A stretch of DNA of 37,124 bases from a virus: positions 1 to 37,124 of IMG/VR virus record IMGVR_UViG_3300023179_000273; one strand, given 5' to 3'. The notes below the pieces were generated by a model, which was given only the letters and a program-made list of their open reading frames with translations, did not search any database and was not told where the DNA came from. Shown one piece after another: positions 1-37,124 of this stretch; position 1 is the first letter of the stretch, and each line of letters starts with the position of its first letter. The translations under genes and the position numbers were made by a program.

Positions 1-57
1 GGATATAGTTTCGCTAATATAGGTTTATATTTGTTAGCAAGTAAATAGGAATTTACT

Positions 58-252
58 ATGGATGATTCATTAAAAAGACCACAACCAAAAAAAATAAAGA
101 TGCCATCCCTAGTTGACCGATCACAAGTGTATGATACACTGTCATTCGACAACGACACGGTATGTAACTCTTGTCAACAATCTAACTTAGTGACAAATGA
201 AGATAATTCAGAAAACAATTCGCAAGGCTTATCAGAATTGGAATCCTTGTAA
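58..252 (+). CDS. small hypothetical protein
   Basis: Predicted 64-residue hydrophilic protein, not recognised. The start has a modest AGGA ribosome site about 8 bases upstream (48-51). It holds one CxxC pair (VCNSCQ) near residue 38, too little to call a zinc site. Its last 56 bases overlap the next gene in another frame, so it may couple translation of the deaminase-fold gene. A frameshifted upstream part of that gene is possible but less likely, since the downstream protein is complete without it. Confidence 0.45.
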   Translation: MDDSLKRPQPKKIKMPSLVDRSQVYDTLSFDNDTVCNSCQQSNLVTNEDNSENNSQGLSELESL

Positions 253-655
253 GAGCGTTAGGTGTTATCACTATAGTGGTTGTTTTGATGGTACTAAATT
301 AATTGCATTTACTCAAAATAATCCGGTTAAAACCCATACTGGTGCTTATAGAATAGGTGAAGATTTTAATCTTCCCAAATATAAGGAGTTCCCATATTAT
401 CATAGTGAATCTCGTCTTATTTCTCAACTGCTGGATCGCTATAATACCATTGATGTTAATTGGTCAGTTGTTGTTATGCGTATTAATAGAAGAGGACTTA
501 TTTTAGGTAGTAAACCTTGTGAAAACTGTAATAAACTATTGAAAGCGGTAGGTCTTAATCATGTTTTCTATAGCACAGATAATGGCGATTTTTGTGATAG
601 TTTTGGTGATCTGGTTTTTAATGGTAACTTGACACTTCAAGAGTCCTTGGTATAA
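197..655 (+). CDS. cytidine/deoxycytidylate deaminase-fold protein
   Basis: 152 residues. It carries the two zinc-binding signatures of the cytidine deaminase superfamily: H69-S70-E71 (the HAE-type motif; E is the expected proton shuttle) and P107-C108-E-N-C111 (PCxxC). Spacing fits the family. A preceding KTH stretch resembles that of phage deaminase-like proteins. The likely reaction is hydrolytic deamination of a cytosine-type base in a free nucleotide, but the substrate cannot be read from the sequence. The start lies inside the preceding gene and its ribosome site is weak, so it may be reached by translational coupling or begin slightly later. Fold fairly sure, substrate unknown. Confidence 0.62.
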   Translation: MKIIQKTIRKAYQNWNPCKSVRCYHYSGCFDGTKLIAFTQNNPVKTHTGAYRIGEDFNLPKYKEFPYYHSESRLISQLLDRYNTIDVNWSVVVMRINRRGLILGSKPCENCNKLLKAVGLNHVFYSTDNGDFCDSFGDLVFNGNLTLQESLV

Positions 656-656
656 T
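629..656 (+). promoter_or_regulatory. sigma70-type promoter
   Basis: TTGACA (629-634) and TATAAT (651-656), both perfect consensus, 16-base spacer. Transcription would begin near 663, immediately ahead of the GGAGG (665-669) of the gene at 675, giving a leader of only about 12 bases. Confidence 0.8.
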
Positions 657-674
657 CCAAGTTTGGAGGCTATT

Positions 675-893
675 ATGAATTGTATCTATTGTAAAAATTG
701 TGTTGGTGTTGATAGGTATGAATTTCTGACTGAAACTAATCGTAAGATTATTTGTAAAGAATGTAGTGTAGAAAAAAGGGCTGTGGGCTACATGAATTTT
801 GACCATAAAACAGCACCATCTCTTGTGATGGTTCCTAGTAATGCTAAGGAAACTATTCGTATTTTAGATAGAGCCAATAGGCGAGCGAGGTAA
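675..893 (+). CDS. small zinc-ribbon protein
   Basis: 72 residues starting at the ATG at 675, 6 bases after GGAGG; an in-frame ATG at 663 sits on the predicted transcription start and is rejected. The N-terminus has a CxxCxxC cluster (CIYCKNC) and a second CxxC (CKEC) about 25 residues later, a treble-clef/zinc-ribbon arrangement. The tail is basic and arginine-rich. First gene of a transcript with its own strong promoter, so probably early. No specific function recognised; nucleic-acid or protein binding is likely. Confidence 0.7.
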   Translation: MNCIYCKNCVGVDRYEFLTETNRKIICKECSVEKRAVGYMNFDHKTAPSLVMVPSNAKETIRILDRANRRAR

Positions 894-895
894 TT

Positions 896-1093
896 ATGAA
901 GTGGATTGATCTTTTTCAGTTTCTTAATGAGCGAGCCAATGACTTTAAAAATCTTGGCAAATTTGATTGGCAAGCACAGGTAAAAGTGTACGATAATCAG
1001 TATGGTGGTATTCATGATGCTGATTTGATCGAACTATATGAAGCAGATGGCTCTAAGCAACTTTATATCGAAATAGAGGGCGAAACTAACTAA
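896..1093 (+). CDS. small acidic hypothetical protein
   Basis: 65 residues, 2 bases after the previous stop, with GAGG at 886-889 inside that gene's end. Acidic, with an alternating hydrophobic pattern near the C-terminus (LYIEIEG) that suggests a beta-strand. Not recognised. Same transcript as its neighbours. Confidence 0.6.
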   Translation: MKWIDLFQFLNERANDFKNLGKFDWQAQVKVYDNQYGGIHDADLIELYEADGSKQLYIEIEGETN

Positions 1094-1332
1094 TGGATAT
1101 AGAAATTGAAAGTTTGCTATTTAAGCAAGTAGAAAAGCCTAAAAAGCATTTGATGACTAAAATTATTAACTTGTGGGAAAATAGGTATCGAGTTAATATA
1201 TATGTAGAGATTGAAGAAGATAATTTAACTAAAAGAAAAATTCATAGTAGTTATTTTTGTTACTATACTAGTGGACATTTAAAGATTCTTGAAACGGCAT
1301 CGTCTATGCAATTCTTAAAGAACCGTGCTTGA
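1093..1332 (+). CDS. small hypothetical protein
   Basis: 79 residues; the ATG overlaps the preceding TAA (TAATG), so translation is probably coupled. Basic-acidic mixed composition with two predicted strands (YRVNIYVEIEE). No family recognised. Its last codons contain the -35 element of the next promoter, showing how tightly this region is packed. Confidence 0.55.
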   Translation: MDIEIESLLFKQVEKPKKHLMTKIINLWENRYRVNIYVEIEEDNLTKRKIHSSYFCYYTSGHLKILETASSMQFLKNRA

Positions 1333-1356
1333 CAGAGCCGATTGGTATGGTATACT
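1329..1356 (+). promoter_or_regulatory. sigma70-type promoter
   Basis: TTGACA (1329-1334), 16-base spacer, TATACT (1351-1356). Expected start near 1363, about 33 bases ahead of the gene at 1396. Confidence 0.75.
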
Positions 1357-1395
1357 TGTAGTAGTTCGATTCAACAATCAATAAGGAACCTAAAG

Positions 1396-1803
1396 ATGCC
1401 ACGCGGAAAGAAGTCTTGTCCTTCATGTTCTTTTGAAACCGGCCCAAGAGCATACTCTTGCCCTAAATGTAACCACATTTTTGTGTTTAAGCCCAAGAGC
1501 AAAGAAGCAAAAAACACTAAGGTTATTGCTAAGGTCAATTGGCGTGAACTAATCAAGGGTGACAGAATCAAGGTTGCGGGTGGCCCCTTCTTCTTGTCTA
1601 AGGGTGAATTTATTCCTATGGGTTATAGAGGTCGTTTTGTTGTTGATAGTGTTGATGAAAATGGTATTCTTGCTTGGGGTATTGACAAGCACTCTGGATT
1701 TTGTCATATTTATATGAATGGAGATATTCAGAATAAGGAAACAGGAGTATGGAAAACCAAGCATAAGTTGATGAAACTGAAGAGTAAGGAACAAACAGTA
1801 TGA
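1396..1803 (+). CDS. zinc-ribbon protein with C-terminal beta domain
   Basis: 135 residues from the ATG at 1396, preceded by AAGGAA at 1383-1388. The longer reading from 1342 would begin within the promoter and is rejected. Residues 8-24 form a two-knuckle zinc ribbon (CPSC and CPKC). A basic linker follows, then a domain of about 90 residues rich in glycine and beta-type sequence that may be an SH3- or OB-like barrel; that is a guess from composition. Own promoter. A nucleic-acid-binding role is plausible but not shown. Confidence 0.65.
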   Translation: MPRGKKSCPSCSFETGPRAYSCPKCNHIFVFKPKSKEAKNTKVIAKVNWRELIKGDRIKVAGGPFFLSKGEFIPMGYRGRFVVDSVDENGILAWGIDKHSGFCHIYMNGDIQNKETGVWKTKHKLMKLKSKEQTV

Positions 1804-2078
1804 GTTTAACTCCAGAACAAAAAAATCAAATAAATAGGCTAATAGACTATAGAGATCAAATTGTAGATTCTTTATTTCATATTGAAAGAATTCTAAAAGA
1901 GTATTTTCCAGAAGAGTTCGATGTTGCGTATCAGTATTATATTCCACAAATTACAACAGCATTGTATGAAGATAAAAAGTGGCTCAAAAGAGGGGAATAT
2001 ACTATGCAGCAGACTATAGATAGGCTCTTGGATAAGAGCCAAAATTCAGACAACAAAGGTGTATCTAAATATATCTAA
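1800..2078 (+). CDS. hypothetical helical protein
   Basis: 92 residues; the ATG overlaps the previous TGA (ATGA), indicating coupled translation. Largely helical by composition, with heptad-like spacing in residues 5-35. Not recognised. Confidence 0.55.
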   Translation: MSLTPEQKNQINRLIDYRDQIVDSLFHIERILKEYFPEEFDVAYQYYIPQITTALYEDKKWLKRGEYTMQQTIDRLLDKSQNSDNKGVSKYI

Positions 2079-2095
2079 TATTGGAGATTAAAATA

Positions 2096-2479
2096 ATGGA
2101 AGAAGAGGTTTATGCTATTGTTGATGTTGATGGCTATGTTTCTCAAATGAGAAAAGCCGCTGCTGATAGTATTTCTGAAAATGGATCATCAGATAATTTG
2201 GATGAGTATATTAGTATAAACCAAATGGTTGGTCTTGTTAAGCAAAACTGTCTAGGTTTCGACGATAAAGAAAGACCTTTGCTTAATGAAGATGCAAACA
2301 ATAATATTTTTGAACAAGCAGCAGTTTGGATTCATAATGTTGGTCTAGCAAGATTAGCCGCTCAGGATTTGGTGGAGTGTGCTTGGGATTCTAAAAATAA
2401 TGAAATGATTTTCTGGGCAAAAGAGCCAAATAACAATGACGCCAAACGAAAACCTAGAAGAAAAAATAAGAAGAATTAA
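2096..2479 (+). CDS. hypothetical protein, paralogue of the 14968-15381 product
   Basis: 127 residues from the ATG at 2096 with GGAG at 2083-2086; the upstream in-frame TTG at 2081 has no ribosome site. An acidic N-terminal part is followed by a helical C-terminal domain ending LVECAWDSKNNEMIFWAK and a lysine/arginine tail. This closing motif is matched by LLETAFDAEANDFVFWTK in the gene at 14968, and the two have similar length and layout, so they look like paralogues. The last domain (helices, then a beta-wing ending FW.K) resembles a winged-helix shape, which is inference. No enzymatic motif. Confidence 0.65.
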   Translation: MEEEVYAIVDVDGYVSQMRKAAADSISENGSSDNLDEYISINQMVGLVKQNCLGFDDKERPLLNEDANNNIFEQAAVWIHNVGLARLAAQDLVECAWDSKNNEMIFWAKEPNNNDAKRKPRRKNKKN

Positions 2480-2603
2480 AGATCGCATATCTGACTGTAG
2501 AGAGTATATTAGTTCAGATTTTTGTACTCATTGTGTAGAAATATATAAAGAAATACATTCACTAGAACAAGAATTAAAAATTTTGGAAAATGAACGTAAT
2601 TGA
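2436..2603 (+). CDS. small coiled-coil protein nested between two genes
   Basis: 55 residues, starting inside the previous gene (44-base overlap) and ending 14 bases inside the next. Strongly helical and charged, with a cysteine/histidine patch (DFCTHC) near residue 29 and a leucine heptad at the end. It fills an interval (2480-2589) that would otherwise be the only sizeable gap in this operon, and stop/start overlaps are the local style. No family recognised; the ribosome site is poor. Confidence 0.5.
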   Translation: MTPNENLEEKIRRIKDRISDCREYISSDFCTHCVEIYKEIHSLEQELKILENERN

Positions 2604-3141
2604 TAGTCTGAAAGAGTTGGCAATTCCTGAAATTGCAAATTATTGTCATAAACATAGTATTCCTGCTAGTATTGCTATGGTTAATATCAACGGAGACTTT
2701 AATCTTAGCACCATGATTCGTAATGCTAATTTTTTTGGATTCCGAAGCGTTCATTATATAGGCAAAAAGAAATGGGATAAAAGGGGTAGTGTAGGAACCC
2801 ATCATTATACTCCAGTTTATCACCATAAAGATGAAACATCTTTTATTGCACAATGTTCTGGTAGAACTATGATTGCTATTGAAAATAATATTCCAGAATA
2901 TAGCCATAAAACAACTAATCTTTTTGACTACAAATTTAATAATACTGTTGATCCAATATTTCTATTTGGAGAAGAAAATAAAGGACTATCTGATTGGATC
3001 TTGGATAAATCTGATATTATTCTTACTATTCCTAATTATGGTAGCGTTCGTTCTCTCAATGTTGGTACAACTAGTGGAATAGTTATGGCATTGTATAGGA
3101 ATTTTGTAGAATCTAGCAGGACGGTTGACAATCGCTGTTAA
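2590..3141 (+). CDS. SpoU-family (TrmH-like) RNA 2'-O-methyltransferase
   Basis: 183 residues, the length of a bare SPOUT catalytic domain. All three SpoU motifs are visible: motif 1 around N38-R44-N45 (NLSTMIRNA), motif 2 FLFGEENKGLS at 124-134, and motif 3 IPNYGSVRSLNVGTTSGI at 147-164, which forms the trefoil-knot S-adenosylmethionine site. Members methylate the 2'-OH of a tRNA or rRNA ribose; which RNA cannot be told here. Without an extra RNA-binding domain it most resembles small tRNA methylases. It lies just upstream of a tmRNA gene and in a genome with a tRNA, so a phage or host tRNA-type substrate is reasonable (inference). Confidence 0.85.
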   Translation: MNVIDSLKELAIPEIANYCHKHSIPASIAMVNINGDFNLSTMIRNANFFGFRSVHYIGKKKWDKRGSVGTHHYTPVYHHKDETSFIAQCSGRTMIAIENNIPEYSHKTTNLFDYKFNNTVDPIFLFGEENKGLSDWILDKSDIILTIPNYGSVRSLNVGTTSGIVMALYRNFVESSRTVDNRC

Positions 3142-3152
3142 AAGTGTACTAT
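3125..3152 (+). promoter_or_regulatory. promoter of the tmRNA gene
   Basis: TTGACA (3125-3130) lies in the last codons of the methylase gene; TACTAT (3147-3152) is 16 bases downstream, and an overlapping TATAAA (3150-3155) would give 19. Either puts the transcript start at or very near 3159, the mature tmRNA 5' end. Confidence 0.65.
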
Positions 3153-3158
3153 AAAATA

Positions 3159-3513
3159 GGGGGCGTAACGGTATCGATTGGATATAGAAGATTATATTAG
3201 CAAGTAGTGGTTGGTGGAAAGGCCACTATAAAAATCTACCAAATGCTTTAACTGGCACAAATCAGTTAGCACTTGCTGCCTGACAAAAAAGGGCAGTAAC
3301 AGACTGCGATTGCGAATGAGGGTAGCGATCAAAAGTCTGTTGTCAAATCCCTCTGCACTTACAATATCCAACGGGTTGTAGGTTAAGAGAAGTTGGTAAG
3401 ATTGGATTAGTCTTGTTTATTCTGTAATCCGATTTAACTCATGAATAAAATAAACTTGTAGAAGATGTAATTAGAAATATCGCAAGAAATGGGTTCGACT
3501 CCCATCGCCTCCA
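3159..3513 (+). ncRNA. ssrA: phage-encoded transfer-messenger RNA (tmRNA)
   Basis: 355 nt. The 5' GGGGGCG (3159-3165) pairs with CGCCTCC (3506-3512) as a 7-bp acceptor stem with a G-U wobble at the third pair, the G3-U70 identity element for alanyl-tRNA synthetase, followed by discriminator A (3513). The T-arm is ATGGG-TTCGACT-CCCAT (3489-3505). CCA is not encoded. A short reading frame at 3245-3283 encodes ALTGTNQLALAA then TGA. Its hydrophobic LAA-type end is the classical degradation tag read by ClpXP-type proteases. The segment after the tag contains stems such as ACAGACT/AGTCTGT expected of the pseudoknot domain. It would rescue stalled ribosomes and tag the unfinished protein. The resume codon is most likely GCT at 3245, but it is not proven. 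Confidence 0.92.
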
Positions 3514-3515
3514 AT

Positions 3516-3863
3516 ATGCCTAGAAAAATTTGCACTTACTGTGGCGAAAGAAAAAACCGAAAAAGTTTTCCTAAACACAGTATGTACAAAGATAATCTTG
3601 ATAGCAGATGCAGAAAATGTGTCAAGAAACATTCCAAGATAAGAAGCGCCCTGCATAAAATAGCACCACCAAGACCAGAAGTTTGTGAGTGTTGTAAAAA
3701 AACACCCATTAAATGGGTATTAGATCATGACCATAGCAACGATAAATTCAGAGGATGGTTGTGCAGTAGATGTAATGAGGGTCTTGGTAAGTTAGGAGAT
3801 AATTTGGAAGGTATTATCAATGCTACTAACTACTTAATAAAAGTGAGATTAAATCAAAAATAA
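3516..3863 (+). CDS. endonuclease VII-like (HNH/treble-clef) nuclease
   Basis: 115 residues from the ATG at 3516. An N-terminal CxxC...CxxC zinc knuckle (C6, C9, then CRKC) is followed by the endonuclease VII core: CECC, then LDHDH, then FRGWLCSRCNEGLGKLGDN. The DHDH histidine-metal motif and the paired CxxC zinc ligands match T4 gp49-type Holliday-junction resolvases and related free-standing phage nucleases. The start is 3 bases after the tmRNA 3' end with no ribosome site of its own, since the tmRNA T-arm occupies the leader; expression therefore depends on read-through transcripts. It may be a resolvase working with the RuvB-like motor, or a selfish homing-type nuclease; position beside the tmRNA favours the second, domain content the first. 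Confidence 0.8.
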   Translation: MPRKICTYCGERKNRKSFPKHSMYKDNLDSRCRKCVKKHSKIRSALHKIAPPRPEVCECCKKTPIKWVLDHDHSNDKFRGWLCSRCNEGLGKLGDNLEGIINATNYLIKVRLNQK

Positions 3864-4462
3864 TATTTTTCTACATCTTTTTGTGTTTTTATTCTATGTT
3901 CTTTTTTCCATAATGGCTGAATATTAGTATAGTTAAAGCATAATTTTTGTTGTTCTAAATCTGTAAGATCAAAACTACAACAAGGTTTAATATGATCTAA
4001 TTCCCATTTCCCATAATTTTTCCAAGTCATACCTTTTTTAAATTGTTTTTCGATATGAGTCTTGAACGCTTCTATATCGCATCCTAACAATTCTATTGTT
4101 GTTTTACTTTTATTTATTCCTTTGATTGCTTTTCTAACTCTAGTTCTTAAATTGGAGGCTATCTTAAATATCGGGTCGATTTTGCGTCTGTTTGCTTTAT
4201 ATTCTCTGTTTCTTTTTCGGAAATATTCAAGATTATTTTTTTTCCATTGTTTTTGGTTTTCATATTGACGTTTTTTATTTTTTAATCTCCAGGCTTGGCA
4301 TGATTGTTTATAGTTTTCTGTATTTTTATCCAGCCATTCTTTTCTATATAATTTATGACATTTCTTACACATGCCTTGCAACCCATCAGCTCTGTTTTTA
4401 GATTTATGATATAAAGAAATGTCCAGATTTTTATCACAATACCAACAATATTTTTTAGCCAT
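3854..4462 (-). CDS. HNH endonuclease, probable homing nuclease
   Basis: 202 residues; the only convincing - strand gene in the window. The ATG (complement of 4460-4462) is preceded by AAGGAA. An N-terminal zinc knuckle (CWYC...CKKC) is followed by a long lysine/arginine-rich helical region, then a C-terminal HNH domain: WELDHIKPCCSFDL, a second half FNYTNIQPLWKKEH. This form is common among free-standing phage HNH nucleases that spread as selfish genes. It converges on the endonuclease VII-like gene with a 10-base tail overlap. Orientation, lysine richness and position beside tmRNA suggest recent insertion. Confidence 0.85.
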   Translation of the reverse strand: MAKKYCWYCDKNLDISLYHKSKNRADGLQGMCKKCHKLYRKEWLDKNTENYKQSCQAWRLKNKKRQYENQKQWKKNNLEYFRKRNREYKANRRKIDPIFKIASNLRTRVRKAIKGINKSKTTIELLGCDIEAFKTHIEKQFKKGMTWKNYGKWELDHIKPCCSFDLTDLEQQKLCFNYTNIQPLWKKEHRIKTQKDVEKYYF

Positions 4463-4534
4463 ATCAATTCCTTATAAAAAAGATGTCATATATGTGTAAT
4501 ACACCAAACTATCCTCTTTCAAGGTCAAATCACT

Positions 4535-4747
4535 ATGAATAAAATAAAGCAGCATCTAGAAGAAAACAATATGACATATCTACAACATTTATATTTCGCT
4601 TTGTTTTATGGTACGATATGTTTAGTCGCTGGGTTCTGTTTAATAGTTCATGCTATTTTTCCTTGTTGGTTTCAAACCGCAGGTAGCGATTTGGTGAGCC
4701 TCTTAGCAAACATATTCAAGAAACGATCACGAATTGACGATACTTGA
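4535..4747 (+). CDS. small single-pass membrane protein
   Basis: 70 residues. The N-terminal HLEENNMTYLQHLYFAL leads into one long hydrophobic segment (about residues 18-45) containing LIVHAIFPCWF, then a short basic tail. The MTYLQH...HAIFPxxF pattern resembles a small bacterial/phage membrane family that I recall as DUF6356; that naming is from memory. AAGG lies 10-13 bases upstream of the start. It would sit in the inner membrane; function unknown. Confidence 0.6.
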   Translation: MNKIKQHLEENNMTYLQHLYFALFYGTICLVAGFCLIVHAIFPCWFQTAGSDLVSLLANIFKKRSRIDDT

Positions 4748-4772
4748 CAAAGGGCATAGCATATGCTATACT
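4744..4772 (+). promoter_or_regulatory. sigma70-type promoter of the ligase unit
   Basis: TTGACA (4744-4749), 17-base spacer, TATACT (4767-4772). The expected start near 4779 yields a transcript beginning close to ACACAGGAG, the same initial sequence seen at 6808 and, as TCACAGGA, at 10824. Confidence 0.8.
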
Positions 4773-4798
4773 AGCGAGACACACAGGAGAAATTTGGA

Positions 4799-6115
4799 AT
4801 GACCCACGATTTTAATTATGTTTGGGGAATGGTGCGTGATCTTAGGGCTACTAGCAGCACTATTGATAAGCAAGGAATTATTCTGGATTATTGTGGACAC
4901 AACAGTGCCGCAGCATCCTTCGCTAAGAAAATTCTACTTTATACCTATCACCCACTGTGGCAATACAATGTAACCAGCGATAATCTGAAAAAGAAGAACT
5001 CGCTGAGAGGTAAAAGTTATAAGAATTTCTTTGATCTTCTTGATGCTCTAAAGAGTCGTAAGATTACTGGTCACGATGCTATCGGAGCAGTTCATACTTT
5101 TATTGATAGTCAGTCAAATAAGGATAATATTGAAGAACTTATTTATTGTATTATTGATAAGGACTTGAAAACCCGTGCTGGCGATAAGATTATCAATAAG
5201 GCTATTCCTGACCATATTCCAGAGTTTAGTGTTGCTTTAGCAGATAAATACGAACCCAAACTTGTAGATTGGAAGGATGGTTGGTATGTTTCCCGAAAGA
5301 TTGATGGTGCTAGATGTATTGGTATTGTTGATAGTAATGGTGATACTACCTTCTACTCCCGCACGGGAAAGGAATTTGATACTCTTGCTGTCGTTAGGGG
5401 CGGTATTAAGGCTCTTAACATTGCTAATGTAGTATTTGATGGTGAACTTTGTCTTGTTGATGATGAAGGTAATGAGGATTTTCAGGGAGTTATGAAACAA
5501 CTGAAGAAGAAGGATCATACTATCCCTAATCCATCATATAAAATTTTTGATATGATTTCTCACGATGAGTTTTATAGTAAAAAGGGTGCGACTAATAAGC
5601 CTTATTCTATTCGTTATAGTAACCTACGAGAAGTAATGAAAGAGAACTCATGCACTTGCCTAAGTGTGTTGGGTCAAGAACTCATTAAAGATGATGACCA
5701 TTTTGCCGAATGGACTGGTCGAGCCAACGAATATAGTTGGGAAGGTTTGATGCTTAGAGCAAATGAGCCCTATAAGGGTAAAAGAAGTAAAGACCTTCTT
5801 AAATATAAGAGCTTTTTTGACGATGAATATGAAGTAGTAGATATAGAAATGGGACCATTTAGATACGTAAAGAATAGTGCAGAACATGAGGAAACTATGC
5901 TTAGTTGTGTAACTATCAAGCATAAGAATCATGATGTTAGAGTTGGTAGTGGATTTAGTATTGAACAACGTCAAGACTTTTATAAAAATCCTAAAAAAAT
6001 TCTTGGTAAAACAATAACTGTCCAATATTTTAGCGAAAGCGAGAATCAGGACGGTGGTATTAGTTTGCGTTTTCCTACATTTAAATATTTGCATGGAAAT
6101 AGTAGAGATACATAA
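4799..6115 (+). CDS. ATP-dependent DNA ligase
   Basis: 438 residues, similar to T4 gp30. The adenylation lysine is K167 in KIDG (motif I). FDGEL (motif III), WEGLMLR (motif IV) and LLKYKSF (motif V) follow in order, then a C-terminal OB-fold region ending in VQYFSESENQDGGISLRFP. About 150 N-terminal residues form the helical DNA-binding domain typical of T4-type ligases. It seals nicks in phage DNA during replication, recombination and repair, using ATP to form ligase-AMP then DNA-AMP. It is headed by its own strong promoter with a short leader containing CAGGAG, so it is probably an early or middle gene made with host polymerase. Confidence 0.93.
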   Translation: MTHDFNYVWGMVRDLRATSSTIDKQGIILDYCGHNSAAASFAKKILLYTYHPLWQYNVTSDNLKKKNSLRGKSYKNFFDLLDALKSRKITGHDAIGAVHTFIDSQSNKDNIEELIYCIIDKDLKTRAGDKIINKAIPDHIPEFSVALADKYEPKLVDWKDGWYVSRKIDGARCIGIVDSNGDTTFYSRTGKEFDTLAVVRGGIKALNIANVVFDGELCLVDDEGNEDFQGVMKQLKKKDHTIPNPSYKIFDMISHDEFYSKKGATNKPYSIRYSNLREVMKENSCTCLSVLGQELIKDDDHFAEWTGRANEYSWEGLMLRANEPYKGKRSKDLLKYKSFFDDEYEVVDIEMGPFRYVKNSAEHEETMLSCVTIKHKNHDVRVGSGFSIEQRQDFYKNPKKILGKTITVQYFSESENQDGGISLRFPTFKYLHGNSRDT

Positions 6116-6117
6116 AA

Positions 6118-6768
6118 ATGCTACAATTGTGTAGACAGTATCAAATTATAGAAAAATTTACTATCTATGGAGAAAGACATTCTGGAACAAAATTTCTAGA
6201 GCAGTGCATTACCCAGCAGTTTGGATTACCAGTAACATATTTTTTTGGATTTAAACACTGGTTCGGATTTACAAAACCGGAGGTAATTTCGTACCATCGT
6301 AATGTATTATTTATAGGCATAGTACGCAATCCTTATGATTGGCTGTGTTCTATGTATCTAGCACCACATCATGTTCCACTACATACTAGACATAATTTTT
6401 ATAAACTATTAACTAATGAATGGTATTCTGAGGATGACAACAAAAGAGAAATACTTCATGATAGAAATTATAAGACTAAACAAAGATATAAAAATATTTT
6501 TGAATTAAGAAAAGAGAAGTGCTACTACCTTTCTCAAATTATGCCTGTTATAGCAAATAACTATGTGCTAATATCTTATGACTCTTTTTTAAAGAATCAT
6601 TTTAATTATCTCAATATTATTGGACGTAGATTTAATCTTAAAAATATTGGAGAACCTCCATCAGTAATTCCAAAAACATCTGCCGAGTTTGATCATGAGC
6701 AAAAAACGCTTATTGATTCTAATTTAGACTGGACTATCGAAGAAAGTTTGGGCTACTTTCAAAGATAA
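6118..6768 (+). CDS. sulfotransferase-like P-loop protein
   Basis: 216 residues, 2 bases after the ligase stop. The N-terminal YGERHSGTKFL (17-27) matches the 5'-phosphosulfate-binding loop of PAPS-dependent sulfotransferases. VRNPYDWLCSMY has the R-x7-S spacing of the 3'-phosphate-binding motif. The expected reaction is transfer of sulfate from PAPS to a hydroxyl or amine, often on a carbohydrate; the acceptor is unknown. Such proteins recur in phages with glycosyltransferases, and this window holds a coupled set at 22-24 kb, so decoration of a surface or virion glycan is possible (inference). A kinase-like P-loop function cannot be excluded. Confidence 0.65.
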   Translation: MLQLCRQYQIIEKFTIYGERHSGTKFLEQCITQQFGLPVTYFFGFKHWFGFTKPEVISYHRNVLFIGIVRNPYDWLCSMYLAPHHVPLHTRHNFYKLLTNEWYSEDDNKREILHDRNYKTKQRYKNIFELRKEKCYYLSQIMPVIANNYVLISYDSFLKNHFNYLNIIGRRFNLKNIGEPPSVIPKTSAEFDHEQKTLIDSNLDWTIEESLGYFQR

Positions 6769-6771
6769 GTG

Positions 6772-6800
6772 TTGACAGCAGAGCGGATTGCCGATATAAT
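6772..6800 (+). promoter_or_regulatory. sigma70-type promoter
   Basis: TTGACA (6772-6777), 17-base spacer, TATAAT (6795-6800): a full consensus promoter. The start near 6807 gives a leader opening ACACAGGAG, 18 bases ahead of the ATG at 6825. Confidence 0.88.
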
Positions 6801-6824
6801 GTAAGGAACACAGGAGACATTGGA

Positions 6825-7529
6825 ATGATCGTTTTGAATACTATTATTTCGGAAACTCAAGCATCTTTTGATAAGACTAAGGCCGATCAGTTTTTCTCAA
6901 CTTTTCCTAGAGATAAAGTTGTTGCATATAAGGAATACTGGGAGAGTGTTAGGCCACAAAATCATGAAGATATTTTTCGTAGATATCTTTTCAGTTATTG
7001 CAGCGTACACACAACATGGCAAGGTAATATTAAAGGTTATAATGCTATTAAAGACTTTGATGAGTGGATTGATAGCGAAAATACTTTGAGAAATAAACTA
7101 CACAAAAGTGGGGTCGGCCTCCATAATAATCGTACAAAATATATTTGGGATTTTACAAAGAAATTTTGGGCTAATCCTAAAGATTTTTATTTTACAACCA
7201 AGAAGGGTCATGTTAAGAAGCGTGATGATATTGTAAATAAAATTAACGGTATTGGTTTGGCTAAGGTTAGTTTTGCTCTTGAAATGATTCATCCCAATGA
7301 GTCTAGAGCATTGTGCTTAGATGTTCATATGCTTCGTCTTTACGATATGGAACAACTCAAATATAATAAAAGTAAGAGTGGTACTGGTCTATACAAGAAA
7401 ATGGAGCGTCACTGGATGGTAAATTGTGGAAAAAGTAAGATCCCTTCTTATATTGCACGATCTATCTATTGGGACAACCTTCAAAAGAAAGAAGATTCTC
7501 GATATTGGTCATTTGTATTGGAGAACTAA
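6825..7529 (+). CDS. HhH-GPD-type DNA glycosylase-like protein
   Basis: 234 residues. The second half contains a helix-hairpin-helix, INKINGIGLAKVSFAL-type (KINGIG core), followed at the usual distance by CLDVHMLRLY, which carries the catalytic aspartate of the HhH-GPD family (canonical VDTHV). The lysine used by bifunctional endonuclease III enzymes (GVGRKTA) is not in the exact position, so a monofunctional base-removing enzyme, or a non-glycosylase DNA binder, is possible. No C-terminal iron-sulfur cluster cysteines are seen. Likely role: removal of damaged or modified bases. Own consensus promoter and a short CAGGAG leader, as for ligase. Confidence 0.72.
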   Translation: MIVLNTIISETQASFDKTKADQFFSTFPRDKVVAYKEYWESVRPQNHEDIFRRYLFSYCSVHTTWQGNIKGYNAIKDFDEWIDSENTLRNKLHKSGVGLHNNRTKYIWDFTKKFWANPKDFYFTTKKGHVKKRDDIVNKINGIGLAKVSFALEMIHPNESRALCLDVHMLRLYDMEQLKYNKSKSGTGLYKKMERHWMVNCGKSKIPSYIARSIYWDNLQKKEDSRYWSFVLEN

Positions 7530-7643
7530 ATGAGTAACGCTAATGGCAAGGGTTCTAAAAGACGACCAAGAACGATAGATCAAAAAACATGGGATAAGAA
7601 CTATGAGCGAATATTTATACAAAAACGAACAAAAAAGAAATAA
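7530..7643 (+). CDS. 37-residue conserved phage micro-protein (KGSKRRP type)
   Basis: The ATG follows directly on the previous TAA. The peptide opens MSNANGKGSKRRPR, continues with a TWDKNYERIF block and ends in lysines. The GKGSxxRP...W/Y..IF pattern is one I recognise from very small proteins of many tailed phages; the function is unknown. Strongly basic, so nucleic-acid contact is plausible. Its last 41 bases overlap the next gene. Confidence 0.62.
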   Translation: MSNANGKGSKRRPRTIDQKTWDKNYERIFIQKRTKKK

Positions 7644-7890
7644 TTTTAGAACAGCATTTATTCGTTGTAACTGTGATAGTGAATTATTGGTTCTAAGATA
7701 TGACCAAGAACTAGATAGTATAGACTTATGCCTATTTGAAAGTCAACAATCTTTTAATACCAAGATGAGTTGGCGTCAAAAACTACGATATATAATTCAA
7801 TTATTTAAAACAGGCCAACCCTTTATTGACCAAATACTTCTAGATAGACAACAGATTAATGAATTAAAAGCATTTCTTAATAGTATATAG
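7603..7890 (+). CDS. hypothetical conserved phage protein
   Basis: 95 residues. RCNCDSELLVLRYD near the N-terminus, then MSWRQKLRYIIQLFKTGQPFIDQILLD: a layout I recall from uncharacterised phage proteins. Two cysteines (CNC) may bind metal. Overlaps the preceding micro-protein gene, suggesting coupling. No function can be assigned. Confidence 0.65.
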   Translation: MSEYLYKNEQKRNNFRTAFIRCNCDSELLVLRYDQELDSIDLCLFESQQSFNTKMSWRQKLRYIIQLFKTGQPFIDQILLDRQQINELKAFLNSI

Positions 7891-7930
7891 TGTATAATAA
7901 TACAATATTGTTGTCGATCTATATACACTA
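7888..7930 (+). promoter_or_regulatory. inverted repeat with TAGTGTATAAT motif
   Basis: Perfect 9-bp inverted repeat TAGTGTATA (7888-7896) / TATACACTA (7922-7930) around a 25-base centre, between two genes. The left arm continues as TAGTGTATAATAA, which matches the TGGTGTATAAT motif found ahead of several other genes. It could be an operator-flanked promoter or an mRNA stem; no T-tract follows, so a terminator is unlikely. Confidence 0.4.
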
Positions 7931-7941
7931 GGAGTAGTATT

Positions 7942-8115
7942 ATGATCATGAAGAATTATGTGGCAGATGAACTCAGCAATAAAGTTTATCACTTGTCCAA
8001 AGCATTAGATCAAGCACAAAAGGTTTTATCTACTCTTCAAGAAGAAAATCTGATGCTCAAAAAAATTCTTCAGGATATAGAGGATCATAAATCACAAGAA
8101 AAACTTGTTGCTTGA
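7942..8115 (+). CDS. small coiled-coil protein
   Basis: 57 residues with GGAG at 7931-7934. Continuous heptad-like pattern from residue 10 to 50 (leucine/valine/isoleucine at a/d positions, glutamate/lysine flanks), so probably an oligomeric coiled coil. The codon after the start is also followed by a second in-frame ATG (7948), a possible alternative start. Not recognised. Confidence 0.6.
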   Translation: MIMKNYVADELSNKVYHLSKALDQAQKVLSTLQEENLMLKKILQDIEDHKSQEKLVA

Positions 8116-8141
8116 ACCAGGAAAAATTCAAGATTGATGGG

Positions 8142-8169
8142 TTGACAAGCCGATACTCTAAGTTAGAAT
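8142..8169 (+). promoter_or_regulatory. sigma70-type promoter
   Basis: TTGACA (8142-8147), 16-base spacer, TAGAAT (8164-8169). Predicted start 8176, precisely the first base of a strong RNA stem. Confidence 0.78.
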
Positions 8170-8174
8170 GAGGA

Positions 8175-8217
8175 TACAACTCTGGTGATTCGGTCGCGTG
8201 ACTGAAACGGAGTTGTA
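8175..8217 (+). promoter_or_regulatory. 5'-terminal mRNA hairpin
   Basis: Outer stem TACAACTC (8175-8182) / GAGTTGTA (8210-8217), 8 bp. Inner stem TTCGGTC (8189-8195) / GACTGAA (8200-8206), 7 bp with one G-U, capped by GCGT. The structure would form the very 5' end of the transcript from the 8142 promoter, the arrangement that protects mRNAs from 5'-end-dependent decay. A metabolite or protein sensor is possible but unsupported. Confidence 0.65.
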
Positions 8218-8245
8218 AAAATTGGAAATGATTTGGAGGTTGATT

Positions 8246-8527
8246 ATGAGTAATATTAGTACGGTTGAGAAGCAAAAGCGTGTTCGTTGCTCTGATGAGC
8301 AGTTTCTAGAGGCTGTTTTTAGCAGTAAGACTTATGCTGAGATTGCCGCTAAGACTGGTCAAAAGGTGGCGAGTACCGCTGCTCGTTACGCTCGCACTAA
8401 GGCGGCTCTGAGTAAGAAGGGTGTTGAACTTCCTAGTATGGAACGTGCGAAGCCCGCTAAGACTGTTGATAATGTCGAGGCTCTTGCTGACATTGTTCGC
8501 CGTCTGAAGGCCCACACAAATGGCTGA
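8246..8527 (+). CDS. small basic helix-turn-helix-like protein
   Basis: 93 residues from the ATG at 8246, with GGAGG at 8235-8239. The upstream in-frame ATG at 8222 lies before the ribosome site and is rejected. The segment FLEAVFSSKTYAEIAAKTG followed by STAARYARTK has helix-turn-helix character, followed by a basic linker and a helical end. Codons are noticeably G/C-richer (CGT, GCT, AAG, CTG) than in neighbours, as in rIIA and rIIB, suggesting high expression. With a strong promoter and a protective 5' hairpin, it may be an abundant DNA-binding protein (inference). Confidence 0.7.
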   Translation: MSNISTVEKQKRVRCSDEQFLEAVFSSKTYAEIAAKTGQKVASTAARYARTKAALSKKGVELPSMERAKPAKTVDNVEALADIVRRLKAHTNG

Positions 8528-8552
8528 TAGAAGTATTTAAAACCAAAACATT

Positions 8553-8623
8553 CCGACTACAATGGTTTAAATGACAGAGGCACAACAAGTAATCAACCTC
8601 AAATCAAGAACTATTGTAGTTGG
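8553..8623 (+). ncRNA. stable stem-loop element upstream of the intron-bearing tRNA
   Basis: CCGACTACAAT (8553-8563) pairs with ATTGTAGTTGG (8613-8623): 11 bp with one G-U. The 49-base interior can form GAGG/CCTC or GGTT/AACC pairs. It ends 8 bases before the tRNA. It has an acceptor-stem look but no T-arm or anticodon arm, so it is not called a tRNA. It may be a small stable RNA or a processing signal in the tRNA precursor. Confidence 0.4.
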
Positions 8624-8631
8624 GTGTTTAT

Positions 8632-8909
8632 GGGAGCGTAGACCAACGGCAGAGTCAAAGGACTTGAACTAAAACAATTTGAGTGCATAAGGAGAAATCT
8701 TTATAGTATAACCTGTCAAATTCGGTGAAGGCTTTAAAATGCTAATACCGAGCCAAGCATAGAAATATGAAGGTGTAGAGACTTAATGGCAGGAACCTAA
8801 AACGAAAAGTCATGGTTAAGATAAAGTCCAGACCACAAACAGAAATGGTAGTGAAAACTATAGTGGTAAGAAAATCCTTCAAGTGTGGGTTCGAATCCCA
8901 CCGCTCCTA
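8632..8909 (+). tRNA. tRNA with UAA anticodon, interrupted by a group I intron
   Basis: Exon 1 is 8632-8665 and exon 2 is 8871-8909. The joined RNA is 73 nt. The acceptor GGGAGCG/CGCTCCT has a G-U closing pair, the D-stem is GAC/GTC, the anticodon stem is AAGGA/TCCTT with loop CTTAAAA, the variable loop is CAAGT (5 nt) and the T-arm is GTGGG-TTCGAAT-CCCAC. Discriminator is A; CCA is not encoded. The splice point falls after T34, so the spliced anticodon is TAA, reading leucine codon UUA. The short variable loop is unlike bacterial leucine tRNAs, which are class II. With a different splice point the loop could be read as TGA, but the intron P1 pairing supports TAA. Identity is thus probable, not certain. 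Confidence 0.85.
8666..8870 (+). ncRNA. group I intron (IC3-like) in a tRNA anticodon loop
   Basis: 205 nt, no open reading frame. P1: exon ACTT (8662-8665) with GAGT (8681-8684), giving the required U-G at the 5' splice site. P2: ATAAGGA/TCTTTAT capped by GAAA. P3: CCTGTC (8712-8717) / GGCAGG (8788-8793). P4: TCGGT/ACCGA, with ACCGAGCCAAGC matching the conserved P4-P6 strand. P7: GACTT (8780-8784) / AAGTC (8824-8828). P8: AACC/GGTT. P9: ACCAC (8832-8836) / GTGGT (8863-8867). The intron ends in G (8870). The conserved strings GTGTAGAGACT and AAAGTCC and the insertion point between bases 34 and 35 match the self-splicing tRNA-Leu(UAA) introns of cyanobacteria and plastids. Self-splicing is expected from the intact core. 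Confidence 0.9.
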
Positions 8910-8930
8910 TTCTTTTAAAGAGGTTTCAAA

Positions 8931-9305
8931 ATGAATGAACATTCTAATCCCCTAGATCATCTTCTTCAGTGTTGTGAGGATGCTATAAATACTGGACATT
9001 GGAAACTAACCAAGTTTAATGTTTTAAATGCTAAAGATGAACTAGATAAACTTCGCCAAAAATTAAAAGACGCATACAAAGAACTTTTTGATGCTAATCA
9101 AGCATTGGTTGAAGAGATTAATAACAATCTACGGTATAAAATTGTTGGTTATGGTCGTATTAATGACAAAAAAGATCTTTATGATTTGAGACTTCAAAAT
9201 AATACTTTACTAGATCAAGAAACTGTTGTTCCGTTATATTCCAATAGAGAAGAATTTTTAAAGGAGGACTGGAAAGGATACCAATATGGTAAGTCTAGGA
9301 AATAG
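8931..9305 (+). CDS. hypothetical helical protein
   Basis: 124 residues, AGAGG 7 bases upstream. Residues 30-65 form a coiled-coil-like helix (KDELDKLRQKLKDAYKEL); the C-terminal half is mixed with a DLYDLRLQNNTLL segment. First protein gene after the tRNA. No family recognised. Confidence 0.65.
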   Translation: MNEHSNPLDHLLQCCEDAINTGHWKLTKFNVLNAKDELDKLRQKLKDAYKELFDANQALVEEINNNLRYKIVGYGRINDKKDLYDLRLQNNTLLDQETVVPLYSNREEFLKEDWKGYQYGKSRK

Positions 9306-9618
9306 ATTTTATCGTGGCGTAGTATATAGTCCGGTAAATCAACCTCATCCGAACTTTCGTTTTCTTCTTGTTGATACAGTTTATGAAAAACAGAATGAAA
9401 ACGGAGAATGGTATACAGATTCTTTTGCTTATTACGAAGATTATCTTCTGCATAATCCCGATCATGGAGATGTTTTTTATGGAGTATATGGTTCTTATTG
9501 GCCCGATATTCCTAAAAATGGCATTAAAATTAGTGAAACCGATAGTTTGCAGCAAGCAATTAATATAGCAGAAGCGATTATGGGAACTCAGATAGTAGAA
9601 ACTAAACTACCGTTATGA
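9286..9618 (+). CDS. hypothetical protein
   Basis: 110 residues, overlapping the previous gene by 20 bases, with GGAAAGGA at 9272-9279. Aromatic-rich (many Y, F, W), probably a compact beta-rich fold ending in a helix. Stop codon overlaps the next start (TTATGA). Not recognised. Confidence 0.62.
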   Translation: MVSLGNRFYRGVVYSPVNQPHPNFRFLLVDTVYEKQNENGEWYTDSFAYYEDYLLHNPDHGDVFYGVYGSYWPDIPKNGIKISETDSLQQAINIAEAIMGTQIVETKLPL

Positions 9619-10151
9619 TTAATAATGATTATCAAATTGATTATAGCGACTGGTTTGATGAAGGAGGATGCTGTCAAGTTTATCCTATAAAAGATCACAA
9701 ACATTTAGTTTTCAAAGAATTTAGGAATAAGAAAAAGGCAAGCGAAGCATATTCTATTCAAAGAAAACTTAGCAAGTTTGATCTAGCCCCAAAAGTATAT
9801 GATAAAGTCTGTAAATTAAATTTTATGCAAAAAGATAATATCATCTTCTACGACAGCAGTAATTGGGGTTACATAACAGAATGTGCTAAAATTTGTCAGG
9901 CTAATACAAAAATTAAAATGACTGATATTCAGTGTCTTGTTGAGAACATCTTTGAAAAAACCGGCTTAAAGTTTTGGGATTGTCATTGGTATAATATTGG
10001 TTTAGTAAAAAGAAATTCACAAAATAAGGTTGTATGTATAGATACTGGGAAAGAGAGTTTTGATGGTCATGCTAATGCCTGGGGATTTAGTGAACCTGGG
10101 CCAAAGTGTAATTATTGTGAACAATATGACTGTGAATGTAGCCAATATTAA
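9615..10151 (+). CDS. protein-kinase-fold phosphotransferase-like protein
   Basis: 178 residues, small for the fold. The kinase landmarks appear in order: a glycine-loop-like EGGCCQVY (16-23), lysine K34 in VFKEF, a hinge-like YITECAKI near 86-93, a catalytic-loop match D122-C-H-W-Y-N127 (the D-x4-N spacing of true kinases) and a metal-binding D143-T-G145 in place of DFG. The end carries a CNYCEQYDCEC cysteine cluster, perhaps a zinc site. It could phosphorylate a host or phage protein, or a small molecule in the manner of aminoglycoside phosphotransferases; the short C-lobe makes the target unpredictable. Confidence 0.62.
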   Translation: MINNDYQIDYSDWFDEGGCCQVYPIKDHKHLVFKEFRNKKKASEAYSIQRKLSKFDLAPKVYDKVCKLNFMQKDNIIFYDSSNWGYITECAKICQANTKIKMTDIQCLVENIFEKTGLKFWDCHWYNIGLVKRNSQNKVVCIDTGKESFDGHANAWGFSEPGPKCNYCEQYDCECSQY

Positions 10152-10157
10152 GATCTA

Positions 10158-10170
10158 TGGTGTATATTAA
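10158..10170 (+). promoter_or_regulatory. candidate phage promoter motif TGGTGTATATTAA
   Basis: Intergenic, 22 bases before the gene at 10192 and its AGGAG. Matches the recurring TGGTGTATAAT motif discussed in the findings. No -35 TTGACA is visible. Confidence 0.35.
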
Positions 10171-10191
10171 AATTAAAAGGAGTAAAATATT

Positions 10192-10545
10192 ATGTCTAAA
10201 ACCATAGAAGATCTTATCAAAGATATTAATAAAACTTTAAAAGAATTAAAAAGTGATGAAGTAGACGTATTTAGACAAATGTTTGTACTCAACAAAGACG
10301 CTCTACTAATAAAAAAAGATACAGATATTATTAAAAAAGAACTTAAAGGACTATCTAACAAAGTAGATCTTCTTTTAGAGATCCTTAATAATTTAACCAT
10401 AATGGTTCTAGACGAAGATGAACACGATGATGAAGATGAAGAAAATTATGGTGACATTTATGATTCGGATGATTCGTGGGTTCCAGAGGATTCTACAGAA
10501 GAATATGAAGATAACAACTGGAGCGATAATCCCGACGAAAGTTGA
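10192..10545 (+). CDS. coiled-coil protein with highly acidic tail
   Basis: 117 residues, AGGAG at 10180-10184. Residues 1-75 are helical with heptads (possible trimer or dimer coil); residues 78-117 are an almost continuous Asp/Glu run with a few aromatics. Acidic tails like this can mimic DNA or bind basic proteins; that is inference. Similar acidic stretches end the rIIB protein and begin the 14534 protein. Not recognised. Confidence 0.65.
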   Translation: MSKTIEDLIKDINKTLKELKSDEVDVFRQMFVLNKDALLIKKDTDIIKKELKGLSNKVDLLLEILNNLTIMVLDEDEHDDEDEENYGDIYDSDDSWVPEDSTEEYEDNNWSDNPDES

Positions 10546-10550
10546 TCTTT

Positions 10551-10793
10551 ATGGCGAGTTTAGCATTAGTAGTAACTTTAATATTTTTAGGAATGGTATT
10601 TTTTGGTCCAATTGTTTTACTACTTAGTAAAATTAATATATTACCACATATTCTGATTCAGTTCCTATCTATACTTTGTGTTATCTATGGATTGTGGTGG
10701 ATAATTACATTGGTTACGCCTATTCGCTGGTTAGGATTATTGCCTATATATTGTGCTTACTTAGCAATAAAATCTAAAGACGGTATGGGTTGA
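10551..10793 (+). CDS. small multi-pass membrane protein
   Basis: 80 residues from the ATG at 10551 (an in-frame TTG at 10542 has no ribosome site). Three hydrophobic stretches, about residues 3-24, 30-50 and 53-72. The stop is embedded in the -35 of the rIIA promoter. Sits directly ahead of rIIA; a membrane partner for rII functions is possible but unproven. Confidence 0.55.
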   Translation: MASLALVVTLIFLGMVFFGPIVLLLSKINILPHILIQFLSILCVIYGLWWIITLVTPIRWLGLLPIYCAYLAIKSKDGMG

Positions 10794-10817
10794 CAACCGA
10801 TGCTAGTATGGTAGGAT
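10790..10817 (+). promoter_or_regulatory. sigma70-type promoter of rIIA
   Basis: TTGACA (10790-10795), 16-base spacer, TAGGAT (10812-10817). Start near 10824 gives a leader opening ATCACAGGAAACC, related to the ligase and glycosylase leaders. Confidence 0.75.
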
Positions 10818-10850
10818 AGAGGGATCACAGGAAACCTTGGAGAACAAAAA

Positions 10851-13538
10851 ATGAAGTTGGCAGATAGGACGGTTGAGGTTCATAGTGCTGGGGTTAGTGC
10901 TAGTAATCAGTTTAGTATTGCTCAGACTAGCAAAATGTTTAAAATCTTGTCAGACTCTCTATATTCTGACAAGGTTATGGCTGTTATTCGTGAACTCGCA
11001 ACTAATGCTTATGACTCTCATATTGCGGCAGGAAATAAGAATCCTTTCTTGGTAAAATTGCCTACCGCTGCTGATCCTAATTTTACAGTACGCGATTATG
11101 GTACTGGTCTTAGTCAGACTGATATGGAGAGCCTGTATACAACATACGGAGCAAGTAACAAAAATACCAGTAATGATTTTGTTGGGTGCCTCGGTCTAGG
11201 CTCTAAGAGTCCATTTGCTTATACTAAGAGTTTTACAACAACATCTTATTTTAATGGTACTCAATATACCTATATTGCCGCTATTGATGATAGTGGTGTT
11301 CCTACTCTGAATCTTATTCATTCTTGCGAAACATCTGAACCTAATGGTCTTGAGATTAGTTTTGCTGTGAAGCAATATGACTTTACAGAATTTAGTCAGA
11401 AGGCTATTAGGATTTTCCACTATTTTAAGATGAAGCCCATTATTAGTGGTGGCGTTCATTGGGATTTCTCTAAGGATTATGATAATAAGAACATCATCAT
11501 TAGTGGAGAAGGCTGGAGAGTTTGTCGTCTAAATAATGATGGTAAACTATTTCCTAACCATAGTCATCGTATCAATAGCGGCGTTATCGCTATCATGGGG
11601 AATATCGCGTACCCTGTTCAAACTGAAAATTTGATTGGAGAAGAAAAAGTCGAAACTCCAGATCATATTGCTCGCTGGAATAGAGCCTTCAATAAGGCAG
11701 ATATTGCATCATGGAAGAGTTTTGTTAGTGAAGTTATTAACCACGGCCTTTATCTTGAGTTGGATTTTGGTATTGGTGAACTAGAGATGGATGTTAGTCG
11801 TGAAGGTTTGCAGTATACTAAGGCGGTAATTAAGAATCTTCGTGGAAAGACTCAAGAGATTTTTGCCGAACTCAAGGATATGTTTTCAGATAAGATCGCT
11901 GCTGCTAAAACTAAGGTAGAAGCCATTTCAACATATTATCAGTTGAATGATCTTGCTGGCGGATGGGGAGTTGGTGCATCTTGGAAGGATAGCCAGGGAA
12001 AGGTGCATGATATTAGTTCTGGTTCTGATCTTGAATATAAGCTTAAGAAGAGCAAGAACTTGTATGTGTTTAATTATAGAACAGCGGGATTTCGTTCTCG
12101 TCGTATGGTTTATCTTACGAATATGATTCATCACGAAACTCTTACTGGTAAGGGATATAATTACTGGAATAATGCTCGCAAGACAGGACAGATCGCGTTT
12201 TTCTATTGCGATATGGCAGCAACAGAAACTGCCAAGAAAATTTTGACAAAGTATTGCAATCAAAACGATTGTTTTGCTTATCTTATGGTTGATACAGACG
12301 ATCATAAGAATGTGAACGGTGGTTTTGAGGATCTAATTGCTGATGTTGGAGAAGATAATATTCTTAATGTTTCAGACTATCGTGATCTTCTCAAGAGCAA
12401 TAGTCCACGCAAAAGTAGTACCAAGGGTAGTAAGGGTAGTGTTAGCGATCAAGATGTTTTCTTGATTGTTGGCGACCAGAAGAATACGAGTCCTTTGACT
12501 ATTGAATATAATTCATCAGCCTATATGAGAAGTATGACCGCTGATCGTCTGGATGAATTTTTGGAAGAAGATACTATTGTTTATGTTCCTATTCTACGAT
12601 ATGCTTCTACTAGTGGCTATCCTAGCGTTACTGAAATTTATAGTCAGTTGGGTACTGATAACAACATCTCAAGGATTCCAGGCTTTCTTGATGGAACAAA
12701 TATTTATGCTATCAAGCATAACTTTGTGAACAAGTTGATTGCAGATGGATACAATCTTGTAGACTTTAATACTTGGATGAAGGATCGTCTAAAGAGTTAT
12801 AATACTGATAAGTTTGCTGAAATGATTAAGTTTAATGCTATGGTAGAAAAGTGTAAGAAGGAGTATGATAGTCATGATAAAACTACATCCGATTATTATG
12901 GACGAGCTAATATTGATAGAACAGTATTGTATCATATTCTAAATATCTTTGGACTAGATTATGAAAAGTACATTTCCAATAAAGAAATTGTGAAGTGTCT
13001 AAATAATCTTATGGTTATTGAGTTTTTTGCATACACTATTCATCGTGATAAGTTTGATATGAATAGATTTTCTCAGACAGATTACTATGGACTGATTACT
13101 AAATTGTTGAGCGATATTGGTATCAATGGTTTGAATAGTAAAGAGATCAAGAATATGAATATAACCTATAATAGTATTCTTAGTATGCTGCGTTGTTTGT
13201 ATGCTGCTACCGATAGTAGCGGTGCAACACACGATAATTATATCTCAATTATTAAAACTGACGTTGGTAATAATTACTCAATGCCCAGTATGGATAGTAT
13301 AAGAAATACCTTGAAGGTGGAGATTGACAAGAACCCGCTGCTCAAGTATATTATTTCAAGTAATAGTGTAGATGGGAACCTGAGAGGTTTGAATAAAAAC
13401 CCCAATCCCTTGAAGCAAATTGATGGTGCGTCTAGTCGTTACAATTATTACAGTAATAGTAGCGGCAGAGAAAGTTGGTTTCAAAAAATGGATGATGTTG
13501 AGTCATTCAAACAGCAGTTGAGTAGCACAATTAAGTAA
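10851..13538 (+). CDS. rIIA: rIIA-like protein (GHKL ATPase fold)
   Basis: 895 residues, longer than T4 rIIA. The N-terminal domain has the GHKL/Bergerat ATP-site motifs: N-box ELATNAYDSH, RDYGTGLS (DxGxG) and GCLGLGSKSPFAY (GxGxxS). A transducer-like domain follows, then a long C-terminal half with no obvious motif. In T4, rIIA and rIIB are membrane-associated proteins that counter RexAB exclusion and affect lysis and replication; this protein's partner rIIB follows directly. TTGGAG lies at 10837-10842. Codon use is richer in GTT, GCT and CGT than in neighbouring small genes, consistent with strong expression. Confidence 0.88.
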   Translation: MKLADRTVEVHSAGVSASNQFSIAQTSKMFKILSDSLYSDKVMAVIRELATNAYDSHIAAGNKNPFLVKLPTAADPNFTVRDYGTGLSQTDMESLYTTYGASNKNTSNDFVGCLGLGSKSPFAYTKSFTTTSYFNGTQYTYIAAIDDSGVPTLNLIHSCETSEPNGLEISFAVKQYDFTEFSQKAIRIFHYFKMKPIISGGVHWDFSKDYDNKNIIISGEGWRVCRLNNDGKLFPNHSHRINSGVIAIMGNIAYPVQTENLIGEEKVETPDHIARWNRAFNKADIASWKSFVSEVINHGLYLELDFGIGELEMDVSREGLQYTKAVIKNLRGKTQEIFAELKDMFSDKIAAAKTKVEAISTYYQLNDLAGGWGVGASWKDSQGKVHDISSGSDLEYKLKKSKNLYVFNYRTAGFRSRRMVYLTNMIHHETLTGKGYNYWNNARKTGQIAFFYCDMAATETAKKILTKYCNQNDCFAYLMVDTDDHKNVNGGFEDLIADVGEDNILNVSDYRDLLKSNSPRKSSTKGSKGSVSDQDVFLIVGDQKNTSPLTIEYNSSAYMRSMTADRLDEFLEEDTIVYVPILRYASTSGYPSVTEIYSQLGTDNNISRIPGFLDGTNIYAIKHNFVNKLIADGYNLVDFNTWMKDRLKSYNTDKFAEMIKFNAMVEKCKKEYDSHDKTTSDYYGRANIDRTVLYHILNIFGLDYEKYISNKEIVKCLNNLMVIEFFAYTIHRDKFDMNRFSQTDYYGLITKLLSDIGINGLNSKEIKNMNITYNSILSMLRCLYAATDSSGATHDNYISIIKTDVGNNYSMPSMDSIRNTLKVEIDKNPLLKYIISSNSVDGNLRGLNKNPNPLKQIDGASSRYNYYSNSSGRESWFQKMDDVESFKQQLSSTIK

Positions 13539-13566
13539 ATAATTTCACAGGAAAACAAGGAGAATT

Positions 13567-14439
13567 ATGATGAGTGTTCCATTTATGTGGGTTGATGGTA
13601 ATCTTACGCTGGTTCTTAATAACAGGACGTACCAAGTACTTCCTGACCATATTAACTATAAGATGATTCTTGAGCGTCTGCCAACCGCTGATGCTGATGA
13701 ACTCTTGGATATTGTTGATGTACAGAAGGCTGTTGCTGCTTTTAGCGATGGTCTTGTTGAGATCAAGAATGGCAAGGTCTTGTATGAAGGCGAGGAAGTT
13801 CATGGCAGTATTAGCAAGAGAATTCTTGAGTTTATGAGCAAGGGTCTGCCTTTTCAGCCTCTAGTTAATTTTCTCAATAATCTGATGGAAAATCCTAGTA
13901 TGCAGAGTCAAAAGGAACTTTATGATTTCCTTGAGCATGAACATCTGCCTATTACTGAGGACGGTCATTTCCTAGCATATAAGGCTGTTCGTAGCGACTA
14001 TATGGACAAGTACGCTGGCAAGTTTCGTAACAAGGTTGGTGATGTTTGCACTATGACTCGATCTAAAGTAGACGATGATCGTGGGCGTGGTTGTTCAAAC
14101 GGACTTCATGCTGGTGCATTAAATTATGTTGCTAGTTATGGGAGCGTTGATGCTGGTGATAAAATTGTGATTGTGAAAATTAATCCTCGTGATGTTGTTA
14201 GTGTTCCTAGTGATTGTAATTGTGAGAAACTTCGCACCTGCCGATATGAAGTAGTCGGTGAGTACCAGGGCGAACTTAATAAGCCTCTTTATGCTGCTAC
14301 TTTTACTGAAGATGAGTACGCAGATGATGAGGATGATTATGGCAACGATTATGATTGGGGTTGGAATGAAGATGATGAAGATGCTGAAGAAGCATATTCT
14401 GACTATGATGACGAGGATGATTACGACGATCAGTATTGA
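13567..14439 (+). CDS. rIIB: rIIB-like protein
   Basis: 290 residues. The segment FLEHEHLPITEDGHFLAYK, then VDDDRGRGCSNGLHAG, VKINPRDVVSVP and LRTCRYEVVGE follows T4 rIIB closely from memory (ITEDGYFYAYK, CSRGLHV, HPRDVVSIP, MRTCQYEVVE). The T4 N-terminal helix-turn-helix part is absent. After residue 250 comes an added Asp/Glu/Tyr tail. Start: AAGGAG at 13558-13563, with ATGATG giving 13567 or 13570. The leader contains TCACAGGA as for rIIA; a weak TTGAGT near 13518 may help a local promoter, otherwise it is read from rIIA. Confidence 0.9.
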   Translation: MMSVPFMWVDGNLTLVLNNRTYQVLPDHINYKMILERLPTADADELLDIVDVQKAVAAFSDGLVEIKNGKVLYEGEEVHGSISKRILEFMSKGLPFQPLVNFLNNLMENPSMQSQKELYDFLEHEHLPITEDGHFLAYKAVRSDYMDKYAGKFRNKVGDVCTMTRSKVDDDRGRGCSNGLHAGALNYVASYGSVDAGDKIVIVKINPRDVVSVPSDCNCEKLRTCRYEVVGEYQGELNKPLYAATFTEDEYADDEDDYGNDYDWGWNEDDEDAEEAYSDYDDEDDYDDQY

Positions 14440-14450
14440 TCGTTGGAAGA

Positions 14451-14506
14451 AAGTGGGCCGCTGGGCGGATACTAGTTATGGGATGGTTCGATTCCATCCT
14501 CACTTT
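14451..14506 (+). other. anticodon-less tRNA-like element (relic, tRNA mimic or terminator)
   Basis: AAGTGGG (14451-14457) pairs with CTCACTT (14499-14505) as a 7-bp acceptor-like stem with one G-U. GATGG-TTCGATT-CCATC (14482-14498) is a perfect T-arm with the consensus T-loop. Between them, only CCGC-TGG-GCGG (14458-14468) and 13 further bases occur, too short for separate D and anticodon arms. A T-run (14504-14508) follows, so the T-arm stem might also end transcription after rIIB. Not a functional decoding tRNA. Confidence 0.5.
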
Positions 14507-14533
14507 TTAAGTATAAACTCTTAGGCATATAAA

Positions 14534-14959
14534 ATGCATCAAGATGATCAGAACGATGAATATGACGATGACCAATATGATTATGATCATCCATCATTAA
14601 ACCCTTATTATTATAAGTTTGATGTTGGGCCGGATCATCCTATATCTAAATGGATCAATGATATAATCAATAATATTATGGAACCCGGTAAAGATTTTAA
14701 TTTAACATCGGAAATGCTAAATAATATCTCTGGATTTCCACTCAAAACGTTTCCTGTGAATAGTTGGAATCCCAATACTGATAAGGGTAACTCCTTACAG
14801 TATTTGGGGTCCAATTATCAAAACTCCCCTATCTGGAAAAAGAAATATTTTGTAGTTGATAAAATTAATAATGAGTATAAACTACATTTACAGGTTTACG
14901 CTAGCTATTTTTTAAAGCAACCTAAATACTATAAGGGACTGTTCGATATTCTCAACTAG
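14534..14959 (+). CDS. hypothetical protein with acidic N-terminus
   Basis: 141 residues. The first 20 are almost all Asp, Gln, Asn and Tyr; the rest is a mixed domain with PISKWINDIINNIM and KKKYFVVDKIN segments. No family recognised. Follows the tRNA-like element; no clear ribosome site (weak AGGCA at 14523), so the start is uncertain. Confidence 0.55.
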   Translation: MHQDDQNDEYDDDQYDYDHPSLNPYYYKFDVGPDHPISKWINDIINNIMEPGKDFNLTSEMLNNISGFPLKTFPVNSWNPNTDKGNSLQYLGSNYQNSPIWKKKYFVVDKINNEYKLHLQVYASYFLKQPKYYKGLFDILN

Positions 14960-14967
14960 GACATTAT

Positions 14968-15381
14968 ATGCAAAATAATGAGTATATTATTAATGATATA
15001 GATGATTTTGTATTAACAACCAGATCATTAGTGTTTAATAATTTTGGTAAAGATAAAAATACAGATTTTAACGATCTTCTTCAAGATGTAAGCATAGAAG
15101 ATTTTGATGAATTTAATCGCGTTCTTTCTCAAGAAGAATCACTAGTTATTACAAAAAATATATGTAAAAAACAGATAAATAAAAAAACTAAACATATTAG
15201 ATATGTAATTACTGATATGTCTTTTATCGAGATTGTAACAAGTTTAAACGACAGAATGATCAGCAATATATTGAATAATTTGGTTAATAAAGGTTTGCTA
15301 GAAACTGCTTTTGATGCAGAAGCGAACGACTTTGTATTTTGGACAAAAAATGAAAACAAAGAAAAACCAGAAACCGACTGA
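14968..15381 (+). CDS. hypothetical protein, paralogue of the 2096-2479 product
   Basis: 137 residues. An acidic N-terminal half is followed by a helical domain ending LLETAFDAEANDFVFWTK, which pairs with the closing motif of the gene at 2096. The C-terminal part, MISNILNNLVNKGLLETAFD then a short beta turn, reads like a winged-helix domain, so DNA binding is possible. Poor ribosome site (AGGACATT). Overlaps the next gene by 32 bases. Confidence 0.6.
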   Translation: MQNNEYIINDIDDFVLTTRSLVFNNFGKDKNTDFNDLLQDVSIEDFDEFNRVLSQEESLVITKNICKKQINKKTKHIRYVITDMSFIEIVTSLNDRMISNILNNLVNKGLLETAFDAEANDFVFWTKNENKEKPETD

Positions 15382-15760
15382 ATACGATATTCATCTAAAA
15401 TATTTATGTCCTCAATGTGGATGCTCTCATTGGCTATCTTTTTTAGAAAGTTCCACAAAAAACTACAAGTTGGTTTGTGATTGTGGTTGCGTGTTTAAAG
15501 TTAAAAGAACAGAGAAATTCAAAATCAAGTATGTAGAATCTAAGTGTCAGCAGATTGTAGAAAAAAATAAACCAGTTATTCCTAATGACATTTTAAACAA
15601 AGCGTCAGCAGTGCTTATAAATTATGGTTTTACAAAAAATGAAGCAATAGATTTGATAAAACAAAGTTTCCATAAAAAGCCTGAACAAAATATTTCCTCT
15701 TTGGTAAAAACAGCATTGGAGTTAATGAAAAATGAGCAAACAACAAATGCGTCCGTCTAA
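15350..15760 (+). CDS. zinc-ribbon protein with RuvA domain III-like C-terminus
   Basis: 136 residues from the ATG at 15350; the ORF could extend to 15311 but lacks a better start. Residues 18-50 hold a zinc ribbon (CPQCGC, then CDCGC). Residues about 78-132 (DILNKASAVLINYGFTKNEA, then SLVKTALELM) follow the three-helix RuvA domain III, the part of RuvA that binds RuvB: A..AL..LGY...EA and a closing L...AL..L. RuvA's tetramer-forming, junction-binding domains I and II are absent. The next gene, overlapping by 29 bases, encodes a RuvB-family motor, so this protein is likely its loading partner, with the zinc ribbon replacing the junction-binding part (inference). Confidence 0.68.
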   Translation: MKTKKNQKPTEYDIHLKYLCPQCGCSHWLSFLESSTKNYKLVCDCGCVFKVKRTEKFKIKYVESKCQQIVEKNKPVIPNDILNKASAVLINYGFTKNEAIDLIKQSFHKKPEQNISSLVKTALELMKNEQTTNASV

Positions 15761-16628
15761 ATTTTCAGATATTGTTGGTCAAAAGGACGTTGTTGACCGT
15801 CTAAACATCGTTGTGCGAGGTTGTATAAGTTCGGACGGGGTGATGCCTCATACTTTAATTGACGGGCCTCCTGGGCTTGGTAAGACAACCATAGCGAGTG
15901 CTATCGCCAATGAACTGAACGTAAACCTTTATACGCTCAACGCTGCCAATATTCGTAATGTTAAGAACATTTTACCTTATCTTATGGGTATGGCACCACG
16001 ATCAGTAGTATTTATTGATGAGATTCATAGGCTTCCTAAAACAGTAGAAGAGTTTTTATATCCTGTTATGGAAGATTTTGTATTGAATATTACTGTAGAA
16101 AATAAGCCAGAAAATATTGATTTGCCTATGTTTACGATGATTGGTGCTACTACGAGTGGTGGTAGTCTTAGTCAGCCGTTTTATGATAGGTTTACAATCA
16201 AGGAACATTTATCGTTTTATGATGAAAATGAGTTAGCTAAACTAGCCAGATCGAATTTATCTAAGATGGGAATAGTCCTAGAGGACTCAGACCTTTTAGA
16301 AATTGCCCAAAGAAGCAAAGGCACACCCAGAATTTTGAACGCTAGATTACAATGGTATAAAAACTATAAGATTTGTCATCCTAACGACAACAAAAGTATT
16401 GGAGAAATATTTGATATTCAAGGCATAGATTCTAAGGGACTAGATCTATACGATAGAATGTATTTAGAAACACTACAAAAATCTAAAGGAAATCCTTTGG
16501 GTCTTAAAAGTATTTCTTCTATTACGGGTATTGCTATTGAAACTATTGAAAATAGTATAGAGCCATATTTGGTAAGAAAGGGTTTTATTATCAGAACCCA
16601 AAAGGGTAGAATTCTCGGTAAACCCTGA
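15732..16628 (+). CDS. ruvB: RuvB-family Holliday-junction branch-migration motor
   Basis: 298 residues against about 335 in bacterial RuvB. Walker A is GPPGLGKTT (45-53), Walker B FIDEIHR (94-100), sensor 1 region MIGATTSGG, an arginine-finger candidate R153 in FYDRF (bacterial RDRFG), a sensor 2-type GTPRI, and a C-terminal winged helix with GNPLGLKSIS, IENSIEPYLVRKGFI and RTQKGR, which matches bacterial RuvB (VGLD.., IEPYLI..GF, RTPRGR). It would pump DNA through a junction as a hexameric ring. It overlaps the RuvA domain III-like gene. T4 uses UvsW for this step, so a RuvB is unusual in a T4-like setting. The endonuclease VII relative at 3516 could resolve the junctions. Confidence 0.9.
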   Translation: MSKQQMRPSKFSDIVGQKDVVDRLNIVVRGCISSDGVMPHTLIDGPPGLGKTTIASAIANELNVNLYTLNAANIRNVKNILPYLMGMAPRSVVFIDEIHRLPKTVEEFLYPVMEDFVLNITVENKPENIDLPMFTMIGATTSGGSLSQPFYDRFTIKEHLSFYDENELAKLARSNLSKMGIVLEDSDLLEIAQRSKGTPRILNARLQWYKNYKICHPNDNKSIGEIFDIQGIDSKGLDLYDRMYLETLQKSKGNPLGLKSISSITGIAIETIENSIEPYLVRKGFIIRTQKGRILGKP

Positions 16629-16661
16629 TTATGGGGTATAATATATAAAGGAGGATATATT

Positions 16662-17045
16662 ATGATTAAATTATTGATTGTAATGATGACACTAATCTGT
16701 GCTAATAATGCTTATAGTTCAGAACAAACATTTGTGAATAGTCTGGAGGATGCTATAGTCCTTTCAGAAAATACTAAAATGCCGATCCTATTAGTTTTTG
16801 GTGCTGATTGGTGTCAAAACTGCGTATCATTAAAACAAGATATGATTAAAGGAGACTTGGTATCTGAACTGGATGGATTTATTGTATGTTATGTTAATAT
16901 TGAGGATAACAAAGAATTACCTAAGCTTTATAGGGTTAAAAATGTTCCTGATTCTAGAATAATATCCGAAGGAATAGAAACAAAACCATTAGTTGGATAT
17001 AATAAGCAAAGTTACTTAAGATGGTTGATAAATCGTGGACAGTAA
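16662..17045 (+). CDS. exported thioredoxin-fold protein
   Basis: 127 residues with a hydrophobic Sec-type signal (about 1-19, likely cut near AYSS). The mature part is a thioredoxin fold with active-site W50-C51-Q-N-C54 in GADWCQNC and a cis-proline-like VPDSR. Resembles the DsbD-gamma/thioredoxin_7-type proteins that reduce or isomerise disulfides outside the cytoplasm. It could help fold exported cysteine-containing phage proteins, such as the protease at 19054, or alter the host envelope (inference). AAGGAGG at 16648-16654 gives strong translation; TATAAT at 16637-16642 could be a -10 but lacks a good -35. Confidence 0.75.
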   Translation: MIKLLIVMMTLICANNAYSSEQTFVNSLEDAIVLSENTKMPILLVFGADWCQNCVSLKQDMIKGDLVSELDGFIVCYVNIEDNKELPKLYRVKNVPDSRIISEGIETKPLVGYNKQSYLRWLINRGQ

Positions 17046-17337
17046 AGTTCTAATTATACTGTGCTTATTAGTATGCAATATACTAAGCTGCTTAATTGGT
17101 TATGTTCTAGGTAAATTAACTGGTTTGTCTAATATAAGCTATAACCATCCAACGTCTTTTTTTACTAAAGAAAAACAACAACAAATAACATCGCCAGTTT
17201 ACATAGATGAAAAAAAGTTTGTTGGAGATATTAATACGTCTGGATTAGAAAAAAAATATACCAATATAGCAGATACCAAACAAAGTAATGAAAATATTTC
17301 ATCATCTGTTAATAAACTTAAAAACTTAAAGAGGTAA
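17035..17337 (+). CDS. single-pass membrane protein upstream of the actin-like gene
   Basis: 100 residues from a GTG start overlapping the previous gene by 11 bases. Residues 4-28 are one transmembrane segment (KVLIILCLLVCNILSCLIG), followed by a 70-residue hydrophilic, serine/lysine/asparagine-rich tail without a fold signature. It ends 3 bases before the actin-like gene, so it may anchor that ATPase at the membrane (inference). The GTG start is the only in-frame choice that keeps the hydrophobic segment. Confidence 0.6.
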   Translation: MDSKVLIILCLLVCNILSCLIGYVLGKLTGLSNISYNHPTSFFTKEKQQQITSPVYIDEKKFVGDINTSGLEKKYTNIADTKQSNENISSSVNKLKNLKR

Positions 17338-17340
17338 ATT

Positions 17341-18345
17341 ATGAGTGGTCGTGGACTTGATGTGGGTACAAGTTTTATCGTTTTAGCCCAAAACAACAAC
17401 GATAGTATAGAATACAAAGAGTTTAGAGACGCCTTTTATACTATTAAGCCGTCTACTCCAGTAGCATCTAAAATGATAGAAAAAGGATTGAGTGGTAAAA
17501 CATTTATTAAAGATAATGATGGTACTTTTATTATTCTTGGTAAAGACGCTATAGAAAAAGCTATTGAAAGAAATGATACCGCAAAAAGACCAATGTTTAG
17601 GGGTGTTGTATCTCCAAAAGAAAAAGATGCAAAAAAAATTCTAGCATTTATTCTTAAAGAAGTAGTCGGGCAATCATCAGAGCCCGGTGAAAAATTGGTA
17701 TTTTGTGTTCCAGCACAACCAATAGATCAAGAAGACGACGATTTTGATATTGGTTATCATGAAGATATAGTTAAAAGCATATTGTCAGAATGTGGCTATG
17801 ATCCTAGAGCCATTAACGAAGCAGAGGCTCTTTGTTATGCTGAACTAGAAAACGATGATTATACAGGTATAGGTATTAGTTGTGGTGCTGGTATGACCAA
17901 TGTTTGTGTGATGCTTAATGGTGAACCAACAGTTGTGTTTAGCACAACCAAGTCTGGAGACTGGATTGATCGTATGGTTGCTGTAGCCACAGGAGAACCA
18001 GACAGTGTTGTTCAAGCAGAAAAAGAGGCAGGGGATTTTAAGATAGGCTCACCAGGGTCTAACGATATGCTGTCTGCTGTATCATCATATTATGAAAGAT
18101 TAATAGATTATACCACCAAACAGTTATCCTTTGCCTTATCTAACCATAAGTCATTACCAAAATTTAAAGATCCACTCAAAATAGTAATCGGTGGCGGAAC
18201 GTCTCAAGCAAATGGCTATATAGAATATTTTTCTAAAAAAATAGTAGAAAATAATTTCCCTGTAGCAATTAAAGAGGTGGTTCACGCACAAGACCCGCTA
18301 CACTCTGTTGCTAAGGGATGTTTAATAGCGTCCCAAGTTTTATGA
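17341..18345 (+). CDS. actin/Hsp70-fold ATPase (ParM/MreB-like)
   Basis: 334 residues. Phosphate-1 motif GLDVGTSF (5-12), connect-1 region with EAEALCYA, phosphate-2 motif GIGISCGAGMTNVCV, and adenosine motif IVIGGGTSQANG follow in the order of the ASKHA superfamily. Length fits ParM- or MreB-like polymerising proteins rather than full Hsp70, and no substrate-binding domain is present. GAGG lies 7 bases upstream. It may form filaments for positioning phage DNA or virions, or act as a molecular switch. Its operon context with a membrane protein favours a cytoskeletal role, but filament formation cannot be seen in the sequence. Confidence 0.8.
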   Translation: MSGRGLDVGTSFIVLAQNNNDSIEYKEFRDAFYTIKPSTPVASKMIEKGLSGKTFIKDNDGTFIILGKDAIEKAIERNDTAKRPMFRGVVSPKEKDAKKILAFILKEVVGQSSEPGEKLVFCVPAQPIDQEDDDFDIGYHEDIVKSILSECGYDPRAINEAEALCYAELENDDYTGIGISCGAGMTNVCVMLNGEPTVVFSTTKSGDWIDRMVAVATGEPDSVVQAEKEAGDFKIGSPGSNDMLSAVSSYYERLIDYTTKQLSFALSNHKSLPKFKDPLKIVIGGGTSQANGYIEYFSKKIVENNFPVAIKEVVHAQDPLHSVAKGCLIASQVL

Positions 18346-18995
18346 GTAACTATCTTAATATAGATATACCAATATTTATTTGTTATTTAGATACTAATTT
18401 TTTTTATAATAAACTACCAGAGATTAACTCAGATAGAGTTGTAGTTGAGGTATTTAATTTTACTAGTATACCACAAAGATGTGGTATGTTTTCTGTGATG
18501 ACAGAATATGGTAGTCAACACGCCAGAGTGCCAATTCATTATCTTAGGTCAAGTAAGTCTGGTGGATCAGATTATCCTTTGGATTGGATACAGTTATGGG
18601 ATAGTTTAAGTTATTATGCTAGTGTAAAGGTTGATCAATACACAAAAAATAGAGCAGCTAACATTCTACTAAAAAATAAAACATTACACAAAGCTAAATA
18701 CCTGTTTACTATTGATTGGTGTTTTGGGCCACAGTATCAAAATGGATACGGAGAAATAGCTGGTGGTCATAAATGTGGCCATTTTTTTGAAGGTGATGGT
18801 GGTCAATATTTTATGCAACCAAATAATCGTGTTTTATGGATGGATGGTGGTAGTTTTATTAGCAAAAAGCTAACTACTAAACCAGATTGGAAAGTATTTA
18901 GTTTAGAGTTTAGTTGCGAAAATACAGGAAGTCGATGGGTAAGCGAAAGCGATGAAGAACTATATTTTTACGACTTTAAACATAATGACATTTAA
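18342..18995 (+). CDS. hypothetical protein coupled to the actin-like gene
   Basis: 217 residues from the ATG at 18342, which overlaps the actin-like stop (ATGA); the ORF extends to 18318 but that start lies within the previous gene. A compact mixed protein with many aromatics, conserved-looking RCGMFSVMTEYGSQHARVPIHYLR and DWCFGPQYQNGYGE segments, and several histidines/cysteines (GGHKCGHFFEGDGG) that could bind metal. No family recognised. Tight coupling implies a stoichiometric partner of the ATPase. Confidence 0.62.
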   Translation: MSNYLNIDIPIFICYLDTNFFYNKLPEINSDRVVVEVFNFTSIPQRCGMFSVMTEYGSQHARVPIHYLRSSKSGGSDYPLDWIQLWDSLSYYASVKVDQYTKNRAANILLKNKTLHKAKYLFTIDWCFGPQYQNGYGEIAGGHKCGHFFEGDGGQYFMQPNNRVLWMDGGSFISKKLTTKPDWKVFSLEFSCENTGSRWVSESDEELYFYDFKHNDI

Positions 18996-19032
18996 ACCAT
19001 ATTTAGTGTATTTATATACGATAATTTTATAG

Positions 19033-19048
19033 CTCCTAACTATAGGAG
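19033..19048 (+). promoter_or_regulatory. Shine-Dalgarno-masking hairpin
   Basis: CTCCTA (19033-19038), loop ACTA, TAGGAG (19043-19048): a 6-bp perfect stem that pairs away the AGGAGG site of the secreted protease. Compare the related leader at 21978. It would keep translation low unless opened. A TTAGTGTATTTATA motif lies just upstream (19003-19016). Confidence 0.6.
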
Positions 19049-19053
19049 GACTT

Positions 19054-19800
19054 ATGATTAGGTTCCTGTCTTTTTTGCTGCTTCTAGTTCCCTGCTCTTT
19101 TGTTTTTGCAGGAACAATTGATCCTTCTGTCCCAGACTCTAAGTACATAGAATATGGCAGATCTTTTTCTTATGTAGGACAATTATGCGGTACCAATGAT
19201 GAGGGTAAATTATTCTTTGCTTCTGGTGTTGCTATTAGCGACCATAATATCCTGACCGCTGCTCATGCTATAAAAAATAGTAAAAACTGTAAATTAAAAA
19301 TAAACAACAAAACTTTTAACATAAACGAGTTTATATACCCAAAAGGATTTGATGATAATGATTTTGGAAATTATGATATAGCCATAGGTTATGTTGAAGA
19401 AAAAATAGGGTTAGAATGGTATCCATTATTATATGAAAATGAAGATGAGATAGGTAAAGTATGCTGCATTGCGGGTTATGGTGATACAGGAAACTTTAAT
19501 AGCGGAGCAGTGATTAGTGATAATAAGCGTAGAGCAGGATCAAATGTCGTAGATTATATAGATAGGTGTTTATTAATATGCACTCCTACTGTTGGCAATG
19601 GTAAAACATCTCTGGAATTTATTATTGCTTCTGGAGATAGTGGAGGGGGATTATTTATTGACGGTAAATTAGCTGGCATCAATTCTTGTGTTTTGGCTGC
19701 TGCTGGTAATAATCCAATGTCGGACTATAAAACAGAGAGTGGGCATACTAGAATTAGTAAGCATCTAGATTGGATAAAAACAAACCTAAAAAATAAATAA
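19054..19800 (+). CDS. secreted trypsin-fold (S1) serine protease
   Basis: 248 residues. Signal peptide about 1-19 (hydrophobic, ending FAG). The catalytic triad is visible in S1 order: H71 in LTAAHAI, D108 in NYDIAIG, S196 in ASGDSGGGL. The region before S196 has no acidic residue at the usual specificity position (a hydrophobic IIA instead), so trypsin-like Arg/Lys preference is not expected. Several cysteines could form disulfides, consistent with the exported thioredoxin-like gene upstream. Phages rarely carry secreted trypsin-fold proteases; targets may be host envelope proteins or competing surface proteins. The ribosome site is masked by a hairpin. Confidence 0.85.
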   Translation: MIRFLSFLLLLVPCSFVFAGTIDPSVPDSKYIEYGRSFSYVGQLCGTNDEGKLFFASGVAISDHNILTAAHAIKNSKNCKLKINNKTFNINEFIYPKGFDDNDFGNYDIAIGYVEEKIGLEWYPLLYENEDEIGKVCCIAGYGDTGNFNSGAVISDNKRRAGSNVVDYIDRCLLICTPTVGNGKTSLEFIIASGDSGGGLFIDGKLAGINSCVLAAAGNNPMSDYKTESGHTRISKHLDWIKTNLKNK

Positions 19801-19803
19801 GTC

Positions 19804-19831
19804 TTGACATATACTAACGTGATACTATACT
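19804..19831 (+). promoter_or_regulatory. sigma70-type promoter
   Basis: TTGACA (19804-19809), 16-base spacer, TATACT (19826-19831), just after the protease stop. Drives the small gene at 19872 and probably the genes to 20500. Confidence 0.78.
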
Positions 19832-19871
19832 AAATAGGTATTCTTTAACATTTATATTTTTCAATATTACT

Positions 19872-20048
19872 ATGGATTCAGAAAATAAAGAAGTTCGCAG
19901 ACAAAAACTGGCCGATAAGTTTTATAAAAAACCTCAAGTCTCAGAAGAACAAAGGTTTGTGTCAAAAAGTAAAAAACAGCACAAAAGAAAAATGCAGGAC
20001 ATAAAAGCAGAAGAAATTTGGGAGGACTGGGAAAATGAAATACCTTGA
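19872..20048 (+). CDS. small charged protein
   Basis: 58 residues, rich in lysine, glutamate and glutamine; predicted helical throughout with a tryptophan-rich acidic end (IWEDWENEI). First gene after a consensus promoter, though its ribosome site is poor. Overlaps the next gene by 14 bases in another frame. Not recognised. Confidence 0.55.
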   Translation: MDSENKEVRRQKLADKFYKKPQVSEEQRFVSKSKKQHKRKMQDIKAEEIWEDWENEIP

Positions 20049-20247
20049 AGAACTACAACCAGGAGATTGTTTTACCAACAATAAAGATCAGAAATTTTTA
20101 TTAACTTCTGATTATAAAAACAATGGTAGTAGATTGTGTTTTTCTTTGAGTAATGGGTATCCGTCTTGGATTAGTAGTCAGGACATCGTGGAGCCCCTTA
20201 TACTTTATAGTTTAGATAAAGAGAACAACATAGTGGCTATTAAATAG
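20035..20247 (+). CDS. small conserved-type phage protein
   Basis: 70 residues, with GGGAGG at 20021-20026. Opens LEELQPGDCF and continues KFLLTSDYKNNGSRLCFSL then a SW-containing segment, a beta-rich layout I recall from uncharacterised phage proteins. Function unknown. Ends 1 base before the next start. Confidence 0.6.
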   Translation: MKYLEELQPGDCFTNNKDQKFLLTSDYKNNGSRLCFSLSNGYPSWISSQDIVEPLILYSLDKENNIVAIK

Positions 20248-20248
20248 T

Positions 20249-20500
20249 ATGTTTTTTGTACGACTAAAAATATTTATTAAATCTTTACTATGGCATGTTA
20301 GTCGAGGATTACCTAAAAGTAGTCAAAATCTTATAGACTATAGGCATAGTATATGTTCTGGTTGTGAAATGTTTGATTATAAAAATAATCTTTGTAATTA
20401 TTGTGGATGCAATATCAATAATAAAAAAATTTTTTTAAACAAATTAGCGTGGGCTGATCAAAAATGTCCACTAAATAAGTGGGACGCTGAACATAAATAG
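20249..20500 (+). CDS. small cysteine-rich (zinc) protein
   Basis: 83 residues. After an amphipathic N-terminus come CSGCEMFD, CNYCGC and a final CPLNKW: C..C, C..CGC and C ligands spaced like a small phage family with pattern C..C..F...C..CGC...CP...W. Probably one or two zinc ions. No function known. No ribosome site; likely coupled to the preceding gene. Confidence 0.65.
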   Translation: MFFVRLKIFIKSLLWHVSRGLPKSSQNLIDYRHSICSGCEMFDYKNNLCNYCGCNINNKKIFLNKLAWADQKCPLNKWDAEHK

Positions 20501-20504
20501 TTTT

Positions 20505-20517
20505 TGGTGTAATCCAT
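20505..20517 (+). promoter_or_regulatory. candidate phage promoter motif TGGTGTAATCCAT
   Basis: Intergenic, 31 bases before the gene at 20548. A divergent match to TGGTGTATAAT (one base short in the AT core), so weak. Confidence 0.25.
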
Positions 20518-20547
20518 AGTATATTCCCTAACTAGAGGTATAAAAAT

Positions 20548-20766
20548 ATGGCCAATGATATTGTTAAATCTAAAAGCGCTAATGATATTAAAAATGGAAC
20601 AGTTGTTGTTGGTTGCAGACCAACCGGGTATTCTGATAAAGATGTGTTAAACACATACGTATTAAATACCCCAACACTATCTGATATACAATCTAAGTAT
20701 GATGCTAGATTTGATGATCCTAGCTACTATTATGGTATTGGTAATTCTACGCTTGTAGGAGGTTAA
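20548..20766 (+). CDS. small hypothetical virion-type protein
   Basis: 72 residues, AGAGG at 20535-20539. Rich in Gly, Ser, Asn, Asp and Tyr with little charge clustering, like small decoration or tail-accessory proteins. Immediately precedes two likely virion proteins. No family recognised, so the structural assignment is from composition and context. Confidence 0.55.
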   Translation: MANDIVKSKSANDIKNGTVVVGCRPTGYSDKDVLNTYVLNTPTLSDIQSKYDARFDDPSYYYGIGNSTLVGG

Positions 20767-20767
20767 T

Positions 20768-21223
20768 ATGCCAATTAAACGCATTAATGAATTTCCTGCT
20801 GGTAGCGGATCTTTGAGTGGAGATGATTTATTTTTAGTAATGGATAATCCAGATGGTTCTGGAATTACTAAAAGCATTTCTCTGAATGATATACTCGCCT
20901 CTTCAAGTTCTTTATCTCAATCAACAATTAGTCCCGCAATAAGCGGTATCATTGATGATTGGAACCCAGGAACTAATAGCGATATTATTAGAGTTAGCGG
21001 GGTTAACGGTGCTAGAATTAATGGCTTAATTTCTAGTTATGAATCAGACGCTATACTTCTCTATAATGTGGGTACAAGCAATAATGTGATTTTAACCCAT
21101 GCTAGTGGAACATCAGATAATCAGTTTTTAGTATCCTGGTTAAATGACTATGTTTTATTACCTAATGGTGGTGCTGCTCTTATTGTAAGAGATAAAGTAG
21201 ATAATAAGTGGAGAATTACTTAA
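20768..21223 (+). CDS. probable virion (tail fibre/adhesin) protein
   Basis: 151 residues with GGAGG at 20758-20762. Begins IKRINEFPAGSGSLSGDDLFLV followed by DNPDGSGITKSISLNDI, a start I recognise from phage fibre or baseplate-attached proteins. The remainder is serine/glycine/asparagine-rich beta sequence. Likely a virion-anchored part of a receptor-binding structure together with the next gene. Confidence 0.62.
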   Translation: MPIKRINEFPAGSGSLSGDDLFLVMDNPDGSGITKSISLNDILASSSSLSQSTISPAISGIIDDWNPGTNSDIIRVSGVNGARINGLISSYESDAILLYNVGTSNNVILTHASGTSDNQFLVSWLNDYVLLPNGGAALIVRDKVDNKWRIT

Positions 21224-21224
21224 G

Positions 21225-21947
21225 GTGAGTATTAATCATTTATTTAGGTCCAAAGCATCACACCCATCATTAATTTTGCATTTTGATGGAGACAACAACG
21301 ATACTTTTACTACCAATTCGTCTGCTGTCGGTGGACAAACTATTGCATTTAGTGGTAATGCTATTATTAGTTCGGCCGATAGTAAATTTGGTGGATCTAG
21401 TTCTTATTTTGATGGAAGTACCAGCACAAAAATATCAGTATCTCCAATAATACCAAATAATTTTGGTTATAATGATTTTACTATTGAAGCTTGGATGAAA
21501 ATAGATGATACTATCTGTGATACAGATGGTCCGTGTATATTGGAAATAGGATCACATGCAGGATTTGGTGATGACGGTATAATATTTATGGTAGGATACA
21601 GAGATATTAATTGGATAGGATGGGCCTGGTTAGGATCAAATACCAGTGCTGGAGGAGCACTATCTTATACTGATAACTATATTACGCCTGGTGTATGGAC
21701 TCATTTAGCACTAACAAGGCAAGGAAATATTTTTAGAATATTTATAGATGGTATTCAAGGATCAGAGGACATTAGAGAAGCTAATATAATTGCGTCTGAT
21801 AATACTATTCAAATTGGTGGATCTCTCAACAATGCTAGCGCTAATGAATTTGGCGGATATATAGATGAAGTAAGAGTTATCCGAGGGGTAGCTTTATATA
21901 CTAGTAATTTTACTCCTCTAACAGCCGCTCGAAACAACTATTACTAA
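21225..21947 (+). CDS. LamG/concanavalin A-like lectin-fold protein, probable receptor-binding
   Basis: 240 residues from a GTG start 1 base after the previous stop. LILHFDGDNNDTF, YFDGSTSTKISV, DFTIEAWMKI, WTHLALTRQGN, FRIFIDG and YIDEVRVIRGVALYTSNFTP trace the jelly-roll pattern of LamG/laminin_G_3 domains, including the ending typical of bacterial and phage members. Such domains bind carbohydrate or host surfaces. Probably a virion adhesin coupled to the preceding gene. The GTG start with poor spacing suggests dependence on coupling. Confidence 0.8.
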   Translation: MSINHLFRSKASHPSLILHFDGDNNDTFTTNSSAVGGQTIAFSGNAIISSADSKFGGSSSYFDGSTSTKISVSPIIPNNFGYNDFTIEAWMKIDDTICDTDGPCILEIGSHAGFGDDGIIFMVGYRDINWIGWAWLGSNTSAGGALSYTDNYITPGVWTHLALTRQGNIFRIFIDGIQGSEDIREANIIASDNTIQIGGSLNNASANEFGGYIDEVRVIRGVALYTSNFTPLTAARNNYY

Positions 21948-21977
21948 TAGTCTCCACCTAGTCAAAGTCTGGCCGTG

Positions 21978-21998
21978 CTCCTAATATAGAGCAAGGAG
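21978..21998 (+). promoter_or_regulatory. second Shine-Dalgarno-masking hairpin
   Basis: CTCCT (21978-21982) can pair with AGGAG (21994-21998) of the macrodomain gene's ribosome site; GCTC/GAGC (21977-21980 / 21989-21992) is an alternative pairing. The string GCTCCTAA.TATAG is shared with the leader at 19032-19045, suggesting a common control element. Confidence 0.45.
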
Positions 21999-22004
21999 GC
22001 TGTT

Positions 22005-22532
22005 ATGGTCAAAACCATTCAAAAAAACAATTTTTCTTTGCGTCATGGCGATCTATTTGACAATATAACATCTTATATTAATCAAGGCCATAACGGGTGC
22101 TCAGTTTTAATACCTCATGTTTGTAATAATATAAATGCATTTGGAGCAGGATTTGCGGGCGCTGTTTCTAGACATTTTCCAATTGCCAAAGAAAACTATC
22201 ATTTATTAGGTAAACAAAATGTGCTAGGATATGTACAGTTTGTTGAAGTAGCAAAAAATAAAGATTATAACCATAAAATTATTATTGCTAATATGATAGC
22301 TCAGAATGGAACCATTAGTAAAAATAATCCCAGGCCATTAAATTACTATGCGCTGGTAAAGTGTATGGCTAATGTTAATAATTATTGTTTGCAAAATTTT
22401 GATAATGAAAACAAAGTTCAAATACACTGTCCTAAGTTTGGGTGCGGATTAGCTGGTGGAAATTGGAATTTTATTCAGGATTTAATTGCAGATATTTGGA
22501 AAAATCTACCAGTATTTGTATATCAACTATAA
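22005..22532 (+). CDS. macrodomain protein (ADP-ribose-binding)
   Basis: 175 residues, a stand-alone macrodomain. HGDLFDN, then IPHVCNNINAFGAGFAGAVS (the loop-1 region, where N and the GAGFAG glycines contact ADP-ribose), IIANMIAQ, then PKFGCGLAGGNW (loop-2 diphosphate site). Members bind or hydrolyse ADP-ribose derivatives, such as Appr-1''-p from tRNA splicing or O-acetyl-ADP-ribose, or remove ADP-ribose from macromolecules. In a phage this could reverse host ADP-ribosylation defence or recycle NAD-derived products (inference). AAGGAGG is partly masked by a hairpin. Confidence 0.85.
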   Translation: MVKTIQKNNFSLRHGDLFDNITSYINQGHNGCSVLIPHVCNNINAFGAGFAGAVSRHFPIAKENYHLLGKQNVLGYVQFVEVAKNKDYNHKIIIANMIAQNGTISKNNPRPLNYYALVKCMANVNNYCLQNFDNENKVQIHCPKFGCGLAGGNWNFIQDLIADIWKNLPVFVYQL

Positions 22533-22548
22533 CTGTCATAGATTATTA

Positions 22549-23595
22549 ATGATGATTAAAAATTTTACTACTTTTGATTTCTTAAGTACGAATCTTAAGT
22601 TGGATGATAGCTTAGATAAACTAACAATACCTAGATTCAAATTTGATATATCGTCTAATAAGCCATGTTGTGTGCAGATAGATGACACGTATACCTTTTC
22701 TTTAAGTCGTAATAGATTTAGAAATAATATTACTAATCTTATTATTATATGTTCTAAAAATAACGCCCACATCTTGGACTATGTGCTGAATATCTTAAAT
22801 AAATATAATATTAAGGATAAATATGATATACTTTTAGTCGATGATAGATCCTCATCGAATAGTATATTATCTTTAAGTGATAAGTACGATTTTTCTTATC
22901 TACGTATTGACAATGATGCCGATATATTTAATTACGCCAATCTGAATAATATAGCAGCCTTATACGCAGAGCGATATAATAAAAAACTGATTTTGTTTTA
23001 TAATAATGACTTATTTCCAACATCTGTTGACACAATAGATAACCTAGTAAATAAACATCAGGCCCATAATTCAGACATCTCGGGGTGCAGACTATTATAT
23101 CCCACCCAACAAATGTATCAAGAACTTGGTAAGCCACAACACTTATTATCTGAACATTTAGATAAAATCTATAATACTATTCAACATGGTGGAATACATT
23201 TTATGCCGAGACTATCTACCGATGGACAGTATTGGGTGTTGTCTCCATCTCATTTATGGCGTTATTATGATAAAGAAACACCTTTGGCGAAAATGGATAT
23301 TAGATGCTATTCTGTAACTGGAGCTATCCAAATTATTAGTACTGAAACCTTTATTAGTTTAAATGGTTTCAATACAAGTTTATGTACCGCTTTTCAAGAC
23401 ATAGATTTATGTCTAAAAGCTATAGAAAATAATTTATCCGTATACTATTTTGGCACAGAGTACATGTACCATGCAGAAAGCTTAACACAAGTAAAAGAGA
23501 AGAATCACTATAATCAAATGATTAATTCAGATAATATTTTATGGGATATATTATGGGGAAGTAAATTACCTCATTTATTAGGTATTTCAAGATGA
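22549..23595 (+). CDS. GT-A (family 2-like) glycosyltransferase
   Basis: 348 residues from the ATG at 22549 (or 22552); the ORF reaches back to 22486 but overlaps the macrodomain gene. A GT2-like core: NLIIICSKN, ILLVDDRSSSNS, KLILFYNNDLF (the nucleotide-sugar/metal region with ND in place of a strict DxD), TGAIQIISTETF, GFNTSLCTAFQDIDLCLKA (the ED/QD catalytic region) and YHAES. It would transfer a sugar to an acceptor glycan or protein. The first 70 residues are a helical N-terminal region. First of three overlapping genes. Confidence 0.75.
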   Translation: MMIKNFTTFDFLSTNLKLDDSLDKLTIPRFKFDISSNKPCCVQIDDTYTFSLSRNRFRNNITNLIIICSKNNAHILDYVLNILNKYNIKDKYDILLVDDRSSSNSILSLSDKYDFSYLRIDNDADIFNYANLNNIAALYAERYNKKLILFYNNDLFPTSVDTIDNLVNKHQAHNSDISGCRLLYPTQQMYQELGKPQHLLSEHLDKIYNTIQHGGIHFMPRLSTDGQYWVLSPSHLWRYYDKETPLAKMDIRCYSVTGAIQIISTETFISLNGFNTSLCTAFQDIDLCLKAIENNLSVYYFGTEYMYHAESLTQVKEKNHYNQMINSDNILWDILWGSKLPHLLGISR

Positions 23596-24332
23596 ATACT
23601 GCACTAGTATGCATGGCTAAAAATGAAGAATACTATATCCAAGAATGGATAACTTATCATCATAAACTTGGATTTAATAATATTATTATATATGCAAATG
23701 ATTGGAATTATTTAAATACCAGTCAAGGAGTAAAAGTTATTAGATTTAATGGTAGTTGTCAACAGACTAAAATTTATAATTCTTTCTTAAATAACTATAG
23801 TAAAGACTATAATTGGGTAGCTTTTTTTGATGTAGATGAGTTTTTGGTTTTGAAACAACATAATAATATTCAATCTTTTTTAACAGAGTATGAGGATTGT
23901 AACGCTATTGGTATTAATTGGTGCATTTTTGGTAATAATAATCACACGAAAGTAATTAATGATAACTATAATGTTTTATCTAGATTTACCAGACGTAACA
24001 AAGAACTATATAAGCCTAATGAACATATAAAAACCATTGTTAAAATCCCAACATCATCGACACAAGATATACATAATGTTAATGGTTTATGGTTTAATCT
24101 TAATAAAGAAATTAGATCTGGCCCATTTAATAGTCCAGTAGATTGGAGTGTAGCTCAATTAAATCACTATTTTACAAAAAGCGATGAAGAGTTTTTATTA
24201 AAGTGTAATCGTGGCAGAGCTGATATAGAAACAAAAAGAATCTACTCAGAGTATTTGGACTATCTTAATGCAAACGAAATAGAAGATCTGACTGCTTTAA
24301 ACTTTTTTACTCAAGAAAAAATAGGCTTATGA
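23592..24332 (+). CDS. GT92/DUF23-like glycosyltransferase
   Basis: 246 residues; start overlaps the previous stop (ATGA). CMAKNEEYYIQEWITYHHKLGF, IIIYANDW, WVAFFDVDEFLVL (the DxD motif), INWCIFGNNNH and NHYFTKSDEEF match the GT92/Glyco_tranf_2_4 type. Acts on an unknown acceptor. Coupled to the genes on either side, so likely in the same glycan pathway. Confidence 0.8.
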   Translation: MNTALVCMAKNEEYYIQEWITYHHKLGFNNIIIYANDWNYLNTSQGVKVIRFNGSCQQTKIYNSFLNNYSKDYNWVAFFDVDEFLVLKQHNNIQSFLTEYEDCNAIGINWCIFGNNNHTKVINDNYNVLSRFTRRNKELYKPNEHIKTIVKIPTSSTQDIHNVNGLWFNLNKEIRSGPFNSPVDWSVAQLNHYFTKSDEEFLLKCNRGRADIETKRIYSEYLDYLNANEIEDLTALNFFTQEKIGL

Positions 24333-24907
24333 AAACACATACAGATATCAGCGGATGGTTTGATTATGCTAATATATATGATTTTTTGTTGTCAACAATA
24401 CCTGATAATGGTATTTTTGTAGAATGTGGAGCTTGGTTAGGTAAAAGTTCATCATATTTATGTGATCATGCACACAAGAGAAACATATCGGTTTTTATAA
24501 TTGATAGTTGGTTGGGGTCAGATAATGAAATTGACACCTTCCACAGACTGGCAAAACAACAAGATATTTATCAAATATTCTTGGATAACATGGGAGGTAG
24601 AAGATTTACACCCATTAGAAAACTATCAACAGAAGCAGTTTCAGATTTTAAAAATAATAGTTGCGATGTTATTTTTATAGATATGAATCATTCCTATGAG
24701 TCGGTTAAAGAAGACATATCGATATGGTTACCCAAAGTAAAACACGGTGGCTATTTAGCTGGACACGATTATAATCATGCTGGATGGCCGGGTGTTGTGA
24801 GGGCTGTTGATGAAATTCTCGGGCCTGTTTCATCCAACCAAAACCTTACAATTAATAATAACTGTTGGATTTATCATAATAAACCCATCTCAGAAGATAT
24901 ACTTTAA
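24329..24907 (+). CDS. SAM-dependent methyltransferase (Methyltransf_24-like)
   Basis: 192 residues; start overlaps the previous stop (TTATGA). FVECGAWLGKSSSYL is motif I of class I methyltransferases, FIIDSW is the next acidic strand, DVIFIDMNHSYESVKEDI and GGYLAGHDYNHAGWPGV follow the pattern of sugar-type methyltransferases. Likely methylates the product of the two glycosyltransferases upstream; small-molecule O-methylation is the alternative. Confidence 0.78.
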   Translation: MKTHTDISGWFDYANIYDFLLSTIPDNGIFVECGAWLGKSSSYLCDHAHKRNISVFIIDSWLGSDNEIDTFHRLAKQQDIYQIFLDNMGGRRFTPIRKLSTEAVSDFKNNSCDVIFIDMNHSYESVKEDISIWLPKVKHGGYLAGHDYNHAGWPGVVRAVDEILGPVSSNQNLTINNNCWIYHNKPISEDIL

Positions 24908-24915
24908 ACCAAGAC

Positions 24916-24943
24916 TTGACCTTGTGTAAGGTTGTGCTATATT
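24916..24943 (+). promoter_or_regulatory. sigma70-type promoter
   Basis: TTGACC (24916-24921), 16-base spacer, TATATT (24938-24943). Expected start near 24950, so the 46-residue gene at 24954 would be nearly leaderless. Confidence 0.65.
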
Positions 24944-24953
24944 AAAAAATAAA

Positions 24954-25094
24954 ATGACTACTGTATTCGTGTTTTGTATTATTGTTGGAATCCTGTCTGG
25001 ATTACAGGAAATGAGTAAAACCCATAGGGGTTTAAAGTCTGGAGTAAAACCTTCTAATAATTTATTTACTTTTTTATTTATGGACAAATATTGA
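24954..25094 (+). CDS. 46-residue hydrophobic leader-like peptide
   Basis: Opens MTTVFVFCIIVGILSG, one hydrophobic helix, then a basic, serine/lysine-rich part. It starts 11 bases after the -10 element, so translation would be leaderless or weak. Its stop overlaps the next ATG (TGATG), implying coupling. Could be a small membrane protein or a non-functional leader ORF. Confidence 0.4.
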   Translation: MTTVFVFCIIVGILSGLQEMSKTHRGLKSGVKPSNNLFTFLFMDKY

Positions 25095-25624
25095 TGAATA
25101 GATTAAAAAATCAAAGAGTGTATTTAGCGGGTGCGATGGATAGAGTGATAGATAGGGGCAATGGGTGGAGAGATAATATAACACCTTTTCTAGAAAATTT
25201 AGGCGTTGTTGTGTTTAACCCTATAAAAAAACCAACCAAACTTGGTAAAGAAGATGCTGAAACACACGAATATAAGACTAAACTAAAATATGAGAAAAAC
25301 TATGATGCACTATCCTCGATAATGAAAACTATACGAGGAGTGGACTTAAGACTAGTAGATATTAGCGATTTTTTGATAGTTAATCTAGACTTAGATGTAC
25401 ATCCGTGTGGCACATACGAAGAAATATTTTTAGCCAATAGATCTAAAAAGCCTGTAGTTGTACACATGGAACAGGGCAAGCAAAATGCTCCTGACTGGTT
25501 GTTTGGAACAATTCCTCATCAGATGATTTTTTCTACTTGGAAAGAAGTTCAAACATATCTAAAATATATAGACGGTAGCTGTGAAATAGAATATCATAAC
25601 AGATGGAGATTTTTTGATATATAA
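25094..25624 (+). CDS. nucleoside 2-deoxyribosyltransferase-like protein
   Basis: 176 residues. VYLAGAMD near the start, GWRDNITPFLENLGVVVFNP, then DFLIVNLDLDVHPCGTYEEIFLANRSKKPVVV: the Rossmann-like fold of nucleoside 2-deoxyribosyltransferases, whose nucleophile is the glutamate in GTxxE (here GTYEE). The family transfers deoxyribose between bases or hydrolyses nucleotide N-glycosidic bonds. It overlaps the start of the GMP reductase gene (TAATG), so purine salvage or cleavage of host nucleotides is likely. The distinction between transferase and hydrolase cannot be made here. Confidence 0.78.
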   Translation: MNRLKNQRVYLAGAMDRVIDRGNGWRDNITPFLENLGVVVFNPIKKPTKLGKEDAETHEYKTKLKYEKNYDALSSIMKTIRGVDLRLVDISDFLIVNLDLDVHPCGTYEEIFLANRSKKPVVVHMEQGKQNAPDWLFGTIPHQMIFSTWKEVQTYLKYIDGSCEIEYHNRWRFFDI

Positions 25625-26478
25625 TGCAAATCGTATCTAATGAAATTAAACTTGATTTTGATGATGTATTAATAGAACCTCAAAGATCTACCTTAACCAG
25701 CAGATCGGAAATTGTTTTAGAAAGATCATTCTATTTCTATCATTCTCCAAGAACATGGAGAGGCATACCAATAATGTGTGCTAATATGAGTTTTTGCGGT
25801 TTTGATATGGCAATAGAATTAGCTAAATTTAAAATGATCTCTTGCTTACATAAATATCATAAAGTTGATGATTTAGTAAGGTATTTTCAAAAATATCCAC
25901 AAAACTTAGACTATACATTTGTGTCTATAGGATACAAAAAAAGCGACTTAAACCATCTATTAGAACTTAAAGAAAAACTAAATTTACAACCTAATATTTG
26001 CATAGATGTTCCTAATGGTCATATGGATGTTTTCGTTAAGTATTGTAAAAAGGTTAGAGAAAATTTTCCAGAGAGTATTATAATAGCTGGTAATGTAACC
26101 AATACTGCTTCTACACAAGAGCTGCTAATTTATGGTGGCGTGGATATTGTAAAATGTGGAATCGGTGGAGGATGTTTTATTGGTGGTACCAAAGTTATCA
26201 CTAAAAACGGATTTAAAAACATTGAACGCGTTAAAATTGGAGACGAAGTAATTACCCATAAAGGGCACCTTAAAAGGGTTATCGGTACTAATAAAAGACT
26301 AGAAACCAATACAATAATTAATATAAACGGTATTTCTTGTACTCCTAACCATCAATTTTATGTTATATTAAAAACAGAAATCGACTTAGTTAATGACTCA
26401 AATATACACAAATATGCAAAGTGGGTGTCGGCGGGGGATTTGTCTGAAGACTATGTTTTAGTAAAATATCAGAAATAA
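25624..26478 (+). CDS. guaC: GMP reductase N-terminal half fused to N-intein (split gene)
   Basis: 284 residues. Residues 1-183 are the N-extein: LDFDDVLIEP, MCANMS and VDIVKCGIGGG match the IMPDH/GMP reductase barrel. Residue C184 begins a 101-residue intein N-half: CFIGGTKVITKNG (block A) and CTPNHQFYV (block B, TxxH). The ORF stops there. The C-half is at 27489. Trans-splicing would join GIGGG to SACTTR, rebuilding the catalytic loop with its Cys. The layout, insertion site and both intein halves resemble the fast-splicing IMPDH-1 split intein described from ocean metagenomes. GMP reductase makes IMP from GMP with NADPH. Confidence 0.93.
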   Translation: MQIVSNEIKLDFDDVLIEPQRSTLTSRSEIVLERSFYFYHSPRTWRGIPIMCANMSFCGFDMAIELAKFKMISCLHKYHKVDDLVRYFQKYPQNLDYTFVSIGYKKSDLNHLLELKEKLNLQPNICIDVPNGHMDVFVKYCKKVRENFPESIIIAGNVTNTASTQELLIYGGVDIVKCGIGGGCFIGGTKVITKNGFKNIERVKIGDEVITHKGHLKRVIGTNKRLETNTIININGISCTPNHQFYVILKTEIDLVNDSNIHKYAKWVSAGDLSEDYVLVKYQK

Positions 26479-26498
26479 CCAGTAGCAACCCCGATCTT

Positions 26499-26510
26499 TG
26501 GTGTATAAAT
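26499..26510 (+). promoter_or_regulatory. candidate phage promoter motif TGGTGTATAAAT
   Basis: In the 46-base gap between the intein N-half and the endonuclease gene, 14 bases before the ATG at 26525. One of the best matches to the recurring motif; the nuclease may have its own transcript. Confidence 0.35.
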
Positions 26511-26524
26511 TTATTGAGGTTACA

Positions 26525-27517
26525 ATGAAACACATAATTATAAATGGTCAAAAATTGACTGATATACAAAAAATAGGAAGAACCAACTATTATATATTGG
26601 ACAACAATACTCATATTACAAACAAAAACTTTGTAACAGTTGAGACAAGATGCCCAAGCTGCTTGAAGATTAGAAGTATAAAAAAACTACACAGGTATAA
26701 TTTATATAAGGCGTCTGATTGTAAAGAGTGTAAAAATGTGGGATCAAAAAATAGTTTTTTCGGAAAAAAACATAGCCAAAAAACAAAAAATAAAATCGCC
26801 AAAAAAAATAAAAATAAGCTAAAAGGATCAAAAAATCCTATGTATGGCAAGTCATTACTGAAACATTGGATAAGTAAATATGGTAAAATAATAGCAGATA
26901 AAAAATATAGTCAATATTTAAAGAACTTAAGCAATTCATTAAGCGGAAAAAATAATCCGTTTTATGGTCAAAAACACACCCCAAAAACACTATCTATCAT
27001 CAAACAAAAAAATAAGATCTATAGAGAAAATTTATCAGAAGAAGAAAAAGAAAAAATCAGCAAAAAACTATCTGAGTCTCAAAAACAACTATATAATAAA
27101 AATCCACAAGATTATATTACTAAGAGAAGTAAAGCCGGAAAAATAACAGCCACAAAAATAGAAAAATATAAAATAAATAGTATTGAACAGATAGTGCGAG
27201 ATAAACTAAAAGAATTGGGTTTGGATTTAGAATATTCTGTCATACTAGACTACAAACAGTTTGATTTTGGATCAAGAAAATACAAGATACTTCTTGAAGT
27301 ACAGGGGGACTATTGGCACGGGAATCCTAGTATATATACCAAAAAACAGTTAAACGATACACAAAAAAGAAATATTAAGAAGGATAAAGATAAAGTCAGA
27401 TTTGCTAAAAAACATTCAATGAAACTATATCATATATGGGAAACTGATATAAGAGCAAATAATTTTAATGTACTTGAGGAAATAAAAAATGAAATTTGTA
27501 CTAGAACCAATATCTAA
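26525..27517 (+). CDS. free-standing homing endonuclease (NUMOD3 repeats + Vsr-like EDxHD nuclease)
   Basis: 330 residues from the ATG at 26525 (GAGG at 26515-26518). An N-terminal zinc knuckle (CPSC...CKEC) is followed by NUMOD3 DNA-binding repeats (GSKNSFFGKKHSQKTKNKI, GSKNPMYGKS, GKNNPFYGQKHTPKTLSII). The C-terminal nuclease follows the Vsr-like pattern: SIEQIVRDKL, ILDYKQFDFG, LLEVQGDYWHGNP, KDKDKVRFAKKHSMKLYHIWETDI. It sits in the gap of the broken gene and overlaps the C-half by 29 bases. This matches the fractured-gene arrangement in which such a nuclease spreads the split intein by cutting uninterrupted alleles. Confidence 0.9.
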   Translation: MKHIIINGQKLTDIQKIGRTNYYILDNNTHITNKNFVTVETRCPSCLKIRSIKKLHRYNLYKASDCKECKNVGSKNSFFGKKHSQKTKNKIAKKNKNKLKGSKNPMYGKSLLKHWISKYGKIIADKKYSQYLKNLSNSLSGKNNPFYGQKHTPKTLSIIKQKNKIYRENLSEEEKEKISKKLSESQKQLYNKNPQDYITKRSKAGKITATKIEKYKINSIEQIVRDKLKELGLDLEYSVILDYKQFDFGSRKYKILLEVQGDYWHGNPSIYTKKQLNDTQKRNIKKDKDKVRFAKKHSMKLYHIWETDIRANNFNVLEEIKNEICTRTNI

Positions 27518-28184
27518 AATAGATTCATATGAAATTACTGAAGAAACTGTATACGATATAGAAGTAGAAGACGATCATTCGTTTTGTGTAAACGATGGCG
27601 TCGTTGTTCACAACTCCGCCTGCACAACCAGATTCTTAACGGGATGCGGAATCCCACAACTGTCTGCCTGTTTAGAAAACTCCTATGTCGCTCACGGTCT
27701 TCAAAACGGACCCAAGAAGCTGGGACTAATCTGTTCCGATGGTGGACATAAAACAGTTGGAGATGTTTGCAAAGCATTTTGTGCAGGAAGTGACTTTGTA
27801 ATGCTTGGCGGATATTTTGCCGGAACAGATGCCTGCGAAGGAGAATGGACTTATGAGTATAAAGCAGATAGCTGGTGGCAAACTCTGGATCCAGGATATG
27901 TTACAGAAAAAAGAAAACTAAGCTTTACATATTACGGAATGAGCACCCATCATGCCCAAGAATTATATGAAGATAATATTAAAAACTATAGAGCCTCTGA
28001 AGGGACAAAAGTTAATGTTGCATATAAAGGACCGGTCACAAAAGTTATACAAGAATTACTGGGCGGTATAAGGTCAGCTTGTTGCTATGTTGGGGCAGAT
28101 TCTTTAAAACATATGTCTCGATGTGGTAAATTTTGTAGAGTTAACAATATACATAAAAACACTAATCCCGTATTCGGAGTTTAA
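27489..28184 (+). CDS. guaC: C-intein fused to GMP reductase C-terminal half (split gene)
   Basis: 231 residues. Residues 1-42 are the intein C-half: VYDIEVEDDHSFCVNDG (block F) and VVVHN (block G), ending His-Asn. S43 is the +1 nucleophile. Residues 43-231 are the C-extein: SACTTR (C45 is the catalytic cysteine of the family), GCGIPQLSA, CSDGGHKTVGDVCKAF, DFVMLGGYFAGTD, FTYYGMSTHHA, GPVTKVIQELLGGIRSACCYVGA and the HMSRCGKFCRVN...FG ending of GMP reductase rather than IMP dehydrogenase. Mature spliced length is 183+189, about 372 residues, near bacterial GuaC. All residues essential for splicing are present, so activity is predicted. Confidence 0.93.
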   Translation: MKFVLEPISKIDSYEITEETVYDIEVEDDHSFCVNDGVVVHNSACTTRFLTGCGIPQLSACLENSYVAHGLQNGPKKLGLICSDGGHKTVGDVCKAFCAGSDFVMLGGYFAGTDACEGEWTYEYKADSWWQTLDPGYVTEKRKLSFTYYGMSTHHAQELYEDNIKNYRASEGTKVNVAYKGPVTKVIQELLGGIRSACCYVGADSLKHMSRCGKFCRVNNIHKNTNPVFGV

Positions 28185-28185
28185 T

Positions 28186-29289
28186 ATGACAAAAGATTTG
28201 AATGTTTGTTGTCCAATAAATAGCACGGGTTATGGAATAACATCAACCAATATTGTAAAAGCATTAACTGCTTTGAACTATAATATATCTCTTTTTCCAA
28301 TAGGCAATAATGTTGAGGTTAATTCTGACAATGATGCTAATTTTATTAAGCTTCTATTATCCAATATTAAATTCAATTATGACGCTCCGTGTTTAAAAAT
28401 ATGGCATCAGCATGATCTAGCACTCAAGGTTGGCAATAGTCACTACTATACTTTTCCCTTTTTTGAAATTGATACCTTAACAGATAGAGAAAAACATCAT
28501 CTAAATTATAGCGATTATATTTTTGTAGCATCAGAGTGGGCTAAGAATATTCTTATTAAGAACAATATCACTAGACCCATATACGTTGCTCCATTGGGTG
28601 TAGACCTATCTATTTTTCAACCCAAAAATAAAATTAGATTTGAAAAAGAAAACTTTATATTTTTTCATATAGGTAAATGGGAACATAGAAAATCTCACGA
28701 CTTTTTATTAAAAGCTTTTGAAAATGCTTTTAGCCCACAAGATAAGGTTGAATTATGGCTATTGCCACACAATCCATTCTTAAACGAACAAGAAACACAA
28801 TTTTGGTTAAGTTTAGTAAATCAATGTAATCTTAAGGATAAAATTAAGATATATCAAAAATTACCAACACAATATCATGTAGCCGAATTTATTGATGCGT
28901 GTGATTGTGGCGTATTTTTGTCTAGGGCAGAGGGCTGGAATAATGAGATCATAGAAAGTATGGCTTTAAATAAACCAATTATAGCAACAAACTATTCTGC
29001 ACATACAGAATATTGTAACTCTAAAAATAGTTTTTTGGTTAATATTACGGATACAGAACCAGCTAATGATGGCAAGTGGTTTCACGGTCAAGGTAATTGG
29101 GCCAAACTAGACAACAATACGATGGACCAAACGGTAGAATATTTAAGATATGTGTATTCTAATCATATAGACTCTAATCCAGAAGGATTATTAACGGCCA
29201 AAAAATACTCTTGGACTAATACAGCTAAAATTATTTCGAATACTCTAATAAAGAATAATAGTTATGCCAATACCAAAACCAAAAGATAA
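28186..29289 (+). CDS. GT-B (family 4-like) glycosyltransferase
   Basis: 367 residues from the ATG at 28186, one base after the previous stop; an in-frame ATG at 28123 lies within the GMP reductase gene. APLGVDLSIFQP, FHIGKWEHRKSHDFLLKAF, LPTQYHVAEFIDACDCGVFLSRAEGWNNEIIESMALNKPIIATNYSAHTEY: the UDP/GDP-sugar-binding C-lobe of GT4 enzymes including the E-x7-E-like end. It could act with the 22-24 kb cluster on surface glycans or on phage structures. Overlaps the next gene by 26 bases. Confidence 0.82.
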   Translation: MTKDLNVCCPINSTGYGITSTNIVKALTALNYNISLFPIGNNVEVNSDNDANFIKLLLSNIKFNYDAPCLKIWHQHDLALKVGNSHYYTFPFFEIDTLTDREKHHLNYSDYIFVASEWAKNILIKNNITRPIYVAPLGVDLSIFQPKNKIRFEKENFIFFHIGKWEHRKSHDFLLKAFENAFSPQDKVELWLLPHNPFLNEQETQFWLSLVNQCNLKDKIKIYQKLPTQYHVAEFIDACDCGVFLSRAEGWNNEIIESMALNKPIIATNYSAHTEYCNSKNSFLVNITDTEPANDGKWFHGQGNWAKLDNNTMDQTVEYLRYVYSNHIDSNPEGLLTAKKYSWTNTAKIISNTLIKNNSYANTKTKR

Positions 29290-29827
29290 TGAAGATAGTC
29301 AAAAGTTTGTGTCTCGTTGTATGGGTAATGAGACAATGAAAAAAGAATATCCAGACTCTAAACAAAGAGTAGCTATTTGTCTTGGACAAACTAGACGTAC
29401 TAAAAGCAGTCTTATAGACTATGTATTAGAAATTATGGGATTGTCTTTGGCATATGACAATTGTGAAAGTTGCGATACGGATTCTGAGGAATTAACAAAT
29501 ATTAATTTAGTGCTTCCATCAGACAATGATTATGTAGATGCTGGCGAAGAAACAGAAGAATACGACGTTTCTCATATAACAGCATCCGAATACCAAGGTC
29601 GTAAAGTTACTTTAAATAAACCGTTTAGAACGCCAGACGGCCCAAAGAAATTTAGTGTTTATGTAAAGAATGAAAAGGGAAATGTGGTCAAAGTAAATTT
29701 TGGTGATCCAAATATGAAAATTAAAAAGAATATCCCAGAACGCCGCAAAAGTTTTAGAGCAAGACACAACTGTGATAATCCAGGCCCAAAATGGAAAGCA
29801 AGATATTGGGCGTGTAAGAGCTGGTGA
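29264..29827 (+). CDS. conserved phage head/assembly-type protein
   Basis: 187 residues. The N-terminal part (PKPKDNEDSQKFVSRCMGNE, then KEYPDSKQRVAICLGQ) is a short module seen at the start of phage prohead-protease or portal-associated proteins. The C-terminal part (LNKPFRTPDGPKKFSVYVKN, VVKVNFGDPNMKI, ERRKSFRARHNCDNPGPKWK, YWACKSW) is a conserved phage module that I recall as DUF6321 (from memory). A central acidic linker has a CESC pair. Probably virion or assembly; precise role unknown. Confidence 0.7.
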   Translation: MPIPKPKDNEDSQKFVSRCMGNETMKKEYPDSKQRVAICLGQTRRTKSSLIDYVLEIMGLSLAYDNCESCDTDSEELTNINLVLPSDNDYVDAGEETEEYDVSHITASEYQGRKVTLNKPFRTPDGPKKFSVYVKNEKGNVVKVNFGDPNMKIKKNIPERRKSFRARHNCDNPGPKWKARYWACKSW

Positions 29828-29861
29828 AGTTTTACAATTAATATATTTAGGAGAGTAATTA

Positions 29862-30386
29862 ATGACCGATATTATAGATAAACTGATAGAAGATCAGACT
29901 CAAGCACAAACTGTAGAAGGATATTCCACAAATATTGTTATCGAGCTTCTTAAAAAATCTCTGAACATTCACTGGCAACAAACCACATCTTTAACTGCTC
30001 AAGCGGTTCATCTAGACAGATGGGGATATAAAAAGTTAGCAGAAGTTATCAAACAAGACGCTGAAGAAGAACACAAACATGCGATGGTTAATTTGGCAAG
30101 ATTAGAATTTTTTGATATAGACTATCAGCCATTAGTTGTTAGTCCTCAATCATGGACAAGACACGATATGGTGGGCATGATACAATACAACTTAAATTCT
30201 GTTAAAGAGGCAGCAGCAGCAGAAAGAGAAACAATAATAGCTGCTAGGGCGGTTGGAGACGAAATGACCGCTAATATTATTATCCCTCTTTTACAGGGTA
30301 GTGAAAACGGTATAGTTTTATACGAAAGCTACTTGAAACTAATTGAACAAATGGGTCTAGATAATTTCTTAAGTATACAAATATAA
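29862..30386 (+). CDS. ferritin/bacterioferritin-like protein
   Basis: 174 residues, four-helix-bundle pattern. E28 in helix A, and E70-x-x-H73 in DAEEEHKHA fit the first half of a ferritin di-iron site; HLDRWGYKKLAEVI matches bacterioferritin helix B. In helix D the usual E-x-x-H is replaced by SENG, so the second half looks incomplete. It may thus be a structural or DNA-protecting relative rather than a full ferroxidase. Strong AGGAGAG site. Lies among head-type genes, so it may have been recruited to the virion (inference). Confidence 0.7.
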   Translation: MTDIIDKLIEDQTQAQTVEGYSTNIVIELLKKSLNIHWQQTTSLTAQAVHLDRWGYKKLAEVIKQDAEEEHKHAMVNLARLEFFDIDYQPLVVSPQSWTRHDMVGMIQYNLNSVKEAAAAERETIIAARAVGDEMTANIIIPLLQGSENGIVLYESYLKLIEQMGLDNFLSIQI

Positions 30387-30403
30387 AATAAAGGATATTA
30401 TTT

Positions 30404-30868
30404 ATGAATAATCGTAGTCAAGAACTATTAAGTAGCATCAATCAAACCATTAAAACTCAGGCAGAAGATGCTGATTTTACAAAAATAGAAGAAACAGAAA
30501 ACGAGAGCCCAGAGATGGAACTCATGGAATATAAAAAAGATTTTTATGAGATGAGTTTAGGTTCATTAAGAGCCATAGCTACTCATGCTAATGAAATTCT
30601 TAATAATTTAGAAAATCCAAAAGTAAGTGAGAACTTGACAGAGAGCTGGCTCCAGGGTAAAATCGCCATAACTGAAGACTATATGAGAACAATTCACGAT
30701 TTTGTAATGTATGTGGCCGATGCTGCCGATACTTCTGGTAGTTCTAAACCTGGGTTATGGGAAAACATAAGAAAGAAAAAAGAGCGTATGGGTAAAAAAT
30801 ATAAACCAGCCCAACCGGGAGATAAGGATAGACCAGACTCAGATCAGTGGAAAAAATTAACTAAATAA
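30404..30868 (+). CDS. conserved phage structural-type protein
   Basis: 154 residues. The core SLGSLRAIATHANEILNNLE, SWLQGKIAITEDYMRTIHDF is a module I know from phage proteins beside head maturation genes. The end (KPGLWENIRKKKERMGKKYK, then AQPGDKDRPDSDQW) is the conserved tail motif of the same group. Acidic N-terminus. Likely a capsid-associated or assembly protein; not an enzyme by motifs. Confidence 0.65.
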   Translation: MNNRSQELLSSINQTIKTQAEDADFTKIEETENESPEMELMEYKKDFYEMSLGSLRAIATHANEILNNLENPKVSENLTESWLQGKIAITEDYMRTIHDFVMYVADAADTSGSSKPGLWENIRKKKERMGKKYKPAQPGDKDRPDSDQWKKLTK

Positions 30869-30877
30869 GTTGATAAT

Positions 30878-31204
30878 GTGAATCAGGAAAAAATCAGATT
30901 TTTGGAATGGCTTAAAAAAAGGATGATCCATAAGTATGGGTGTCATCAGGATGATGCTATAGTCATTAATCTATCAAAGATTATAGATAATCTCACACCC
31001 AAACAGTATATTTGTGATATTGATAACCATTCTTTAGATAAGATTATTGCTAAATACTGGACGGATTTTAACTTAGATGCTTCGTCGGATATAGATATTG
31101 GATTTTCTGAGAACGAAAGAATAAAATTACGAGATAATATTAAGAATATAGTTTGTGACATAATAAATAAAAATATACCAGAGGACTTTACTATAAAAGG
31201 ATAA
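30878..31204 (+). CDS. hypothetical protein
   Basis: 108 residues from a GTG start 9 bases after the previous stop. Helical, with mixed charge; LSKIIDNLTPKQYICDID and a NIVCDIINKNIPEDF end. No family recognised. Precedes the sigma-factor gene by 4 bases. Confidence 0.55.
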   Translation: MNQEKIRFLEWLKKRMIHKYGCHQDDAIVINLSKIIDNLTPKQYICDIDNHSLDKIIAKYWTDFNLDASSDIDIGFSENERIKLRDNIKNIVCDIINKNIPEDFTIKG

Positions 31205-31208
31205 TTAT

Positions 31209-31868
31209 ATGCTACTACAAATGCAAGGAATAGGAAATCAAAAGATTAATTATAAAAACCACAAAGACATACATTTTGACAGCTTAAAAGAATATATATT
31301 ATTAGCTAAAAAATCTATATCTAAATTTGCTAATAAATTTTATAATGGACTAGCCACTAAAATGTTGAAGGATGAAGATGCTATATCTTCGGTGGCTAAT
31401 GCTCTAATGATGGCTGATTGGAGATGGGACGATAATTATAAAAATGATAGAGGAACAAAAAAGACAAAGTATTCTTATAGAAATCAATGTGCATTATGGG
31501 CTATACAAACATATATCTCAAAAAATAAAAGCACAAATAATTGCAAGGTTTATTCATTAGACTATACCATGGATAATAACAATGATGACGGCAGTAATTT
31601 AAGCGGCATCACTTGTGACCCATCGTCAGTATCACCAGACGAAATAGCTATTAATAAAGAATCTAAACAAGAATTATCTAACCTAGTCGAACAACTACTA
31701 AGTCTAGAGTGCATCTCTGCTAGACAAAAAGAATATATTCGCTTATATTATTTTGAGTCTTATACTTTTGAAAAAATTGGTAAAAAATACGGTATCACAA
31801 GAGAAGCTGTAAGACAGGGCTTAAACAAAGCAATAGAAAGCATTAAGGAAGTAGCAAATGCATCCTGA
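31209..31868 (+). CDS. gp55-like RNA polymerase sigma factor
   Basis: 219 residues. Residues about 55-105 (DAISSVANALMMADWRWDDNY, SYRNQCALWAIQTYI) fit sigma region 2, the -10 recognition/core-binding part. The end (ISARQKEYIRLYYFESYTFE, KIGKKYGITREAVRQGLNKA) is a classic region 4 helix-turn-helix. In T4, gp55 directs late transcription but has a much reduced region 4; here region 4 is well preserved, so it may recognise a -35-like element. Candidate targets are the TGGTGTATAAT motifs. Overlaps the next gene by 11 bases. Confidence 0.8.
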   Translation: MLLQMQGIGNQKINYKNHKDIHFDSLKEYILLAKKSISKFANKFYNGLATKMLKDEDAISSVANALMMADWRWDDNYKNDRGTKKTKYSYRNQCALWAIQTYISKNKSTNNCKVYSLDYTMDNNNDDGSNLSGITCDPSSVSPDEIAINKESKQELSNLVEQLLSLECISARQKEYIRLYYFESYTFEKIGKKYGITREAVRQGLNKAIESIKEVANAS

Positions 31869-32256
31869 AGATGAATTTAGAATTAGTTTGAATTGCGTAG
31901 TATTAACTACAAATTTAGGTTTAAATAAAAAATATGTTTTATCGTTAGAGTCTGATAGTATAGTTCTTCCCAAACTAGAGCTTACTAAGGATTTTTTAGA
32001 ATCTGATTTAAATAATAATATTATAAAATTCCTAAAAGAATATATATTTGTTAGTGATATTGAATTATTCCCACAAATTATATCTTTACATTCTAAAAAT
32101 GTACCAGAAAAGAAAGAGAAAACTATAAATACCGTATACGGATTTTTAGTAAACCAAACTAATAGTTTGAATAATTGTTTTTGGATAGAATTTGACTATG
32201 TACAACCAACACCATATTCAGAACTTCTTGTAGAGGTTATACAAAAGTTGAAATGA
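31858..32256 (+). CDS. hypothetical protein
   Basis: 132 residues. Mixed alpha/beta with an end (CFWIEFDYVQPTPYSELLVEVI) of beta-then-helix form. No enzyme motif. Overlaps the sigma gene upstream and the next gene downstream (ATGA). Confidence 0.55.
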   Translation: MHPEDEFRISLNCVVLTTNLGLNKKYVLSLESDSIVLPKLELTKDFLESDLNNNIIKFLKEYIFVSDIELFPQIISLHSKNVPEKKEKTINTVYGFLVNQTNSLNNCFWIEFDYVQPTPYSELLVEVIQKLK

Positions 32257-32630
32257 TTAAAATATTTAAAAACTGGCTTAATAACAATGCAAGAGATCAG
32301 ACTGATAAAAATAGTCTTTATAATAAAATTATATTTGAAGTACGGGATGATGATACTATAAAAGTAGATTTATTGTTTAATGATCCTAAAATAGATTCTC
32401 CAGAAAAAATTGGTGAGTTTTTGTACTATTTAAATAACGGTTATTATACATCAAACATACTTGATATTTTGGTTGGGTTATCTCGTCAAAAACCAGAATA
32501 TAAAGATTTTGTACGAGATATTATTCATTTTTGGTCATTAAAAATAACACCAGAATCTAAAATATCAGATACTCCATTAGTACCACCAACTTATTTTCAA
32601 CAAAATACATTTAATAATAAAAAAACATGA
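32253..32630 (+). CDS. hypothetical phage protein
   Basis: 125 residues; ATGA overlap with the previous stop. FEVRDDDTIKVDLLFNDPKI then FLYYLNNGYYTSNILDIL, a small alpha/beta protein with a disordered end. Not recognised; possibly an assembly accessory from its place in the operon. Confidence 0.52.
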   Translation: MIKIFKNWLNNNARDQTDKNSLYNKIIFEVRDDDTIKVDLLFNDPKIDSPEKIGEFLYYLNNGYYTSNILDILVGLSRQKPEYKDFVRDIIHFWSLKITPESKISDTPLVPPTYFQQNTFNNKKT

Positions 32631-33049
32631 ATCAACCATTAATAATCTGGGAAAAGTGGATAGATCCATTTGGAGAAAATATGGATGAAGCTAAATGGAC
32701 TGACTATGATAACGACATTCAAGAAACAGATGTTCTTGAAAATGAACAAAATACTATTATAAGTAAACCCATAAGAGTTATTGCTTCTCCTTTAGGCTTG
32801 ATTCCGTACAATGAACATACAGCATCTAGTAAAATTTTTAATTTCTGGTTAGGACATACTAACTTTAATATATCAGAAAATATAAAAAACCTTATTGAAA
32901 ATATTCCTGGAGTAGAAATTTTAGATATTTTTACCAGGTATCGTTTTCGTATAGCTATTGGCAAATGTTTTAATGACTCAGAAACTATGCAACTAATTAC
33001 AAATACTATAGAACAAAAATTAAATGAGTATGGATCACAGCAGCAATAA
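32627..33049 (+). CDS. hypothetical conserved-type phage protein
   Basis: 140 residues; ATGA overlap. The segment RVIASPLGLIPYNEHTASSK, then FNFWLGHTNFNI, IPGVEILDIFTRYRFRIAIGK, looks well folded and conserved (many W, G, F, H). The C-terminal half resembles a ferredoxin-like alpha/beta module. Function unknown. Overlaps the next gene by 26 bases. Confidence 0.58.
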   Translation: MNQPLIIWEKWIDPFGENMDEAKWTDYDNDIQETDVLENEQNTIISKPIRVIASPLGLIPYNEHTASSKIFNFWLGHTNFNISENIKNLIENIPGVEILDIFTRYRFRIAIGKCFNDSETMQLITNTIEQKLNEYGSQQQ

Positions 33050-33704
33050 TTATCTACTGAATAATCTTCATGACTATAATATAGATATAGAGAACAGAGA
33101 GTTATATTTACACTCCTATTTTTCAGATAGTAGCGATGAAGCTGGAGTGGACTATAGGTCAGCTATAGTTTTTGAAAAAAATTTAAGATATTTAAATACA
33201 TTATCTTTAGATCCAATTTTGGTGCATATGCATCTACCCGGCGGAGATTGGCAAGATTGTTTAGGAATATACGACAATATAAAAGCCAGCAAAAGCAAGG
33301 TGGTTATAGTGGCCTATGCCAAGGTAGAATCTAGTAGTACTGTTTTATTGCAAGCTGCTGATCTAAGAATTTTAAGTCCTAATACAAATTTTCTTATTCA
33401 TTATGGATCTATTAGTGTTGATAACGAACACAAAGCGGCCTTAAGCATGGTTCAATGGAGTGAAAAGGAAAGTGAGAAGATGATAGATATATTTACGGAC
33501 AGGTGTATTAATAGTAGTATTAGTAAAAATAAAAATTGGAAAAGAATGATTGCCAGAAAACATATTGTCACTCAATTAGCAACAAAACGAGACTGGATTC
33601 TAACAGCAGACGAGGCTGTAGAATACGGTTTTGCCGATGGTATTCTTGGTAGTAAAAAATATCCTAACATAGACTATATCAAAAATTTAATTAAAAAGAA
33701 ATAA
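33024..33704 (+). CDS. ClpP-fold serine protease-like protein
   Basis: 226 residues from the ATG at 33024 (or 33030). ILVHMHLPGGDW (oxyanion glycines), VIVAYAKVESSSTVLLQAAD with nucleophile candidate S104, NTNFLIHYG with H126, and DWILTADEAVEYGFADGI as the ClpP-type aspartate/end region. Gly-Gln-Ala-Ala before the Ser is not conserved, so activity is likely but not certain. Phage ClpP-fold enzymes often act as capsid-maturation proteases; the head-type genes nearby support that. A partner for tmRNA-tagged protein degradation is possible but needs an unfoldase. Confidence 0.78.
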   Translation: MSMDHSSNNYLLNNLHDYNIDIENRELYLHSYFSDSSDEAGVDYRSAIVFEKNLRYLNTLSLDPILVHMHLPGGDWQDCLGIYDNIKASKSKVVIVAYAKVESSSTVLLQAADLRILSPNTNFLIHYGSISVDNEHKAALSMVQWSEKESEKMIDIFTDRCINSSISKNKNWKRMIARKHIVTQLATKRDWILTADEAVEYGFADGILGSKKYPNIDYIKNLIKKK

Positions 33705-33705
33705 G

Positions 33706-34380
33706 ATGTATATTGATTTTGCTATTATTGATACAGAAATAACAGAATCACAAGCTAAAAGTCTATTACAAGAAATCAAAGCGTATCCTATTAGTAGCGT
33801 ATCTATACCTTATTACCTATATAAGTCATTTAAGCAGATTCTGGCAGAAAAGATAAGACTATCCTGTTTTATCGATTACCCACTAGGTATTAGTGATTCT
33901 AAAACAAGATTATGCGCTATTAAACAGGCTAATGAAGTGGGATTTAATACTGTAGATATTTCAATGCCACAAAATTTAGCAGCTAATAGGAAGTATGATA
34001 AAATCAGAGAGGATATTAAAATCTGTATTGACTATTGTTTATCGTCTAACATGGAACCAAGATATATACTAGAATATAGGGTGTTTGATCACTATTGCCT
34101 AAAGAAAATTTGTGAAATTTTTGATGATAATAATATAAAGTTTGTATATCCTTCTAGTGGCTATTTTATAGATAATTTAGCCGATAATATCCTAGCCTCC
34201 ATATTTTTGCATCAAAACTCCAAAGATCTTAATGTACTATGTACTGGTAATATGTGGCATGATAAACATTTTGAAACTATGATTAAATCTGGCCTATTTG
34301 GATTTAGAACAACTTCCAAACATAGTCTACAAAATTTTGTTAATTTTAATTCTACCATAACCAAGCGTACTGGTGTATAA
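33706..34380 (+). CDS. DeoC-like aldolase-fold protein lacking the Schiff-base lysine
   Basis: 224 residues, a TIM-barrel resembling deoxyribose-phosphate aldolase: SVSIPYYLY, CFIDYPLGISDSKTRLCAIK, GFNTVDISMP, YILEYRVFD and KFVYPSSGY. In DeoC the last motif is FVKTSTG, where the lysine forms the Schiff base; here it is Y148. The upstream acidic residues around VDISMP are also altered from VDMV. It therefore looks like an inactive scaffold or an enzyme of changed chemistry. Starts 1 base after the ClpP-like stop. Confidence 0.7.
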   Translation: MYIDFAIIDTEITESQAKSLLQEIKAYPISSVSIPYYLYKSFKQILAEKIRLSCFIDYPLGISDSKTRLCAIKQANEVGFNTVDISMPQNLAANRKYDKIREDIKICIDYCLSSNMEPRYILEYRVFDHYCLKKICEIFDDNNIKFVYPSSGYFIDNLADNILASIFLHQNSKDLNVLCTGNMWHDKHFETMIKSGLFGFRTTSKHSLQNFVNFNSTITKRTGV

Positions 34381-34387
34381 TTAAATA
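34371..34387 (+). promoter_or_regulatory. candidate phage late promoter TGGTGTATAATTAAATA
   Basis: The clearest example of the TGGTGTATAAT motif, 40 bases before the abundant-looking virion gene at 34428, in the gap after the DeoC-like gene. No TTGACA at -35. Proposed target of the 31209 sigma factor. Confidence 0.45.
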
Positions 34388-34427
34388 TTGATACTATATC
34401 ATCACCATCCAATTATGGAGTAAAATA

Positions 34428-34997
34428 ATGGCCACAGTACAAGTTAATGGTTCAGCCTTAACATCAAATCCATATGGCTCTTTCCAAGAAGCTAAAAATT
34501 CTAATGGCACAATGAAGGCTAATGGTACAGTTTCCTCAAACGTTTCAGAATCTGTAAAAACATCAAGACCAGTAGTTAATACATTTGCTTCAACAGTAAT
34601 TGAAGATTCTGTTACAGTAAAAGATTATGCTGGTAAAGCTGTTAGTGGTGGCACTTTTGCACACAATCATGTTAAGCCAATTTCTAGTCTAATTACAAAT
34701 GAAATTGCCGGTGTAGACAATACAGCAATACTAACACCGGGCAATGATAGAGATACTATTCGTAGTATCAATAAGCTAGAAACTTTACGTACCCGTCGTT
34801 TTACTACTGCTATAAGAGCTAATAAATACAATAGAGTTACTAATAAGTTTGATGCTGGTTTCCCTGTTGTTGCAGCAGACTCGCTAGCTTCTGATGATGC
34901 TGCTAATCCAACACAGAGCGTTCCTGGTGAATTAACATATATGAGAGGCTCAGTAACCCCATATAATGACAACTATAAAGCTAAGACCAACTATTGA
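34428..34997 (+). CDS. probable virion structural protein
   Basis: 189 residues with GGAG at 34415-34418. Rich in Ala, Thr, Asn, Ser and Val, with no long helices and few cysteines; composition and codon use fit an abundant coat, tail or decoration protein. It has its own transcription unit: motif TGGTGTATAAT upstream and a strong terminator downstream, which is how a highly expressed structural gene would be set up. No family recognised by motif. Confidence 0.6.
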   Translation: MATVQVNGSALTSNPYGSFQEAKNSNGTMKANGTVSSNVSESVKTSRPVVNTFASTVIEDSVTVKDYAGKAVSGGTFAHNHVKPISSLITNEIAGVDNTAILTPGNDRDTIRSINKLETLRTRRFTTAIRANKYNRVTNKFDAGFPVVAADSLASDDAANPTQSVPGELTYMRGSVTPYNDNYKAKTNY

Positions 34998-35025
34998 TAT
35001 ATTTTTAAATTTATTTATTTAACAT

Positions 35026-35062
35026 AAAGCCATAAGGTGTATATACTTATGGCTTTTTGTTT
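35026..35062 (+). terminator. rho-independent terminator
   Basis: AAAGCCATAAG (35026-35036) / CTTATGGCTTT (35046-35056), perfect 11-bp stem with a 9-base loop, then TTGTTTT. Ends the transcript of the structural gene at 34428. Confidence 0.9.
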
Positions 35063-35081
35063 TATACATAACGGTGGTGAT

Positions 35082-35402
35082 ATGACAGATACCATTATTC
35101 ATTTTTGGGAAAATATAGCAACAACAAGTATTGGTATTATTGTCACTATGCTGGGTTTTTGGTTTACTATAGGTCGCAATATGGCTACTAAAGCAGAAGT
35201 GGAAGCCATGATAGAAACACAGAGTCCATATTTACACGATAGACAGTTTATTATGGAAAGATTAAATATTAATAAAGAAAGTCAAGCTGCTTTTTCTTTG
35301 GCATTGCAACGTAATAGCGATGTTATGAATGATCTTAAAATACAAATTGCTACATTAGGTAAAACATTAGAAGCTTTAGAATCTAGAATAGAAAGACAAT
35401 AA
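35082..35402 (+). CDS. small membrane protein with coiled-coil tail, lysis-module candidate
   Basis: 106 residues from the ATG at 35082; the ORF back to 35037 begins in the terminator loop and is rejected. Residues about 12-33 are a transmembrane helix (TTSIGIIVTMLGFWFTIG), followed by an 70-residue charged helical tail (IATLGKTLEALESRIERQ). Resembles spanin- or holin-accessory shapes. Confidence 0.62.
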   Translation: MTDTIIHFWENIATTSIGIIVTMLGFWFTIGRNMATKAEVEAMIETQSPYLHDRQFIMERLNINKESQAAFSLALQRNSDVMNDLKIQIATLGKTLEALESRIERQ

Positions 35403-35406
35403 ATTC

Positions 35407-35748
35407 ATGTCCATCAAACCAGGATATCGCACAAGTGAGTTTTGGTTTACTCTAGTTAGTTTTCTGTTTAGTGGACTGTATTTATTAGGTATCTTAGAAA
35501 GTAACACACAAAAAGAAGATTTGATAGCTGAAACTAGTCGAGGTTTAGAAGCATTAATTTTAATTATTGGTCAATTAGCAGTACTTTTTAGATATATAAA
35601 AGGACGTAATGACATTAAAAAAATTTGGTGGAGCAATAATAAAATAGAACAACCAATAAAAGAAGAGGTTAAAAAAGATGTCAAGCCGAGAACTAATAAC
35701 AAACGAAGTAGAAAAACTAATACTAAGAACCAAAGAAAAAGTAGGTGA
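35407..35748 (+). CDS. holin-like two-helix membrane protein
   Basis: 113 residues. YRTSEFWFTLVSFLFSGLYLLG is the first membrane helix and LEALILIIGQLAVLFRYIKG the second, followed by a strongly basic tail (KRSRKTNTKNQRKSR). The YRTSEFW start and the two-helix plus basic-tail plan are typical of phage holins, which make membrane lesions to time lysis. Overlaps the next gene by 71 bases. Confidence 0.7.
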   Translation: MSIKPGYRTSEFWFTLVSFLFSGLYLLGILESNTQKEDLIAETSRGLEALILIIGQLAVLFRYIKGRNDIKKIWWSNNKIEQPIKEEVKKDVKPRTNNKRSRKTNTKNQRKSR

Positions 35749-36064
35749 TGTTAAAAAATTTGCGTTAGACGAAGCATGGAAATTATTACAACTAGCCACA
35801 GCAACTGTTGTACAAATAATAGAAGCTATTGGTAATGATTTAAGTAGTCCAGAAAAAAAAGAACTGGCAATAAAACTATTAAATGAGTTTTATGACAAGT
35901 TTTTCATAGTAGTTGATATTCCCTTTGTTCCGAATTTTATTGAACCTATAATACATAAGTATGTCAAAAACATATTGATGATTATGGTAAGCGCCAGTAT
36001 AGACGCTACTGTTACAATTTTTAGAAATACCGGAGTTTTTATTAAAAGAGAGGCTGGACTATGA
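35678..36064 (+). CDS. membrane-associated protein, lysis-module candidate
   Basis: 128 residues. An amphipathic helical N-terminus, FFIVVDIPFVPNFIEPIIHKY and a hydrophobic ILMIMVSASIDATVTIF segment. Extensive overlap with the previous gene implies coupling; no ribosome site except AGAGG at 35665-35669. The DIPxxPNxIEP pattern is one I associate with small phage proteins near lysis genes. Confidence 0.6.
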   Translation: MSSRELITNEVEKLILRTKEKVGDVKKFALDEAWKLLQLATATVVQIIEAIGNDLSSPEKKELAIKLLNEFYDKFFIVVDIPFVPNFIEPIIHKYVKNILMIMVSASIDATVTIFRNTGVFIKREAGL

Positions 36065-36444
36065 ACAATTATACGGAAACTTTCGATCAATTTGCTAGTA
36101 AACTTGGACCAACAGACCTAGCATTGTACGCTGGTGCTGCTTTAGTATTATTTGTTTTATTTAAAAATAGGCTAAGTCCTGTTAAGTTAATATTAAACGA
36201 TCTTATGCTTAAACTTAGAAGTGCTACAGGAACCGCTAAGACTTTAAATATTGTACCGGAGATTAAACCCTTAGCAACACCAGTATCTATACATAAAGAG
36301 GATACATTTTTTAAGTTGGTGGTTAGTTGGAAACAAACACGAGATTTGGCTGTTGAATTAGGGTGTGATGAAGCAATTAAAGTTGCTGATCAGATGTTTC
36401 CATACTTAAGTCCAAATTCATGTAAGGAAAATACCAAACTATGA
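36061..36444 (+). CDS. small single-pass membrane protein
   Basis: 127 residues; ATGA overlap with the previous stop. One membrane helix (LALYAGAALVLFVLF, about 20-36), then a soluble part with WKQTRDLAVELGCDEAI. Not recognised; same operon as the holin-like gene. Confidence 0.6.
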   Translation: MNNYTETFDQFASKLGPTDLALYAGAALVLFVLFKNRLSPVKLILNDLMLKLRSATGTAKTLNIVPEIKPLATPVSIHKEDTFFKLVVSWKQTRDLAVELGCDEAIKVADQMFPYLSPNSCKENTKL

Positions 36445-36938
36445 AACTTAAAAATATTATACTAGTATTAGGCGGTTTATTATTACTTATAGGTTTAATT
36501 AAACCAGACCTATCTCTATGGATACCGTCTAATCATTGTGGTAAAAAAGATTCGGTTAATATAGAATCACCACTAGATGATAATATCAAAAAAGAAGCTC
36601 AAGAAGTAGCATCTCTATTAAAGTCGTTTGGTTATTCATCTAAGGATGACAGTTGTAGGCTCAGAGATTTATATTTGGATTTAGCAAAACTAATAGAGCT
36701 TGATGGTGACAATCAAGTTGTAAAAAATACTGATGAAATTAGACAGGCTAATAGCATTGCCGGAGTTATGCTAGAATTGGATATAAAAGGTAAATACTCA
36801 AATTTAGCTAAAGAAACAAAAGACGTGATTGTTGCCGCCATAGGAGACGATCATCTTTTACTGTCTCCAGAACTAAGAAATAAAGCCGTTGATGCTTTTA
36901 AGGCTCTTGCTTGGGCTTGTAATGAGGGTACTAAATAA
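36441..36938 (+). CDS. membrane-anchored hypothetical protein
   Basis: 165 residues; ATGA overlap. An N-terminal hydrophobic helix (LKNIILVLGGLLLLIGLI, 3-20) without a lipobox, then an extracytoplasmic or cytosolic helical domain. No catalytic motif seen. Fourth gene of the membrane-protein operon; ends overlapping the next start (TAATG). Confidence 0.6.
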   Translation: MKLKNIILVLGGLLLLIGLIKPDLSLWIPSNHCGKKDSVNIESPLDDNIKKEAQEVASLLKSFGYSSKDDSCRLRDLYLDLAKLIELDGDNQVVKNTDEIRQANSIAGVMLELDIKGKYSNLAKETKDVIVAAIGDDHLLLSPELRNKAVDAFKALAWACNEGTK

Positions 36939-37124
36939 TGCCTAGATTAACACCACAAGATTGGTACAATAAATATAGACAAGGATATCAAAGCGCCATT
37001 TGGTTGCAGCACGAATTTGATCATCTTATGGAAACACTAAAGTATCCGTACTTTGGTGATGCTAGTACCAAAATTACTAATAGTGGTAAAGGTAAGTTGA
37101 GTTTGCCGTATAAGTCAGTATTAA
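36938..37124 (+). CDS. unknown protein, cut by the window end
   Basis: Only the first 62 codons are present, with no stop before 37124. Begins PRLTPQDWYNKYRQGYQSA, later GKGKLSLPYKSVL. The last phrase resembles the entry to a papain-like or other hydrolase domain I have seen in similar phage and bacterial proteins, but too little is present to call. Its position after membrane proteins suits an endolysin or virion-attached enzyme. Confidence 0.5.
   Translation, partial: MPRLTPQDWYNKYRQGYQSAIWLQHEFDHLMETLKYPYFGDASTKITNSGKGKLSLPYKSVL

What the first reader, a model, noticed from the sequence alone, without database searches (positions are those of the whole stretch)
8632..8909. Phage tRNA with a self-splicing-type group I intron in its anticodon loop
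The exons fold into a complete tRNA, and the 205-nt insert shows P1, P2, P3, P4, P7, P8 and P9 pairings plus the terminal G. The insertion site and core sequence match the tRNA-Leu(UAA) introns of cyanobacteria and plastids. Phage group I introns usually sit in protein genes (td, nrdB, nrdD), so a tRNA intron in a lytic phage is exceptional, and it has no endonuclease of its own.
Basis: partly seen in the sequence, partly recalled or inferred. Interest (0 to 1): 0.92.

Follow-up and report, generated by a model that had tools for sequence, protein, structure and literature searches.

The report
Self-splicing intron in phage leucine tRNA
A virus of bacteria carries a leucine tRNA gene interrupted, exactly in the anticodon, by a 205-base RNA element of the kind that cuts itself out; the element is real, and near relatives of the virus carry the same gene with or without it, so it belongs to a common but little-described class rather than being a one-off.

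Summary
Rfam's group I intron model hits 8656-8852 at 63.7 bits (threshold 50). ARAGORN in intron mode calls tRNA-Leu(UAA) with a 205-nt intron (8666-8870) between U34 and A35; its default mode misses it. In 27 related phage genes the drawn structure forms in 94% of cells, against 31-45% when slid, and 43 of 68 pairs show two-sided changes. Intron-free phage tRNAs identical to the joined exons exist (73/73 nt). One sister pair, 93-97% identical in its flanks, differs by exactly a 197-nt intron at this junction. Splicing itself was not tested.

(1) It is not exceptional: one motif found 98 such places in viral contigs, 84 with a tRNA called by ARAGORN, against 1 for a reversed-motif control. 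(3) The tRNA has a short, class-I-like variable loop, unlike ordinary bacterial tRNA-Leu.

A 2014 review stated that phage introns occur only in protein genes. I found no description of phage tRNA group I introns in the held library beyond one 2026 mention of 'intronic sequences' in jumbo-phage tRNAs.

The parts
8632..8665 (+). 5' exon of tRNA-Leu(UAA): acceptor 5' strand, U8-A9, 3-bp D arm with AA...GG loop, anticodon stem 5' strand, C32 U33 U34
   Evidence: ARAGORN -i; intron-free phage tRNAs with the identical joined sequence L132, L151
8666..8870 (+). group I intron, 205 nt, between U34 and A35; last base G8870 is the terminal guanosine
   Evidence: RF00028 63.7 bits; ARAGORN; covariation; own model R1 141.1 bits (the window is in the training set)
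8871..8909 (+). 3' exon: A35 A36 A37 A38, anticodon stem 3' strand, 5-nt variable loop CAAGU, T arm, acceptor 3' strand, A73; CCA is not encoded
   Evidence: ARAGORN; numbering
8660..8686 (+). P1: 8660, 8662-8665 with 8681-8684, 8686; U8665-G8681 is the splice-site wobble pair
   Evidence: the U-G, U-A and C-G pairs are identical in all 27 sequences
8687..8704 (+). P2: 7-bp stem, GAAA loop
   Evidence: all 7 pairs show two-sided changes
8712..8793 (+). P3: 8712-8717 with 8788-8793
   Evidence: all 6 pairs show two-sided changes, 98% of cells paired
8722..8751 (+). P4 (8722-8726 with 8747-8751) and P5 (8730-8743)
   Evidence: P5 is weaker (74% of its cells paired)
8753..8773 (+). P6 and P6a (8758-8769, GAAA loop)
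8780..8828 (+). P7: 8780-8784 with 8824-8828 (guanosine-binding helix by homology)
   Evidence: 100% of cells paired, one pair with two-sided change
8794..8817 (+). P8: 8794-8797 with 8814-8817
   Evidence: 100% of cells paired
8832..8867 (+). P9 (8832-8836 with 8863-8867), P9a (8840-8847), P9b (8849-8860, GAAA loop)
8678..8680 (+). UUU that pairs with 3' exon A8871-A8873 (P10)
   Evidence: 97.5% of cells paired, but almost invariant, so no covariation test is possible
8246..8527 (+). small upstream gene of unknown function, about 100 nt before the tRNA; marks the same locus in 33 phage contigs (23 with intron, 10 without)
   Evidence: no Pfam match

Best explanation
A phage-encoded tRNA-Leu(UAA) gene is interrupted by a small group I intron without an endonuclease gene. 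In the transcript the intron folds; a guanosine attacks after U34 (held by P1, U8665-G8681), then the free U34 end attacks after G8870 (3' exon held by P10), joining C32-U33-U34 to A35-A36-A37-A38. The joined RNA is a 73-nt tRNA that gets CCA added, is charged with leucine and reads UUA codons, the commonest leucine codon in this phage. The intron is a mobile or losable element that comes and goes at this site among close phages. Shown: anatomy, structure by covariation, exact boundaries by intron-free relatives, presence/absence. Inferred: splicing, charging, use in translation, and how it moves.
For: RF00028 hit; ARAGORN call of intron and joined tRNA, 0 of 1000 shuffles. Structure in 27 sequences: 94.3% of cells paired against 80.1% for column shuffles and 31-45% for slid partners; 43 of 68 pairs with two-sided changes, covariation score 0.399 against 0.139 shuffled and at most 0.110 slid. 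P1 splice-site pairs invariant. 65 viral stretches hold the same tRNA type without intron, two of them identical to the joined exons. L074 (197-nt intron) and L142 (none) are 92.9% and 97.1% identical on either side and differ at the tRNA by one clean insert between CTT and AAAA. Intron-free syntenic tRNAs score 60-61 bits with Rfam's tRNA model. Own core model R1 finds introns at related tRNAs and none in the six intron-free loci searched, L106, L132, L142, L147, L149, L151. TTA is 35% of leucine codons, 29 per 1000 codons, in ORFs chosen by me.
Against: No transcript or splicing data. P1 and P10 hardly vary, so covariation cannot test them. The short variable loop is unusual for tRNA-Leu, so charging is uncertain. 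The host is unknown. The 27 sequences are related, and the structure was drawn on one of them, which favours it in the counts.
Confidence: 0.9

Rival explanations
1. A decayed intron in a dead tRNA gene: the fold is a relic and no mature tRNA is made.
For: No splicing data; tRNA-Leu with a short variable loop is unusual; one P1 mismatch (G8661 x G8685).
Against: Every core helix is kept with compensatory changes across relatives; exon arms are complete; the same tRNA type without intron is kept in many phages and annotated as tRNA-Leu in P-SSM7 and P-RSM6.
Confidence: 0.06
2. The intron was taken from a cyanobacterial or plastid tRNA-Leu(UAA) gene together with its site, and is a host-derived passenger.
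For: Same insertion site by general knowledge; short-loop tRNA-Leu also occurs in cyanophages.
Against: The tree puts it among phage tRNA introns and the recalled Anabaena intron elsewhere; the same intron family sits in two tRNA-Leu classes in phages. No cyanobacterial intron was retrieved from a database here, so this is weak.
Confidence: 0.05
3. The intron splices, but the product is not a working leucine tRNA: it acts as a decoy or takes another amino acid.
For: Five-base variable loop instead of the long arm of bacterial tRNA-Leu; half of the intron-bearing UAA tRNAs in the set are of this short kind (24 of 49).
Against: Leu-like D arm (3 bp, A14-A15), A15-U48 and A73 are present (their role as Leu identity elements is from general knowledge); the phage uses TTA heavily; animal mitochondrial tRNA-Leu also has short loops (general knowledge).
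Confidence: 0.1

Closest known systems
tRNA-Leu(UAA) group I introns of cyanobacteria and plastids
   Same: Anticodon-loop position U34/A35, short intron without endonuclease gene, CUU/AAAA junction, similar core motifs
   Different: Host is a phage; shorter (205 nt against about 249 nt in the recalled Anabaena intron); sequence closer to phage introns; tRNA has a short variable loop
Group I introns of bacterial tRNA genes (Arg, fMet, Ile and, in the scan here, many others)
   Same: Same kind of site; 98 of 116 genome stretches found by the same motif are called as intron-bearing tRNAs by ARAGORN; own core model finds most of those tested
   Different: Cellular genomes, mostly Arg(UCU) and other isotypes in this scan; Leu(UAA) is 6 of 98 there and 45 of 84 in viral contigs
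Phage group I introns in protein genes (td, nrdB, DNA polymerase, capsid)
   Same: Phage setting; the cores of the capsid-gene introns in KT997847 and HTVC120P score 115 and 108 bits with the model of the tRNA introns
   Different: Those sit in protein-coding genes; this one sits in a tRNA
Related introns in named phage records: LR756501 (735 kb), Agrobacterium phage Atu_ph07, LR756511, Microcoleus phage My-WqHQDG
   Same: tRNA-Leu(UAA) in the first three, tRNA-Arg in the fourth, with introns of 205, 278, 700 and 213 nt; core model hits of 129, 82, 47 and 70 bits
   Different: Ordinary long-arm tRNA-Leu in the three Leu cases; the 700-nt one holds an HNH endonuclease ORF; Rfam's own model reports none of the four even at E 0.01

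Membership tests
Group I catalytic intron (Rfam RF00028) | Score above the curated threshold | tested here: met
   63.7 bits against 50
Group I catalytic intron (Rfam RF00028) | Core helices P3, P4, P6, P7, P8 supported by covariation | tested here: met
   94.3% of cells paired; every core helix has at least one pair with two-sided change
Group I catalytic intron (Rfam RF00028) | U-G pair at the 5' splice site and terminal G at the 3' end | tested here: met
   U8665-G8681 pair type in all 27 sequences; intron ends in G in all of them (invariant G240)
Group I catalytic intron (Rfam RF00028) | GTP-dependent self-splicing | not testable with these tools
   needs in vitro transcription
Group IC3 subgroup | subgroup-specific peripheral and core signatures | not tested
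   no subgroup model available here
Cyanobacterial/plastid tRNA-Leu(UAA) intron lineage | Insertion between U34 and A35 | tested here: met
   exact junction confirmed by L074/L142
Cyanobacterial/plastid tRNA-Leu(UAA) intron lineage | Groups with those introns in a tree | tested here: inconclusive
Bacterial tRNA-Leu | UAA anticodon | tested here: met
   ARAGORN
Bacterial tRNA-Leu | Long variable arm (class II) | tested here: not met
   5-nt variable loop CAAGU
Bacterial tRNA-Leu | A73 and A15-U48 | tested here: met
   sequence positions; their role is general knowledge
Mobile (homing) group I intron | Encodes a homing endonuclease | tested here: not met
   no ORF of 60 aa or more inside 8666-8870; other phage tRNA introns do encode HNH or PD-(D/E)XK enzymes

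The most novel reading that the evidence does not exclude
Anticodon-loop introns are a common, functional feature of phage tRNAs rather than mere parasites: an unspliced precursor has no intact anticodon loop, so it could escape host anticodon nucleases or be held back until late infection, which might favour introns in UUA-reading and stop-codon-reading phage tRNAs. Nothing here shows such a function; it is not excluded.
Probability: 0.08. Interest if true: 0.85.

Novelty: new variant of a known kind. Interest (0 to 1): 0.55.

Why it matters
It corrects the stated rule that phage group I introns sit only in protein genes, and gives a natural experiment: close relatives with and without the intron at the same base. 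Standard tRNA finders skip such genes (default ARAGORN missed it; tRNAscan-SE 2.0 states it was not designed to detect them, PMC8450103), so phage tRNA lists are likely to be undercounted, among them tRNAs that ARAGORN reads as stop-codon suppressors. It also points to phages as possible carriers of tRNA introns between genomes.

Tried and rejected
Chance pairing: rejected by Rfam, shuffles and covariation. Assembly artefact: rejected by a second contig. Other splice boundaries: rejected by intron-free relatives and the L074/L142 pair. Rfam RF00028 as a survey tool: abandoned, as it reports none of L002-L005, L031, L054, L075 even at E 0.01; an own core model was built instead. Tree of the upstream gene: only one well-supported inner branch, so the 6 counted changes of intron presence are a rough figure. 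ARAGORN's anticodon for some relatives is off because it misplaces the boundary (for example L094 and L026 read as Leu(UAA) by eye). Phage host and taxonomy could not be fixed: best named-phage matches of rIIA and ligase are below 40% identity. A pair with 98% identical upstream flank but different tRNA classes (L063/L052) suggests exchange of the whole tRNA-intron cassette; not pursued.

Full report
What is there. The window is a 37,124-base virus record. At 8632-8909 on the + strand lies a tRNA gene with an insert. ARAGORN in its default mode reports only a tmRNA in the window; with introns allowed it reports tRNA-Leu(taa) at 8631-8910 with a 205-nt intron, and the joined exons alone give the same tRNA. 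Rfam's group I intron model matches 8656-8852 over its whole length at 63.7 bits, threshold 50. None of 1000 dinucleotide shuffles of the region gave a tRNA call.

Anatomy. Exon 1 is 8632-8665 and ends in C32-U33-U34; the intron is 8666-8870; exon 2 is 8871-8909 and starts A35-A36-A37-A38. P1 pairs the end of exon 1 with 8681-8686, with U8665-G8681 at the splice site; P2, P3, P4, P5, P6/P6a, P7, P8, P9, P9a and P9b follow; UUU 8678-8680 can pair with the first three bases of exon 2 as P10; the last intron base is G. CCA is not encoded.

Structure test. The window gene and 26 different phage relatives were aligned. The drawn structure forms a standard pair in 94.3% of cells, against 80.1% when letters are dealt out anew within each pair and 31-45% when partners are slid by one to three columns. 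Forty-three of 68 pairs have changes on both sides; P2 and P3 have them at every pair. P1 and P10 are nearly invariant, so they are consistent but untested by covariation. The free RNAalifold prediction recovers most of the same helices.

Boundaries. A pattern for the same tRNA without intron finds 65 stretches in viral contigs; two carry tRNAs identical to the joined exons over all 73 bases. Four intron-free relatives share the upstream gene and the tRNA at the same place. The clearest case is L074 against L142: 92.9% and 97.1% identical on the two sides, one with a 197-nt intron exactly between CTT and AAAA, the other without. This fixes the exon junction and shows fairly recent gain or loss.

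How common. A motif that joins the 3' strand of P7 to a tRNA T arm at 45-75 bases finds 98 stretches in viral contigs, while the same motif with the T arm reversed finds one. ARAGORN calls an intron-bearing tRNA at 84 of the 98; 45 are Leu(UAA), 9 Arg(UCU), the rest many isotypes. A core model built from the Leu set finds introns in most of the others that were tested, including L031, L037, L075, L081 (anticodon CUA) and L054, L083 (anticodon UCA by eye), and in the four named phage records, and none in the six intron-free loci. The same motif finds at least 116 stretches in bacterial genomes, 98 with tRNA calls, many in Patescibacteria.

The tRNA. It has a five-base variable loop, not the long arm of ordinary bacterial tRNA-Leu, yet keeps a Leu-like D arm, A15-U48 and A73. 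Cyanophages P-SSM7 and P-RSM6 carry intron-free tRNAs of this form annotated as tRNA-Leu. At the locus of the window, phages carry either this short form or the long form, both with closely related introns. Of 49 intron-bearing Leu(UAA) genes in the set, 24 are short and 25 long. TTA is the commonest leucine codon in the main ORFs of the window, 35%.

Where the intron comes from. In a tree of introns the window's sits among phage tRNA-Leu introns; introns in capsid genes of an Autographiviridae phage and of a pelagiphage join a phage tRNA-Leu intron (L002) with good support; a Lactobacillus/Clostridia pair and the recalled Anabaena intron form a separate set. The window's intron has no endonuclease ORF, but longer tRNA introns in other phage contigs hold HNH or PD-(D/E)XK enzymes, so the class as a whole probably has homing members.

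What is known. A 2014 review states that all phage introns seen to date were in protein-coding genes, despite many phage tRNA genes (PMC3984707). A 2026 jumbo-phage survey mentions 'intronic sequences' in tRNAs of recoded phages without naming the kind in the passages read (PMC13037316). A 2025 study of phage self-splicing introns mentions tRNA only in its reference list (PMC11878797). The Microcoleus phage record annotates a 286-nt tRNA-Arg that includes its intron. tRNAscan-SE 2.0 states that it was not designed to detect group I introns in tRNAs (PMC8450103). The held library lacks most subscription papers, so earlier reports may exist.

Verdict. The finding is real and its core reading correct. 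It is not a lone exception but one member of a widespread, under-annotated class: group I introns in phage tRNA anticodon loops. The splicing step and the use of the short-loop tRNA remain to be shown at the bench.

Noticed in passing
window 3159-3516: Phage-encoded tmRNA (tag GTNQLALAA, RF00023 105.9 bits), also present in syntenic relatives L009, L029, L147, L149.
   Followed up: partly
window 3489-3863: Endonuclease VII-like ORF (PF02945) overlapping the 3' end of the tmRNA gene; possibly a free-standing homing enzyme next to a tRNA-like end.
   Followed up: no
window 25624-28184: IMP dehydrogenase/GMP reductase gene split by an intein: N part with Hint start, a separate NUMOD3 endonuclease-like ORF, then C intein part and C part. 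Looks like a split intein with the endonuclease ORF in between.
   Followed up: partly
L031, L037, L075, L081 and L054, L083, L096: Group I introns in phage tRNAs whose anticodons CUA and UCA would read UAG and UGA stop codons (core model hits for all but L096, which was not searched).
   Followed up: partly
L063 against L052: 98% identical upstream flank, then different tRNA-Leu classes (short and long variable arm) with related introns: the tRNA-intron cassette seems to be exchanged as a unit.
   Followed up: partly
LR756501 (L002), Atu_ph07 (L003), LR756511 (L005): Unannotated tRNA-Leu(UAA) genes with introns in public phage records; Rfam's RF00028 misses them.
   Followed up: yes
bacterial loci L174-L289: Many anticodon-loop tRNA introns in Patescibacteria and other phyla at Thr(GGU), Asp(GUC), Arg(UCU) and further isotypes as called by ARAGORN.
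   Followed up: no
window 10851-14439: rIIA-like and rIIB-like genes side by side; named relatives are distant.
   Followed up: no
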